DNA of 64,000 nucleotides, taken from the NCBI GenBank assembly GCA_013289175.1, contig JABDAN010000001.1, positions 62,001 through 126,000 of the forward strand. Reading direction: 5' to 3'. The notes beneath the pieces are model-generated. The model did no database searches. It was not told where the DNA came from and saw only the letters and a program-made list of their open reading frames with translations. The stretch comes from Bacteroidota bacterium (GTDB taxonomy: Bacteria; Bacteroidota; Bacteroidia; Chitinophagales; Chitinophagaceae). This document shows, in pieces, positions 1 through 64,000 of the stretch. The translations under genes and the position numbers were made by a program. Each line of letters begins with the position of its first letter. The first letter of the stretch is position 1.

Positions 1-33
1 ATTCCCCATTTCACGGCCCGCACCTGCCCCATT

Positions 34-975
34 CTAACTCGGGCCTTTGGTCCTTAAATAATGCAAGAACATAAAGAACTTCGAAGAAAATCCATTTTTT
101 AACAGAATTTCCGGTATACGCGTTTGCGTCTTGATCATCGCCGCAACAAAGGGGGGAATATTGCCCGTATATCCCGATCCATTGATTTGAGCCAGGTCTT
201 TGATCGACAGATTGCGGATAAATCGCCACCAGGAATCAAAAATGGGCAGATACTTGGATGATTGCGGGTCCAACTTCTCATTTAGTAAAAACCGCTCCGG
301 AATTTCTATCGTTGGTTTACCGAAACTCCTTTGGGTTACCTGGCTTACACTGATACCGATCCGGACCAGGTTTGCCTCAATCCATTCAGCGGAGGGATTT
401 TTTTTGAGATAGCGGATATAAAAGTCGATATCTACCAGCCATTGGAGGCGCGGGTCGAATTGAACCGCTTCATCCCGCTTAAAAATTACCACACTGGGCG
501 GACCTATCCGGTTAGCGGCCAAAAGGATTTCCGGGTTCTTTTTAATCCGATCGAGCTGGAATCGATTGATCTTGATTTCCTGTTCTGCGCCGCTGGTAAA
601 AACATTCGTATATCCTGAAAAATAAAAGGAAGATCGGGCGGTTTGGGTGGCTTCTGCAAATATTTTGAGACTGTCGGACTCCCTAAACCAGTCGTCATCG
701 TGCATGATCTTAATCCAAGGCCCACGGGATTTTCTTATGGATTCATTCCAATTTTCAGGTGAACCCAGTGTTTGCAGATTTTTAAAATACCGGATACAGG
801 GATTGAGTACATGTTCTGCGGCCAGGGTTTGAACTTCCCTGCCCGGGCTGTCATCGGTAATGACGATTTCAAAATCACGAAAGGACTGTATTTCAATTGA
901 ATCCAGCAGTCTTTTGAGATAGGGTGTCCGCTCAAAGGCCGGGATGCAGATTGATATCAACGGGAGACCATCCAT
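34..975 (-). CDS. Glycosyltransferase family 2 (GT-A)
   Basis: N-terminal PLISICIPAFERTPYLKRLLDSI...DFEIVITDDSPG and WIKIMHDDDWF (DxD-like), typical of GT2. Confidence 0.88.
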   Translation of the reverse strand: MDGLPLISICIPAFERTPYLKRLLDSIEIQSFRDFEIVITDDSPGREVQTLAAEHVLNPCIRYFKNLQTLGSPENWNESIRKSRGPWIKIMHDDDWFRESDSLKIFAEATQTARSSFYFSGYTNVFTSGAEQEIKINRFQLDRIKKNPEILLAANRIGPPSVVIFKRDEAVQFDPRLQWLVDIDFYIRYLKKNPSAEWIEANLVRIGISVSQVTQRSFGKPTIEIPERFLLNEKLDPQSSKYLPIFDSWWRFIRNLSIKDLAQINGSGYTGNIPPFVAAMIKTQTRIPEILLKNGFSSKFFMFLHYLRTKGPS

Positions 976-979
976 GGGA

Positions 980-987
980 CAAAAATA
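980..987 (-). promoter_or_regulatory. Bacteroidota -7 promoter box TATTTTTG for the GT2 gene
   Basis: Plus strand caaaaata = TATTTTTG on minus; matches TAnnTTTG; only 4 nt from the ATG. Confidence 0.45.
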
Positions 988-1074
988 GGTTTCTGGCTAA
1001 ATGACGAGTATATTAATATTCCATTATTAAAATATAGCACGAAAATTGTTCAAGTAAAACAGAACATTTCAAAC

Positions 1075-1350
1075 ATGATTATCCAATTTAACCGGAATAT
1101 TCAGTTCAGCAAACTGATCAAGGCCGACGGCAGATTGAGGGAGTTCAATTTCAGAAAAGTAAATGGTCTGGTGGAAGAGCTCTTTACCGTGGATGTTAGC
1201 GATGACCGCGGCAACCGGCTTATGTTTAAAATGCGCAAAGAAGGCAATGACTGGCTGATACTAGCCGACAAGCCCATGCCTGAATGGATATGGAATAACA
1301 GCTTGAGTTTTAACGAGGCCATTGAGGAAGAACTTAAAATATCAGGATAA
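1075..1350 (+). CDS. Small conserved hypothetical protein (paralog of 43506..43763)
   Basis: ATG ORF of 91 aa; shares FSKLIKA(D/E)GRLREFNFRK...VDVSDDRGNR with the second copy. Confidence 0.75.
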   Translation: MIIQFNRNIQFSKLIKADGRLREFNFRKVNGLVEELFTVDVSDDRGNRLMFKMRKEGNDWLILADKPMPEWIWNNSLSFNEAIEEELKISG

Positions 1351-1387
1351 AGGATTTTATTATATTTATCCCGCGATTTAATGATGA

Positions 1388-1900
1388 ATGGTCCAATTTT
1401 CCGCAGTCATACAACAATTTGAACAACAGGGGGAAAAAACGGGCTGGTCCTATATTACCATTCCCAGCGATATTGCCAGTCAACTAAAACCTGGTTCGAA
1501 AAAATCATTTCGGGTAAAAGGAAAGCTGGATGCTCATCTGATCCAACAGCAGGCACTCCTTCCCATGGGCAACGGAGATTTTATTCTTCCCTTAAAAGCC
1601 AGTCTTCGCAAAGCCATTCACAAGCACAAAGGGGCGATGTTAAAATGCAGTCTGGCTGAAGACATCAAGCCATTGCAGGTTTCCAACGAGTTGGTCGCCT
1701 GTCTTCAGGATGCACCCAAAGCAGAAAAAAAATTTAAAGAGATGCCTCCATCCCATCAAATGTATTACAGCAATTGGATTGAATCGGCAAAGACCGTGCA
1801 TACCAAAGCAAAGAGAATCGGTCTGACGATATTGTCGATGGAAAAAAACCTGACCTTTGCAGAGATGTTAAAATTAAATGCACAATCTGTTAATAAGTAA
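1388..1900 (+). CDS. YdeI/OmpD-associated family protein (DUF1905 + OmdA-like)
   Basis: N-terminal DUF1905-like (GWSYITIPSDIASQLKPGSKKSFRVKGKLD); C-terminal PPSHQMYYSNWIESAKTVHTKAKRI. Confidence 0.75.
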   Translation: MVQFSAVIQQFEQQGEKTGWSYITIPSDIASQLKPGSKKSFRVKGKLDAHLIQQQALLPMGNGDFILPLKASLRKAIHKHKGAMLKCSLAEDIKPLQVSNELVACLQDAPKAEKKFKEMPPSHQMYYSNWIESAKTVHTKAKRIGLTILSMEKNLTFAEMLKLNAQSVNK

Positions 1901-1927
1901 ATTGGCGTGCATATGCATGTAAACAAT

Positions 1928-1935
1928 TAAATTTG
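1928..1935 (+). promoter_or_regulatory. -7 promoter box TAAATTTG upstream of phoH
   Basis: Exact TAnnTTTG; 10 nt before the TTG start. Confidence 0.45.
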
Positions 1936-1945
1936 GTCACATGCG

Positions 1946-2962
1946 TTGGATGATATAGCAGAAACCTCATTTGAAAACTTTAAACTATCGGAATTGACTG
2001 AAACGATTATCAACCTGGAAACGGTTAACCCAATTGAGTTTTTCGGAGTTAACAATGGCAAATTAGATATCCTCAAAAAAAAATTTCCTCTTCTCAAAAT
2101 TCTTTCCCGCGGTACTCAGATCAAATTGAGCGGTGCACCGGAACAGGTGGAAACAGCCAAAGAAAAAATAGACCTGCTCCTGCAGTACCTGGAGCGCAAT
2201 GGCAGCCTGACGGAAAATTATTTTAGTCAGATCCTGGGCGGCGACGATGCTGAAACCGTGGATCATTTTGTCGACAGAAACCCCAATGACATTCTGGTAT
2301 TCGGTCCCAACGGCAAAACAGTGCGGGCCAGGACCGTAAACCAGAAAAAACTGGTGACGGCTTCAGAGAAAAACGACATCGTTTTTGCCATCGGACCTGC
2401 CGGAACCGGTAAAACCTATACAGCGGTTGCCATGGCGGTTCGCGCGTTGAAAAATAAGATGGTCAAAAAGATCATCCTGACACGCCCGGCGGTGGAGGCC
2501 GGAGAAAACCTGGGTTTTCTGCCCGGTGATCTGAAAGAAAAAATTGATCCCTATCTGCGTCCCCTCTATGATGCCCTGGATGATATGATTCCCGCCGACA
2601 AACTGGGATATTATATGACCACCAGAACCATTGAAATCGCTCCACTGGCCTATATGCGGGGCAGAACCCTCGACAATGCTTTTATTATCCTGGATGAAGC
2701 CCAAAATGCTACGGAACTTCAGTTAAAGATGTTCCTGACACGCATCGGGCCCAGTGCCAAAGCGATCATCACCGGAGATCTGACGCAAATTGATCTTCCC
2801 AAAAATCAGAAGAGCGGACTGGCCAAAGCCTTATATATTCTGAAAGGCATCGATGGCATTGCCCATATTGAACTGGACGAAGAAGATGTGGTTCGTCACC
2901 GGCTGGTCAAGGCCATCATCAGGGCCTATGAAAAAGATAAAGTGATCGATCAGGGTTCGTAA
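1946..2962 (+). CDS. PhoH family P-loop ATPase
   Basis: Walker A GPAGTGKTYTAVAMAV; LTRPAVEAGENLGFLPGDLKEKIDPYLRPLYDAL; FIILDEAQNAT. TTG start; in-frame stop at 1928-1930 leaves no upstream start. Confidence 0.95.
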   Translation: MDDIAETSFENFKLSELTETIINLETVNPIEFFGVNNGKLDILKKKFPLLKILSRGTQIKLSGAPEQVETAKEKIDLLLQYLERNGSLTENYFSQILGGDDAETVDHFVDRNPNDILVFGPNGKTVRARTVNQKKLVTASEKNDIVFAIGPAGTGKTYTAVAMAVRALKNKMVKKIILTRPAVEAGENLGFLPGDLKEKIDPYLRPLYDALDDMIPADKLGYYMTTRTIEIAPLAYMRGRTLDNAFIILDEAQNATELQLKMFLTRIGPSAKAIITGDLTQIDLPKNQKSGLAKALYILKGIDGIAHIELDEEDVVRHRLVKAIIRAYEKDKVIDQGS

Positions 2963-2981
2963 GGAAAAAATTATTGTTGGA

Positions 2982-3446
2982 TTGCGGTTTGAGGATCATC
3001 TAACCGCTGAGGATTTATTGTTTAAGAAAAACAGGCCATCGTTGAAAACCATTTTGCTTGCCTTGCTGGTCGCACTGATTGGTTCCTGCAATGCGGGAAA
3101 AACTTTTAATAAAGCCGAGGATGCTCAGGATGCCGGACGGCAGTTTATCCGGGCTTCCCTGGACGGAGACTACGAAAAGGCCCGGTTTTATTTGTTGAGC
3201 GACTCAGTCAATTTATTGCTCATCACCAAATGGCAACAGGGATTTGATAAAATGGACCGGGATACCCGGCAACAATACCGGGATGCGAGTATTCTTCCGA
3301 TCAGCATCCGCACCGTCAATGATTCGGTGACAATCTATTCGTTTTCGAACAGTTTCCGTAAAGACACCACTACCGTGCGCATCGTACGGGTCCAGGGAGA
3401 ATGGCTGGTGGATTTAAAAGAGATCCTCAACGACAAACATCCCTGA
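2982..3446 (+). CDS. Putative lipoprotein, DUF4878-like
   Basis: Hydrophobic segment with lipobox-like LIGSC; small secreted-domain composition. True start uncertain (TTG at 2982 or 3018). Confidence 0.55.
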   Translation: MRFEDHLTAEDLLFKKNRPSLKTILLALLVALIGSCNAGKTFNKAEDAQDAGRQFIRASLDGDYEKARFYLLSDSVNLLLITKWQQGFDKMDRDTRQQYRDASILPISIRTVNDSVTIYSFSNSFRKDTTTVRIVRVQGEWLVDLKEILNDKHP

Positions 3447-3516
3447 TCGTCTGGCTATGCTGGTTGTTTTGCGCTATGGCATTGAATGAGTAGGTTTGTG
3501 CCATCAACCCGAGCCA

Positions 3517-4074
3517 ATGAATAAAATGAATGTATCCCATCCATGGCATGGCGTTCCTTACGGAAGCCACGCACCGAGAATCGTAAACGCGATCATAGAA
3601 ATTCCCCAGGGAGCCAGGGCCAAATACGAAATTGACAAAGCCAGCGGTTTGTTGAAACTTGACCGGGTCATTTATTCTTCTTTTTATTATCCGGTGAACT
3701 ATGGTTTTATACCTCAGACATATGGAGACGATAAGGATCCCCTGGACATCCTGGTGATTACCTCCCTTCCAGTGGTTCCGCTTTGTCTGATGGAAGCCAA
3801 GGTTCTCGGGGTCATGCAGATGATCGACAACGGAGAAGGAGATGATAAAATAATTGCGGTTGCCGCCTCTGATCCGGGCGTAAACCACTACAACAACATC
3901 GAAGAACTTCCCAAACATTTTTTCGATGAACTACGACATTTTTTTGAAGAATATAAAAAGCTGGAAAACAAAGCGGTTAAAGTGGAAGAATTCGGGGATA
4001 AAACCATGGCACTAAAAGTTATTGAGAATGCCATTGAATTCTATAAAAAGGAATTTGGCAGCCAGACAGCCTGA
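3517..4074 (+). CDS. ppa: Inorganic pyrophosphatase
   Basis: [53 protein letters not shown]; family I PPase signature. Confidence 0.95.
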
Positions 4075-4192
4075 ATGCCCGCTGACCTTTCCTGAAAGCC
4101 TTGTTAAGGTCTGCCCAACTACCGGGCTTGTATCCGTTCTCCTTATGCAATCGACGAGATTCTGTATCTTAATGAAAAGCTGATTTTTCACC

Positions 4193-4759
4193 TTGAAGTC
4201 CTCCTCACATACCCATTTAACCGATCAGGAAATTCTAAAGCATTTTTATGCAGATCGCAGCAATGAATGGCTGGGATCTCTGCTGGAACGATATACGTTG
4301 CTACTTTATGGGGTTTCCATGAAATACCTCAAAAATCCGGAAGAAGCCAGGGATGCCGTCCAGCAGATTTTTCTAAAAGTTATCACCGAACTGCACAAAT
4401 ATGAAGTCAGTTATTTCAGTTCCTGGATCTATATGATTACCAAGAACCATTGTCTGATGTTGATTCGCAACCGCAAACATGGAATCTCGGTCGATGAGAT
4501 GAAGGACCCTGTTTCAGAAACGGAAGATCCCGATCCGCTCAAAGAAGAGGGAATGGTTAGGGAATTGAACGAAGCGTTGAGTCACTTGAATTCCGAACAA
4601 AGAACCTGCATCCGCAAGTTTTATTTAGAGAAAAAATCCTATCAGTTGATCGCATCTGAGACAGGGTTTACGCTGGAAAAAGTGAAAAGCCATATTCAAA
4701 ATGGCAAAAGGAACCTTCGTTTATTGCTGGAAAAAAAATTAGACCAATTTGAAAAATGA
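4193..4759 (+). CDS. RNA polymerase sigma-70 factor (ECF type)
   Basis: Region 2 (YLKNPEEARDAVQQIFLKVITEL...FSSWIYMITKNHCL) and region 4 (LNSEQRTCIRKFYLEKKSYQLIASETGFTLEKVKSHIQNGKRNLR); TTG start. Confidence 0.92.
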   Translation: MKSSSHTHLTDQEILKHFYADRSNEWLGSLLERYTLLLYGVSMKYLKNPEEARDAVQQIFLKVITELHKYEVSYFSSWIYMITKNHCLMLIRNRKHGISVDEMKDPVSETEDPDPLKEEGMVRELNEALSHLNSEQRTCIRKFYLEKKSYQLIASETGFTLEKVKSHIQNGKRNLRLLLEKKLDQFEK

Positions 4760-5121
4760 TCATGCAGGATGAATCAAACGATATGACTCCCGATGAGTTC
4801 CGGAAAAATATTCCGGCTTCTTTGGACCAGCGTCTTCGAGCTCTGATGGGAGAAGGTGATTCCAATCCATTTAAGGAGGAATTGCCCGCAGCCTTTTTGA
4901 AAGACGCCCGGGAAGGTCTTGAGCAAGTAGAAGACGAAAAACAACTGGAAGACGTGCTAAAGCAACTGAACCTGCAAATGCACCGGCAACTCACCCATCA
5001 TAAAAAGAAAAGGAAGAGAAAAAATCTGGGCAATATGACCTGGACCTATTGGGCCATCCTCCTCATTTTGCTTCTGGTGATCGTGGGGTTTATCCTGGTA
5101 AGAATGACGTTAAAACACTAA
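4756..5121 (+). CDS. Single-pass membrane protein, putative anti-sigma factor
   Basis: Overlaps sigma gene (ATGA); cytoplasmic N-terminus, basic KKKRKRK, one C-terminal TM helix. Confidence 0.6.
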   Translation: MIMQDESNDMTPDEFRKNIPASLDQRLRALMGEGDSNPFKEELPAAFLKDAREGLEQVEDEKQLEDVLKQLNLQMHRQLTHHKKKRKRKNLGNMTWTYWAILLILLLVIVGFILVRMTLKH

Positions 5122-5153
5122 CTCCCCTCCTGCCCTTCAGTGCAGAATAAGGG

Positions 5154-6293
5154 TTATTGATATTGTATATAAACCGGTTTGGGTTTGAGCTTTAATACTT
5201 CAGCAGGCGTCATCATGGAGCTGTTCGGCTCTCGGAAATCGTTTTTATAAAACAATTTAAATCCCGTGAATTGTACCGGCTCCCGGGAAACATATTCCAG
5301 ATAGGTCGTCAACTTTCTGGATTTTGCACCCCATCCATCCATATCGATTACAACCTGCACGTTCGGGTTAGGCCGGATATTCTTGTAGTTACGGATCATG
5401 GCCTGTGTAAACCGGTGAACCACCAGGATTTTTGGAGGAAGCTGATTGTCCTTGGCCAGCTTGGTGAGGTAATGAATAGCAAAATTGATGTCTGAATCGT
5501 TCATGGTGCCGATCACCGTTCCAGGTTTTTTACCGGTTTTCATGGAAAATTCCGGATCTATGCCCAGATGGACCTGCGGCATTTTAAGGTATGTTTCCAG
5601 CAAAGGAATTTCTTCCTGCACCGTACTTTGACCGGTTTGAATATCCAAAAAAACCAAGGCATTGATTCTGGCAGCCATACGGATGACGGAATCGATTTGT
5701 TTAAATGGCATCCGGAGCCGGTATTTATTGCCTTTCCCGGGATAACCCTGTGCCGTCACGGCGATATAGTGTAAAGCAGGTCTTACCGTAACGGTCGAAT
5801 CGGCTGCTTGCCATTTTTTAACCTCAGCCAGGAGCCTGGAAAACATTTCGTCGGTAGGATATTCTCCCAGCACGCCCATTTTTTTAGAATACAGATTGCC
5901 ATAGTATGCCACGACCCGGTTAAAGGGGAAAATGGCCCCGGGTAAGGGATAGTCCAGCTTTACCGGCCAGCGGCCTGAACTGTCCCCATTGCTCAGGGAC
6001 TTGAGTAAGAAATCGTATTTGGCCGTATCCAGGGTTGCCGTTTTCAAACTGGTGGCACTGGAATCTTTGTTTACGGTATCCTTTGCGATGGTCGTTTTTA
6101 GTTGTGAGCTCCTCCCCAAATAATTGCCGGAACCAGAGGCCCGGAAATAAAAAAAGCCCGCTATCAGCAGGAGGCTGGAGAAAATAAGGATCAAGTGCCC
6201 TTTGCTGGGCATGCCAGTTCCGCTGGCGGATTTAGGAGAAAATTGCATAGGGTGGCTGATTGTCGAAAAGGTGATGATCATTCGCTTAAACAA
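5154..6293 (-). CDS. Conserved hypothetical exported or membrane-anchored protein
   Basis: N-terminal TM GHLILIFSSLLLIAGFFYF; start may be internal; long coherent ORF. Confidence 0.7.
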   Translation of the reverse strand: MFKRMIITFSTISHPMQFSPKSASGTGMPSKGHLILIFSSLLLIAGFFYFRASGSGNYLGRSSQLKTTIAKDTVNKDSSATSLKTATLDTAKYDFLLKSLSNGDSSGRWPVKLDYPLPGAIFPFNRVVAYYGNLYSKKMGVLGEYPTDEMFSRLLAEVKKWQAADSTVTVRPALHYIAVTAQGYPGKGNKYRLRMPFKQIDSVIRMAARINALVFLDIQTGQSTVQEEIPLLETYLKMPQVHLGIDPEFSMKTGKKPGTVIGTMNDSDINFAIHYLTKLAKDNQLPPKILVVHRFTQAMIRNYKNIRPNPNVQVVIDMDGWGAKSRKLTTYLEYVSREPVQFTGFKLFYKNDFREPNSSMMTPAEVLKLKPKPVYIQYQ

Positions 6294-6330
6294 AAACGTG
6301 ATATAGGAGGCTTTATTTTAAGCAATTCTG

Positions 6331-7959
6331 TTAAAAACATATTTTTTTGTACCAGTTGATCAATCCATTGGTAGATCCATCGTGGCCGGTCGTTTCATCG
6401 CCATTTTTTAGTTCCGGGAGAATATTCCCAGCCAGGGCTTTTCCCAGTTCAACCCCCCACTGATCAAAAGAAAAAATGTTCCAAATGACTCCCTGAACAA
6501 AGATTTTGTGTTCGTACAGCGCGATCAACTGTCCAAGCGTATAAGGCGTTATCATCTTGATCAGGAATGAGTTGGTGGGTCTGTTTCCACTAAAGAATTT
6601 AAAAGGTATCAGTTCGGGTTTCACCTGGGCTTCCAGGAGTTCTTCCGGACTGCGTCCATTCATCAGGGCTTCTGTCTGGGCAAAAAAATTGGACAATAAC
6701 TTTGCATGGTGGTCGCCCAGTGGATTCTGAGAGATGGCCGGTGCTATGAAATCACAAGGGATGAGCACCGTTCCCTGGTGAATGAGCTGATAAAAAGCGT
6801 GCTGACCATTGGTTCCGGGTTCACCCCAGACCACCGGACCCGTGGAATAGGTAACGGGAACCCCGTTTCGGTCCACCGATTTTCCGTTGCTTTCCATGTT
6901 TCCCTGTTGGAAATATGCAGCAAAGCGGTGCATATATTGATCGTAGGCCAAAATCGCTTCTGTCTGAGATCCAAAGAAATTCCTGTACCAGATGCCAATC
7001 AGGGCCATGATCACCGGGATATTTTTTTCGAAAGCCGTGTTCTTAAAGTGTTTGTCGGATCCATGTGCTCCCTGCAACAACTCTTCAAAACGCGGGTAGC
7101 CGATCATCAGCACAATGGAAAGACCAATGGTGCTCCAAAGAGAATAGCGACCTCCTACCCAATCCCAAAAAACAAACATGTTCGACCGGTCAATGCCAAA
7201 TTTTACTACTTCGCTTTCATTGGTTGACAGGGCAACAAAATGCTTGGCGATATGGGATTCCTCTCCGGCTGATTTCAGAAACCATTCCCGGGCACTGTAT
7301 GCATTGGTCATGGTTTCCTGGGTAGTAAAAGTTTTGGAAGCGATGAGGAATAGCGTTTCCTCAGGATTTATTTTTTTAAGGGTTTCGACAATCTGGGTTC
7401 CATCCACGTTGGAAATAAAAAATGCCTGCATGCCATCGATCCAATAGTGTTTCAGCGCTTCACTGACCATAACCGGTCCCAGGTCACTTCCTCCAATACC
7501 GATGTTAACTATATTGCGGATGGGTTTGCCGCTGTATCCCCTCCATTCACCGGAATGAATTTTCTGGCTGAAAAATTTCATGTGTTCCAGCTCTTGCATC
7601 ACTTCAGGCATCACGTCTTTGCCGTCAGAATAAACGGGTTCCCCGGAGAAATTCCGCAAGGCTGTGTGTAACACGGAACGATCTTCTGTCCGGTTGATTT
7701 TTTCACCGGAAAACATGGCCGCAATGGCTTCCGATACCCGACACTCTGCCGCCAATTCAAATAAATGGGAAAGGGTTTCCGCATTTATCAAGTTTTTGGA
7801 GAAATCAAAGAGTATGTCACCGAATATGATGGAATAACGATTAAACCTTTCCCGGTCATCATGAAACAGGCTTTTCATTTGGATTGTTTTCAGGAACTGC
7901 TGATCGGTTTGTAATTTTTTCCAGGCCGCGGTTTCAACTGGGGAAATATTGGGGAACAT
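6331..7959 (-). CDS. pgi: Glucose-6-phosphate isomerase
   Basis: [57 protein letters not shown]. Confidence 0.98.
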
Positions 7960-8048
7960 TTTCGGGTTGGCTTTTGTTTTGCTGACAAAATTACGATATG
8001 AATGTTGTTATTGGTCAATGATTGAATTCACATTTTTAAAACATATTT

Positions 8049-8270
8049 ATGAGCCAGGCTTTTATCAGGGAAAATGATGAAATGCAATTACAGGATGTTG
8101 CTCCTTCGGTTACCGCGCTTATGATTTTTCTGACTCGCGAAAACAATGGGGTTAGGGTTTACGAAAAACATTCCGTTAAACACCCGCAAGTCAAAGGGGA
8201 AGTACATGTGATGAGTAACGGCTTGTCCTATGCGAAGGATGATGACTCGAAGTGGTACCTGATCGACTGA
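8049..8270 (+). CDS. Small conserved hypothetical protein
   Basis: ATG ORF of 73 aa in a gap between divergent/convergent genes. Confidence 0.5.
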   Translation: MSQAFIRENDEMQLQDVAPSVTALMIFLTRENNGVRVYEKHSVKHPQVKGEVHVMSNGLSYAKDDDSKWYLID

Positions 8271-8295
8271 GCATTCGCCCGAATGGCTCCAGGGT

Positions 8296-9315
8296 TTATT
8301 CCAAGTTTCTCAAAGTGGTGACGAAATGTTCGACCATTTCAGGCTTTATGTCCAAATGCGTCACCATGCGCAGCCGTTTGTTGGAAATCGTTAACAAAAG
8401 GATATTTTTCTCCCGCAGTTTCTTAATAAAATCTTGGGGGTCCCGTCCGTCCCCTAACTCAAAAATGACCAGATTGGTTTCAACCGGTAATACCATCTTA
8501 ACTCCCGGGTGGCGCTGAAGTGCTTCGCCAATTTGTCTGGCGTGCAGGTGGTCGGTAGCCAGTCTTTCCACATGGTTTTCCAACGCATATAGCGCTGTGG
8601 CTGCCAGGTAACCCGCCTGTCTTAGACCCCCGCCAAAAACTTTTCTTTTGCGAATAGCCTGACGGATAAATTTTTCAGATCCCAACAGTACGCTGCCCGC
8701 GGGACAGCCAAGGCCTTTGTTAAAACAAACCGAAATGCTGTGAAACGCATCGCCGTAGTTCCGAGCAGTTTCTTGGGTCGCCACCAGCGCATTAAACAAC
8801 CGGGCACCATCTAGGTGAAGGATCAAACCATGGAGATCACAAAGCTCCTTGATTTTTATGATTTCTTTGATATCATAACAACTCCCGCCACCCCGGTTCG
8901 AAGTATTCTCCAGACAAACCAAAGCGGTGTGGGCCCGGTGTGGATCATCGGGATTGATACATGTTAAAATTTGGCTGGCATTTATTTTCCCCCGATCACC
9001 CACCAGGGTTCGGCTTTGACAACCGGCATTGAAGGCAATACCACCCCCCTCGTAGTAATAAACATGGGATTCCTGCTCACAGATCACCTCGTCTCCGGGG
9101 CGGGTGTGGGTCGAAATCGCCACCTGATTGGACATGGTTCCGCTCGCACACCAAAGGGCTGCTTCCATGCCAAAAAGATCCGCCATTTTTTTTTCCAGTA
9201 GGTTGACACTGGGGTCTTCGCGGAAAACATCATCACCCACCTGGGCCTGCATCATTGCTTTGAGCATACCCTCCGTAGGCTTGGTCACCGTGTCTGATCG
9301 AAAATCGGCTATCAT
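8296..9315 (-). CDS. ltaE: Low-specificity L-threonine aldolase family
   Basis: DFRSDTVTKPTEGMLKAM...GDDVFREDPSVN; HLDGARLFNA; CFNKGLGCPAGSVL. Confidence 0.95.
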   Translation of the reverse strand: MIADFRSDTVTKPTEGMLKAMMQAQVGDDVFREDPSVNLLEKKMADLFGMEAALWCASGTMSNQVAISTHTRPGDEVICEQESHVYYYEGGGIAFNAGCQSRTLVGDRGKINASQILTCINPDDPHRAHTALVCLENTSNRGGGSCYDIKEIIKIKELCDLHGLILHLDGARLFNALVATQETARNYGDAFHSISVCFNKGLGCPAGSVLLGSEKFIRQAIRKRKVFGGGLRQAGYLAATALYALENHVERLATDHLHARQIGEALQRHPGVKMVLPVETNLVIFELGDGRDPQDFIKKLREKNILLLTISNKRLRMVTHLDIKPEMVEHFVTTLRNLE

Positions 9316-9395
9316 ATTGCGATCTGTTAAAGTGACGGCAAGTTATCACCCGCTGGCATGAAGATTGAAAATATCTTGGTATAAAATTAAATATT

Positions 9396-9611
9396 ATGGA
9401 CAATCTAGTGTTGAAAGGAACTTGGAATACCCTGAAAGGCAAATTAAAACAAGCCTATGGAAATTTGACGGATGATGATCTGCGGTATGAAGAGGGAAAA
9501 GAGGATGAATTGCTCGGAAGGCTCCAGCAAAAAACTGGAAAGACCAAGGACGATTTAAAGAAATGGTTTAAATCTGAATCGGTTTCAAATCCCGAAAAGA
9601 CCCGGTTATAA
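9396..9611 (+). CDS. CsbD family stress-response protein
   Basis: [51 protein letters not shown]. Confidence 0.92.
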
Positions 9612-9622
9612 CTCCGTTTGTT

Positions 9623-9719
9623 AACGCCCGGCGCCCGGTATCGATCGAATGAGCACATGGCAATGAATAAATTCAAAAGTTGTTCCGTGCTTGCTTGTAT
9701 CCGGTAAGCGCCGGGCGTT
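9623..9719. repeat. Long-range inverted repeat AACGCCCGGCGC ... GCGCCGGGCGTT (12/12 bp arms)
   Basis: Arms at 9623-9634 and 9708-9719, perfectly complementary; 73 nt between them. Confidence 0.75.
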
Positions 9720-9764
9720 TGACAATAGCGCCGCAAATCCCTTTTTTGGTTAACTTGCGTCCCT

Positions 9765-10854
9765 ATGACACAGGAAAAGCTTATCGATATGAGGTCCCGG
9801 CTGAGTGGACTGAGGAGGTTTCTTTGACGTCGAGAACCGACAGATCAAAATCAATGAAGAAAGACAATTAACCGGAAGCTCTGGATTCTGGGAAGACAAT
9901 GAACGCGCCACAGCCATTCTCAAGAACATCAAAGTAAATGAGTATTGGCTGAAGCTTTATCAGGCGGTAGAAACTGCCATCGAAGATTTTGCCGTATTGA
10001 TGGAATTTTGGAAGGGCGGAGAGGCTTCTGAAGAGGAAACCCGGACTGCTTATGATAAAGCGCTCACCCTGATAGAAGAAGCTGAATTCAAATCCACTTT
10101 AAATGAACCCGAGGACGAGCTGCCCGCTGTATTGCAAATCAATTCAGGGGCCGGAGGTACGGAAAGCCAGGATTGGGCGGAAATGCTGATGCGCATGTAC
10201 CGGATGTACGGAGAAAAACAGGGATGGACTGTTTCTGAACTTGATTTTCAGGATGGGGAATCCGCCGGCATCAAGAGTGTGACCCTTCAATTCGACGGGC
10301 CCTTTGCCTTTGGATTCCTGAAAGCAGAAAGCGGGGTGCACCGCCTGGTGCGTATCTCGCCCTTTGATTCCAATGCACGTCGACATACTTCTTTCGCATC
10401 CGTATATGTTTATCCACTCATTGATGATACCATTGAAATAGCCGTCAATCCGGCTGATATCGAATGGGCTTTTTTTCGCAGCGGAGGAGCCGGCGGACAA
10501 AATGTAAACAAAGTGGAAACGGCTGTGCGGTTAACGCACAAGCCCAGCGGTATTGTCGTAGAATGTCAACAAGCACGTACCCAGGGAGAAAATCGCGAAA
10601 AAGCAATGGCCATGCTCAAGAGCCGGTTGTATGAAGAGGAAATGCGTAAACGCGAAGTCATTAAAAATGCGACCAATGCCAATAAGAAAAAAATTGAATG
10701 GGGATCCCAGATACGCTCTTACGTCTTTCATCCTTATAAAATGATCAAAGATCACCGAACAGGATTTGAAACCGGTAATATACAACCGGTGATGGACGGG
10801 GAACTGGACGGCTTTATCAAGGCTTACCTGATGAGTGAAAAGGAAACGGCATAG
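9765..10854 (+). CDS. prfB: Peptide chain release factor 2, programmed +1 frameshift
   Basis: Zero frame from ATG 9765: [20 protein letters not shown] then TGA at 9825; site AGGAGG-TTT-CTT-TGA-C; +1 frame from 9826 gives [28 protein letters not shown]... joining the tracked ORF at 9997; GGQ motif [27 protein letters not shown]. Confidence 0.96.
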
Positions 10855-10961
10855 TGGGTTTTAGCAGCAGGCACTGATCCCGACCCTTCATTTTTTTAAC
10901 CCGACAACCCGGCGTTTCGGTATTTCTTTAGGAAAACCCAGAATTTCAAAATGCACGATTT

Positions 10962-12593
10962 ATGAATCTCGGCTACTTCAACTATCCCCTGCCAGTCAAC
11001 GAACCCGTGAAGTCCTACGGCCCCGGCACTCCTGAAAAAAAACTTTTAAGAGAAGCCATCCGGGAGTTGAAATCCATCCAACACGATATCGGTGCGGTCA
11101 TCGATGGAAAGGAAATTCATTCAGGAGATAAAATTATCATGCGTCCACCCCATGAACTGTCACATCTCCTCGGTCATTTTCACCGCTCAGACAAAAAACA
11201 TATTCAGCAAGCGATCCATGCTGCACTCAAGGCCAAAACCGCCTGGGAAAGTATGAACTGGGAAAACAGGGCGGCCATTTTTTTGAAGGCGGCGGATTTG
11301 CTGGCTGGAAAATACCGGGCCCGCATGAATGCCGCTACGATGATCGGACAGAGTAAAAACGCCTACCAGGCGGAGATCGACAGCGCGTGCGAACTCATTG
11401 ATTTTCTGAGATTTAATGTCCATTACCTAAGCGAAATATATAAGCAGCAACCCATCAGTTCTTACGGGATGCACAACCGGCTTGAATACCGCAGCCTGGA
11501 AGGATTTGTGCTGGCCATTACACCGTTTAATTTTACCGCCATCGGCGGAAATCTGCCGACATCGGCTGCCCTCTGCGGCAATACAGTGGTATGGAAACCA
11601 GCCGACACACAGATTTTGAGCGCCCATGTTTTTATGAGGATTTTGCAGGAAGCAGGTTTGCCCGATGGCGTTATCAACCTGGTATATGCCCAGGGACCCG
11701 AACTGGGAGAGGTTTGTTTTGGGCACCGGGATTTTGCAGGCATTCATTTTACAGGTTCTACGGCCGTGTTCAATACCATTTGGAAAACCATCGGAGAAAA
11801 CATCGGAAAATACAGGTCCTATCCGCGGATTGTGGGCGAAACGGGGGGAAAGGATTTTGTGCTGGTACATCCCGAAGCCGATACCGATGTCGTAGTAACG
11901 GTGCTGGCCAGAGGTGCTTTTGAATTCCAGGGTCAGAAATGTTCAGCCGCTTCCAGGGCCTATCTGCCTTCCAACCTCGCGGGCGAGATAAAAGAAAAAC
12001 TAATCCGGGTTGTCGAGTCCATGAAAGTGGGTACGGTGGAAGATTTCAGCAATTTCGTAAACGCGGTAATCGATGAAAGGAGCTTCGATAAGATCAAAGG
12101 ATACATCGACCGGGCTGCAGCGGATCCCAAAGCAACGATACTGACAGGCGGAAAAGCAGATAAGACCAAAGGATACTTTATACATCCAACCCTTATTGAA
12201 ACCTCAGATCCCGGCTATGTGACACTCAAAGAAGAAATCTTTGGACCCGTACTGACCTTGTATGTGTATGATGAAAAAAAATTTGAAGAAACCTTGGACT
12301 TGGTAGACAGCACCTCCAACTATGCACTGACGGGTTCCATCATCAGCACCAACCGACAAGCCATCGAAATGGCCACAGAAAGACTTCGTCACGCGGCGGG
12401 AAATTTCTATATCAATGACAAACCAACTGGTGCGGTGGTCGGTCAGCAGCCCTTCGGTGGTGCCCGGGGAAGCGGCACCAATGACAAAGCCGGCTCAATT
12501 TTGAATCTGTATCGCTGGCTAAGTGCCCGGACGATAAAGGAGACTTTCGATCCCCCTACCAGCCATGAGTATCCTTTTTTATCGGAAGCTTGA
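10962..12593 (+). CDS. pruA: L-glutamate gamma-semialdehyde dehydrogenase (1-pyrroline-5-carboxylate dehydrogenase)
   Basis: ALDH fold: VWKPADTQILSAHVF, GETGGKDFVLVHPEAD, FEFQGQKCSAASRAY, GQQPFGGARGSGTNDK. Confidence 0.95.
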   Translation: MNLGYFNYPLPVNEPVKSYGPGTPEKKLLREAIRELKSIQHDIGAVIDGKEIHSGDKIIMRPPHELSHLLGHFHRSDKKHIQQAIHAALKAKTAWESMNWENRAAIFLKAADLLAGKYRARMNAATMIGQSKNAYQAEIDSACELIDFLRFNVHYLSEIYKQQPISSYGMHNRLEYRSLEGFVLAITPFNFTAIGGNLPTSAALCGNTVVWKPADTQILSAHVFMRILQEAGLPDGVINLVYAQGPELGEVCFGHRDFAGIHFTGSTAVFNTIWKTIGENIGKYRSYPRIVGETGGKDFVLVHPEADTDVVVTVLARGAFEFQGQKCSAASRAYLPSNLAGEIKEKLIRVVESMKVGTVEDFSNFVNAVIDERSFDKIKGYIDRAAADPKATILTGGKADKTKGYFIHPTLIETSDPGYVTLKEEIFGPVLTLYVYDEKKFEETLDLVDSTSNYALTGSIISTNRQAIEMATERLRHAAGNFYINDKPTGAVVGQQPFGGARGSGTNDKAGSILNLYRWLSARTIKETFDPPTSHEYPFLSEA

Positions 12594-12625
12594 CCGCTTT
12601 TGTTATTTTTATAAAAACAATCTGA

Positions 12626-13147
12626 TTGAAGACGATCCTGACCGAAAAAGAACTGGACATTACCATTCAGCGTTTGAGCCACCAATTGCTCGAAAACCAT
12701 CTCAGTTATCAGGATTTAGTCATCATTGGGATTCAACCCCGAGGCATATTTTTCTCTGACCGGATCGTTCAACAAATCAATCGGCAGATTGCACCGGAAA
12801 AAATCACCTACGGAAAACTGGATATTACTTTTTACCGAGATGATGTCCGCCAGGGTCTGCATACACTCAATCAGACCGATATTTCCTTCAATGTCGAAAA
12901 CAAAACCGTTGTATTGGTTGACGATGTTTTATATACGGGAAGAACGATTCGGGCGGCAATGGATGCGCTCTTGGCTTTTGGGAGACCTGCCAAAGTAGAA
13001 CTCTGTATCCTGATCGACCGCCGGTACAGTCGGGAAGTTCCAATTCAGGCCGACTATACGGGCCGTTCCATTGATACCATCATCACCCAAAAAGTAAAGG
13101 TTCTTTGGCAGGAACGGGACGGAAAGGAAGAAGTGGTTCTTTTGTAA
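12626..13147 (+). CDS. pyrR: Bifunctional pyr operon regulator / uracil phosphoribosyltransferase
   Basis: VVLVDDVLYTGRTIRAAMDAL PRPP-binding motif; LTEKELDITIQRLSHQLLENH. TTG start directly preceded by in-frame TGA. Confidence 0.95.
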   Translation: MKTILTEKELDITIQRLSHQLLENHLSYQDLVIIGIQPRGIFFSDRIVQQINRQIAPEKITYGKLDITFYRDDVRQGLHTLNQTDISFNVENKTVVLVDDVLYTGRTIRAAMDALLAFGRPAKVELCILIDRRYSREVPIQADYTGRSIDTIITQKVKVLWQERDGKEEVVLL

Positions 13148-13219
13148 GACGGCCCCGAAGGTAATAGGTGAGTCTGGTATGAGACTTCGGCTTGATTTCG
13201 TTATATGGGTTTGAAAATA

Positions 13220-13227
13220 TAACTTTG
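13220..13227 (+). promoter_or_regulatory. -7 promoter box TAACTTTG before pyrB
   Basis: Exact TAnnTTTG; 7 nt from ATG. Confidence 0.4.
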
Positions 13228-13234
13228 ACTTTTA

Positions 13235-14167
13235 ATGCAACTCAGTACCAAACACCTTCTTGGCATTCGAGATTTACAAGCTTCCGACATCCAAATTATT
13301 TTAGACACCGCTACACAATTCAAGGAAGTACTTCAAAGGCCCATAAAAAAAGTTCCAACCCTGCGCGATGTCACCATCGTCAATCTTTTTTATGAGAATT
13401 CCACGCGCACCCGAATATCTTTTGAATTGGCGGAGAAAAGACTTTCTGCCGACACCATCAATTTTACCGCTTCCGGATCTTCGGTATCTAAAGGAGAAAG
13501 CCTGCTCGATACGGTAAACAACATTTTATCCATGAAGGTGGATATGGTTGTCATGCGGCACAGTGCCAGCGGTGCGCCTCATTTCCTGGCAAAGCACATC
13601 CCTGCTGCCATCGTCAATGCGGGAGACGGCATCAATGAACATCCCACCCAAGCATTGTTGGATGCATTTTCCATCAGAGAAAACCTAGGCTCCCTCCAGG
13701 GGAAAAAAGTTGCGATCATCGGGGACATCATGCACTCCCGGGTAGCCCTGAGCAATATATATTTATTGAAAAAAATGGGGGCAGAAGTTATGGTCGCCGG
13801 TCCCCCCACCCTCATCCCCATCCACATGACGGAAGCATTCGGGATCCCGGTGGAATACAATCTGAAAAAAGCACTGGAATGGTGCGATGTTGCCAATGTT
13901 TTGAGAATCCAACTGGAAAGACAGAACCAGGTTTTATTTTCCTCCTTGCGAGAATATAGTCTTGCTTATGGCATCAACCGCCGAATGCTCGACAGTCTAT
14001 CCAAAGAAATCCTCATCATGCACCCTGGACCCATCAACCGGGGAGTTGAACTGGACAGTGACGTGGCCGACAGTAAACAATCTATTATCCTTCAACAAGT
14101 GGAAAACGGAGTGGCTGTGCGGATGGCCGTATTATATTTGTTAGCTGGAAAATCAACGAATCTTTAA
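13235..14167 (+). CDS. pyrB: Aspartate carbamoyltransferase catalytic subunit
   Basis: FYENSTRTRISFELAEKRL; GDGINEHPTQALLDAFSI; MHPGPINRGVELDSDVAD. Confidence 0.97.
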   Translation: MQLSTKHLLGIRDLQASDIQIILDTATQFKEVLQRPIKKVPTLRDVTIVNLFYENSTRTRISFELAEKRLSADTINFTASGSSVSKGESLLDTVNNILSMKVDMVVMRHSASGAPHFLAKHIPAAIVNAGDGINEHPTQALLDAFSIRENLGSLQGKKVAIIGDIMHSRVALSNIYLLKKMGAEVMVAGPPTLIPIHMTEAFGIPVEYNLKKALEWCDVANVLRIQLERQNQVLFSSLREYSLAYGINRRMLDSLSKEILIMHPGPINRGVELDSDVADSKQSIILQQVENGVAVRMAVLYLLAGKSTNL

Positions 14168-14184
14168 TCCCTTCAATCCATCGT

Positions 14185-14676
14185 ATGCAGCGGATTGCTC
14201 TTTTCCCAGGCACTTTTGATCCGATAACCATCGGTCATTTAGACATCATCAGTCGGTCCCTGGGGTTATTTGATAAGGTTGTGATCGGTATAGGCAGGAA
14301 CGTGAACAAACTTCCAATGTTTACAGAAGAGCAAAGGATCTCTTGGATCAAAGAAATATATAAGGACAACCCGCAAGTAGATGCAGTCTTATATGACGGA
14401 CTTACCATCAAATGTTGTCAGCAGGTTAACGCACATTATATCATCCGTGGAATCCGGTATGTCAACGATTTCGAATATGAAAAAGCGATTGCCGATATGA
14501 ACCGAAGCTTGGATTTTCATATTGAAACGGTTTTTCTAACCTGTCTTCCTCAATATACCTCCGTTGCCTCTACCCTGGTACGGGATGTGATACGCAATGG
14601 TGGGGATGTTGCCCAGTTTCTTCCGCAGGTCGTCGCCGACTATATTAAATGTTCGAAATCCAAAGAGAATAAGTAA
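14185..14676 (+). CDS. coaD: Pantetheine-phosphate adenylyltransferase
   Basis: ALFPGTFDPITIGHLDIISRSL; IIRGIRYVNDFEYEKAIADMNRSL. Confidence 0.97.
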   Translation: MQRIALFPGTFDPITIGHLDIISRSLGLFDKVVIGIGRNVNKLPMFTEEQRISWIKEIYKDNPQVDAVLYDGLTIKCCQQVNAHYIIRGIRYVNDFEYEKAIADMNRSLDFHIETVFLTCLPQYTSVASTLVRDVIRNGGDVAQFLPQVVADYIKCSKSKENK

Positions 14677-14742
14677 GCATCCGCCATATATGCAGCGGGT
14701 AGTCTACCACGCCGTGATGCGGGAAAAATAAAATATTAGTTT

Positions 14743-15198
14743 ATGTCGATTTGGTTTAAAAAAGATATTGATTTAGAAAAGCTGAACCAGTTTTCTGTCA
14801 ATACCATGAATGAGGCACTGGGAATCAAAATCACGGAAGTTGGGGAAAATTTTATCCGAGGCACCATGCCCATTGATAAACGAACCCATCAGGCTTATGG
14901 GATTATGCATGGGGGTGCATCGGCGACCCTGGCAGAAACCCTCGGCAGCATCGGCTCGGTCATGGTCGTCGACCCGGAACTCTATCTATGCGTAGGCGTC
15001 GAAATCAATGCCAATCATATCCGCAGTGTGCGGGATGGTTTCGTGACTGGAACAGCCATTCCCTTACACCTGGGCGCCTCCTCTCATGTTTGGGAAATAA
15101 AAATTATTGACAAAAACGAAAAACTGGTTTGTGTGAGCAGATTGACAGTTTTTGTAAAAGCCAAAAAACGCAACGAAGAAAACAAAGTGGGAAGTTGA
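14743..15198 (+). CDS. Hotdog-fold thioesterase (PaaI/YbdB-like)
   Basis: GIMHGGASATLAETLGSIGSVMV...GVEINANHIRSVRDGFVTGTAIPLHLG. Confidence 0.9.
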   Translation: MSIWFKKDIDLEKLNQFSVNTMNEALGIKITEVGENFIRGTMPIDKRTHQAYGIMHGGASATLAETLGSIGSVMVVDPELYLCVGVEINANHIRSVRDGFVTGTAIPLHLGASSHVWEIKIIDKNEKLVCVSRLTVFVKAKKRNEENKVGS

Positions 15199-15199
15199 A

Positions 15200-15646
15200 T
15201 TACTGAATGGTGGACTCGCCGGCATGCTGGTAAAATCCCCCGGTTTTCAATACATCCAAAATGGCCGGATAAGTATTTCGTTCAATAATATGGGCATCGG
15301 CCGGTGCTATCCATCTTAATTCGGTGATGTCTTCCTCGGTCTGCGGCACCAATTCCTGATCGCTGTGGGCACCCATCAGGTACCAATGGCTTAACTTCTT
15401 GATCGACTTGCCCCGCTCCTTGTAAAAATGTTCAGTAATCAAAAGGAATTTCTTTAATTCCAGATTTCCCACCCCCGTTTCCTCTTCCACTTCCCGCAGG
15501 GCGCAGGCTTCCAGTGTTTCCCCGATATCCAGTTTGCCTTTGGGCAGATCCCATTTTCCACGGCGGAACATAAAGAGGACTTCCCCTTTCTCATTGACCA
15601 CCATCCCACCGGCAGCTTGAATCAAGATCCTGTTTTCAGTATCCAT
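15200..15646 (-). CDS. NUDIX hydrolase
   Basis: Nudix box GETLEACALREVEEETGVGN; internal ATG at 15646 (MDTENR) preferred. Confidence 0.9.
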   Translation of the reverse strand: MDTENRILIQAAGGMVVNEKGEVLFMFRRGKWDLPKGKLDIGETLEACALREVEEETGVGNLELKKFLLITEHFYKERGKSIKKLSHWYLMGAHSDQELVPQTEEDITELRWIAPADAHIIERNTYPAILDVLKTGGFYQHAGESTIQ

Positions 15647-15709
15647 ATTCAGTAAAGATAATAAGGATCGGTTCCTCCCGGAAACCCTGGAATTTTTTAC
15701 CTTCACCGC

Positions 15710-16345
15710 ATGACAAATGAAAAAGCCGTTGCAGAGAAATTACTCGAAATACAGGCGGTTAAACTAAGTCCATCCAAACCCTATACCTGGGCTTCCGGAT
15801 GGAAAAGCCCCATTTACTGTGACAACCGCAAAATCCTTTCATTTCCCCATATCCGCGAGTTCATCAAATCTGAAATGTGCAATCAGATATTCGTTGAGTT
15901 TCCTGATGCCAATTATCTGGCTGGGGTCGCTACGGCGGGTATTGCCTGGGGTGCCATGGCGGCCGATCAGTTGAAGCTGCCTTTTATTTATGTACGTTCA
16001 AAACCCAAGGAGCATGGAATGGGCAACCAGATTGAAGGCTTCTATGAAGAAGGAACTCAGGTAGTAGTCGTCGAAGACCTGATCTCGACGGGCAAAAGCA
16101 GCATATCGGTGATACAGGCTTTAAGATCGGCCGGTTTGCATATTGCCGGACTGATTTCTATATTTAACTACGGATTTGAAGCAGCCGCTGTGGCCTTTCA
16201 AGCAGAAGGGATTAAGACCAGGACGCTGACCGATTATCCAACCCTGATCTCCCTGGCTATTGAGAAAGGTATGGTTAGCCCGGCACAATATGAAACACTT
16301 GTTAAATGGCGGCAGGATCCGGCAAACTGGAGCGGGGTTTCTTAA
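15710..16345 (+). CDS. pyrE: Orotate phosphoribosyltransferase
   Basis: VVVVEDLISTGKSSISVIQALRSAG; YTWASGWKSPIYCDNRKIL. Confidence 0.96.
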   Translation: MTNEKAVAEKLLEIQAVKLSPSKPYTWASGWKSPIYCDNRKILSFPHIREFIKSEMCNQIFVEFPDANYLAGVATAGIAWGAMAADQLKLPFIYVRSKPKEHGMGNQIEGFYEEGTQVVVVEDLISTGKSSISVIQALRSAGLHIAGLISIFNYGFEAAAVAFQAEGIKTRTLTDYPTLISLAIEKGMVSPAQYETLVKWRQDPANWSGVS

Positions 16346-16350
16346 TTTTG
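16343..16350 (+). promoter_or_regulatory. -7 promoter box TAATTTTG upstream of the HMA-domain gene, overlapping the pyrE stop
   Basis: Exact TAnnTTTG, 15 nt before ATG. Confidence 0.35.
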
Positions 16351-16365
16351 AATGAAATCGTATTT

Positions 16366-16740
16366 ATGAAAAAAATAGGGAGTCTGACGGTCTTGTTTTG
16401 CACTTTATTTCTGGCCTTGCAAGCCCAGCAGCCGGTAAGGAAAGGTTCTGCAGAAACAGTGACCATTTCTGTTCCGACGGTGCAGTGTGAACAATGCAAG
16501 GACCGAATTGAAAAATATCTTACCCGGGAAGACGGCGTCTTGACAGTTAAGGTGGACTATAAGAAAAAAACCTGTAAAGTAACCTATCTCTGGGATCGGA
16601 ATAACACGGAAAACATCAAAACAGCCATTGCCAATATCGGTTATGATGCCGGAGATGTTACGGCAGACCCGGAAGCTTACAAAAAATTACCTACCTGTTG
16701 TAAAAAACCGGAGGATGGTGGAGGCCACGAAAAACAATAA
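16366..16740 (+). CDS. Exported heavy-metal-associated (HMA) domain protein
   Basis: Signal peptide MKKIGSLTVLFCTLFLALQAQ; VPTVQCEQCKDRIEKYL HMA CxxC motif; extra CC near C-terminus. Confidence 0.85.
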   Translation: MKKIGSLTVLFCTLFLALQAQQPVRKGSAETVTISVPTVQCEQCKDRIEKYLTREDGVLTVKVDYKKKTCKVTYLWDRNNTENIKTAIANIGYDAGDVTADPEAYKKLPTCCKKPEDGGGHEKQ

Positions 16741-16748
16741 ATCGTGAA

Positions 16749-17774
16749 TTAGTATTTTACATCAACCGGGAATTTTCCTTCTCCCAGCCCCAGTTCTGCG
16801 ACGGCAGCGTTGCTCACCCGGATGATCAATCCATTGCTTTCTTTCATATCAGGAAGTTGTCCGAGTACTTTGGCATAAATCGTTTTGCCATTGGTTCCCG
16901 TAACCCGAATGATGGTTCCAACCGGAACTCCGTTCATCAATGCATAATATTTTCCGTCCGTCCATCCACTGGTACTCTTAAAAGTCCCTGCCTGTCCACT
17001 CGCAGACTTTCCTGCCGCGACGAACTCCATACTGAAAAAACCACCATTGCTGTGTGTAATAGCATAGTTGTTTATTCTTTCAGAGGTGTTACTGACCGGA
17101 AGGGCTGTATTGGTTGCCGGGGAAGCAGGGGGTGTTGTTTGTGATACCTGTTTTACAGCTACCGGAGAAGATCCGGCAGGAGTATTTGCATTGTTGGTTT
17201 TATTGGCAGAAGCGATATAAAGCGCATCGGCCGGTTTGTCCGACTTGACCGCCGTCTCACCGGGGATATTGCCAATGGCGGGATTGGTAGAAATTCCTAT
17301 GGCCAAGGGAGAAAGATCGGTTTTCACTTTGAGAAATCCAATGATCAGATTGGTGCCCGGTTGAATATCGTCCCTTTTTGTCTTATTCCATTTTTCCAGG
17401 CTGGTAACGGGGACATCATTGTAGATCGAACTAATCTTAAAAGCCCATTCTTTGTCCTGCACCAGATGAAAAATGGGGATCAGGGATTCCCCGGCTGTCT
17501 TTACCGGCTTCTGATCAAAATTTGTTGCCGTTAACGGAATATGAATCAATTGGCCGATATCCAGGGGTTTATCAAAATTCAAGTTGTTGTAACTGGCTAT
17601 ATCGTGAGGGGGAAGATTGAAAAGCCGACCAATGCTGTACCAGTTTTCCTTCGCCGCAACGGTATGATCCAGGTAAAATTTACCGCTCGTCCCCAGGATG
17701 GTAAGCTGGGTTTGGGTATAAGCCGTTGAAAGCGTGGAAATCAAAAGAAGAACAAGGACGATCCTGTTTTTCAT
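16749..17774 (-). CDS. LysM-domain protein with C-terminal RlpA-like (double-psi barrel) domain
   Basis: Signal peptide; DHTVAAKENWYSIGRLFNLPPHDIASYNNLNFDKPLDIGQLIHIP; C-terminal GTIIRVTGTNGKTIYAKVLGQLPDMKESNGLIIRVSNAAVAELG. Confidence 0.8.
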   Translation of the reverse strand: MKNRIVLVLLLISTLSTAYTQTQLTILGTSGKFYLDHTVAAKENWYSIGRLFNLPPHDIASYNNLNFDKPLDIGQLIHIPLTATNFDQKPVKTAGESLIPIFHLVQDKEWAFKISSIYNDVPVTSLEKWNKTKRDDIQPGTNLIIGFLKVKTDLSPLAIGISTNPAIGNIPGETAVKSDKPADALYIASANKTNNANTPAGSSPVAVKQVSQTTPPASPATNTALPVSNTSERINNYAITHSNGGFFSMEFVAAGKSASGQAGTFKSTSGWTDGKYYALMNGVPVGTIIRVTGTNGKTIYAKVLGQLPDMKESNGLIIRVSNAAVAELGLGEGKFPVDVKY

Positions 17775-17840
17775 ATCAGGTATTTATGGATGAACGTAAA
17801 GATCTTCAATATTCTTGCAAATGAAAGATTAAAAAAAATG

Positions 17841-19235
17841 TTATAGTCTGATTCTCCAGGACTTGGGATAATAATTGTTCATTCTTTTCTCCAATAGTTT
17901 TACCCAACCCAAACGCTGATTTTTGAAAGTCAGGATCTTCCAGCCTTTTGCAGGAAAACCCGCCCCGAAAGGTTCCCCACTCAAATATCGAATGGCATCT
18001 TCCTTTTCTACTTCTAGGGATGCCGTATCAACCTTCAAAATATTTGCCAAAGACAGCTCATGATCGGGAATCCATTCATTTCCGGCAGATTTCCCCATGC
18101 GGATTCCAGCTTTTTTCAGATAAAGCGCTTTTTTGAGAACATGGAAATCTTCTATCAATGGTTGAGGCAATGCGTGGACCGCATCACCCACATATAAAAA
18201 ATGGAAAGATTCCTGGTCAACCCATTCCCTTGCCTGTCTTTCAACAGTCTTATGTATACGCATGGAATGATCCTTTGATTTAACGGCAGCTAACCGGTCG
18301 GTTGGTTGCTTTTTTTGTAACAGGGCAAGAAAAAATCCTTCACCGGAAATCCGGTCGGGATAAAACCGGTACCCCCAGGCCTGGGCCTGGTCTGATTGCG
18401 TCTCTACGATTTTCCAACGGGGATCGGGAGACAGGGAAAGGGAAATGCAGGAATGCTGCTTAAAAACGTCGTCGAGAATATCTTCATTTTCTTCTTTAGA
18501 ATAAGAGCAGGTGCAATAAATCAGATAACCATCCTCTTTTAAACAATCCCAGGCATCAGCCAGGATTCTTTGCTGGCGCTGGCTGCAGAGTCTGACCAGG
18601 TCCGGGTTCCAATTTGCTGCAGCTTCCGGATCTTTTCTGAATAAGCCGCTTCCGCTGCAGGGGGCATCAACTACCAGCAGATCGAAAAAACCGGGTAGCT
18701 TTTTGAAATGTGCCGGATCGTTGTTGGAGACCATTCCATTGGCCTGGCCCCATTTGGTAATATTTTGATATAAAACCGGTACACGGGTTTTGATCACTTC
18801 GTTGCTCACCAGCAAAGAATCTGGGGAAATCAATGATTGTATCAGAGTGGATTTGCCACCGGGCGCGGCACAAAGATCCAGAACTTTCAACGCTTCTAAG
18901 CCATCTGTGATTTGTCTCAGGGCATGAGCTAAAAACATACCGGATGCTTCTTGCACATAGTAATTGCCCGCATGAAAAAAAGGATCGAAGGTGAAAGAGG
19001 GTCTTGCCGAAAGATAATAAGCATCCGGTGCCCAGGGTACGGCAGCGGATATTTCAAAAGGGGGTTCTGATACCGTCTCCCGCCATAGTCCATCACAATA
19101 AATGGACTTCCCCGGATTCATATGCACCGATACGGGATGTATGCCCGAAGCATGGGCAGCCACAAAAGCATCGGGATCAAAATGATCCAGTTTGCGAAGG
19201 GAGCGTAAAAAATCTGATGGTAGTTGAGCGGGCAA
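17841..19235 (-). CDS. rRNA cytosine-C5 methyltransferase (NOL1/NOP2/Sun, RsmF-like)
   Basis: VLDLCAAPGGKSTLIQSL; LLVVDAPCSGSGLFRKDP; LIYCTCSYSKEENEDIL; TTG start. Confidence 0.93.
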   Translation of the reverse strand: MPAQLPSDFLRSLRKLDHFDPDAFVAAHASGIHPVSVHMNPGKSIYCDGLWRETVSEPPFEISAAVPWAPDAYYLSARPSFTFDPFFHAGNYYVQEASGMFLAHALRQITDGLEALKVLDLCAAPGGKSTLIQSLISPDSLLVSNEVIKTRVPVLYQNITKWGQANGMVSNNDPAHFKKLPGFFDLLVVDAPCSGSGLFRKDPEAAANWNPDLVRLCSQRQQRILADAWDCLKEDGYLIYCTCSYSKEENEDILDDVFKQHSCISLSLSPDPRWKIVETQSDQAQAWGYRFYPDRISGEGFFLALLQKKQPTDRLAAVKSKDHSMRIHKTVERQAREWVDQESFHFLYVGDAVHALPQPLIEDFHVLKKALYLKKAGIRMGKSAGNEWIPDHELSLANILKVDTASLEVEKEDAIRYLSGEPFGAGFPAKGWKILTFKNQRLGWVKLLEKRMNNYYPKSWRIRL

Positions 19236-19256
19236 TGATCGGGTAAAATTATTGGA

Positions 19257-20054
19257 TTAAAAACGGATGGTGAATTTTTGTTTTACCTGGAATTCATCCC
19301 GGAAAAAAACCAACCCGGCTGAAAAAATATCAATGCTCATTTTCACTCGTGGATGTTCCTGAATGATAAGCCATGCTTCTTCCATTTCGCGACTCCAGTG
19401 GATATCATGAATGATGATCAGAGAAGAGGGGGACATCTTGTGAAGAAATTTTTCAAAATAGTCCAATACCGATTTTTTTTGGTGGTTCCCATCTATAAAT
19501 ACGAGGTCTACTTTCGAATGGGAAAGAAGGACCCCAGCGAGCACATCATCAAAGTTTCCGGTCACCTGCGAGATATTTTCCAGTTTCAATTTTTGAAAAG
19601 TTTCCAGAGCGATCGCGGCAATGGCTGGTGAGCCTTCCAGCGTGATCACCTGAGAGCTCGGATCGGCGGATGCCAGATAAGCGGTGGAAATACCCAGTGA
19701 ACTTCCCAACTCAACGATGATTTTCATGTGGTAAAAATTGGCCAGGCGAAACAAGAGCCGGCCGAATTTTTGGGATGAAACGCTGCGGGTAACGATCGCC
19801 GATACCATTTTTACTGAATCCATTCCATAACGAGCGCCTGCGCCAAGATCCTTTACCGGTAATAGACGGTCATCGAGCAATAGATTTTTTTTTGCCGTTT
19901 CAATCAGTTTATAGGCATAGTAGTCGCGATCATCATTCAAAACCTCCCGAACAAACTGGTATACGAAGGGAGAATGTATGCCATAGCCCCGACCGTTGGA
20001 TGCTTGGGCAAAATATTGGAACCATTTAAAGGCAAGTTGGGATTTGGAATACAT
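19257..20054 (-). CDS. Class I SAM-dependent O-methyltransferase-like protein
   Basis: IIVELGSSLGISTAYLASADPSSQVITLEGSPAIAAIA; VDLVFIDGNHQKKSVLDYFE. Confidence 0.85.
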   Translation of the reverse strand: MYSKSQLAFKWFQYFAQASNGRGYGIHSPFVYQFVREVLNDDRDYYAYKLIETAKKNLLLDDRLLPVKDLGAGARYGMDSVKMVSAIVTRSVSSQKFGRLLFRLANFYHMKIIVELGSSLGISTAYLASADPSSQVITLEGSPAIAAIALETFQKLKLENISQVTGNFDDVLAGVLLSHSKVDLVFIDGNHQKKSVLDYFEKFLHKMSPSSLIIIHDIHWSREMEEAWLIIQEHPRVKMSIDIFSAGLVFFRDEFQVKQKFTIRF

Positions 20055-20066
20055 GGCGCCAGCAGA

Positions 20067-20582
20067 TTAAGAATGCAAGGATTTTATTTTGGTCCAGGTC
20101 TGGAAGTCCATGGCATAGGCGTGTTTTTCATCGGCGGAAACCAATTTGGAATGGGTTAACTGAAAGACATCTTCCGGTATCACCGGGAAAAATGCATCTC
20201 CTTGCAGTTGGGCAAAAACCCGAGTCATATAAATGGTATCGCACAATAAAAGAGATTCCTTATAAATCTGACCACCTCCTCCGATAAAAGCTTCCTTTGC
20301 GTCTGTTTTTTTTGCCAGATCGATGGCCTTCATCAGACTATCGGCCTGCTGTACTTCCGGATTTCCGGTTTGATATTCAGGTTGGCGACTGATTACGATA
20401 TTAAATCTTCCAGCGAGCGCTTTATTCCCCAGTGCCTCGAAGGTTTTTCTTCCCATGATTAATGGGAATCCCCAAGTGGTATTTTTGAAAAAGCGCATGT
20501 CTTCGGGCAGATTCCACAACATGTTGTTGTTTTTCCCAATGGCGTTGTTTTCGCTGGCGGCCACGATGATGGATAACTTCAT
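20067..20582 (-). CDS. folA: Dihydrofolate reductase
   Basis: IIVAASENNAIGKNNNMLWNLPEDMRFFKNTTWGFPLIMGRKTFEAL. Confidence 0.97.
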   Translation of the reverse strand: MKLSIIVAASENNAIGKNNNMLWNLPEDMRFFKNTTWGFPLIMGRKTFEALGNKALAGRFNIVISRQPEYQTGNPEVQQADSLMKAIDLAKKTDAKEAFIGGGGQIYKESLLLCDTIYMTRVFAQLQGDAFFPVIPEDVFQLTHSKLVSADEKHAYAMDFQTWTKIKSLHS

Positions 20583-20591
20583 AATTTTTTT

Positions 20592-21407
20592 TTACACGGC
20601 TACCTGGGCTTTGATCGTGGGATGGGGGTTGTAATCCTCCAGCGTAAAATCCTCAAAACGAAAATCAAAAATGTTTTTTACTTCCGGATTCAGTTTCATC
20701 CGGGGAAGCGGGTTGGGTGTGCGCGTCAATTGAAGGACCGCCTGCTGCTGGTGATTGTTGTATAAATGCACATCTCCAAAACTATGGATAAACTCTCCTG
20801 CCTCCAGGTTGGTAACCTGGGCGATCATGAGTGTCAACAAAGCATAGGAGGCGATATTGAAGGGAACACCTAGAAAAACATCGGCCGAACGTTGATAAAG
20901 CTGACAACTTAACCGTCCACGGCGGCCAGGAATTTCCGGAGGTGCTACATAAAACTGAAATAAAACATGACAGGGCATCAGGGCCATTTCCGGCAGTTCT
21001 GCCACATTCCAGGCACTGACAATCATTCTGCGACTGTTCGGATTTGTCTTCAGTTGTTGAATCAAATCACTGATCTGATCTACCTGTTGCCCATCAGCTC
21101 CCGTCCAGCTCCTCCACTGTTTACCATATACTGGTCCCAGCTCACCCTCGGGATTGGCCCATTCGTCCCAGATCCGGACGCCGTGATCCTTCAGATAACC
21201 AATATTGGTTTCGCCTTTCAAAAACCAAAGCAATTCATAAATAATACTTTTAACATGAAGTTTTTTGGTGGTGACCATGGGGAATCCATTCCTCAGGTCA
21301 AACCGCATCTGATAACCAAAACAACTTTGGGTACCGGTTCCGGTACGATCTTCCTTCTGAACACCGTTTTCAGCTACGTGCCGAAGTAAATCCAGGTATT
21401 GCTTCAT
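20592..21407 (-). CDS. thyA: Thymidylate synthase
   Basis: [69 protein letters not shown]. Confidence 0.98.
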
Positions 21408-21542
21408 GAGCGCAATTTACAAAAGATATGAAAGCGTTGAAGATCGATGGGCCATGGGTTCTTGGTTTCTTCACAAAGCGTTAATAAATAAAATGTCTGG
21501 CATATGTTTGGTATTGAAATGGGCATATCAAAATCTTCCGTT

Positions 21543-21923
21543 ATGAAACGAATCTTAGCAACAGTATCCGTCTTGGTCACGCTTTTATTGTGCTTCTCTA
21601 CCAGCAGTTTTGCCCAACAGGATGCTGCCGCTCGTCAAGCTCAAATGAAACAAAAATTAATGACAGATTTGAAAATGACCAGTGTGCAGGCCGATTCGGT
21701 AGTGGCTGTCAGCTCGTCCTACCGGCCACAGCTCCGGGAAATTTATCAGGATCAGTCCCTCAGCCAGGACCAGAAAATGGCAAAAATGAAGGACATTTCA
21801 GAACAGGTCGATAAAAGACTACAACCGGTATTGGGGGACTCTCTGTTGACCCAATACAAAGATTGGCGTCAGGCAAATATGCAACGCATGCAACAGCAGG
21901 GTGGCAAACCAGGTGGTAATTGA
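21543..21923 (+). CDS. Small exported Spy/CpxP-like hypothetical protein
   Basis: Signal peptide MKRILATVSVLVTLLLCFSTSSFAQQ; Gln/Lys/Met-rich helical body. Confidence 0.65.
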   Translation: MKRILATVSVLVTLLLCFSTSSFAQQDAAARQAQMKQKLMTDLKMTSVQADSVVAVSSSYRPQLREIYQDQSLSQDQKMAKMKDISEQVDKRLQPVLGDSLLTQYKDWRQANMQRMQQQGGKPGGN

Positions 21924-21961
21924 TGCATCCGGGTGGGTATTGGCAGCCTACCCTTCCTACA

Positions 21962-23638
21962 TCATGCTTTCTTTGCCTCTTTAACCCAGGTATCTTTCAG
22001 ACTGACCGTTCTGTTAAAAATGAGATGACCCGGGCTGCTGTCTTTATCCAGACAGAAATAACCTTTACGCAAAAACTGGTATCGTTCTTCCATGACGGCA
22101 CCAGACAGGGAGGGTTCTGCGTAGGCCTTTTCAATTATTTCCAGTGAGTCGGGGTTGATATATTCTTTAAAATCACCCTCGGATGCTGCCGGATTTTCCA
22201 CCTTAAAAAGCCGGTCATATAAGCGCAAGGTAACCGGTACGGCCTGGGCCCGGCTAACCCAATGCAGGGTGCCTTGCACTTTTAGACCAGACAGATCTGC
22301 CCCGCTTTTGCTTTCCGGCAAATATTGACAGTTCAGGGCTATAATTTTACCCTCGCTGTCTTTTACTACTTCATCACATTGAATGATATAGGCGCTTTTA
22401 AGCCGTACCCTTTTGCCGGGAGCAAGCCGAAAGAATTTTTTGGGGGGATCTTCCATGAAATCTTCCCGTTCTATAAAGAGTTCCCTGGAAAAAGGAACGG
22501 ACCGACTGCCTTTTTTTTCTCCTCCTTCCGGGTAATCTTCCGTGGTCATCATTTCCACGGTATCCGGATAGTTGGTGATCGTCACCGGCAGGGGATCAAA
22601 TACCACCATTTTGCGAAGGGCGTTTTTATTCAGGTCCTCACGTAGACAAAATTCCAGCAGGGATACATCAATCAGATTGTCTCTTTTCTGCACACCGATT
22701 CGGTCTGTGAAATTGCGTATACTTTCTGGCGTATAACCCCGTCGACGCAGACCGGAAATGGTTGGCATACGTGGATCATCCCAGGACTGAACATAATTTT
22801 CATCCACGAGTTGGAGCAACTTTCGTTTACTCATCACGGTGAAACTGAGATTAAGCCGGGCAAATTCATATTGGTGGGAAGGGAAGATGTCGAGTTTTTC
22901 AATAAACCAGTCGTATAAAGGCCTGTGGGGAATGAATTCCAGGGTGCAGATCGAATGGGTGATATTTTCAATGGAATCACTCTGGCCGTGTGCAAAATCG
23001 TACATCGGATAGATACACCACTGATTGCCCGTACGGTGGTGGTGTGCCTTTTTAATCCGGTATATGATGGGGTCGCGCATTTGCATGTTGGGAGAACTCA
23101 GGTCGACTTTGGCCCGCAAAACTTTTTCACCATCTGCGTATTGACCCGATCGCATGCCGTCAAACAAATGAAGGTTTTCTTCGACCGTCCGGTCTCGGTA
23201 ACGGTTGGCCATACCGGGCTCGGTGGGTGTCCCTTTTTGAATGGCTATTTCTTCGCTGCTGCTATCGTCGACATAGGCCAGCCCTTTCTTGATCAGTTTC
23301 ACCGCAAGCTGATAAAGTTGTTCGAAATAGTCGGAAGCATACAATACCTGTTGGGGTATAAATCCCAGCCATTTTACGTCTTCAATAATGCTGTCGACAT
23401 ATTCGGTTTCTTCTTTGGTCGGATTGGTATCATCAAAACGAAGATTTGTTTTCCCTCCATATTTGAGCGCCAGTCCAAAATTTAAACAAATGGATTTGGC
23501 GTGCCCGATGTGCAGATATCCGTTCGGTTCAGGTGGAAACCGGGTAAGAATGTTTTTATATCTGCCACTTTTAAGGTCTTCTTCGACAATTTCTTCCAGA
23601 AAATTCAGAGATCGCTCTTCCGCTTGTATTTCCGCCAT
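21962..23638 (-). CDS. glnS: Glutamine--tRNA ligase
   Basis: RFPPEPNGYLHIGHAKSICLNFGLA; FDDTNPTKEE; VMSKRKLLQLV; catalytic core intact. Confidence 0.98.
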   Translation of the reverse strand: MAEIQAEERSLNFLEEIVEEDLKSGRYKNILTRFPPEPNGYLHIGHAKSICLNFGLALKYGGKTNLRFDDTNPTKEETEYVDSIIEDVKWLGFIPQQVLYASDYFEQLYQLAVKLIKKGLAYVDDSSSEEIAIQKGTPTEPGMANRYRDRTVEENLHLFDGMRSGQYADGEKVLRAKVDLSSPNMQMRDPIIYRIKKAHHHRTGNQWCIYPMYDFAHGQSDSIENITHSICTLEFIPHRPLYDWFIEKLDIFPSHQYEFARLNLSFTVMSKRKLLQLVDENYVQSWDDPRMPTISGLRRRGYTPESIRNFTDRIGVQKRDNLIDVSLLEFCLREDLNKNALRKMVVFDPLPVTITNYPDTVEMMTTEDYPEGGEKKGSRSVPFSRELFIEREDFMEDPPKKFFRLAPGKRVRLKSAYIIQCDEVVKDSEGKIIALNCQYLPESKSGADLSGLKVQGTLHWVSRAQAVPVTLRLYDRLFKVENPAASEGDFKEYINPDSLEIIEKAYAEPSLSGAVMEERYQFLRKGYFCLDKDSSPGHLIFNRTVSLKDTWVKEAKKA

Positions 23639-23759
23639 AAGGATCAATATATCAGGGTGCGAAATTAATTCATTTTGAGATCTACACCTAACGAGTGAAC
23701 CGCTGCAAAGGTTATGGGCGACAGGAGTGCGCTTTTCTTTCCATAAGCCCTGAAGTTCC

Positions 23760-24437
23760 TCATCGTTTTCCGAAAAGAAGCGTACCGATGCGAACCATAG
23801 TAGATCCTTCTGCCAGGGCTATGGGATAGTCGTGGCTCATTCCCATGCTCAGCGTATTCACCGGATCCTGCGGGAACCCGGATTTTATCCTGGAAAAAAC
23901 TTCCCCCAATGCATGGAATTCGTTTCGGATCTCCTCGAGATCTTCTGTCATGGAGGCCATACCCATGCATCCCGCAATCCGGGAGTGACTGAACCTGCCG
24001 TCCTGCCTGTTTTGGTTTACGGTCACGATCAGTGAATCCAGTTCGGACGGGGAGAGTCCGAATTTAGTTTCCTCCTTTGCGATGAAAACCTGAAGGAGAC
24101 AAAGGATATTTCGTTGATGTTTTGCCGCCTGTTTGTCTATTTCCTGCAAGAGTTTTAGACTATCAACGGATTGAATCATATAAACAAAGGGAACTATGAA
24201 TTTTACTTTGTTGGTCTGCAGGTGACCTATAAAATGCCAGCGGACGTCTTTGGGAAGTCTGGCCTGTTTCTCTACCATTTCCTGTACATAATTTTCGCCG
24301 AAATCCCTTTGACCCAGGTCATACAGGGCTTGAATTTCTTCCACCGATTTCGTTTTGGAAACGGCCAGCAATTCAACTCCCGCAGGATCTAACTTGTTTT
24401 TAATTTCCTGGTAAGCGGTCGGGTTCATACCAATCAT
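23760..24437 (-). CDS. YggS/PLPBP family pyridoxal-phosphate homeostasis protein
   Basis: LLAVSKTKSVEEIQALYDLGQRDFGENYVQEM; WHFIGHLQTNKVKFI; LSMGMSHDYPIALAEGSTMVRIGTLLFG. Confidence 0.95.
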   Translation of the reverse strand: MIGMNPTAYQEIKNKLDPAGVELLAVSKTKSVEEIQALYDLGQRDFGENYVQEMVEKQARLPKDVRWHFIGHLQTNKVKFIVPFVYMIQSVDSLKLLQEIDKQAAKHQRNILCLLQVFIAKEETKFGLSPSELDSLIVTVNQNRQDGRFSHSRIAGCMGMASMTEDLEEIRNEFHALGEVFSRIKSGFPQDPVNTLSMGMSHDYPIALAEGSTMVRIGTLLFGKR

Positions 24438-25588
24438 TTTAAGAGACTCCTGGAAATAACAATGCGCTGTACTTCGCTGGTCCCTTCATAAATCTGGGTG
24501 ATTTTGGCATCCCGCATCAGTCTTTCCACATGGTACTCTTTCACGAATCCATATCCGCCATGTATCTGTACGGCTTCCGTGGCTGTCCACATAGCGGTCT
24601 CACTGGCAAAGACCTTGGCCATTGAGGAGCTGATCGAATAGTCCATTCCCAGATCTTTTTCTTTGGCTGCTTTAAGGCAGAGCAGGCGTGAGGCCTCAAT
24701 CCGGGTCGCCATATCGGCGAGTTTAAACTGAATGATCTGGTGGTTTTTTATTTCAGTACCAAAAGCTTTTCTTTCTTTGGCATATTTTACGGACAGCTCA
24801 TAAGCGCCCGAAGCGATCCCAAGCGCCTGCGAAGCGATACCAATCCGTCCGCCAGACAGAGTTCTCATGGCGAAATGAAATCCAAACCCCTCCTCACCTA
24901 TCCGATTTTCTTTGGGTACCATGACTTCATTAAAACCGACACTATGGGTGTCCGATCCCCGGATACCTAATTTATTTTCCTTGGCCCCAATTTCTACGCC
25001 GGGGGTTTTCTTTTCTACTATAAAAGCGTTGATCCCCTTACTGCCTTTGGAGGCATCGGTTTGTGCCATGACCAAATAGACCGATGCGGAATTCCCATTG
25101 GTAATCCAGTTTTTCATCCCGTTCAACACATAATGATCTCCCTTTAGGATGGCTGTCGTTTTTTGAGAAGTGGCATCACTACCCGCTTCCGGCTCGCTCA
25201 GTAGAAAAGCACCGATATACAGATCACCGTCTTTTTTACCTGCCGCCAGGTGCCTTAAATACTTATCTTTTTGAAATTCCGACCCAAACGTATCCAGGCC
25301 CCAGCAGACCAGCGAGTTATTTACACTCATGGCCACCGACACACTGGAATCGATCTTACTGATTTCTTCCATGGCCAGTACATAACTCACCGTGTCCAGT
25401 CCGGCGCCTCCATATTGAGGGCTTACCATCATGCCTAAAAATCCCAGATCGGCCAGTTTCAACAGCTGTTCCCGCGGCAACTGCTGTTTTTCATCTCTTT
25501 CGATGACTCCTGGTAAACATTCTTGGCGCGCAAAATCCCGTGCAGCCTGTCGGATGGAAAGCTGTTCTTCCGATAATGAAAAATCCAT
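24434..25588 (-). CDS. Acyl-CoA dehydrogenase
   Basis: GAFLLSEPEAGSDATSQKTTA; LNGMKNWITNG; QIHGGYGFVKEYHVERLMRDAKITQIYEGTSEVQRIVI; ATG at 25588 preferred. Confidence 0.95.
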   Translation of the reverse strand: MDFSLSEEQLSIRQAARDFARQECLPGVIERDEKQQLPREQLLKLADLGFLGMMVSPQYGGAGLDTVSYVLAMEEISKIDSSVSVAMSVNNSLVCWGLDTFGSEFQKDKYLRHLAAGKKDGDLYIGAFLLSEPEAGSDATSQKTTAILKGDHYVLNGMKNWITNGNSASVYLVMAQTDASKGSKGINAFIVEKKTPGVEIGAKENKLGIRGSDTHSVGFNEVMVPKENRIGEEGFGFHFAMRTLSGGRIGIASQALGIASGAYELSVKYAKERKAFGTEIKNHQIIQFKLADMATRIEASRLLCLKAAKEKDLGMDYSISSSMAKVFASETAMWTATEAVQIHGGYGFVKEYHVERLMRDAKITQIYEGTSEVQRIVISRSLLK

Positions 25589-25605
25589 GGTGAAAAATTT
25601 CCGGG

Positions 25606-25613
25606 CAAAAATA
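25606..25613 (-). promoter_or_regulatory. -7 promoter box TATTTTTG upstream of acyl-CoA dehydrogenase
   Basis: Reverse complement of caaaaata; ~17 nt before ATG. Confidence 0.4.
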
Positions 25614-25696
25614 GCAGAATTGTGTTGAAATACTAACAACTGTTAGGTTTTGAACGGCCGCAGGCTTTAGTTACCTTTAGCGCCCGAAAAACTGGT

Positions 25697-27142
25697 ATGA
25701 CTAAGAATCCCAATATTATTAAAGTAAGTTCTGAAGTTGGGCGCCTGCGACGCCTGTTGGTGCATAGCCCGGACAGCGGGTTGGGGAAAGTGGTGCCTTC
25801 CAAAGCACAGGACTGGTTGTTCGAAGACATCGTTCACCTGGACACGATCCGAAAAAAAGAATACGACTTTTACACCAAGCTGCTCCTGTATTTTCTGGAT
25901 CCCGATCTGATTTTGGGTAAACTCAAAAGCATTGATTCAGAAAAAAATAAAAGAAATTTTTATAAACCTGGTCACAAAGATTTTTTTCGCTCCGACAAAG
26001 TAATTGAACTCCAGTGGCTGCTGGCTGAGATCCTGGAAGACCTGGAGATCCGTCTAAAACTGGCAGCATCTGTCTGTGCCATTGAAAATTGTTCTTACGA
26101 TACCCAAAAGGAGTTGCTGGAGCTTCAACCCGTGGAACTAGCCAAGACCTTTATTACTGGAACCTTGGAAAATGGCCGCATGCTGTTTGCACCCATTCCG
26201 AATTTCATATTCACGCGCGATATTGGCATTGTCATCAATGAATTTGTTTTGCTCAACAAGCCCGCCAAAAAAGCCCGCACCCGGGAAGCATTGATTGCGA
26301 AATATATATTCTTCAATCATTCGATTTTTAAATCCTGTCAGGAAAATATTCTTGAACTCAATGATGGATATCATCATTTTTTATTGCCAAAAGAATCCGA
26401 TGACCGCAAAGTTACCCTGGAGGGTGGAGATGTCATGGTCGTAACCAAGGATCACTTGCTGATCGGCGTCAGTGAAAGAACCACGATGGAAGCAGCGTAT
26501 CAGGCTATCCAATTACTCTTCGAGAAAAATGTAGTAAAAAAAATCACAGTCATCAAGATCCCCAAGAAAAGGGACTATATGCATATCGACACGGTTTTCA
26601 CGCAGGTGAGAAAGGATGCCTGGGTAATGCTGGGTGTCTTTTCCAAAAAATCGATGAAACACGAGGACGATGATTCCGTGCAGCGGGCTTTGGAAGGAAC
26701 TAAAAAAGATGAAAAACTTAAAATCATCCAGTTTAAGAAAAAGGACCTGGATCATCCGGTTTATTTTGACAACCTGGAAGATCTGTTGACTGATATCAGT
26801 AAAGAAGATTTGAAGGTTTCAGGAAAGGTCAGAATTATATACTCTGGCAACAATGAATTTCCTTTTGATGCCCGGGAACAGTGGACAGATTCCTGCAACC
26901 TGCTGGCCCTGAAAGAAGGAGTGGTACTCGGATACGACCGAAACGACAAGACCAACGAGGCCTTCAAAGAAAATGGATTTGAGATTGTTCATGCCCATGA
27001 CCTGATCCGCCAGTTGGAAGAAGGATCCTTGAAAGCGGAACAAATAAAAGACACCATCATCCTGATGCCGTCGGCCGAACTTTCGCGGGCCCGGGGTGGG
27101 TTTCATTGTATGAGTATGCCCTTATTGCGGGATGATGTATAA
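25697..27142 (+). CDS. Arginine deiminase family protein
   Basis: FIFTRDIGIVINE, LEGGDVMVV, YMHIDTVFTQVRKD, ARGGFHCMSMPLLRDDV (catalytic Cys motif). Confidence 0.85.
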   Translation: MTKNPNIIKVSSEVGRLRRLLVHSPDSGLGKVVPSKAQDWLFEDIVHLDTIRKKEYDFYTKLLLYFLDPDLILGKLKSIDSEKNKRNFYKPGHKDFFRSDKVIELQWLLAEILEDLEIRLKLAASVCAIENCSYDTQKELLELQPVELAKTFITGTLENGRMLFAPIPNFIFTRDIGIVINEFVLLNKPAKKARTREALIAKYIFFNHSIFKSCQENILELNDGYHHFLLPKESDDRKVTLEGGDVMVVTKDHLLIGVSERTTMEAAYQAIQLLFEKNVVKKITVIKIPKKRDYMHIDTVFTQVRKDAWVMLGVFSKKSMKHEDDDSVQRALEGTKKDEKLKIIQFKKKDLDHPVYFDNLEDLLTDISKEDLKVSGKVRIIYSGNNEFPFDAREQWTDSCNLLALKEGVVLGYDRNDKTNEAFKENGFEIVHAHDLIRQLEEGSLKAEQIKDTIILMPSAELSRARGGFHCMSMPLLRDDV

Positions 27143-27152
27143 ATGAAGGGAA

Positions 27153-28055
27153 ATGCAAAACACTTCTAAAGTATTGATGATTCGCCCCCTGCACTTCGTT
27201 TACAATGCACAAACGGCGGTCAACAATCGTTTTCAGGTTAAAGGAGACCAGAAAAATCTGACGGAAAAAGCAGTCAAGGAATTTGATCATTTTGTATCGG
27301 CCCTTCGCCAAAAAGGCATTGAAGTAAATACGGTGGAAGATTCCGCCGATCCGCATACACCAGATGCTATTTTTCCCAATAACTGGATTTCTTTTCACGA
27401 ATCGGGTGTTTATTGCCTTTACCCGATGTTTGCACCGAACAGAAGACAGGAAAGAAAACCGGAGGTCCTGGAATTGATAAAGCAAAAATTTCACTACCAT
27501 CACCTGATCGATTTTACCCACTACGAATCTCAACATCTTTTTTTGGAGGGCACCGGAAGCATGGTCTTGGACCGGGAAAAGCGGTACGCCTATGCCTGTC
27601 TTTCTCCCAGGACGGATTTAAGGGTGCTGGAAGATTTTTGTAAAAAATTAAACTACCAGCCGGTTGTTTTTCATGCCACAGATAAATCCGGTCAGGATAT
27701 TTATCATACCAATGTCATGATGTGTGTCGCCGACCGCTTTGTCGTGATTTGTTTGGATTCCATAGCCGATCAGACAGAAAAAAAACAGGTGACCGAAACC
27801 ATCCTTTCTTCCGGAAAGGAATTGATACCAATCAGCCTTACCCAGATGAATCAATTTGCCGGTAATATGCTGCAACTAGAAAACGACCGGAAGGAAAAGA
27901 TTCTGGTAATGTCTACGGCCGCCTGGACTTGTCTTGATCTCGATCAGCAAGAAAAACTTGCGAAATATAACCAGATCCTTCACTCTTCTTTGCAGCATAT
28001 TGAAACCAATGGTGGCGGAAGTGCCCGATGTATGATTGCAGAATTACATACGTAA
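27153..28055 (+). CDS. ctlX: CtlX-type citrulline utilization hydrolase/amidinotransferase family
   Basis: VLMIRPLHFVYNAQTAVNNRFQ; DAIFPNNWISFHESGVYCLYPMFAPNRRQERK; NGGGSARCMIAELH. Confidence 0.88.
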   Translation: MQNTSKVLMIRPLHFVYNAQTAVNNRFQVKGDQKNLTEKAVKEFDHFVSALRQKGIEVNTVEDSADPHTPDAIFPNNWISFHESGVYCLYPMFAPNRRQERKPEVLELIKQKFHYHHLIDFTHYESQHLFLEGTGSMVLDREKRYAYACLSPRTDLRVLEDFCKKLNYQPVVFHATDKSGQDIYHTNVMMCVADRFVVICLDSIADQTEKKQVTETILSSGKELIPISLTQMNQFAGNMLQLENDRKEKILVMSTAAWTCLDLDQQEKLAKYNQILHSSLQHIETNGGGSARCMIAELHT

Positions 28056-28198
28056 GTTGTCGCTGAATTAACCGTCTTTACACGTCACGATTCAATTCAA
28101 ATGCTTATTTTTGGGACCGTTTTGGAAAGATTAATAAATTTCAATAAATCGGTCATTTGGTTGATACCGGTTCAAAAAAACCAACTTTTTCTTAATTA

Positions 28199-29182
28199 AT
28201 GCAACAAAAAGTTTCAAAAATCGGCGTACTCACATCCGGAGGTGATTCACCGGGAATGAATGCCGCCGTTCGGGCCGTGGTTCGCACAGGAATTTACAAT
28301 GGATTGGAGGTTTTCGGGATTATGCGGGGTTATAGCGGGATTATTGAAAACGACATCATTCCCCTTCATTCACGCAGCGTAGCCAACATTATCCAACGCG
28401 GAGGAACCATATTAAAAACAGCCCGGTGTAAGGAATTCTTTGAATATGAAGGCAGATCCCGGGCTTATGCCAACCTGAAGAAGTTGGGTATCAACGGCCT
28501 GATCATCATCGGAGGCGACGGCTCATTCCGGGGTGCCCATAAATTCAGTTCTGAATTTGAAATTCCCTGTATCGGCCTGCCCGGGACCATTGATAAAGAT
28601 ATCGCCGGTACAGATTTTACAATTGGTTTTGATACGGCGGTCAATACGGCTGTTGAAGCGATCGATAAAATCCGCGACACGGCCGATGCCCACGATCGCC
28701 TTTTTGTCATAGAGGTCATGGGTCGGGATGCCGGTTATATTGCGCTGCACAGTGGCATCGCCACCGGTGCCGAAAATATTCTGATCCCGGAAAGGAAAAC
28801 TGATATAGAAGAACTGGTCAGCTCCTTGCAGGAAAAAGAAAAAAGAAAAAAACTGGTCAACCTGGTAGTCGTTGCCGAAGGGGACAACTACGGAGGGGCA
28901 GAAGAAGTAGCCAAGGTTGTAAAACAAAGACTGCCTAATATAGATACCCGGGTTTGCATCTTAGGACATATTCAACGGGGTGGTTCACCCAGCTGTCTGG
29001 ATCGGGTGATCGCCAGCCGCATGGGTTACTCAGCCGTGGAGTGTTTATTGGAAAACAGATTTAATGTCATGGTGGGCATCGTGAATAATAAAATTCATTA
29101 CACCCCACTGGAAAAAGCAGTAAAAGCCAAACAAAAAATCAGCGATGACTGGCTTAAGATTATTAAAATCCTGGCTTCTTAA
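28199..29182 (+). CDS. pfkA: ATP-dependent 6-phosphofructokinase
   Basis: GVLTSGGDSPGMNAAVRAVVR; IIIGGDGSFRGAH; LPGTIDKDIAGTDFTIGFDTAVNTA; EVMGRDAGYIAL. Confidence 0.98.
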   Translation: MQQKVSKIGVLTSGGDSPGMNAAVRAVVRTGIYNGLEVFGIMRGYSGIIENDIIPLHSRSVANIIQRGGTILKTARCKEFFEYEGRSRAYANLKKLGINGLIIIGGDGSFRGAHKFSSEFEIPCIGLPGTIDKDIAGTDFTIGFDTAVNTAVEAIDKIRDTADAHDRLFVIEVMGRDAGYIALHSGIATGAENILIPERKTDIEELVSSLQEKEKRKKLVNLVVVAEGDNYGGAEEVAKVVKQRLPNIDTRVCILGHIQRGGSPSCLDRVIASRMGYSAVECLLENRFNVMVGIVNNKIHYTPLEKAVKAKQKISDDWLKIIKILAS

Positions 29183-29283
29183 ATAAAATCCGTTCAAAGC
29201 AAGGGGCATTTCCCGTTCGCTTGGTGCCGTTATAAAAGAGTCTCTAGTTTTTATTTTTCGTCAATTCAAACAACAAAACAAAG

Positions 29284-30774
29284 ATGTCAAAGAATCTCGA
29301 TAAGTATTTGTACGACCAGATGGACAAACAAGCCGGACTGGAGCATACATTTCACCGGACCAAAATCGTTGCCACGGTAGGACCTGCCTGCGACACCTAT
29401 GACAAACTGCTCTCGCTGGTAAAAGCCGGAGTCAATGTCTTCCGGTTAAATTTTTCCCATGGAAGCCATGAAGACAAATCAAAAATCATCGAGCACATTC
29501 GAAAGATCAATTCTACAGAGCCCTTCAATATAGCGATCCTGGGAGACCTCCAGGGTCCCAAACTCCGGGTGGGTGAAATAGAAGGAGGCAGCATACTGGT
29601 GAGCGAAGGGGAAGTGTTGACATTTACCAATACCAAACTGGTTGGAACCAAAGAACGCATTTATGTCTCCTATCCAAACCTGCATGAAGATGTCAAGGTG
29701 GGTAATATCATCATGATAGACGATGGTAAGCTGGAAGTGAAAGTGGTCAGCATTGAAAAGAACAACGATGTGAAAGTACAAGTAAAACTGGGGGGACTCA
29801 TTTCATCCAAAAAAGGGATCAACCTGCCGGATACGAAAATTTCCCTGCCCGCAATAACCGAAAAGGACGAGGCAGACCTGGCTTTCATTATCGAACAAAA
29901 GCTGGATTGGGTGGCTTTGTCATTTGTTCGGAAAGTAAATGATATTGTGGGATTGCGGGACAAATTGAACCAGAAAAAAAGTAAAACCAAAATCATTGCC
30001 AAGATCGAAATGCCCGAAGCACTGACCAATCTTCGGGAGATCATTCTGGAATCAGATGGAATCATGGTCGCCCGGGGAGACCTGGGTGTGGAGCTTCCCG
30101 TAGAACAGGTTCCCCTTATTCAAAAACAAATCATCCGCAAATCCATCCACCGCGCCAAACCGGTCATCGTAGCTACCCAGATGATGGAGAGCATGATTGA
30201 CAGAACCAAACCCAACCGCAGCGAGATCACCGACGTAGCCAATGCCGTATTGGAAGGTGCTGATGCAGTGATGCTGAGTGCTGAAACCGCGACCGGCAAC
30301 TATCCCACCTTGGTGGTGGAGACGATGCGGAAAATCATCATGGAAGTAGAAAGGACCGACTACCACTACAATCGGGAAGACGAACTGGAACCCCAACCCC
30401 ACTCACCTTCTTTTCTGAGCGACGCCATTTGTTACAATGCCTGTAAATTGGCAAAGGATACGCAGGCCAATGCACTCATCGGCATGACGGAAAGTGGCTA
30501 TACCGGATTTATGTTGTCCAGCTACCGACCGAAGTCGCCCCTGTTTATTTTCTCAAAAGAAAAAACGCTCATCAATCAGTTGAGTTTAAGTTGGGGAGTA
30601 CGGGCCTTTCACTATGCAGAGGAAGATAGCATGGATGAGATCGTTTCCGACCTCACGGAAATCCTCAAACAAAGAGGTTTCATAAAAAAAGGAGATGTGA
30701 TCATCAATACAGGCAGCATACCCGTGGATGAACATTTACCGACCAATCTCTTGAAAATTTCAAAAGTCATCTGA
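29284..30774 (+). CDS. pyk: Pyruvate kinase
   Basis: TKIVATVGPACDTYDKLLSLVKAGVNVFRLNFSHGSHE; MVARGDLGVELP; ADAVMLSAETATGNYP. Confidence 0.98.
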   Translation: MSKNLDKYLYDQMDKQAGLEHTFHRTKIVATVGPACDTYDKLLSLVKAGVNVFRLNFSHGSHEDKSKIIEHIRKINSTEPFNIAILGDLQGPKLRVGEIEGGSILVSEGEVLTFTNTKLVGTKERIYVSYPNLHEDVKVGNIIMIDDGKLEVKVVSIEKNNDVKVQVKLGGLISSKKGINLPDTKISLPAITEKDEADLAFIIEQKLDWVALSFVRKVNDIVGLRDKLNQKKSKTKIIAKIEMPEALTNLREIILESDGIMVARGDLGVELPVEQVPLIQKQIIRKSIHRAKPVIVATQMMESMIDRTKPNRSEITDVANAVLEGADAVMLSAETATGNYPTLVVETMRKIIMEVERTDYHYNREDELEPQPHSPSFLSDAICYNACKLAKDTQANALIGMTESGYTGFMLSSYRPKSPLFIFSKEKTLINQLSLSWGVRAFHYAEEDSMDEIVSDLTEILKQRGFIKKGDVIINTGSIPVDEHLPTNLLKISKVI

Positions 30775-30832
30775 GGTCCCAGTCGGAGTGAAACTAAGTA
30801 AAGGCAAGTCGCAATTTTTGAAGTCGATTTTC

Positions 30833-31561
30833 TTAGATTCTTGAAAGATGTGCGACCATTTGTTCAATCTCACCTCTATCGGCCATTACCAGGGATTGGT
30901 CTTCGGCCATAAAAGGCTGAATAAATTCCATCGACGTTTTTTTCAGGATGCGGGCTGAACTGTGAAACTGCGTGGCGCCGGTTTCTATTTTCAGGTCACG
31001 GATATTGTGCGCGCGAATCCCGGATCCCGGCATGATTTCTATACGGCCATCGGCCATTTTTATCAGGTCCCGGATCAGGGAGGCACCCATGATGGCCGTC
31101 GGCTGCTGACCGGAAGTGAGTATCCTTTCACATCCTATCTCGATAATATCTTCCAGGGCCTCAAATGGATTGCGCGTCCAGTCAAAGGCCCGGTGAAAAC
31201 AAACCCCCATGGGATAAGCCCTTTCCACCAGTCTGGATGCGTGTAATTTATCGATCCGGCCATCGGGTTGCAGCATGCCAAAGACAACACCTTCGCATCC
31301 GGCAGACTTGCAGGAATCCACTTCCTGCAACATGACCTGGAATTCTTCGTCTGAAAATAAAAAATCTCCTCCCCTTATCCGTATAATGGGATAGAGCGTC
31401 AGTTCGATTTTTTTCCGAACGGTCTTGATCAATCCGATGCCTGGGGTTGTTCCACCTGCCCCCGGGTCGGCGCAGAGTTCAATCCTGTCGCCCCCAGCAG
31501 CCGAGGCGTTCATGACCGATTCAAGATTATAACAGCAGATTTCAAGAATATTTTTTTCCAT
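30833..31561 (-). CDS. cutC: CutC family protein
   Basis: LEICCYNLESVMNASAAGGDRIELCADPGAGGTTPGIGLI; CFHRAFDWTRNPFEALEDIIEIGCERILTSGQ. Confidence 0.95.
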   Translation of the reverse strand: MEKNILEICCYNLESVMNASAAGGDRIELCADPGAGGTTPGIGLIKTVRKKIELTLYPIIRIRGGDFLFSDEEFQVMLQEVDSCKSAGCEGVVFGMLQPDGRIDKLHASRLVERAYPMGVCFHRAFDWTRNPFEALEDIIEIGCERILTSGQQPTAIMGASLIRDLIKMADGRIEIMPGSGIRAHNIRDLKIETGATQFHSSARILKKTSMEFIQPFMAEDQSLVMADRGEIEQMVAHLSRI

Positions 31562-32577
31562 CAGCTAAACCAGCTTTCAGATTGATAAATTTTATCTTCT
31601 GTATTGGAATGAACCGCATAAGTGAACCCTTTCTGAATGCAAAATGCACCGTAACGGCCATCTTTTCTCATCGCCAGAAATCCTACCTGCAGGTCCATGG
31701 CTTTCTTCGGATCCCTTTTCACAATTCTTTCCACTGCTCTGCGACAGGCTTCGCGGGGTTCAAATCCCTGGCGCATAAATTCCACCACCAGGTGTGATCC
31801 GACAATGCGGATGACTTCTTCGCCTACACCGGTGGAAGTAGCCGATCCGATTTCATTGTCCACAAAAAGACCGGCGCCAATAATGGGTGAATCACCTACC
31901 CTGCCGTGCATTTTAAAAGCCATCCCGCTGGTGGTACAGGCGCCGCACAAATCTCCCCGGCTGTCCATGGCCAGCATCCCGATGGTATCGTGGTTGAAGG
32001 GTCCTCCGGGTGCCATCTGGTTTTCCGCAAAGCTGTATTTTTTGTTTTCTATATTGATGACCGGCTCGTATTTTGAATTTTTCAGCCATTCCCGCCAGAT
32101 TTTTTCGCTTTCGGGCGTCAGCAGGTTTTCTTTTTTAAATCCATTGGCCAGGGCAAATTCCAGGGCGCCTTCTCCAGTCAGGACCACATGCGGTGTTTTT
32201 TCCATCACCATTCTGGCCACCGAAATGGGATGGACAATAAACTCAAGGCACATCACCGAACCGCAGTTGCTCTTTTCATCCATAATACAGGCGTCTAGTG
32301 TCACATGCCCGTCGCGGTCAGGCAAACCGCCATAACCCACTGAATGATTGTTGGGATCTGCCTCTGGAACCATGACCCCAGCTTCCACCGCGTCCAGGGC
32401 TCGCCCGTTTTTACCCAGGATTTCCCAGGCCGCCTGGTTTGCTGCTTTGCCAAAATCCCAGGTTGAAATCACCAGGGGACTACCAGCCTGTGGAAGAATT
32501 TTGGCGGGGCTTGTCCGGAGAAACAATCCCGAAGATGCAAGCAGGGATGATCCCAGGAATTTTCTTCTGTTGAACAT
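31561..32577 (-). CDS. N4-(beta-N-acetylglucosaminyl)-L-asparaginase (Ntn-hydrolase), Tat-type signal
   Basis: MFNRRKFLGSSLLASSG; YGGLPDRDGHVTLDACIMDEKSNCGSV; HDTIGMLAMDSRGDLCGACTTSGMAFKMHGRVGDSPIIGAGLF (autocleavage HDTIGM). Confidence 0.93.
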   Translation of the reverse strand: MFNRRKFLGSSLLASSGLFLRTSPAKILPQAGSPLVISTWDFGKAANQAAWEILGKNGRALDAVEAGVMVPEADPNNHSVGYGGLPDRDGHVTLDACIMDEKSNCGSVMCLEFIVHPISVARMVMEKTPHVVLTGEGALEFALANGFKKENLLTPESEKIWREWLKNSKYEPVINIENKKYSFAENQMAPGGPFNHDTIGMLAMDSRGDLCGACTTSGMAFKMHGRVGDSPIIGAGLFVDNEIGSATSTGVGEEVIRIVGSHLVVEFMRQGFEPREACRRAVERIVKRDPKKAMDLQVGFLAMRKDGRYGAFCIQKGFTYAVHSNTEDKIYQSESWFS

Positions 32578-32639
32578 CTCGTTTAGTTTATAACTCAAGT
32601 TAGGTTAATTACTTTCATACTCTCATCTGAAACGATTGT

Positions 32640-34541
32640 ATGAAATCAGTTTTACTTTTTCTAGCAGTTTTTTACACCTTATACGGGACAGCTCAATCTG
32701 TAAACCGGGACAGTGTCTGGTTTCGTGAAAATTATTATAAGATAGAGAAAACCGTTCCCATGCGCGATGGCATCAAGCTTTTTACTTCCGTTTACGCCCC
32801 GAAGGACAGCACCGAAAAACATCCAGTGCTTTTGCAAAGAACGCCCTACAGTTGTAAACCCTATGGACTCAATGAATACTCCCCGCTTTACGACACTTAT
32901 CTGATGGACTATCTAAAAGAAGGGTATATTGTTGTTTTGCAGGATGTAAGGGGCCGGTGGATGAGTGAAGGGAAATTTGTAGATGTTCGCCCATATATTA
33001 AAAATAAGAAACCCACAGATATTGATGAGTCCACGGATGCCTATGATGGGATAGACTGGCTGGTAAAAAACATACCGGGAAACAATGGCAAAGTGGGCAT
33101 TTTGGGTACCTCCTATCCCGGTTTTTATGCTGGTATGGCGGCGGCTTCGGGACATCCGGCACTAAAAGCGGTGAGTCCCCAGGCGCCGGTAACAGACTGG
33201 TTCATCGGAGATGACTTTCATCACAATGGAGCATTTTTTTACATGGACGGATTTGATTTCTATGTATCGGGCGGATTTGGAAGACCCCATCTTCGTCCGC
33301 TGAACAACGAAACGCCCATGCCCGATCCTTATAACAGCAAGGATAACTTTCAATTTTACCTCAGCCAGGGCGCCGACAAGCATTTATTAAAATTTACCGG
33401 CGACAGCATTGCTTTCTTTCGGGAATTGTATGACCATCCAAACTATGACAGCTGGTGGAAGGCGAGAAATGCACGGGTTGCTCAATACGATATTAAACCA
33501 GCGATCCTGGTAGTCGGCGGTCTTTTCGATGCCGAAGATTGTTTCGGTGCCTGGAATCTTTATAAGGCCATCAGAAAACAAAGCGAACCAACCAACGCGA
33601 GGCTGGTGATGGGACCTTGGTATCATGGTCAGTGGGGAAGTTTGGATGGAACACATCTTGGCAATATCGACTTTGGCGCCAATACCGTTTTATATTATCA
33701 GCAGGAAATTGAGGTTCCTTTTTTTAACTATTATTTGAAAGGAGAAAAGGATCCGGCCATCTCGCGGGCCACCATATTTTTTACCGGCGAAAATAAGTGG
33801 CGGCACTTTGATTCATGGCCTCCTATGGAAGCGAAGGATGAAAAAATTTATTTGCGCGAAGGAGCGGCGCTTTCGACCGCGGTATCGCAAAAAGATTCTT
33901 CCTATGATGAATACACCAGCGATCCTTCTCATCCAGTCCCCTATACCCAGGAAATTCATTTCAACCGGACCCGAGACTACATGACCGATGACCAGCGGTT
34001 TGCCAGTCGCCGGCCCGATGTATTAACTTATCAAAGTCCGGTGCTGGAAGGAGATTTTACCGTTGGAGGGCCTGTCACGGCCATGTTGCTAACAAGCATC
34101 AGCACAACGGATGCAGATTTTGTCGTCAAACTGATTGATGTTTATCCTGATAGTGGTTCCTATAACCGGGTAGATATTTACGCAGTGAACGATCCGGTGA
34201 AAAAATATCCCATGGGCGGATATCAAATGCTGGTGCGTGGCGATATATTTCGCGGCAAATTCAGGCATAGTTTTGAAAAACCTGAACCCTTCGAACCCGG
34301 CAAGATGGACACGGTCCGCTTCTCGATGCCCGATGTGGCCCATACCTTTCGCAAGGGTCACCGGGTCATGATTCAGATTCAGAGCAGTTGGTTCCCACTT
34401 TCGGACAGAAACCCTCAAAAATTCATCAATATTTACACCTGCGACGATGCAGATTTTCAAAAATCTGCCATTCGCCTCTATCACGATCGACAAAATGCTT
34501 CGGCCATAATCGTGTCAGTGATATCGGGCAAAATACAGTAA
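32640..34541 (+). CDS. CocE/NonD family hydrolase (X-Pro dipeptidyl-peptidase S15 family)
   Basis: VPMRDGIKLFTSVYAPKDSTEKHPVLLQRTPYS; GILGTSYPGFYAGMAAASGHPALKAVSPQAPVTDW. Confidence 0.93.
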   Translation: MKSVLLFLAVFYTLYGTAQSVNRDSVWFRENYYKIEKTVPMRDGIKLFTSVYAPKDSTEKHPVLLQRTPYSCKPYGLNEYSPLYDTYLMDYLKEGYIVVLQDVRGRWMSEGKFVDVRPYIKNKKPTDIDESTDAYDGIDWLVKNIPGNNGKVGILGTSYPGFYAGMAAASGHPALKAVSPQAPVTDWFIGDDFHHNGAFFYMDGFDFYVSGGFGRPHLRPLNNETPMPDPYNSKDNFQFYLSQGADKHLLKFTGDSIAFFRELYDHPNYDSWWKARNARVAQYDIKPAILVVGGLFDAEDCFGAWNLYKAIRKQSEPTNARLVMGPWYHGQWGSLDGTHLGNIDFGANTVLYYQQEIEVPFFNYYLKGEKDPAISRATIFFTGENKWRHFDSWPPMEAKDEKIYLREGAALSTAVSQKDSSYDEYTSDPSHPVPYTQEIHFNRTRDYMTDDQRFASRRPDVLTYQSPVLEGDFTVGGPVTAMLLTSISTTDADFVVKLIDVYPDSGSYNRVDIYAVNDPVKKYPMGGYQMLVRGDIFRGKFRHSFEKPEPFEPGKMDTVRFSMPDVAHTFRKGHRVMIQIQSSWFPLSDRNPQKFINIYTCDDADFQKSAIRLYHDRQNASAIIVSVISGKIQ

Positions 34542-34629
34542 AATAAAAGCCCTTACATTTCAGAATGCGGGAACGGATTATTAATTTAGAGCGGCATTGG
34601 TCCGACTTTCAGGTTGTAATTTTTTTCGC

Positions 34630-35316
34630 ATGGATTCTAATAGCAAACAATCGCCCACGCTCGAACTTTGGCTTCGAGATATTCAAGCCTATATTTATAA
34701 ATTGACTGGCGGCTTTATGAAAAATGCGCGCTTTGAATTCAACCGGTCAAATTACAGTTACAAGAGAAAAAATAAAACCAGTCAGGACGAACTTTCCATT
34801 GTTTTTATCAGCCATTTCCCGATCAGCTATCGGGTTGATTTCCAACTTGAAATCTGGCATTCAGCGATACGGGAAATCAAGGAATCCTTTATGAGTGAGA
34901 TTCTAAACAAAGAATCCAATCTTTGCAGCATCATCTTGTATAAGAAGGATTTTCCAGGAATAGATGCGGACTCGACGGAAATCAGGGACCATTCCATTTA
35001 CAATTACCGGGACTTATTTATGGTCGGCGACTGGCTAGCCCAAACGCTTCAATATGAACTGGTACCTTTTTGTGATCAGATGAGTTCCATCGCTCATATG
35101 GATCAATTTTTCACAGCCCATCCGGACTGGTCGCTGAATACACGAAGCGGAGGAAATATTTGTACCGATCTGATCGTTGGAAAACTAAATAAGAAAAGAG
35201 ACCTCCACCAACGCTACCAACAACTCATGGAAGGTCTTCGCCAAAAAATAGAAAGCAGGCAAATAGATCCCGAGAGCCGCCAGCTCCTGACTTTGTGTTA
35301 CGAGTCCCTGCAGTAA
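34630..35316 (+). CDS. Conserved hypothetical protein
   Basis: Long ATG ORF, no recognised motif. Confidence 0.6.
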   Translation: MDSNSKQSPTLELWLRDIQAYIYKLTGGFMKNARFEFNRSNYSYKRKNKTSQDELSIVFISHFPISYRVDFQLEIWHSAIREIKESFMSEILNKESNLCSIILYKKDFPGIDADSTEIRDHSIYNYRDLFMVGDWLAQTLQYELVPFCDQMSSIAHMDQFFTAHPDWSLNTRSGGNICTDLIVGKLNKKRDLHQRYQQLMEGLRQKIESRQIDPESRQLLTLCYESLQ

Positions 35317-35468
35317 GACTTTCCATCATCCCGAACCCGTCTGTTTTTTAAATTCGGGAATATATTTCCATTTTTTTAAAAATTCAAATTCCTTTGGCTT
35401 CGCAGCTTTATGCTTTGCGATTAAAAGAACCTATTTTCGCAGATCAATAGAAATAAACTGATTGCACA

Positions 35469-37373
35469 ATGAAAATGGTTGACTCTTTTGAAAAAATTCC
35501 CCTGGCTATTTTTCCCAATGCTCAGGATGGGTCTGTGTTCGTTGCAAAAAAAATAGCCGAACTCATTGGCCAAAAAGAAAAAAATAAGGACCGCTGCGTG
35601 CTGGGTCTTTCCACGGGTAAGTCGCCCCTGAAACTCTACGGCGAACTGATCAGGATGCACCGGGAAGAAGGCCTCAGCTTTCGCAATGTCATCGCTTTCA
35701 ACCTCGATGAATATTACCCGATTACCCGAGATGCGGCCCAGAGTTATTATCGTTTCATGAAAGAAAATTTCTTTGATCACATCGACATTGATCCGAGAAA
35801 CTGCCATATCCCCAACGGCGAGTTGCCCAAGGAATCGATGAAAGCATTTTGCAGCGCTTATGAACAATCCATTACCGATGCAGGAGGTATTGACCTGCAG
35901 ATTCTGGGGATCGGATCCAATGGCCACATTGGTTTTAACGAACCTGGGTCCAGCCGGTTTTCCAAAACAAGAGTAACCCCTTTGGAAATATCCACCCGCC
36001 TTTCCAATGCGGGGGATTTTGAAAGCGTTACCCAGGTTCCCCGGCTATCGGTGACCATGGGCATCAGCACCATTTTGAAAAGCAGGCAGATCATCTTGAT
36101 GGCCTGGGGAAGTAACAAAGCGGTTGCCGTGCAAAAATCCCTGGAAGGAAATGTTACCGAAGAAATGCCGGCTTCCATTCTGCAGGAACATGAAAACACT
36201 TTATTTGTTACAGACGAAGCAGCTGCTGCCGATCTGATCCGTTTCAAAGCTCCCTGGCTGACAGGAGACTGCGACTGGAATTCAGATATCCTGCGAAAAG
36301 CCGTGGTGGGTACCGCGCTCAAATTGGGAAAACCCATTTTAAGTTTAACGGACAAAGATTATAATGACCATGGATTGAGTGATCTGCTCGCCGTCAAAGG
36401 AGATGCCTACGAAATAAACCTGGAAGTATTTTACATGTTGCGCGACAGCATTACGGGTTGGCCGGGTGGAAAGAACAAACCCCTGCCCAATGCTCCGGAA
36501 AGAATGGTTCCCTATCCAAAGAGATGTCTCATTTTTTCTCCGCATCCTGATGACGATATTATCTCCATGGGTGGAACTTTTATGCGCCTGCACGATCAAG
36601 GTCATGAAGTTCATGTCGGATATCAGACTTCGGGAAATATTGCAGTGACCGATGAATTCGTGACCCGCTTTATAGATTTTGCTGTCGGCTTTGAGGCGAT
36701 GTTTGGAATCGATCACCAGCGGTCTTCGCAGATACTGGCCGACGCCAAGAAATATCTGAAAGGGAAGAAAAATTCCGGCGTGGATTCACCGGAAATCAGA
36801 AATATCAAAGGACTGATCCGGCGCAGTGAAGCCAGCGCTACTTGCCGGTACGTGGGTATACCGGACACAGGAATTCATTTTATGAATCTTCCGTTTTATG
36901 AGACCGGAACGATTGAAAAAAAACCCATGAGTGAAGCCGATGTCGTCATTACCATTGATCTCTTGCAAAAAATTAAACCCCATCAGGTTTATTGTGCCGG
37001 CGATCTGGCCGATCCCCATGGAACGCACAAAGTATGTCTGGACGTGGTCTTTGAATCCCTGAGACGCCTGAAAAATGCCGGGGAATCCTGGGTAAAGGAT
37101 TGCTGGGTTTGGTTATATAAGGGTGCCTGGCAAGAATGGGACGTCAGCGAAATTGAAATGGCCATCCCCATGAGTCCAGATCAGGTCCTAAAGAAACGAT
37201 TCGGCATCTTCATCCACCAGTCACAAAAAGATATGGTACCCTTTCAGGGTTCGGACAGCCGGGAATTCTGGCAAAGGGCCGAGGACCGCAATGCCAATAC
37301 CGCCGACCTATATGCTCAATTGGGCTTGACCAAATACGCGGCGATGGAGGCTTTCAAACGCTGGCACTTTTAA
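35469..37373 (+). CDS. nagB: Glucosamine-6-phosphate deaminase fused to LmbE/PIG-L-type N-deacetylase domain
   Basis: NagB part: VLGLSTGKSPLKLYGEL, FNLDEYYPI, LGIGSNGHIGFNEPGS; PIG-L part: LIFSPHPDDDIISMGGTFMRLHDQGHEVHV, PDTGIHFMNLPFYE, DPHGTHKVCLDVV. Confidence 0.95.
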   Translation: MKMVDSFEKIPLAIFPNAQDGSVFVAKKIAELIGQKEKNKDRCVLGLSTGKSPLKLYGELIRMHREEGLSFRNVIAFNLDEYYPITRDAAQSYYRFMKENFFDHIDIDPRNCHIPNGELPKESMKAFCSAYEQSITDAGGIDLQILGIGSNGHIGFNEPGSSRFSKTRVTPLEISTRLSNAGDFESVTQVPRLSVTMGISTILKSRQIILMAWGSNKAVAVQKSLEGNVTEEMPASILQEHENTLFVTDEAAAADLIRFKAPWLTGDCDWNSDILRKAVVGTALKLGKPILSLTDKDYNDHGLSDLLAVKGDAYEINLEVFYMLRDSITGWPGGKNKPLPNAPERMVPYPKRCLIFSPHPDDDIISMGGTFMRLHDQGHEVHVGYQTSGNIAVTDEFVTRFIDFAVGFEAMFGIDHQRSSQILADAKKYLKGKKNSGVDSPEIRNIKGLIRRSEASATCRYVGIPDTGIHFMNLPFYETGTIEKKPMSEADVVITIDLLQKIKPHQVYCAGDLADPHGTHKVCLDVVFESLRRLKNAGESWVKDCWVWLYKGAWQEWDVSEIEMAIPMSPDQVLKKRFGIFIHQSQKDMVPFQGSDSREFWQRAEDRNANTADLYAQLGLTKYAAMEAFKRWHF

Positions 37374-37426
37374 AAAATAACCGGTAGCAAAAGTCCGGGG
37401 TGGTCCTTTAAAATCCACCGAATCAC

Positions 37427-37440
37427 TTGATTAAAATCAA
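37427..37440. promoter_or_regulatory. FNR/CRP-type palindrome TTGATTAAAATCAA
   Basis: Perfect match to TTGAT-N4-ATCAA, 24 nt before predicted start of the PAP2_C gene. Confidence 0.35.
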
Positions 37441-37464
37441 CTTATTTATTAAAAATATTCCTAA

Positions 37465-38184
37465 TTGCAGCCTGAAAAACTGAAAAGCGTTAAAATTTCC
37501 GAATCGTCAACGACCGGGAAAAATGGCTCAGTCACCCGGTCCGAGGCCTCCGGGCTGGGCTGGTCCGAAGCATGGAAAAATCCCGTCTTTAGATGGAAGC
37601 TCCTGACTGGAATGATCCTATTTATCGCGATTCTGAGCGCCTTACCCTTCTTTTTTCTAGCCATTGAAGCAAGAAATGGCAGGGTTTTGACGGACTTTGT
37701 ATTGGAACTGATTCCGCCCAGGAATACCTCGGTGGCGGTGTTCTTCCTGATCTGGTCTTCGTGTTTGCTGTTGATTATCAGAATCTTCCGAGATCCCCAT
37801 ATGTTATTGGTTACCCTTTGGTCTTATAACGGGGTTACCTTGCTGAGAATGGCCTGTATTGGCTTGATTTCGCTGAATCCGCCGGTAGGACTCATCCCCC
37901 TGGCCGACCCGATTACCAACCTATTTTACGGGGCGCATTATATTACCCACGACCTGTTTTTTTCCGGACATACTACAACTGTTTTTCTGGTTTTTTTGTG
38001 CCTTAAAAAGAAATCTGATCGCGTTTATGCGCTTTTTGCCACGATCCTGCTGGCCATTCTGCTGCTCGTTCAACATGTGCATTATACGATTGACGTATTG
38101 GCAGCTCCGTTATTTACTTATATTGTATACCGGTTTGCAGTAATATTTTCAAAAATGGAAAAACCCGATTCGTTAACCGTCTAA
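37465..38184 (+). CDS. PAP2_C / sphingomyelin synthase-like membrane protein
   Basis: Multiple TM helices; HDLFFSGHTTTVFLVFLCL and QHVHYTIDVLAAPLFTYIVYRF match the SMS D3/D4-type motifs (catalytic H...H/D). TTG start preceded directly by TAA; exact start uncertain. Confidence 0.75.
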   Translation: MQPEKLKSVKISESSTTGKNGSVTRSEASGLGWSEAWKNPVFRWKLLTGMILFIAILSALPFFFLAIEARNGRVLTDFVLELIPPRNTSVAVFFLIWSSCLLLIIRIFRDPHMLLVTLWSYNGVTLLRMACIGLISLNPPVGLIPLADPITNLFYGAHYITHDLFFSGHTTTVFLVFLCLKKKSDRVYALFATILLAILLLVQHVHYTIDVLAAPLFTYIVYRFAVIFSKMEKPDSLTV

Positions 38185-38418
38185 GGGTTTTCGGAGAACT
38201 TTTTTTCAGATACCAACGGGCTGATTTAAACGTTTAATTTATCCCGGTAATTAACAATTGGGGAAATAAGAATGGAAGAAGGGCTGGTTAATAGCACTTT
38301 ATTCATTAATTTTGCGGATAATAAAATTCATAATTATTTTTAAGTTAATTTCATCCTGTCCAAGTCTGGGTTTTAATCAGGCAATATCCCCTGCTAAAGA
38401 CTTAAATGCTACCATGAT

Positions 38419-39234
38419 ATGAAAAAATTAGTATGCCCTGAATTCATTCTAGGTGATAAGGTAACCCCGGAACAAGCAACCTTTTTCCATAAAAACGGGG
38501 TGATCTTATTTCGCAATGTTCTCAAGCCCGAAACAGTTGCCTTTTTCATACAGGAATTAAACCGCATTGAAAAACAATTACTTGATGAAGGCGTAGATAA
38601 AATCAACGGCGTCCCCCTCAAATTTGGCAAGGACCACAACGGCCAGACCATCATACAGCGTTTGTGCTTTTTATCCAATTATAGTACGACTTTTCATGAA
38701 TTTCTAAAAGATCCACGGTTGGTGGCACTCCTGGAACTTTTGGCTCCCTACGAAGGTAGGATCGCCGAAAATGAAAAGGACGGACTGATCCTCAATCACT
38801 ATGTCCGGACTCCAGAAAGTAAGTTTTCTCAGATGGGATGGCATACCGATAGCCCCAGAGATTTATTTTTAGGCCAAAAGATCATGCCCATGCTGAATGT
38901 AGGCATTCATCTGGACCATGTCCCTTTTGAAGCGGGTGGATTGCGTGTTCTTCCCGGCACTCATACACAAGGTGTTCTGCGTTTACTTTTCAAGAAAAAA
39001 TACTTCATAGACAACAACCCCGATGCCCGTGAAATCGGGTTTGATATCAATCCAGGAGATCTTACCGTGCATGACGGCCGCATCTGGCACCGGGCGCAGC
39101 AGTCACCATATGTAGGTGAAGCCAGCCGCCGACGTGTTATGTATGTGCCCATCATTACCGGCAAATACATGCCCAAAGACGAAAACAGCAAGACGCCTTT
39201 TTACCACCGTTTCGCTTCCAAAGTACAGAACTGA
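38419..39234 (+). CDS. Phytanoyl-CoA dioxygenase family (Fe(II)/2-oxoglutarate) protein
   Basis: FHKNGVILFRNVLKPETVAFFI; MGWHTDSPRDL (HxD); LRVLPGTHTQG; LTVHDGRIWHRAQQSP. Confidence 0.85.
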   Translation: MKKLVCPEFILGDKVTPEQATFFHKNGVILFRNVLKPETVAFFIQELNRIEKQLLDEGVDKINGVPLKFGKDHNGQTIIQRLCFLSNYSTTFHEFLKDPRLVALLELLAPYEGRIAENEKDGLILNHYVRTPESKFSQMGWHTDSPRDLFLGQKIMPMLNVGIHLDHVPFEAGGLRVLPGTHTQGVLRLLFKKKYFIDNNPDAREIGFDINPGDLTVHDGRIWHRAQQSPYVGEASRRRVMYVPIITGKYMPKDENSKTPFYHRFASKVQN

Positions 39235-39261
39235 GGATTTCAGAATCTTAAATGAATTATA

Positions 39262-40035
39262 ATGCCTTTTGCACTCATCACCGGAGCCAGCAAAGGAATC
39301 GGAAAATCTATTGCGGAAATCTTAGCGGCTCGGGGGTATGATCTGCTCCTGGTCGCCCGTTCGAGCGATTTGCTGGAAAAAGTTTCCAAGGAAATTCAGG
39401 ATGCCACTTCCAAAACCTGCGCTTGGTTATCTTTGGACTTATCCGAAAGCCAGGCGGCCGAAAAAGTGTACGACTGGTGTAAAAAAAATCAATACACGGT
39501 TTCGGTGCTGGTCAACAATGCCGGTTATGGATTGAGTGGTTCATTTGAAAAATATTCTCCCCTCGAACACGAGCAAATGTTGCAAGTAAATATTGTGACC
39601 CTCACCAAACTAACCCGGCTGTTCTTGCCGGACCTGCTCCAACTACCCGAGGCCTATATTCTTAATATCGGCAGTTCTGCTTCCTATCAGGCCGTTCCGT
39701 TTTTATCAGCCTATGCCGCCTCCAAAGCCTATGTGTTGAGTTTTAGCCGCGGCCTCCATCAGGAACTTAAAAAAACTTCTGTTTCCGTAACCTGCATATG
39801 TCCGGGTCCAACGGATACCAATTTTGTCAACCGGGCCAATGTCGGTGCCAAGGGACAGAAAACAGCCGAACGTTTTAATATGACACCCCAGGCAGTCGCA
39901 AAAATTGCGGTGGACAGTCTTTTCCATCGCCGTCCGGAAGTGATTACGGGCGCCATGAACAAACTCAGTGCGTTTTTTGCTTGGCTCTTACCCAAGACCG
40001 TTGTAGAGGGTATTGCCAAAAAACTTTACGACTGA
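39262..40035 (+). CDS. SDR family oxidoreductase (DltE/COG0300-like)
   Basis: ALITGASKGIGKSIAEILAARGYDLLLVARS; LVNNAGYG; SAYAASKAYVLSFSRGLHQEL. Confidence 0.93.
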   Translation: MPFALITGASKGIGKSIAEILAARGYDLLLVARSSDLLEKVSKEIQDATSKTCAWLSLDLSESQAAEKVYDWCKKNQYTVSVLVNNAGYGLSGSFEKYSPLEHEQMLQVNIVTLTKLTRLFLPDLLQLPEAYILNIGSSASYQAVPFLSAYAASKAYVLSFSRGLHQELKKTSVSVTCICPGPTDTNFVNRANVGAKGQKTAERFNMTPQAVAKIAVDSLFHRRPEVITGAMNKLSAFFAWLLPKTVVEGIAKKLYD

Positions 40036-40063
40036 AAAGGGTTTTAAAATCAGTGGATTTAAA

Positions 40064-41281
40064 ATGAAGAAGAGGCCTTTGCGAACCATCTTGATTCTTC
40101 TTGATCTCATGCTGCAGATCTGTTTGGTTTCAAGGGCTCAGTTACCTACGACGTCCATACTCACCGGTGCTGAGCAAACAGAAAAATATTTCCCGCTTCT
40201 TCGTGGTAAAAAGATCGCCCTGGTAGCCAATCCCACCTCGCAGATCCGAGGCATACCCTTAGTGGATAGTTTGCTGCACGCGGGCATCCAGGTCGTAAAA
40301 GTATTTGGTCCTGAGCACGGTTTCCGTGGAAATGCCAGCAATGGAGCCACTGTTTCTGACAGCCGTGATTCGCTCACCAGCCTTGCGATTGTTTCCTTGT
40401 ACGGGAAAAAAAGCATGCCTTCGCAGCAAGATCTGGAAGGAGTTGACCTGATCGTTTTTGATATACAGGATGTAGGTGCCCGTTTCTTCACCTATATCAT
40501 CACCCTGCAGCGCGTGATGCAAGCCTGTGCGAATTTCCACAAACCATTGCTCATCCTGGACAGACCCAATCCCAATGGTTTTTATGTCGATGGACCGGTG
40601 TTGGAAGATTCTCTCCGGTCGGGTGTAGGCCTTCAGCCCATTCCCATTGTGCACGGAATGACCATGGGGGAAATGGCAGAAATGATCAATGGGGAAGGCT
40701 GGTTGACGAACAAAGTATCTTGTGAACTGCAGGTGATAAAAAATGCGGGCTACACCCATTCGTCACGCTATATTTTGCCCGTGCCCCCCTCTCCCAATCT
40801 CAATACACCCGAATCCATTTTACTTTATCCCAGCCTTTGCCTTTTTGAGGGAACGGTCATCAGTCTGGGTCGTGGCACGCATCGACCCTTTACAGTCCTG
40901 GGAGCACCCCCGCTGGCAGGAAAATATGCATTTCAATTTTTACCGGTTTCTATTGCTGGAATGAGTGAACACCCGCTTTATCAGGACACCCTTTGTTATG
41001 GGCTGGATCTGCAGAGTTATGATCTCGAAGCCTTGCGTGAAAAAAAACAAATCAACCTCAATTGGTTGTTCGAATTTTACCGGACTTATCCGCAGAAAGA
41101 AATATTTTTTGATGCGTCGCGCAGTAAACAAATCGGAAATTTTGATAAACTCGCCGGCACTCCCCTCTTGCGCAAACAGATTATCGACGGCGTTTCTGAA
41201 AAAGACATCCGAAAATCCTGGGAACCTGCCCTTTCTCAATTTAAGGTTAAAAGGAAAAAATACCTGCTTTATCCGGATTGA
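40064..41281 (+). CDS. DUF1343 / NamZ-like exo-beta-N-acetylmuramidase family protein
   Basis: GKKIALVANPTSQIRGIPLVDSLLHAGIQVVKVFGPEHGFRGNASNGATVSDSRDSLTSLAIVSLYGKKSMPSQQDLEGVDLIVFDIQDVGARFFTYI. Confidence 0.9.
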   Translation: MKKRPLRTILILLDLMLQICLVSRAQLPTTSILTGAEQTEKYFPLLRGKKIALVANPTSQIRGIPLVDSLLHAGIQVVKVFGPEHGFRGNASNGATVSDSRDSLTSLAIVSLYGKKSMPSQQDLEGVDLIVFDIQDVGARFFTYIITLQRVMQACANFHKPLLILDRPNPNGFYVDGPVLEDSLRSGVGLQPIPIVHGMTMGEMAEMINGEGWLTNKVSCELQVIKNAGYTHSSRYILPVPPSPNLNTPESILLYPSLCLFEGTVISLGRGTHRPFTVLGAPPLAGKYAFQFLPVSIAGMSEHPLYQDTLCYGLDLQSYDLEALREKKQINLNWLFEFYRTYPQKEIFFDASRSKQIGNFDKLAGTPLLRKQIIDGVSEKDIRKSWEPALSQFKVKRKKYLLYPD

Positions 41282-41302
41282 ACAAGCCTGAACGGGCTTG
41301 GT
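41281..41302. terminator. Possible hairpin terminator CAAGCC-tgaacg-GGCTTG
   Basis: 6 bp perfect stem right after stop; weak U-tract. Confidence 0.3.
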
Positions 41303-41402
41303 TGGCAATCCTTTTGCAACTCAAACATATACCGGTGGATTCAGGCTTCCTGACCCCGGCCTTCATGTTTTATACCTAAATTGAGTATCTAAAAAATCAG
41401 TT

Positions 41403-42164
41403 ATGTCACATAAAGATCTATCCAGAAGAGATTTCATTCACACAGCCGGGAAAGCCGGTGTGGTAGCGGGCCTTACCGGCTCTGTCCTGACTAGTTTTGC
41501 CAATGCGGGTTCTGTTCATCCGGTTTTGTTGTCTGCACCGGATCCCGTTCCTTATACACAGCAACCACTCCCTTACAGTTATACATCGCTGGAGCCAGCC
41601 ATCGACGCAATGACCATGGAAATTCACTATACCAAACACGCGGCAACTTATGCTAAGAATTTGTCTGAAGCCGTCGTGGCAGAAAATGTAAATACTTCCA
41701 CGATGTCCTTGGAAGACCTGTTGGCTTCGATCTCAAAATATTCCACCAAAATGAGAAACAATGCCGGAGGCCATTATAACCATTCTCTTTTCTGGCAGTT
41801 TATGAATGCACCGGGAAAGGGAGGCGCCCCCTCTGCAGCCCTCACGACGGCTATTCAGGGCAGCTTCGGATCAATGGACGGGTTAAAAACAAAATTCAAT
41901 GATGCTGCCAAGGCCCGTTTTGGATCAGGATGGGCTTGGGTAATTGTAAAAAAAGATAAGACACTCGATGTGGTCTCTACAGCTAACCAGGACAATACCC
42001 TTATGGACGTCAGTGAAGTCAAAGGGATACCCCTGTTTGGACTGGATGTTTGGGAACATGCCTATTACCTGAAATATCAAAACAAGAGACCAGATTATAT
42101 CGGTGCCTGGTGGTCGTTAGTAAATTGGGATTATATCAATAACCGGTATAGTAAAATCGGATAA
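41403..42164 (+). CDS. Fe/Mn superoxide dismutase with Tat signal (exported)
   Basis: SRRDFIHTAGKAGVVAGLTGSVLTSF; MEIHYTKHAATYAKNL; GGHYNHSLFWQFM; FGSGWAWVIV; LDVWEHAYYLKYQNKRPDYI. Confidence 0.95.
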   Translation: MSHKDLSRRDFIHTAGKAGVVAGLTGSVLTSFANAGSVHPVLLSAPDPVPYTQQPLPYSYTSLEPAIDAMTMEIHYTKHAATYAKNLSEAVVAENVNTSTMSLEDLLASISKYSTKMRNNAGGHYNHSLFWQFMNAPGKGGAPSAALTTAIQGSFGSMDGLKTKFNDAAKARFGSGWAWVIVKKDKTLDVVSTANQDNTLMDVSEVKGIPLFGLDVWEHAYYLKYQNKRPDYIGAWWSLVNWDYINNRYSKIG

Positions 42165-42270
42165 TCTCCGCAAATAAATAGCTACGGTCACCCGTTCATT
42201 GCCTACGGACCATCCGCTGATGGCTGGTATCGGGCGAGCGGGAGTATTGGCCGATTTTTCTAACGGATCC

Positions 42271-42840
42271 TCAGAAATTAAAGAGGCAACCTATTCCTGT
42301 AACCGTGGATTTTGATTGATCCAAGGTTTTCATATAGGAAAAACGAAGTTCAAGATTGTGGGAGTGATGACCTACCCCCATCCGTACGCCGATATTTCCA
42401 ACTGGTCCAAAACCAGAAATTTTTGCGGAAAAATCGTACCCGTTCTCATCGGTAGCGGTATACTGATTCATGTGATATCCAAATCCAGCACCGGCAAATA
42501 CGCCGAATTTATCTTCGGCCTCTTTGACGGATCCTGCTCCATAGTTGTAGTTGAACATCAGGGGCGCATCAAACATCACACCGAGTGAATTGTCGCTGGC
42601 GTATTGAGAATTATAAGATCCGGAAATTCCAAAGCTCATGGGTATGCCAACAGACAAAGAACTGTTTTCTGTTTCCATGAAATTCACGCGGGGTGAATAC
42701 ATGATTGCACCCACCGGATCTACAGTGGCACCGGAGGTTGACTGCAAGACGACATTGATACCGACACCTTGCATAAAAGTCTGAGAAAAAGCAAAACTGG
42801 AAAGGCAAAGGGCTATCGCCGAAAAAATGATTTTTTTCAT
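42271..42840 (-). CDS. Outer-membrane beta-barrel-like secreted protein
   Basis: Signal peptide MKKIIFSAIALCLSSFAFSQ; alternating amphipathic strands; terminal aromatic (LFNF). Confidence 0.7.
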   Translation of the reverse strand: MKKIIFSAIALCLSSFAFSQTFMQGVGINVVLQSTSGATVDPVGAIMYSPRVNFMETENSSLSVGIPMSFGISGSYNSQYASDNSLGVMFDAPLMFNYNYGAGSVKEAEDKFGVFAGAGFGYHMNQYTATDENGYDFSAKISGFGPVGNIGVRMGVGHHSHNLELRFSYMKTLDQSKSTVTGIGCLFNF

Positions 42841-42916
42841 GTTTTGTGCTCTTGGGTTCCCTTCGAAAACGGTATGATTAAAATTTTATTGCCATTCTAA
42901 TGGTTTCCCTTATGCC

Positions 42917-43495
42917 TCACTTCCGGAGGGCTTCTTCTATGCTTTTGTCGGGTATTAGCCAGCGTACGGAGACGATACAAAATAAGATAGCAGAAAACAA
43001 GGTATTCACATAGGCCAGGGCGATGGCCAACCCATAACAAACAACGGAGAAAATTCCCTTTCTTTTGGTACAGGCGAAGGCTTCCACGAGCTTTGGATTG
43101 TTCCGGGTGATTCGCTCAATACAAGTCTGCAGAATGGTAAAGGAGAGTCCGCAAATCAGCAGCAGGCTGGCATAAAGGATGACCGTATTCTGCGCAAAAT
43201 GATTCTCTCCCATCCATCCGGTTGCAAAAGGTATCAGGGATAACCAGAAAAGAAGGTTCAGGTTGGACCAGATAATGGCTGCGTTAACATGGGAGGCTGC
43301 ACCCAGAAGATGATGATGGTTGCCCCAATAAATGCCGACAAATACAAAACTGAGGAGATAACTTGAAAAAACCGGTAGTTGATCCAGGAGCGCGTGCCAG
43401 CTGGTGTCATGCGGCGTTTTGATTTCCAAAACCATGATAGTGATGATGATCGCAATCACTCCATCGCTAAAGGCCTCCAACCTGGATTTGTTCAT
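42917..43495 (-). CDS. TMEM175/DUF1211 family membrane protein
   Basis: MNKSRLEAFSDGVIAIIITIMVLEIKTP (RxxxFSD signature), multiple TM helices. Confidence 0.9.
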   Translation of the reverse strand: MNKSRLEAFSDGVIAIIITIMVLEIKTPHDTSWHALLDQLPVFSSYLLSFVFVGIYWGNHHHLLGAASHVNAAIIWSNLNLLFWLSLIPFATGWMGENHFAQNTVILYASLLLICGLSFTILQTCIERITRNNPKLVEAFACTKRKGIFSVVCYGLAIALAYVNTLFSAILFCIVSVRWLIPDKSIEEALRK

Positions 43496-43505
43496 GACAG
43501 CTTGA

Positions 43506-43763
43506 TTATCCCTCCTGTTCCAGGATAGCCGGATGAAATTGATTGACCGCATCCTGAATCCAGGCGGGGAGGTTTTTTTCCTGTACCGTCCAGGTATTGT
43601 CCTCCAGCAACATATTAATATAGTAGCGGTTTCCCCGGTCATCACTGACATCCACATGGTATACCGGGCCCGCGATTCCGTTACTTTTTCTGAAATTGAA
43701 TTCTCTCAATCTTCCTTCTGCTTTAATCAATTTCGAAAACTGCACATTTTTCAATACTGCCAT
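43506..43763 (-). CDS. Small conserved hypothetical protein (paralog of 1075..1350)
   Basis: NVQFSKLIKAEGRLREFNFRKSNGIAGPVYHVDVSDDRGNRYYI. Confidence 0.72.
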   Translation of the reverse strand: MAVLKNVQFSKLIKAEGRLREFNFRKSNGIAGPVYHVDVSDDRGNRYYINMLLEDNTWTVQEKNLPAWIQDAVNQFHPAILEQEG

Positions 43764-43933
43764 AAAGCAAATGTAATTATTCCCCCATAATAAACTGCGT
43801 TTAATAAGGGACCGGGAGAAGATTATCTGTCAGCAAAATATCGATTAGCAAAAGGATTAACATTTGGTTCATAAATCCGGATAATACCGACTTTTGATTT
43901 AAACCAAATTTGTGCAACTTTGGAAAAAATCTC

Positions 43934-44179
43934 ATGGCTTTGATTTTCCATGATCTGAACAGGGAACAGGTAGACAAAATGGTCGTGGAACATGAAATGC
44001 ATCCCGTGTTCAAAGAACAAAATCCATACATTGCCAGCGGGCCCTACCATGAGATATTGGTAAGTCTTTTACCCAATGGTTTATACCGGGCGGAGTTGCT
44101 GGATAAAAAACAAATGGAGGCATCCCTACAGCAGACCATCCAGGCTTTTAAGGACTATGCGGACTCCCCGAAATCCTGA
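43934..44179 (+). CDS. Small hypothetical protein
   Basis: 81 aa ATG ORF in intergenic space. Confidence 0.5.
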   Translation: MALIFHDLNREQVDKMVVEHEMHPVFKEQNPYIASGPYHEILVSLLPNGLYRAELLDKKQMEASLQQTIQAFKDYADSPKS

Positions 44180-44350
44180 ACTTGCACTTGCAATCCCAGC
44201 ATTAAAATCAGAAGATTTTAGATTCCTGGGCCGGTCATGGAAAAATAGCCTTGTTTGGAATTGTTTGAAGGTCTCATAAATTGGGCATGATTTTTACTTT
44301 GGTTACCCCATATCAAACAATGTTGTTCAAGATTTCTGCGCACTAATTGA

Positions 44351-44530
44351 ATGAAAACCAAGAAAGTCCTCTTTGCCGTCAGCATCACCCTGAGTGCCCT
44401 GCTGATCGTTCAAATCATCAAAAGAAGAAAAGCTGAAAAAAGACTCCAAAAAAGGCTTCGAGTCGTCGCCGAGGAAGGCTATGAAACGGCGGAAGATATC
44501 CTTTTCCCCAAGCGAAGAATATATCGTTAA
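44351..44530 (+). CDS. Small single-TM protein (59 aa), missing from supplied ORF track
   Basis: ATG 44351: MKTKKVLFAVSITLSALLIVQIIKRRKAEKRLQKRLRVVAEEGYETAEDILFPKRRIYR stop. Confidence 0.55.
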   Translation: MKTKKVLFAVSITLSALLIVQIIKRRKAEKRLQKRLRVVAEEGYETAEDILFPKRRIYR

Positions 44531-44738
44531 CAGATCTCCCTTTCGCTGTTGGGGCTGACATACTCCAGTGATAACTAATTGAATTACAATTATATACAAA
44601 GATAATATAAGATCCAACCTTCCGGATGCCCCGATCTTTCCTGCTTTGATGTCCCCTTAGAAACTAAAAAACGACGGGCTGTATTACCTACCGGTAAGCA
44701 GTCTTTCGAACGGGCGCTAATTTCAGAAAAAATGCCTG

Positions 44739-44758
44739 TTTATACTTTTTAGTATAAA
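44739..44758. promoter_or_regulatory. Candidate Rrf2-type operator TTTATACT-TTTT-AGTATAAA upstream of sufB
   Basis: Perfect 8 bp inverted repeat with 4 nt spacer overlapping the expected -33 region of the suf promoter. Confidence 0.6.
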
Positions 44759-44766
44759 TGGTTTCG

Positions 44767-44774
44767 TAAATTTG
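44767..44774 (+). promoter_or_regulatory. -7 promoter box TAAATTTG of the suf operon
   Basis: Exact TAnnTTTG; 4 nt from the sufB ATG. Confidence 0.55.
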
Positions 44775-44778
44775 CAAT

Positions 44779-46260
44779 ATGAAGACAGAACTTATCCTGC
44801 CTAAGTCTCCTGAAGTGGAAAATGAGCTCACTACGATCGAAAAAACGGTGTTTAGTGACTACAAATATGGGTTTGTAACTGAAATAGAAGCAGACGAAGC
44901 ACCCAAGGGACTCAATGAAGACGTCATTCGTTTTATCTCTGCCCGCAAAAAGGAGCCACAGTGGATGCTGGACTGGCGGTTGAAAGCGTACCGTCAGTGG
45001 TTAACCATGAAATCACCGGATTGGGCCAACATCCACTACCCAGCCATCAACTATCAGGACATCATTTATTATTCAGCACCCAAACAAAAAATAAATCCGA
45101 AAAATCTCGATGAAATCGATCCGGAGCTCATCCGGACTTTTGAAAGGTTGGGCATATCCCTGGAAGAACAGAAAAGACTAACAGGGGTTGCGGTGGATGC
45201 CGTCATCGACAGCGTATCGATTGGTACATCCTTCAAGGGTCAGCTGGCTGAATTGGGAATCATTTTCTGTTCGATGAGTGAAGCCATCCAGGAACATCCG
45301 GAACTGATCCGTGAACACCTGGGTTCCGTCGTTCCCATCAGCGATAATTATTTCTCCGCGCTGAACGCCGCTGTTTTCAGTGACGGGTCCTTTTGTTATA
45401 TTCCCAAGGGCGTTCGCTGTCCCATGGAACTGTCCACTTATTTTAGAATCAACGCGATCAACACTGGGCAGTTCGAGAGAACCCTGATTGTTGCAGAAGC
45501 CGGCAGTTATGTCAGTTACCTGGAAGGTTGTACGGCACCCATGCGCGATGAGAATCAACTTCACGCGGCGGTCGTCGAACTGGTGGCCCTTGAAAACGCG
45601 GAGATAAAATATTCCACCGTACAAAACTGGTATCCCGGAGACAAACAAGGACGTGGCGGGGTGTATAATTTTGTAACCAAACGGGGTATTTGCAAGGGAA
45701 ATCATTCAAAGATTTCCTGGACACAGGTAGAAACCGGATCGGCGATTACTTGGAAATATCCGAGTGTTATTTTAAAAGGAGACTATTCCACGGGCGAATT
45801 TTATTCAGTGGCCGTCACCAATAATTATCAACAGGCTGATACGGGCACCAAGATGATGCACCTGGGAAAAAACACCCGCAGTCGCATCGTATCCAAAGGC
45901 ATTTCGGCCGGATTTAGCAACAACAGTTATCGGGGACTGGTGCATGTAAGTAAAAATGCTTCTCATGCGAGAAATTTCTCCCAGTGCGATTCTCTGTTGC
46001 TGGGGGACAAATGCGGAGCACATACTTTCCCGTACATCGAAGTGAGGAACAATACAGCTGTCGTGGAACATGAAGCGACTACTTCCAAAATCGGAGAAGA
46101 CCAGATTTTTTATTGCAATCAACGGGGAATCGATACGGAAACGGCCGTGGCCCTGATCATCAATGGTTTTGCCAAAGAAGTGATGAATCAGTTGCCGATG
46201 GAATTTGCGGTGGAAGCCCAAAAGTTGCTGGCCATTAGCCTGGAAGGAAGCGTGGGATAA
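44779..46260 (+). CDS. sufB: Fe-S cluster assembly protein SufB
   Basis: [88 protein letters not shown]. Confidence 0.97.
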
Positions 46261-46331
46261 CCGGCCAATTCATTCGCAGAATAGACACTTGACCCCTTTA
46301 CAGAGGGAATATAAAAAAACAAAGCAGAAAT

Positions 46332-47093
46332 ATGTTGACGATTCAGAATTTGCATGCAGGTATTGAAGGAAAGAAAATATTGAATGGAATAAACCTGGAA
46401 ATCAAGGCCGGGGAAGTGCACGCCATTATGGGCCCCAATGGGTCCGGCAAGAGCACACTGGCTTCTGTCCTGGCAGGTCGGAAAGATTATGAAGTATTGG
46501 AAGGATCGGTTGAATTTCTAGGTAAAGATCTCTTGGAACTTTCCCCAGAACACCGCGCGGCGCTGGGATTGTTTCTGGCATTTCAGTACCCGATTGAAAT
46601 TCCCGGATTGAATACCATAAATTTTATTAAAACCGCGGTCAATGAGATACGCAAAAGCCGCGGAGAATCTCCCCTGGATGCAGTGACCTTCTTAAAAAGA
46701 ATGAAAGAGAAGATGGCGCTCGTCAATATTGAGCAAACCCTGCTCAGCCGATCTTTAAACGAAGGATTTTCCGGAGGTGAAAAAAAACGCAATGAAGTAT
46801 TCCAGATGGCCATGCTGGAACCAAGACTGGCCATCCTGGATGAGACGGATTCGGGCCTTGACATCGACGCCATCCGCATCGTATCCAACGGAGTTAACAA
46901 ACTCCGCAACAAAGACAATGCGGTTCTGGTGGTCACCCATTACCAGCGGCTTCTGGACTATATCGTGCCGGATTATGTACACGTATTGTACAATGGCCGG
47001 ATTGTAAAGTCCGGAACCAAAGAGCTGGCCTTCGAATTGGAAGAAAGAGGATATGATTTTATTAAAAATGAAAATACCGTAGAAACCGTCTAG
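46332..47093 (+). CDS. sufC: Fe-S cluster assembly ATPase SufC
   Basis: IMGPNGSGKSTLASVLAG; FSGGEKKRNEVFQMAMLEPRLAILDETDSGLDIDA. Confidence 0.98.
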   Translation: MLTIQNLHAGIEGKKILNGINLEIKAGEVHAIMGPNGSGKSTLASVLAGRKDYEVLEGSVEFLGKDLLELSPEHRAALGLFLAFQYPIEIPGLNTINFIKTAVNEIRKSRGESPLDAVTFLKRMKEKMALVNIEQTLLSRSLNEGFSGGEKKRNEVFQMAMLEPRLAILDETDSGLDIDAIRIVSNGVNKLRNKDNAVLVVTHYQRLLDYIVPDYVHVLYNGRIVKSGTKELAFELEERGYDFIKNENTVETV

Positions 47094-47116
47094 ATAGCGG
47101 AGGTCAACCAGCAACC

Positions 47117-48427
47117 ATGAATACGATCGCATATTTTAAGGAAAGATTTGATCAGTTTCAACCGGGTGAAGATCAGGGTGGACTCGATAAATTGCGCGGA
47201 CAGGCATTTCAAACGTTCTCGCAGATGGGTATTCCCGGTTCAAAACACGAGGAATGGAAATATACCCGCATTGCCGGACTGTTTAACAAAGAGTTTCAAT
47301 TACCGGCCGATCCCCTCACTGGGATCGTTTCTCCCGATGATTTAAACCGGCTTCGATTGCCGGGGCATGAAGCAACCAATGAGTTGGTATTTGTAAATGG
47401 TTTTTATTCATTTTCACTTTCCAAGATCCGTTCAACCAATCTACAGGTGTTGGCCTTGGAAGAGGCGGCGGATGGAGAATTTCGGGGGATCGTGAATCAG
47501 TGGCTCGGGGACAGCAGTCATTATCAGAAAGATGGTCTCAATGCACTGAATACGGCATTTGTGCACGGAGCAGTTTTCATCCATGCCGGGAAAGCAGAAC
47601 ACATCGAACATCCCTTATATATCTATCATATTACAGATGCTCGTTCTGTAAATATCCTTTCCCAACCCCGGAGTCTGATGTATTTGAGTGAGCAAGCGCA
47701 CGCGCAAGTGGTTGAAAACTATGCGACCCTGGGATCCAATGAAAGTTTCACCAACCAGATCATGGAGATTATAGTGGAACAGGAAGCCAGGCTTGAATAC
47801 TATAAAGTTCAAAACGACGGCTCCAATACCAACCAGGTAAGTACCACCCATATCCGCCAGATAGGTAAAAGTTTCATCCAGGCGGTGACCATTTCACTGG
47901 ACGGCGGTTTGATTCGCAATAACCTAAATGTGATTCTCGATGCTAAAAACTGTGAAGCACATTTATATGGTCTTTATTTTCAAACAGGCCACAGTCACAT
48001 CGACAACCACACCATAGTTGACAACGTCAAACCAAACTGTTTGAGTAATGAGCTTTATAAGGGCATTCTCAATCATCAGTCAACAGGTGTTTTCAATGGG
48101 AAAATATTTGTTCGTCAGCCTGCTCAGAAAACCAACGCATACCAAAGCAACAAGAATATATTGTTATCTGATACCTGCAGTGTCAATACAAAACCACAAC
48201 TCGAAATATTTGCCGATGACGTAAAATGTACCCATGGTTGTACCGTGGGCAGATTGAACGAAGAGGGTCTGTTTTATTTGCAATCCCGTGGGATTTCTGA
48301 AAAAACAGCCAGGAATTTATTGCTCAGTGCTTATGCCTCTGATATTCTGGATCAAATAAAACTCCTGTCTCTTCGTGGTTGGGTAGAAAAACTGATCAAT
48401 GAACGGTTGGAAAAAGAATTATCATGA
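47117..48427 (+). CDS. sufD: Fe-S cluster assembly protein SufD
   Basis: SKHEEWKYTRIAGL; C-terminal FADDVKCTHGCTVGRLNEEGLFYLQSRGISEKTARNLLLSAYASDIL. Confidence 0.96.
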   Translation: MNTIAYFKERFDQFQPGEDQGGLDKLRGQAFQTFSQMGIPGSKHEEWKYTRIAGLFNKEFQLPADPLTGIVSPDDLNRLRLPGHEATNELVFVNGFYSFSLSKIRSTNLQVLALEEAADGEFRGIVNQWLGDSSHYQKDGLNALNTAFVHGAVFIHAGKAEHIEHPLYIYHITDARSVNILSQPRSLMYLSEQAHAQVVENYATLGSNESFTNQIMEIIVEQEARLEYYKVQNDGSNTNQVSTTHIRQIGKSFIQAVTISLDGGLIRNNLNVILDAKNCEAHLYGLYFQTGHSHIDNHTIVDNVKPNCLSNELYKGILNHQSTGVFNGKIFVRQPAQKTNAYQSNKNILLSDTCSVNTKPQLEIFADDVKCTHGCTVGRLNEEGLFYLQSRGISEKTARNLLLSAYASDILDQIKLLSLRGWVEKLINERLEKELS

Positions 48428-49671
48428 ATGCAGCGCTGACCATACCAAGAACATTAGACATCACGGCTATCCGGCAGGAATTTCCCATCCTCAATCGGGA
48501 GGTGAAAGGCAGACCACTGATATACCTGGACAATGCGGCTACAACCCAAAAACCCCAACAGGTGATCGATGCCCTCGTGAGTTATTATTCAAATTATAAT
48601 GCGAACATTCACCGGGGTATTCATACCCTGGCCGAGGAGGCGACCGCTTCTTTTGAACAAACCAGGGATATCGTACAGGCATTTATTGGCGCCCCTTCCC
48701 GGGAAGAAATCATTTTTACGAAAGGCACTACGGAAAGCATCAATCTGGTGGCTTATTGCTGGGGACGAAATAATATTTCATCCGGTGATGAAATCATCAT
48801 CAGCAATATGGAGCATCACTCCAATTTTGTTCCCTGGCAGCTCCTCTGTCAGGAGAAAAACGCCGTGCTCAAAATAATACCGATCGATGACAACGGAGAA
48901 CTCGTGATGGAGGAATATGAAAAAATGCTCACTACCCGAACAAAACTGGTTTCCATAGTGCATGTTTCCAATGCCCTGGGAACCGTTAACCCGGTTAGAA
49001 AAATAATCTCCCTGGCCCATGCTGTTGGAGCAGTTGTAGTGGTCGACGGGGCACAATCGGCCGTACATCTGGATATTGATGTCCAGGAAATGGATTGCGA
49101 CTTCTTTGCATTTTCAGCTCATAAAATATATGGTCCAACCGGCGTGGGTGTTTTATATGGCAAAAAGGCGCTCCTGGAAGCCATGCCGCCCTTTCAGAGT
49201 GGGGGCGAAATGATCAAAGACGTGTCCATTGAGAAAACCAGTTTTAATGACTTACCCTATAAGTTTGAAGCCGGTACACCCAATATTGCCGATGTGATTG
49301 CTTTTCGTTCAGCCATTCGATTTGTGCTGGAATGTGGCAAGGAAAAGATTCGCAGACATGAAGAAGAGCTTCTTGATTATGCGCATCAAGAACTGGAAAA
49401 AATTCCAGGATTGAAAATTATCGGCAAAGCAAAGGAAAAAGTGAGTGTAGTATCTTTTATCATAGAAGGTGCCCATCCACAGGATATCGGAATCTTATTG
49501 GATAACCGGGGTATTGCGGTGAGAACGGGTCATCATTGTGCACAGCCCCTCATGGATAGGTTTTGTATTCCGGGTACAGCCAGGGTTTCGTTGGCCGTCT
49601 ATAATACGAAATATGAAATTGATGAATTGGTAAAGGGGTTGCATAAAGTGGTGAAAATCTTATCAAAATAA
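48424..49671 (+). CDS. sufS: Cysteine desulfurase SufS
   Basis: YLDNAATTQKPQQVIDAL; VDGAQSAVHLDIDVQEMDCDFFAFSAHKIYGPTGVGVLYGK; VRTGHHCAQPLMDRF. Confidence 0.97.
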   Translation: MNAALTIPRTLDITAIRQEFPILNREVKGRPLIYLDNAATTQKPQQVIDALVSYYSNYNANIHRGIHTLAEEATASFEQTRDIVQAFIGAPSREEIIFTKGTTESINLVAYCWGRNNISSGDEIIISNMEHHSNFVPWQLLCQEKNAVLKIIPIDDNGELVMEEYEKMLTTRTKLVSIVHVSNALGTVNPVRKIISLAHAVGAVVVVDGAQSAVHLDIDVQEMDCDFFAFSAHKIYGPTGVGVLYGKKALLEAMPPFQSGGEMIKDVSIEKTSFNDLPYKFEAGTPNIADVIAFRSAIRFVLECGKEKIRRHEEELLDYAHQELEKIPGLKIIGKAKEKVSVVSFIIEGAHPQDIGILLDNRGIAVRTGHHCAQPLMDRFCIPGTARVSLAVYNTKYEIDELVKGLHKVVKILSK

Positions 49672-50120
49672 TGAATGAAGCAGGGAGCATTTTGGAAACG
49701 GAAAAGGAAATTGTAGAAGAATTTGCATTATTTGACTCCTGGGATGACAAATACGAGTACATCATCGACATGGGTAAAAAGTTGGATCCCCTGGATCCAG
49801 TCTTTAAAACGGATGAAAACAAGGTTAGGGGTTGCCAATCGTCGGTATGGCTGGCGGCAGACTTTCAAAACGGCAAATTGTATTACAAGGCCGATAGCGA
49901 TGCCCTCATCGTGAAAGGGTTGATCAGCATGTTGATTCGGGTATTGTCGGGAAGAACCCCGGTCGAGATCCTGGAAGCGAAACTGGATTTTATCCGGGAA
50001 ATAGGGATGACCACCCATCTTGCCCAGACCCGTTCGAACGGACTATTGAGCATGGTAAAACAGATGAAGAACTATGCACTGGCCTATAAGATTAAAGATC
50101 CACTTGCCTCAAAAAACTAG
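49671..50120 (+). CDS. sufE: SufE family cysteine desulfuration protein
   Basis: KYEYIIDMGKKLDPLDPVFKTDENKVRGCQSSVWL. Confidence 0.95.
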   Translation: MNEAGSILETEKEIVEEFALFDSWDDKYEYIIDMGKKLDPLDPVFKTDENKVRGCQSSVWLAADFQNGKLYYKADSDALIVKGLISMLIRVLSGRTPVEILEAKLDFIREIGMTTHLAQTRSNGLLSMVKQMKNYALAYKIKDPLASKN

Positions 50121-50123
50121 GAA

Positions 50124-50429
50124 ATGGAGGAATTAAAAGATAAGGTAATAGAAAAACTACAAACGATTTTTGATCCGGAAATACCGGTGAGTATTTATGA
50201 ACTGGGGCTTATTTATGAAATAAATATTCTACCGATTAACAATGTCCAGATCGTGATGACTTTAACGGCGCCGGGTTGTCCGGCTGCCCAATCGCTTCCG
50301 GTAGAAGTGGATCAGAAATTAAGAGAGATTGAAGGCGTTAACGACGTGCATGTCGCGGTTACCTGGACACCGGCCTGGGATAAAAGCCGGATGTCGGAAG
50401 TAGCACAATTGGAATTGGGTTGGTTATAA
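50124..50429 (+). CDS. DUF59/MIP18 family Fe-S assembly protein (SufT-like)
   Basis: IFDPEIPVSIYELGLIYEINI...MTLTAPGCPAAQSLPVEV. Confidence 0.92.
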   Translation: MEELKDKVIEKLQTIFDPEIPVSIYELGLIYEINILPINNVQIVMTLTAPGCPAAQSLPVEVDQKLREIEGVNDVHVAVTWTPAWDKSRMSEVAQLELGWL

Positions 50430-50504
50430 ATTAAAGGAGTAGGCCCATCCATTGGAAAAATTATTTGTACTGATTGAACGAGGCTTCCTTTTGAAATATT
50501 TATT

Positions 50505-50978
50505 ATGAAAATTACTGCACAAGAAGAATTCGGGTTAAGGGTTCTCATCCGGATCGCTGGATGCGAAACCGAAGATGGCATGAGTATTCCCCAGCTGAGC
50601 AAAGCCGAAGGATTGAGCAGTCATTATGTGGCTAAACTAACCAGGACCCTTCGCATGGCCGGATTCATTAACAGTACGCCGGGTTATAAGGGTGGTTATG
50701 TTTTGGCCAAACCTTCCCGGGAAATTAAAATCAAATATGTGCTCCAGGCTCTTGGAGGTGTATTGTATGATAAGGACTTCTGCGGTCAACACGCCGGATC
50801 CGTAAAACTTTGTACAAACTCGGTGGATTGTTCGGCCAGATCTCTTTGGCAGATGATTCAATTTACGGTTGATCAGCTGCTGGATAAAATCACCCTTTAT
50901 GATATGGCCAATTCTAAGAAAAACGACTCAGCTCTGTTTCTCCGCCAGATCCTGAACGAAGTGCCAAAACTGGTTTAA
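50505..50978 (+). CDS. Rrf2 family transcriptional regulator
   Basis: KITAQEEFGLRVLIRIAG; SIPQLSKAEGLSSHYVAKLTRTLRMAGFINSTPGYKGGYVLAKPS; Cys residues DFCGQHAGSVKLCTNSVDC. Confidence 0.93.
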   Translation: MKITAQEEFGLRVLIRIAGCETEDGMSIPQLSKAEGLSSHYVAKLTRTLRMAGFINSTPGYKGGYVLAKPSREIKIKYVLQALGGVLYDKDFCGQHAGSVKLCTNSVDCSARSLWQMIQFTVDQLLDKITLYDMANSKKNDSALFLRQILNEVPKLV

Positions 50979-50990
50979 AAGATTTTCTTC

Positions 50991-51620
50991 TCACAACAGA
51001 TGTACGGGCACCGGAATTTTCTGACTGAAAGAATCGGCAACAGGCTGCTGGCGCAAGGTTTGAAGCGGTATCAATCCTGACCAGATCGGTAGTTCCAGGT
51101 CCTCTTCCTCATCGATGGGCATCCCCTTTCGTAGTTTTGCCGACGCTTCGTGAATCGGAAAAGCGAGTGCCGTGGTCTTCTTGATTTCGTTTTCCTTGAT
51201 GGTTCGAAGATAGCCCCAGCTGCCAGGTACAATTTTATTGGTCAGCCATTCAAATGCTTCTTTTTTGTCCTCCAGCTTTTCAACTTTCTCTGCCGTTGCA
51301 AACAGTATCACGGAACGGTAGTTGATGGAGTGATGAAAGGCAGAGCGGGCTACCACAATGGCATCCATCAGGGTCACGGATATACAAACAGGAATTCCTT
51401 TTTCAATTTCCCGGATAAAATGGCTACCCACCGATCCATGGATATAGATTTTGTCTTTATACCGTACAAAGGCGGTAGGAATCGAAAAAGGTTTCCCTTC
51501 TGACACATAACTAACGGTACAAAAGAGGGCTTCGTCCAGTATGGAATGAATGACTTCTTGGTCGAAATCGGCTCTTTTGGCCAGTCGGCTGGGTATTAAA
51601 TGTTCGGGGATTGAAGACAT
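50991..51620 (-). CDS. Pyridoxamine 5'-phosphate oxidase family (FMN-binding) protein
   Basis: ALFCTVSYVSEGKPFSIPTAFVRYKDKIYIHGSVGSHFIREIEKGIPVCISVTLMDAIVVARSAFHHSINYRSVILFA; start at 51620 preferred. Confidence 0.88.
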   Translation of the reverse strand: MSSIPEHLIPSRLAKRADFDQEVIHSILDEALFCTVSYVSEGKPFSIPTAFVRYKDKIYIHGSVGSHFIREIEKGIPVCISVTLMDAIVVARSAFHHSINYRSVILFATAEKVEKLEDKKEAFEWLTNKIVPGSWGYLRTIKENEIKKTTALAFPIHEASAKLRKGMPIDEEEDLELPIWSGLIPLQTLRQQPVADSFSQKIPVPVHLL

Positions 51621-51671
51621 AAAATTATTTTTACAAACGCTATCTTTAACAACGAAAGTAAATATAAGCCA

Positions 51672-53027
51672 ATGAAAAATTCGAGACGCGCCTTTATCAA
51701 AAAAACATCTCTGGCTGCTTCGGGCATACTGATGGCCCGTGCAGGATTTACGGCTTCCAGTTATAACCGCATCATCGGTTCGAACGACCGGGTGCGGGTA
51801 GCTGTCGTGGGATTTTCCGACCGGCACAAGTCCACCCATATGCCTTGCTTTATGGAACATTATAAAGAGCTGAATTTCGATATCGTAGCGGTTTCTGATA
51901 TCTGGAACCGCAGAAGGGAGGAAGGGGTGGCGCAATGGAAAGCAAAAATGCAGCATGATATCGTTGGTTGCAGAAATAATGAGGAACTCTATGATAAAAA
52001 ACTGGCTGACGCCGTTTTCATTTCCACCGCTGATTTTCAACATGCCCGTCATGCGATTCAGGCGGTAGAAGGGGGATGTGATGCCTATGTAGAAAAACCG
52101 TTTGCAGAAACCATGGAGGACAACCGGGCGGCCTTTAAGGCCATCAAAGCTTCCAATAAAATTGTCCAGATTGGTTCTCAGAGAAGAAGTGGGGTCAACT
52201 ATCAGGCTGCCAATGAATTTATCCGTTCAAAGAAATTTGGAGATATCGTGATGGTCGAATTGACCTGGAACGTGAATCAACCCGGACGCTGGCGAAGGCC
52301 AGCCCTGGTTCCCTTGCTGAAGGAAGAAGACACCGACTGGAAACGATTTTTGATCAACCGCCCCTATGTGCCTTTTGATCCGCGTTATTATCTTGAATAC
52401 AGGTTATTCTGGCCTTATTCATCCGGCCTGCCCGGACAATGGATGAGTCACCAGATTGACACCGTGCATTGGTTTACCGGCCTCCAGCATCCGCGTTCAG
52501 TGGTTGCCAATGGAGGTATTTATATGTGGAAGGACGGCCGTAAAAACTGGGATACGATTTCTGCCACATTTGACTATGGACCGGCCAATGATCCCACCAG
52601 TGGATTTCAGGTAAGTTTTCAATCGCGCATGGACAATGGCGATGAAAACCCCATGGAGATTTATTATTCCAACGGTGGCGAACTCAATCTCAATACCAAC
52701 AAAATCACACCGACCGGTGGACTAACGCAACGATTCGCGGATGCCATGGATATGAAAGCCAACCTGTTGCCAGTACTGGATTTATCCACGGCTGAGAAAG
52801 TCGTCGCTTCTGCCAACACCGGTGGCGACAGTCTGACTTCCGCCCATATAAGAAACTGGATGTTGTGTGTTCGAAGCCGCGAGCAGCCCCATGCTCCAGT
52901 GGAAGCGGGTTATAGTCATTCCATCGCCAATATCATGACCAATGCAGCCGTACATACTGGCGCTAAGGCGACTTTTGACGAACAGACTCAAAATGTCATG
53001 GCAGACAACAAACCGTTCCAATATTAA
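51672..53027 (+). CDS. Gfo/Idh/MocA family oxidoreductase with Tat signal
   Basis: NSRRAFIKKTSLAASGILMARAG; VRVAVVGFSDRHKSTHMPCFMEHY; DAYVEKPFAETMEDNRAAFKA. Confidence 0.93.
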   Translation: MKNSRRAFIKKTSLAASGILMARAGFTASSYNRIIGSNDRVRVAVVGFSDRHKSTHMPCFMEHYKELNFDIVAVSDIWNRRREEGVAQWKAKMQHDIVGCRNNEELYDKKLADAVFISTADFQHARHAIQAVEGGCDAYVEKPFAETMEDNRAAFKAIKASNKIVQIGSQRRSGVNYQAANEFIRSKKFGDIVMVELTWNVNQPGRWRRPALVPLLKEEDTDWKRFLINRPYVPFDPRYYLEYRLFWPYSSGLPGQWMSHQIDTVHWFTGLQHPRSVVANGGIYMWKDGRKNWDTISATFDYGPANDPTSGFQVSFQSRMDNGDENPMEIYYSNGGELNLNTNKITPTGGLTQRFADAMDMKANLLPVLDLSTAEKVVASANTGGDSLTSAHIRNWMLCVRSREQPHAPVEAGYSHSIANIMTNAAVHTGAKATFDEQTQNVMADNKPFQY

Positions 53028-53032
53028 TCATC

Positions 53033-54076
53033 TTGAAACTTCATTTAATAACCGGAAAAATTTTATTGGCATTTATCCTCTCCCCTTTTTTTTCTATAGC
53101 CCAGCAGCGTTTAAAAATAAAATTGATCAAGCGAGAAAATGAAAACCGGGTGGATGTTTTCGCAGGTGGGCAACTGTTCACCAGTTTTCTATATCCGGAC
53201 AGTCTGGAAAAACCGGTATTGTATCCCATTTATGATGCGGGTCATACCCTCATCACCCGGGGATTTCCTGTCAGTCCAAGACCTGGTGAACCGACCGATC
53301 ATCCCCATCATCTAGGTCTATGGATGACGTATGAAAATGTCAACGGTCTTGATTTTTGGAATAATTCCTATGCGATTCCCCCGGAAAAAAAATCACAGTA
53401 TGGTTGGATAAAGACGGATCAGTTGTTGGAAGTGACCAGCGGTTCTCCTGGCATCCTGCGGTATCATGCGCGTTGGGTAAACCAGCAAAACAAACCCCTG
53501 ATGGAGGAAACAACCCGTTTTGAATTCAGTGGCAATGACAGCGAAAGAATGATTGATCGCTTCACAGAGTTAAGGGCAGACACCGTCGTTACTTTAGAAG
53601 ACGCTAAGGACGGATTGCTGGGATTGCGGCTGACGCGTGAATTGCAGATACCCAATACCAGCAGCCAGCAGTTCGCCGACAATAAAGGGAATATCACCCA
53701 GGTGGTGGCCGATACGGTTGCCAATGGGAATTACCTTACCAGCGAAGGAAAACAAGGAGATGCGGCCTGGGGAACCCGGGGAACCTGGTGTAAGGTATTT
53801 GGAAAAATTGGGAAGGACTCCGTAAGCATCATCATATTAGATGATCCGGCCAATCCAAACTATCCCACTTTCTGGCATGCACGGGGTTATGGTCTTTTCG
53901 CAGCCAATCCGCTGGGAGAAAAAATATTTACGAATGGCAAATCTTCCTTACATCTTTCTATGGGCAAGGGAGAAAAAATTCGATTCCATTACCGGATAAT
54001 TATTCAAAATGGAAAAACAACCCCTGACTCGTCTTCCATATATAAAATGGCTGAAAAAATGAGCACGCCCGAATAG
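53033..54076 (+). CDS. DUF6807/PmoA-like secreted protein
   Basis: TTG start with signal peptide MKLHLITGKILLAFILSPFFSIAQQ; PVLYPIYDAGHTLITRGFPVSPRPGEPTDHPHHLGLWMTYENVNGLDFW. Confidence 0.85.
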   Translation: MKLHLITGKILLAFILSPFFSIAQQRLKIKLIKRENENRVDVFAGGQLFTSFLYPDSLEKPVLYPIYDAGHTLITRGFPVSPRPGEPTDHPHHLGLWMTYENVNGLDFWNNSYAIPPEKKSQYGWIKTDQLLEVTSGSPGILRYHARWVNQQNKPLMEETTRFEFSGNDSERMIDRFTELRADTVVTLEDAKDGLLGLRLTRELQIPNTSSQQFADNKGNITQVVADTVANGNYLTSEGKQGDAAWGTRGTWCKVFGKIGKDSVSIIILDDPANPNYPTFWHARGYGLFAANPLGEKIFTNGKSSLHLSMGKGEKIRFHYRIIIQNGKTTPDSSSIYKMAEKMSTPE

Positions 54077-54096
54077 AATCCTGGCGAGGGGAAGGG

Positions 54097-54723
54097 TTAT
54101 TTAGCCGAGGCGGGAGACAGACCTGTTTGCGAGTCCTTTACCAAAAAAAGAGAATCATTGAGTATGTGTTCAATCTTTGTGCATTCATCCAGATAAGTAA
54201 TCTGTGAATACATATTGATGTGATTCTGATCGGTGGTATTGATACCAAATGTCACAGATTTCATGTTTGAATAAAACGTGTCCTTTTGTAAAGTATAATT
54301 TTCAGAAGGATTGTTGTTAATCTTGATATGGAGCGCCTGGTAGGATTTCATGGGATTATAAAAGTACACCTGAACAAATGCAGAATCCTGTCCCATATCG
54401 TTGATAATCCGGGCAACCATCGGACTGCCTTTGGTCTCAATCAGGATACCATTCTCATCATATTTCTCCACATATACCGGTTGTTTTGCCTGATAGAAAG
54501 TATAAGATTTTAAAAATTGATTCGGATAGAAAAGATAAACCCCTCCTTTTAAACTATCCCAACCCTGATCATAGATGGCGACAATTTTATAGGATGAATC
54601 CTTTTGCACAGTTATATTGTTGGTCGCTCCTTTCAGGACATCAGAAGCATCGATGAGGCAAACCACCTTTTTTTCCCTGCAAGAAGAGATCGTCAATACC
54701 AGCAAGAGTGTTGCCCATTTCAT
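54097..54723 (-). CDS. Putative lipoprotein, unknown function
   Basis: MKWATLLLVLTISSCRE lipobox-like signal. Confidence 0.65.
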   Translation of the reverse strand: MKWATLLLVLTISSCREKKVVCLIDASDVLKGATNNITVQKDSSYKIVAIYDQGWDSLKGGVYLFYPNQFLKSYTFYQAKQPVYVEKYDENGILIETKGSPMVARIINDMGQDSAFVQVYFYNPMKSYQALHIKINNNPSENYTLQKDTFYSNMKSVTFGINTTDQNHINMYSQITYLDECTKIEHILNDSLFLVKDSQTGLSPASAK

Positions 54724-54946
54724 GTGGTGTATTTTATATAGCAGGCGCGCAACATAGTGTTGTATCGCCCGTTTAAATTAAGGATATTTATTGGAATTAT
54801 TCTCCTGGTTGAGGAAAATGCAGCAGCTGATCGATTCCGAACAGTCTATAAAATGCGGTATGAAGGCCGGCCGATCCAAAAATATTAGTATATTTCCAAA
54901 TCCAATTCCGAATAAACCCAGTGCTGAAAAGCAATTTTTCGAATAA

Positions 54947-55942
54947 ATGAAAACAAGTTTTACCCGACTGCTAGTATTTTTGATTTGCCTTCATTATTCC
55001 TGTCCTTTAAACGCACAGGTTAAATCCATTCCTATAAAGGATTCCTCAACACTGGTAAAGAAAACGCAAGACTCCCTTTCGGTAAAAGATACGGCCGTCC
55101 ACAAAACGGATACGGCAAAAAAAGCATCCAATGCAGACAGTACAGCCCCAGCCCGCTCACATTTCCAGGCAAATGTCACCTATCAATCCAACGATGTAAC
55201 CAACGGACGCAAGGATTCCTCTGTCATTCCCTTGATAACACCCGAGATCAGTTATGTCTTCAAAAGCGGTTTTGAAATTGATTTAAGTGTCGGTTATAAT
55301 GTCCATGAACCCTCTCCCCAGGTTAATCAGTACACTCTGGACGGCTCCTATACTTTTAACCCCGGTAACTACAGCGGGACCGTTACGGTTTCGGGATTTT
55401 TATACAGCAAACTCAGCGCCAGCACGACATCCGAACAAAAGGGAAGCATTGAATATGCCAACAGTTACTCATTGCCCTTTATCCAACCCAGCGTAAATTT
55501 TACCTGGACCTTTGGCAATCATCTTCCCGATTATCAGATTTCTCCAGCTCTCCAGCAACAGTTTAATATTGGAAATTTAAGCATCACCCCCACCGTGACC
55601 ATGAATATGGCAACCCAGAATGCCTACAATTCTTACTACCAGAACAGACGGTTCACCGTACCAAGAAATGACGGGAAACCTCCTTTGGATCCAAGTATCA
55701 CGATTACGGGAGAAGTATTAAATGCCGAAAAATTTCAAATCCTGGATTATGAACCCAGTTGTCCGATCAGTTATGTAGCAGGTGGTTGGACATTTAGTTT
55801 TACACCCACCTATGCCCTGCCCATAAATCCAGCGGATATAAAAGCCACCATCACCACCAACAACATTTCAAAGAGTTACACCTATAAACAAACGCTTCCG
55901 AACACCTTTTACTGGTCCGTTGAAGTGCTCTATGCATTTTAA
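54947..55942 (+). CDS. Secreted beta-barrel-like protein, unknown function
   Basis: Signal peptide MKTSFTRLLVFLICLHYSCPLNAQ; strand-rich repeats; terminal YWSVEVLYAF. Confidence 0.7.
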   Translation: MKTSFTRLLVFLICLHYSCPLNAQVKSIPIKDSSTLVKKTQDSLSVKDTAVHKTDTAKKASNADSTAPARSHFQANVTYQSNDVTNGRKDSSVIPLITPEISYVFKSGFEIDLSVGYNVHEPSPQVNQYTLDGSYTFNPGNYSGTVTVSGFLYSKLSASTTSEQKGSIEYANSYSLPFIQPSVNFTWTFGNHLPDYQISPALQQQFNIGNLSITPTVTMNMATQNAYNSYYQNRRFTVPRNDGKPPLDPSITITGEVLNAEKFQILDYEPSCPISYVAGGWTFSFTPTYALPINPADIKATITTNNISKSYTYKQTLPNTFYWSVEVLYAF

Positions 55943-55968
55943 CCCAAACTTTGGTTCACTGAAAATCA

Positions 55969-57075
55969 TTAGGGAAATGTGCATGGCAATGTGGCGGGTA
56001 GTTTTTGTACCAAATAATAATATGCCGGATGCAAATGATGTACAAAAATCGTATTGGGATTGTCCGGAAATAACTTATAGTAATCTGTATCGGCCAATAA
56101 GACAATGGTATTACCCACCCGCACATAGTCCATGCTGTTATAATAAACCGGTGGTTGAAATCCCGGCAAAGCTTTTTTAATATAATTTTCCAGTCCCTTG
56201 CCAAGGCAGTCCTGAAACCGGTATTCTGCTTTTCTTACCGGCTGGTCCATTCGGTTATAGATATATTTCAACACGATGTCTTTTGGAAAAGGCAGCTTTC
56301 CGAGCATTGCTTTGGCTTGTGCAAAGGGATTGGTGTTGTTAAAATCATCAACCGTCTGAATGGAAAACATGGTTTCCGGAACCCAGTCTGCTGAATTGAC
56401 CACGTTATAGGCCCAGCCGTATTGCGTCATTGCTTCGTAGTCGTATGCATAGTAGAGGTTCCCTACCTTAGGTCCGGCAAAACAGTAAGTTTTAAACCGG
56501 ATATCAGAAGCGATGCGGTTTTGCCTCTGCAGGCTATAGAGATAGGAAGTCATTAGAAAACTCAACGCTCCCCCCTGACTGTGACCGGTAATGAGAAAAT
56601 TTTTGGTACCCGACCGGTACAGTGAATCTATCTTAGGGAGAATATCCCTAGAAAGAAAAGCAATTCCAATTAACCAACCTATATGGACGGTAGCCCGGGG
56701 ATTGGAAGCCAGATCATAAGTGAAATGAAAGGAGTCGGATAAGGTCATCACCCCTTTGGCCGGTACCATCGCACCATAAAAGTTCTCCAACCAACTGACG
56801 GCTTTTTGAGTTGTTCCCCGAAGGCTTATGACTGCCACACCCTGATCGTTTACCCAAAGATCCCAACAGTTGTCCATACCGACCACTGCCGACCGGTATA
56901 TCATGCTGAATCCCGCGGGACTGGGAAGGGCGGCCATATATGCGCTGTCGCCAAAACGGGAGCCCATTTCAAGTAACTGTATACATTCGGTTTTATCGAA
57001 TCCCGGTTTCAATGGTTGTGCCGAAAGGGTGAAACGGGAAAGAAAAACCAGGGTGAATAAAATAAATCGATTCAT
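55969..57075 (-). CDS. Secreted lipase (class 3-like alpha/beta hydrolase)
   Basis: Signal peptide MNRFILFTLVFLSRFTLSAQ; FLITGHSQGGALSFLMTSYLYSLQ (GHSQG); CFAGPKVGN; start at 57075 preferred. Confidence 0.87.
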   Translation of the reverse strand: MNRFILFTLVFLSRFTLSAQPLKPGFDKTECIQLLEMGSRFGDSAYMAALPSPAGFSMIYRSAVVGMDNCWDLWVNDQGVAVISLRGTTQKAVSWLENFYGAMVPAKGVMTLSDSFHFTYDLASNPRATVHIGWLIGIAFLSRDILPKIDSLYRSGTKNFLITGHSQGGALSFLMTSYLYSLQRQNRIASDIRFKTYCFAGPKVGNLYYAYDYEAMTQYGWAYNVVNSADWVPETMFSIQTVDDFNNTNPFAQAKAMLGKLPFPKDIVLKYIYNRMDQPVRKAEYRFQDCLGKGLENYIKKALPGFQPPVYYNSMDYVRVGNTIVLLADTDYYKLFPDNPNTIFVHHLHPAYYYLVQKLPATLPCTFP

Positions 57076-57205
57076 AAAACTTTTTTGAATCCCTCCTAAA
57101 AGAAGGCCTGGGATTTTAAAATTAAGTGTTCTGTATTGAGTTGAATAGTGGAAGATCTTCCTCAAGTGTTGAAAGGCAATCTGGAGAAAATGAAATGGGG
57201 AGAGA

Positions 57206-58558
57206 TCAAAAAGCTTCCCGTATATTAAAATAAACGCCGGAAAATTGATACCCCCGGCCATAGTCAACGCAGATATTGGTCCGGTCATTTTTATTCATGA
57301 GGATCCTCAACCCAAAACCATATCCGGGCGCAAAAGCGTTAAACACTTTTTGTCCGGTTAGGGGATTGCTGGCCGTCGTAACATTTACGAAAACTACGCC
57401 TCCGAATAAATCATTTTTTGAGAGTCGGAAACGATATTCGGTTTCACCGTATTCCATATTATTGCCCCGGAATCTTCCCTGTATATATCCTCTTCCCGAA
57501 CGATTATAAGTATCCCAAGTAATGGCCGGCAATTCCAGATAAGGCATGGCACCGCTCACCACATTGACTCCCCAGAACCAAAAAGCAAGAACATCTCTGG
57601 GCACAGATTTGTTCAACCCAAAATAGGTTCTGTATTCATAATAAATCATGGAACTAGGTTGTGTGCTGCCAAATGCAACGGCATTGTATCGATAGGATAG
57701 ATTGATGTAATTTCCTGAATAGGGATCTATCGGATTGTCCCGGGTATCATGCATGAGGTGGACCGATAGACCATTGGCTGAATAATGCGCCGTATCAAAT
57801 CCATAGGATTTTGAATAAACATAATGACTGGTCAGATGAGTCGGAGAATCTAACTTGAGTGATTCATCATTGATACTGAAATTATCGTCAATCATGATGC
57901 CCAATCCTGCATACCAATGGGGGGCGAATTTTCTTAAAACAGTTTCATACAGCCGGACATAGTTAAACTTCATCGGCTGGGCCGAGTCGGTTCGCTCCTC
58001 ATTGTCGCCGTTTAATCCAAAAGTATATTCCTGGTTGTGTAGTCCATAAATACCCAATCCATAGGTATTTTGATTAAAAAACAGTAGGCGGTTGTCTCCC
58101 GATATATACCATTTGTTGTTTGGCAGGAAAAGGTCATATTTTAAATTCAAAAGTACCTGGTTCTTGGTCGTCAGTGAAACATTGATCAGGGCGGAAGACA
58201 AATTGGTCGTTTTGGGTGCGCCCAGGAATTCTGTAACACTGATGGCTCCGCCAATTACAAATCCATTGGCCGGCGTATAACCAATGATCGGCAGCAAAGA
58301 AAGATTTTTTTCGCCCACTTTAGGCTCTCCCGGGCTGGGTTTGGGTGGTTTTCCAGTCCATTTGCGGAGCACTTCAAAAATATCCACTTCTTTGGAAAGT
58401 TTAAGGGAGTCTGCTATGATGACCGAATCCCCCACAGAAAAGGTTTGCTGGGCATATCCTTTGTTCCCCACCGATAGCATTAAAATGAAGACTGATAAGC
58501 ACAGACTTATTTTTTTGTTTCCTGTTAAAAAACGGATGGGGTGGGTAGTTAATCTCAA
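57206..58558 (-). CDS. BamA/TamA-family outer-membrane beta-barrel protein lacking obvious POTRA domains
   Basis: Signal peptide; LPIIGYTPANGFVIGGAISV; C-terminal GYGFGLRILMNKNDRTNICVDYGRGYQFSGVYFNIREAF (Omp85 C-terminal type). Confidence 0.8.
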   Translation of the reverse strand: MRLTTHPIRFLTGNKKISLCLSVFILMLSVGNKGYAQQTFSVGDSVIIADSLKLSKEVDIFEVLRKWTGKPPKPSPGEPKVGEKNLSLLPIIGYTPANGFVIGGAISVTEFLGAPKTTNLSSALINVSLTTKNQVLLNLKYDLFLPNNKWYISGDNRLLFFNQNTYGLGIYGLHNQEYTFGLNGDNEERTDSAQPMKFNYVRLYETVLRKFAPHWYAGLGIMIDDNFSINDESLKLDSPTHLTSHYVYSKSYGFDTAHYSANGLSVHLMHDTRDNPIDPYSGNYINLSYRYNAVAFGSTQPSSMIYYEYRTYFGLNKSVPRDVLAFWFWGVNVVSGAMPYLELPAITWDTYNRSGRGYIQGRFRGNNMEYGETEYRFRLSKNDLFGGVVFVNVTTASNPLTGQKVFNAFAPGYGFGLRILMNKNDRTNICVDYGRGYQFSGVYFNIREAF

Positions 58559-58608
58559 GGTTGAATGTAAATGATAAAATTAATTGTTATGGTCAGCTGA
58601 AAATTCAC

Positions 58609-59409
58609 TTATAAATTAAAACCGATTCTGATTTGCGGACCATATTCATCCATATCATATAAAAAACGGGATGTTCCACTTCCCGTGCTATAGTTCATGG
58701 AAATTATCCGGTAGCCAATACCCAGTTCCAATAGTTTAGAAGCCCTGAAAAATATATCGGGTTGCAATTGCCAGGCCCAGGAAGAAGCGATTCCAAAACC
58801 ACCTACATCGGCTCGCAACTGCAACAGCCATTTTTCGTGAATGACCGTCTTCATTCTTACGACGATCAACGGATCCACCCAGGTATTGGATTGGCTTTTA
58901 TTCCAATTCTTTGATAAGTCAACCGGGTTGGTGACGGTCGCATTAATATTGATGCCGGCCGTAATATTATTAATCCGGGCACCGACGCCAGCTTCCAGCC
59001 ATGGATTTAAGCGGTAAAGACCTTCCAATTCCCACCAGAATTGTTTTAATGTGGCGGTTCCGCTGACAACCTGATTTTTGGTAGATGCATCCTCAGTGAG
59101 ATTCGCATAAAACAGGTCGGAAGTGAAGGATAGTTTATCATTGTGAACCTCCGCATACAACATACCTCCTATTTTAAGGTAACTGAATACCTTGCTTGCC
59201 GGAACACAGATAAAGGTGTTGGGAGCATTTCCGATGCCTGTAGTTCCGCTCATACTCGTGAACATCAGATAGGGCTCCAGGTATACATGATATTTTTTGG
59301 AAGAGTCGTTGTAGATCTGGGCATTCGATTTTTGGGATGAAAACAGAAACAATGATGTTAAAAAAATGCCCACACCGATCCTTTTTGCTTGGCGCAAAAT
59401 TTTTTTCAT
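58609..59409 (-). CDS. Secreted outer-membrane beta-barrel-like protein
   Basis: Signal peptide; C-terminal YGPQIRIGFNL; start at 59409 preferred. Confidence 0.65.
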   Translation of the reverse strand: MKKILRQAKRIGVGIFLTSLFLFSSQKSNAQIYNDSSKKYHVYLEPYLMFTSMSGTTGIGNAPNTFICVPASKVFSYLKIGGMLYAEVHNDKLSFTSDLFYANLTEDASTKNQVVSGTATLKQFWWELEGLYRLNPWLEAGVGARINNITAGININATVTNPVDLSKNWNKSQSNTWVDPLIVVRMKTVIHEKWLLQLRADVGGFGIASSWAWQLQPDIFFRASKLLELGIGYRIISMNYSTGSGTSRFLYDMDEYGPQIRIGFNL

Positions 59410-59486
59410 AGCAAAAAATTTAATAACAAAATAGTCTGTCATCTTTAGGGATGACAGACTAACAACAAGTAAATATAATGAAATAT

Positions 59487-60317
59487 TTATTTAGGGAATA
59501 TAAGTGTCAGCTGCGCCCTCCATCCGAAATCTCCCCGGTTGGGTCCGGAAATTGGAATTTGAGGACCGACGGCTAGCTGTACAATTTGTTTTCCAAGCTT
59601 AGTAATTCCAGATACCGGTAGCGCTACAGAAGATGCAAATATTTTGCTTTCCCAGTTTTGCGTAATCGAACCGACGGCTCCAATACCTGCACCACTTTTC
59701 CAGTTGTAGGTAAAGAATGGCTGCACAAATAACTGACTTACATTAGCCCGGTCCGCTTGCCCGGCGACGGACCAAATCTGGTTGGCCAGCGCGCCGTAAG
59801 TAAATCCATTGGCCTGCTTTAATACAACAGCGGTTGGTCCCACTCCCCATTTTCCAAATCCCAGGTATTGATTGGTGGCGGTAGGTACCAAGAAAGCCGC
59901 GCCGGCTCCCCAGGTAAGACCATTTTTTGTTTTTGAAGGAGAGAGAAAAGCACTGATGGTGGCATCACTCAGCCCGGATTGAGAAGTATTTTCTCCCGTA
60001 ATATCGTATTGGGTCATAACCGGAATAATGTAGCGGGTTATTAAATTTAAATTTTCATTTAATTTAAAGGGAATTACCGGTTGAAAATTCATGGTATTGA
60101 TGGTCCCTTTGTATGGACCTACGCCATAAAATGTATTGTTTTGAAAGGGGACGCTGATCAGGCTGGCGATGGGGTTGGCCAGCTTTTTAGCCAGTTCAGC
60201 TGCTTCATCGGCACTCGCTGGTTCACCAGGCTTTTCCGCTTGCTGAGCCAATAGAATATGCGGAAACAAAAGGCCGCTCAATACGACTACAAGAATGATT
60301 TTCTGAAAGGGTTTCAT
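59487..60317 (-). CDS. Outer-membrane transporter-like barrel protein
   Basis: Signal peptide ending LLAQQ; KKLANPIASLISVPFQNNTFYGVGPYKGTINTMNFQPVIPFKLNENLNLITRYIIPV; C-terminal WRAQLTLIFPK. Confidence 0.72.
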   Translation of the reverse strand: MKPFQKIILVVVLSGLLFPHILLAQQAEKPGEPASADEAAELAKKLANPIASLISVPFQNNTFYGVGPYKGTINTMNFQPVIPFKLNENLNLITRYIIPVMTQYDITGENTSQSGLSDATISAFLSPSKTKNGLTWGAGAAFLVPTATNQYLGFGKWGVGPTAVVLKQANGFTYGALANQIWSVAGQADRANVSQLFVQPFFTYNWKSGAGIGAVGSITQNWESKIFASSVALPVSGITKLGKQIVQLAVGPQIPISGPNRGDFGWRAQLTLIFPK

Positions 60318-60448
60318 AAAACAATTAGTTTAATTAAAACAAAATTACTTTACGCTAAACGTCTGAGCTAATTTAGTTTATGAACGGAACATGGCTTTTT
60401 TTCGCGTGCTGAAAAATTAATCTGCAACTTGCATTAAAATAATAGAGG

Positions 60449-61519
60449 ATGCTTTTAAAGACCCCTTTCCTTTGGTTTTTTGTCGCTTGGTTTCTGCTGA
60501 CTTCCCAACCGGCGATGACTCAGGAAACCTTTAAAATCTTTCTCGTTGGTGACGCTGGAGACCATACGGAATCCGGACAAACACTAAAAAATCTCAAAAC
60601 AGAATTGATCGGCAATCCAAACAGCGCCGTTATTTTCCTCGGGGACAACAGTTATAAGGATATTTTAGGGGGCCTGATCCCTTTTGGATACAAAGGTTTT
60701 GACAGCTCGATCAATACGATGGATAAAATCAGGTCACAACTTTCTATTTTGGATGACTACCACGGATCAGCTTTTTTTACGCCAGGAAATCATGACTGGT
60801 GGAACCGCACTACTTATAAAAAAGGGAGACCCAAACTGGCTATGGAAGAATTTTTTATCGAAAAGAACTTACAATCAAACGTGCATATTGCCAACCCAAC
60901 CAATGTGTTTTTACCCCATCACGGAAGTTACGGACCGGAATTTGTTGAACTCGATAAGGGTCGAATCAGGATCATATTCATCGATACCTACCGGATTATT
61001 CAGACTGGAATAAAAAAAGGAGAAAAACCTCCGGAAGAACTGTCCTTCTATAACAGGCTGGACAGTCTGATCCGGGCAGGTTATGCGTTGAATCAGCAAG
61101 TGTTGGTGGTCGCCCATCATCCGGTTCATTCACTAGGACCTTACAATGAGCCCTTAAAACATCCTTATTTTCTACGGCGTATTAAAGCTTCCAATGCAAC
61201 CTTTCCTTCCTACCAGGCAATGTCAGATGGAATCAATGCCATATTGAAAAAGTATCCGGGAATATATTATGCCAGTGGCCATGTTCATGCACTTCAATAT
61301 TTCTCTACCCCTGACAATCTACACTTTATAATAAGCGGTTCAGGAAGCAAAGAAAAAATGTTGACGGTTAAGGAAATAAGAAAATACGATGCGGAAAAGG
61401 GACCGCATGACTATCTGCTTTGGAATTCCGGCGGGTTTTTTGAAATTGATTTTGGCCAGCCAGTCATCAAAACCTTTTTATATTATGACGAAGCATCCAA
61501 AAAATGCACTTTACCGTAA
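60449..61519 (+). CDS. Secreted metallophosphoesterase (calcineurin-like)
   Basis: FLVGDAGD, VIFLGDNSYKD, FFTPGNHDWWN, VLVVAHHPVHS, YYASGHVHALQYF. Confidence 0.93.
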   Translation: MLLKTPFLWFFVAWFLLTSQPAMTQETFKIFLVGDAGDHTESGQTLKNLKTELIGNPNSAVIFLGDNSYKDILGGLIPFGYKGFDSSINTMDKIRSQLSILDDYHGSAFFTPGNHDWWNRTTYKKGRPKLAMEEFFIEKNLQSNVHIANPTNVFLPHHGSYGPEFVELDKGRIRIIFIDTYRIIQTGIKKGEKPPEELSFYNRLDSLIRAGYALNQQVLVVAHHPVHSLGPYNEPLKHPYFLRRIKASNATFPSYQAMSDGINAILKKYPGIYYASGHVHALQYFSTPDNLHFIISGSGSKEKMLTVKEIRKYDAEKGPHDYLLWNSGGFFEIDFGQPVIKTFLYYDEASKKCTLP

Positions 61520-61916
61520 ATCAATCGTTTAAGCCAACAAATATTTCTTCGAAAGGAAATAAAAGTCATTGGTTTCTGGCGCTCTTTTGGATAACAAGAC
61601 TTCTCCTGAAGGATTGATCCACAAAATAAATCAGGTCTGGTCTATCAATGACCTGTGTAAGATTGTAGGCAGATCAAACTTTTAAAGAAAACTGCCTTAG
61701 GGGATGGAGAAATGAACCCTTCCATTTTACAGTAAAACTTGACCTGCATCACTTTTTTACAAAAGATTATTTTATCTTGTGGACGTAATCAAAACAATCC
61801 CTAATAAAACTGCTTATTATCAGTACTCCTTTTTGCCGGAAATAAGCTGCTCTAACCCGGATTTAAATAATATTAAACCAACCGCTGTTCTAAAAGAATA
61901 GTAAAAAAACTATTGA

Positions 61917-62663
61917 GTGCATACATCCAGTAGCCATAAGCATCGCAGGACCATCCTGATTTTCAGTTTGGTTTTTGCCAGTTTATCTGGTTTTAGCCAG
62001 CATAAAGAAACAGACACCTTTAATATTTTTAAAGCCAGTTTTTTATTGCCTCAACCACTTCCGGGTGGTCACTACTCACAAACCATTTCCGTATTGTATG
62101 TGGTTACGCCTAAGGACTGGACGCTGGATAATATTACAGCGCCCATGTTTTATTATCAGGGAAAATATACGCTGCCTGATGGATTTAACCTGCAGGCCAG
62201 CCTGGCCACCTTGTTCATTTCGAACCGAATTTTGCTCGGTCCCTTTTGGAATTACAAACTACCCGGTACCAACAATTTTCTAGGACTTGGATGGCAGGCA
62301 GCATGGAACTACGGAAGACTGCAACAGTTTGGATTTGCTACTACCCTCACCGGATGGGAACAACAGCCCTCCATCTCCTTTGGACATGCTTTTAACAAGA
62401 CGGCCGTTACTATACAGGCAAATCTCCACTGGACAAATAGATTATATCTGTCTGAAGGCGGTCACATCCTGCCGGTAACCAATGGATTTATCAACGGGTA
62501 CAGTTTTTCAGCCAATTTTGATCAGAAACTTTATAAAAACAGGGCTTTGACGCTGGGACTTAAAATGGATTATGTACAGTATCACATCATTGCCTGGCCT
62601 GCATTTCCGGTAAACGGGAAAAGATATTGGATGCCTGAATTCCAGGTTGGGTTAATCCTTTAA
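61917..62663 (+). CDS. Secreted outer-membrane-like protein, unknown function
   Basis: GTG start; signal peptide RRTILIFSLVFASLSGFSQ; barrel-like C-terminus MPEFQVGLIL. Confidence 0.62.
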   Translation: MHTSSSHKHRRTILIFSLVFASLSGFSQHKETDTFNIFKASFLLPQPLPGGHYSQTISVLYVVTPKDWTLDNITAPMFYYQGKYTLPDGFNLQASLATLFISNRILLGPFWNYKLPGTNNFLGLGWQAAWNYGRLQQFGFATTLTGWEQQPSISFGHAFNKTAVTIQANLHWTNRLYLSEGGHILPVTNGFINGYSFSANFDQKLYKNRALTLGLKMDYVQYHIIAWPAFPVNGKRYWMPEFQVGLIL

Positions 62664-62681
62664 CTGTCTAAAAAAACTATT

Positions 62682-63929
62682 ATGCTTTTGAAAAATTTAT
62701 ATCGGTACAGTTTTCTTTTTCTTCTTTTCATCTCCTGTTCTAAAAATGGATTTCTGTACCAACCGACCGTGACCATTGGAGATGTGATTACTTTGCCCAC
62801 CGCTTCGATGAAGAAAATGGAGGGAATCTATAGCCTTTCTACCGGCAGCACGGATTTTGGGACCAATTTTGTCTGTAAGGCATCTAAATACCGTGTTTCT
62901 TTTTTTAGCAATCAGGATGGGATTTTCATGATCCTCAAATATGGCTTGGATCCCACGGACAGTTCACTGAAATTTTCGGGATTCTGGAGATATTCCCAGA
63001 TTCCCAATCAGGGTCTGGTTAATTTTTCCGTTCCCAAAGCCGAAGCCCTTGCATTTTTGGCTACTGGTGATATCAGCACCCTTACCCTCAACGGCAATAT
63101 CAGTAAGGGAGATAATGTGTACAACCCGATCAGTCTTTCATTCTCCAAACATTTTTCTCCGTATGCGGATACCGCTCATTTTGAAATCTATTCCCATCAC
63201 GGTGTTCAGACGGTTTCCAACCCACCCTTTGCTGAAAATTCTATTTTGGGGGTTTTGAATGATGAGGATTACGGGGTCAATGGACTAGAGTTTGATGTAC
63301 AGCTCACGCTGGATAAGGTGCCGATCATGATGCATGACGGGAACATCGATATCCGCTTGACTATGAAAAGTCCGATCTCAGGAAACTATGATCAGTATAA
63401 ATTTGATTTTCTTGAAGATTATATTCAGCTGGTCGATGGTCAGAGAATTGCATCGCTGCAGGGTTGTCTGTCAGATTTTATCGATTCCACCACCATGACT
63501 TATTTCTGGATGGATATTAAAGGGGATGATAGCATTTTCCAAGCCCTACAGCCTATTGTGCTGGCCGCTCAACAACATGCCAAAGATGTCCACCGCAATG
63601 TGATTATTTATGCAGATATGCCGTCTAAAACCGTCATTCAGGAATTTCAATCCTACCCGGCTTATCGCGCGGATACGAGTTTAAAAACAATGTGCGAACT
63701 CACCTATCAGGATGTGATCGACAACGGATGTACCAGGTGGGGGCCGCGATATTCCAGAGGTCTTTTGCTAAGCGATGTCGCTCAGGCACATGCTCAAGGG
63801 ATTAAAGTGATCAGTTGGACCTTAGATGACAAGGGACTGATTGCGAATTATCTCCAAAATGGCCAGTTCGACGGCTTCATATCTGACTATCCGGCCTACG
63901 TAGTATATGATTTTTATACCACGAAATAA
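62682..63929 (+). CDS. Glycerophosphodiester phosphodiesterase-like protein with extra N-terminal domain
   Basis: Lipobox-like LLFISCS; C-terminal GDPD features SHHG...FAENSILG...GLEFDVQLTLDKVPIMMHDGNI, QGIKVISWTLDD. Confidence 0.82.
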   Translation: MLLKNLYRYSFLFLLFISCSKNGFLYQPTVTIGDVITLPTASMKKMEGIYSLSTGSTDFGTNFVCKASKYRVSFFSNQDGIFMILKYGLDPTDSSLKFSGFWRYSQIPNQGLVNFSVPKAEALAFLATGDISTLTLNGNISKGDNVYNPISLSFSKHFSPYADTAHFEIYSHHGVQTVSNPPFAENSILGVLNDEDYGVNGLEFDVQLTLDKVPIMMHDGNIDIRLTMKSPISGNYDQYKFDFLEDYIQLVDGQRIASLQGCLSDFIDSTTMTYFWMDIKGDDSIFQALQPIVLAAQQHAKDVHRNVIIYADMPSKTVIQEFQSYPAYRADTSLKTMCELTYQDVIDNGCTRWGPRYSRGLLLSDVAQAHAQGIKVISWTLDDKGLIANYLQNGQFDGFISDYPAYVVYDFYTTK

Positions 63930-63963
63930 CTATAATTCACCTTTTCGCCCATAACAACATACC

Positions 63964-64000
63964 ATGCGAATTCATAAATTACTGACAGCAATTTCGTTTT
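63964..64000 (+). CDS. Start of a gene truncated by window end (MRIHKLLTAISF...)
   Basis: ATG then signal-peptide-like residues; runs off the window. Confidence 0.35.
   Translation, partial: MRIHKLLTAISF

Follow-up and report, generated by a model that had tools for sequence, protein, structure and literature searches.

The 64,000-nucleotide stretch of Bacteroidota DNA analysed here (the window) carries a palindrome over the promoter of a suf operon whose last gene encodes an Rrf2 protein, and the question raised by this locus is whether the palindrome is the operator through which that protein controls its own operon. A first-pass annotation, made from the letters of the window, had proposed such an arrangement as an IscR-like feedback loop. 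The perfect 8+4+8 palindrome that it described, TTTATACT-TTTT-AGTATAAA, is present at positions 44739-44758 (full sequence TTTATACTTTTTAGTATAAA), and its placement in the -33 region also held, as the palindrome ends 8 bp before the -7 promoter element TAAATTTG (44767-44774, + strand), a Bacteroidota box of the form TAnnTTTG. The sequence has no other exact copy in the genome from which the window comes (3.2 Mb, 80% complete), which can be assigned to Chitinophagaceae on the basis of its named relatives. As a palindrome, the window copy is unremarkable, and palindromy by itself is within reach of chance: the window has three perfect 8-4-8 palindromes, and palindromes with 8-bp arms and spacers of 3-8 number 11 in the window versus 3-10 in shuffled sequences. 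The significance of the site therefore derives from its conservation across relatives and not from its symmetry.

The operon and its promoter

The operon encodes, all on the + strand, SufB (44779..46260, TIGR01980), SufC (46332..47093, TIGR01978), SufD (47117..48427, TIGR01981), SufS (48424..49671, TIGR01979), SufE (49671..50120, PF02657), a SufT-like protein (50124..50429; SUF-associated, FeS_assembly_P, PF01883; 138.1 bits with TIGR02945, just below the cut-off of 143.4), and the Rrf2 protein (50505..50978), a predicted Fe-S-sensing autorepressor. The intergenic distances calculated from these coordinates are 71, 23, -4, -1, 3, and 75 bp. No terminator-like site was seen in the 75 bp between sufT and rrf2, and the ORF downstream of rrf2 is convergent. 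The regulator is thus the last gene of a sufBCDSET-rrf2 operon, as the first-pass annotation had it, an order unlike that of Escherichia coli, where iscR is first in isc. In several relatives, a gene encoding a bacilliredoxin-like protein with a CGC motif (Disulph_isomer, PF06491) lies between sufT and rrf2 (e.g., L043:6894-7487 and L302:7190-7723); no such gene is present at this place in the window. In one genome only (G007), the region directly 5' of the suf operator (L036:1-900) contains a SufT-like ORF and also encodes another, distant Rrf2 (23% identity).

The start codon of sufB (ATG at 44779) follows the -7 box by 4 nt, and a distance of 3-6 nt was found in 32 of the ~70 promoters that were measurable for spacing. 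With the ATG so near the box, the sufB mRNA is probably leaderless. A TAnnTTTG element is located within 30 nt downstream of the palindrome in 79 of 95 orthologous sites (chance expectation ~1.5%), and the spacing between the two is clustered, being mostly 6 or 8 bp, or 14 bp, with 8 bp the commonest. The centre of the operator is ~22 bp upstream of the centre of the -7 box. Spacings of this size place the operator over the -33 region, an argument for RNA polymerase occlusion as the mode of action.

Conservation and anatomy of the site

The first-pass annotation had staked its reading on recurrence of the palindrome in orthologous suf promoters, and the palindrome does recur where rrf2 is present. 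The consensus TTTATACTTTTTWGTATAAA was found with three or fewer mismatches in 96 of 100 non-redundant suf promoters of operons with an Rrf2 ortholog (24 exact, 48 with one mismatch, 19 with two, and 5 with three); the other four have 4, 5, 5, and 7 mismatches, and one of the two promoters with 5 has a site with one extra T. In none of the 28 suf operons without rrf2 was a match at this threshold found within ~1 kb upstream, the best having 5 mismatches. As several of these operons start with a SufA-like gene, the scan covered 300 bp and then ~1 kb upstream as well as the whole loci, with the same outcome. The association between site and regulator (Fisher p ~3e-24) is descriptive only, since the sequences share common ancestry. 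In the first 60 related genomes, every readable sufB promoter of a suf operon with a 3' rrf2 had the motif or a variant, and operons without rrf2 lacked it. The genome G036 likewise has the Rrf2 ortholog at the expected place.

Across the order, the Rrf2 ortholog was identified in 46 of 349 genomes, with a wide gap between the weakest ortholog (E-value 1e-46) and the next match (2e-19). Among the matches listed from a scan of the order for the site, all exact matches are in genomes with rrf2, and the few one-mismatch matches in genomes lacking rrf2 each have a broken dyad. In the 80 rrf2 loci from named genomes, rrf2 is located 3' of suf wherever neighbouring genes are present (L234 ends before its neighbours); the genera include Terrimonas, Niastella, Niabella, Sediminibacterium, Flavisolibacter, Pedobacter, and Mucilaginibacter. 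One distant operon with rrf2 (L200, genome G152) has no such site and another (L192) has only a poor one. Among the relatives compared, we found no close suf operon that has lost rrf2 alone; rrf2, suf, and the operator are inherited together, and co-inheritance is therefore not fully separated from function. For most members of genera g34 and g31 that lack rrf2, no SufB match was found at E <= 1e-100, making them unusable as loss controls. These include near-complete genomes of the same family (G131, G161, G219, G227, G258, G305, and others), in which the sequences suggest that SUF has seemingly been replaced or is missing.

Comparison of 97 sites refines the outline of the predicted Rrf2 site over the suf -33 region (44739..44758, without strand). 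Positions 1, 5-7, 11, and 14-16 are invariant, and the core of the site is TATAC-N6-GTA. In the left half-site, TTTATAC (44739..44745, + strand), the invariant positions are 1, 5, 6, and 7, and in the right half-site, GTATAAA (44752..44758, + strand), they are positions 14-16 (GTA). Between them lies an asymmetric T-tract, TTTTTA (44746..44751, + strand; consensus TTTTTW), that is found in most relatives as well as in related operators of another class. The eighth base pair of the palindrome, T8-A13 in the window, is usually broken in relatives: position 8 is T in 96 of 97 sites, its partner at position 13 is T, A, or C, and 65 of the 97 have T8-T13. Because position 8 is kept while its partner varies, the conserved dyad is, as judged from these sites, 7-6-7 rather than 8-4-8, that is, TTTATAC-TTTTTW-GTATAAA with an asymmetric T-tract in its centre, and the 8-4-8 form belongs to the window copy TTTATAC-TTTTTA-GTATAAA. 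Degeneracy within the half-sites is mirrored (position 4 is A/G/C and position 17 is T/C/G; position 2 is T/C and position 19 is A/G), and in some dyads both halves have changed (e.g., TTTGTAC..GTACAAA and TCTATAC..GTATAGA), which points to recognition by a symmetric dimer. Some promoters contain tandem double sites (e.g., L191 and L194).

The regulator and the rival readings

The protein encoded by rrf2 scores above the cut-offs of the Rrf2 superfamily profiles PF02082 (88.6 bits, cut-off 30) and TIGR00738 (86.4 bits, cut-off 73.3) and below those of all equivalog families that were compared, namely IscR (TIGR02010, 62.0 versus 207.55; PRK10857, 41.0 versus 275), CymR (NF047409, 75.9 versus 195), the Xanthomonas-type suf regulator (TIGR02944, suf_reg_Xantho, 63.2 versus 110.65), NsrR, and RirA. 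Its highest NCBIfam equivalog score, far under the cut-off, is that for CymR. The AlphaFold model (mean pLDDT 81) has the winged-helix fold of solved Rrf2 proteins, with a Cys loop of low confidence (pLDDT 56-76 by block), and Foldseek returned CymR, T. potens IscR, and RsrR as top matches, with NsrR matched too. In an alignment with T. potens IscR, the window protein has A43 and K44 at the recognition positions and P59 in the wing, and thus lacks the E43/Q44 and R59 of IscR; K62 is nearly invariant among its orthologs. The Cys residues had been noted in the first-pass annotation as compatible with an Fe-S or redox sensor. Of the four, C93, C103, and C109 are invariant in 50 orthologs and have the spacing C93-X9-C103-X5-C109, and C20 varies.

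This spacing recalls RisR of Myxococcus xanthus, an Rrf2 protein of the IS6 group encoded in the operon risR-sufBCDSUT, which has Cys residues C92, C102, and C108 and a UV-visible spectrum suggesting a [4Fe-4S] cluster, and whose holo form acts as a suf repressor from a dyad that overlies the core promoter (PMC9973013). In both systems an Rrf2 protein is encoded within the suf operon, the residue numbers of RisR (PMC9973013) give the same C-X9-C-X5-C pattern, and a dyad covers the core suf promoter, with protein binding being a prediction for the window. The two differ in that risR is the first gene and its product also controls isc, while the regulator described here is encoded last and has seemingly one target. 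The RisR site TTGAC-N7-GTCC is not found either, the window having TTTATAC-N6-GTATAAA and the relatives from another class TCTTGAC with a T-rich spacer. With E. coli IscR, the protein shares the Rrf2 fold and, as predicted here, autoregulation of an Fe-S assembly operon, but IscR is encoded first in isc, binds [2Fe-2S], and in its apo form activates suf (PMC9973013), and it differs from the window protein at recognition positions 43 and 44 and at wing position 59. Feedback by a 3'-encoded Rrf2, as first proposed, is therefore supported by the distribution of the site (96/100 versus 0/28), whereas its IscR-like character is not: given the Cys spacing and the missed IscR family cut-offs, the loop is better described as RisR-like. 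SufR of cyanobacteria and mycobacteria is likewise a cluster-binding suf repressor but belongs to another protein family. In L319 (G311), a locus from the same family without rrf2, a SufR-like gene is located directly before sufB (TIGR02702, 103 bits, below the cut-off of 178.8). This locus suggests that one type of regulator has been exchanged for another within a single genus, and SufR may thus be an alternative solution within the same bacterial family.

If the Rrf2 protein binds the site, it might still sense thiols, cysteine, or a redox-active compound, as do CymR, HypR, and SifR, rather than an Fe-S cluster. CymR of Bacillus and Staphylococcus is both the top structural match and the highest-scoring equivalog, and the bacilliredoxin-like gene between sufT and rrf2 of several relatives would suit a thiol sensor. 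We nevertheless consider this reading unlikely, as CymR is a regulator of cysteine metabolism whose family score is far from being reached, and as the window protein has three invariant Cys residues spaced as in RisR and is encoded inside a cluster-making operon. Binding of the palindrome by a transcription factor other than this Rrf2 is improbable. A second dyad, TTTAGA-N5-TCTAAA, is present in some suf promoters, and other regulators therefore probably act on suf in the phylum; against their acting at the palindrome, the site strictly accompanies this Rrf2 ortholog, the type of site and the Rrf2 recognition helix shift together between classes, and the only other Rrf2 found in the genome has a different Cys pattern and is flanked by dapB- and groEL-like ORFs. 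That the Rrf2 protein activates from the palindrome is very improbable. Rrf2 proteins are capable of both roles, as the effect of apo-IscR on E. coli suf illustrates (PMC9973013), but the operator overlaps the -33 element with its centre at the classic place for occlusion, and the variable spacing to the -7 box (6, 8, and 14 bp) would hardly be tolerated by an activator. A chance palindrome or RNA hairpin with no regulatory role, for which the other 8-4-8 palindromes of the window and their near-shuffle numbers might speak, is effectively ruled out by conservation of a near-invariant site across genera and families amid unrelated flanks, and the palindrome is upstream of the predicted transcription start and therefore outside the mRNA.

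In other families of the order, the second dyad is frequent at the sufB promoter where the suf operon has no rrf2 (L048, L049, L052, L054, and L056; also L171, L175, L189, and L286). Some operons with rrf2 have both dyads, with TTTAGA-N5-TCTAAA located just after the -7 box and one half often degenerate. Its half-site presumably resembles DtxR-type sites.

Proposed mechanism, regulon, and meaning

The reading that we prefer makes the palindrome the operator of the Rrf2 protein whose gene closes the same SUF operon, and of this there is little doubt. That the bound protein represses is highly likely, and that it senses an Fe-S cluster is very probable. The three claims largely stand or fall together through the analogy with RisR, and taken jointly they are likely. 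An Rrf2 homodimer carrying a cluster on C93/C103/C109 would bind TTTATAC and GTATAAA across the T-tract and cover the -33 region, leaving RNA polymerase unable to start at sufB. When clusters are scarce, as at low iron, under oxidative stress, or at high demand, the protein would lose its cluster and release the operator, and the operon including rrf2 would be transcribed until new clusters reloaded Rrf2 and shut it off.

As judged from the matches, suf is probably the only target, because in a scan of the window's own genus every match with one or no mismatch is at sufB of a genome with rrf2. A wider regulon was rejected, as matches with 2-3 mismatches in the window's genome are at or below the control read backwards (38 forward versus 50 control). 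An exact copy away from suf in G122 was rejected as a second target, as it falls within a peptidase-like gene, in the part that encodes the signal peptide. The repeat TTTACACTTTTTAGTGTAAA, with eight copies in G081, was also considered as marking a sister regulon and set aside: most copies adjoin a repeated transposase-like gene, and these repeats (L204, L205, L207-L210) are therefore probably mobile-element termini with a chance resemblance to the operator.

In a phylum-wide sample, the Rrf2 ortholog was identified in 55 of 396 genomes, mostly outside the class of the window. In all 19 loci read from this sample, rrf2 is located 3' of suf, and 18 have AATCTTGAC-(T-rich spacer)-CAGATT or a sequence near it before a TAnnTTTG-like box; the remaining locus, L307, starts inside sufB. 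The related operator in this other class is TCTTGAC-N6-GTACAGA, with the same operon order. The recognition helix there is mostly EANVAKILR or EHNVAKILR with wing residue R59, versus SHYVAKLTR and P59 in the group of the window, so half-site and recognition helix and wing appear to change together, a correlation between two groups. We tentatively suggest that the phylum may hold an old, distinct branch of suf autoregulators that are encoded last and bind a dyad with a central T-tract at the -33 element; in this branch, a switch of half-site between TCTTGAC and TTTATAC would have accompanied the change in the regulator's recognition helix and wing (R59 versus P59 plus K62), and a regulator in last place would report completed transcription of the operon.

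Autorepression of an Fe-S assembly operon by an Rrf2 protein is already known as a kind of regulation, from IscR and RisR. In the openly accessible literature that was searched, no paper was found that deals with an Rrf2 protein regulating suf in Bacteroidota or with the site of such a regulator, nor was a description found of the operator sequence, the last-gene position, or the apparent single-target regulon in this phylum; subscription papers and regulon databases may contain an earlier prediction. What emerges is a precisely defined operator with a named regulator and what seems to be a one-operon regulon, and each of these can be tested in cultured genera, for example Pedobacter, Niastella, or Terrimonas. 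The paired shift of operator and regulator between two classes provides a natural case for the evolution of Rrf2 specificity. If the proposed mechanism is true, these cells would stop making the SUF machinery when clusters are plentiful.
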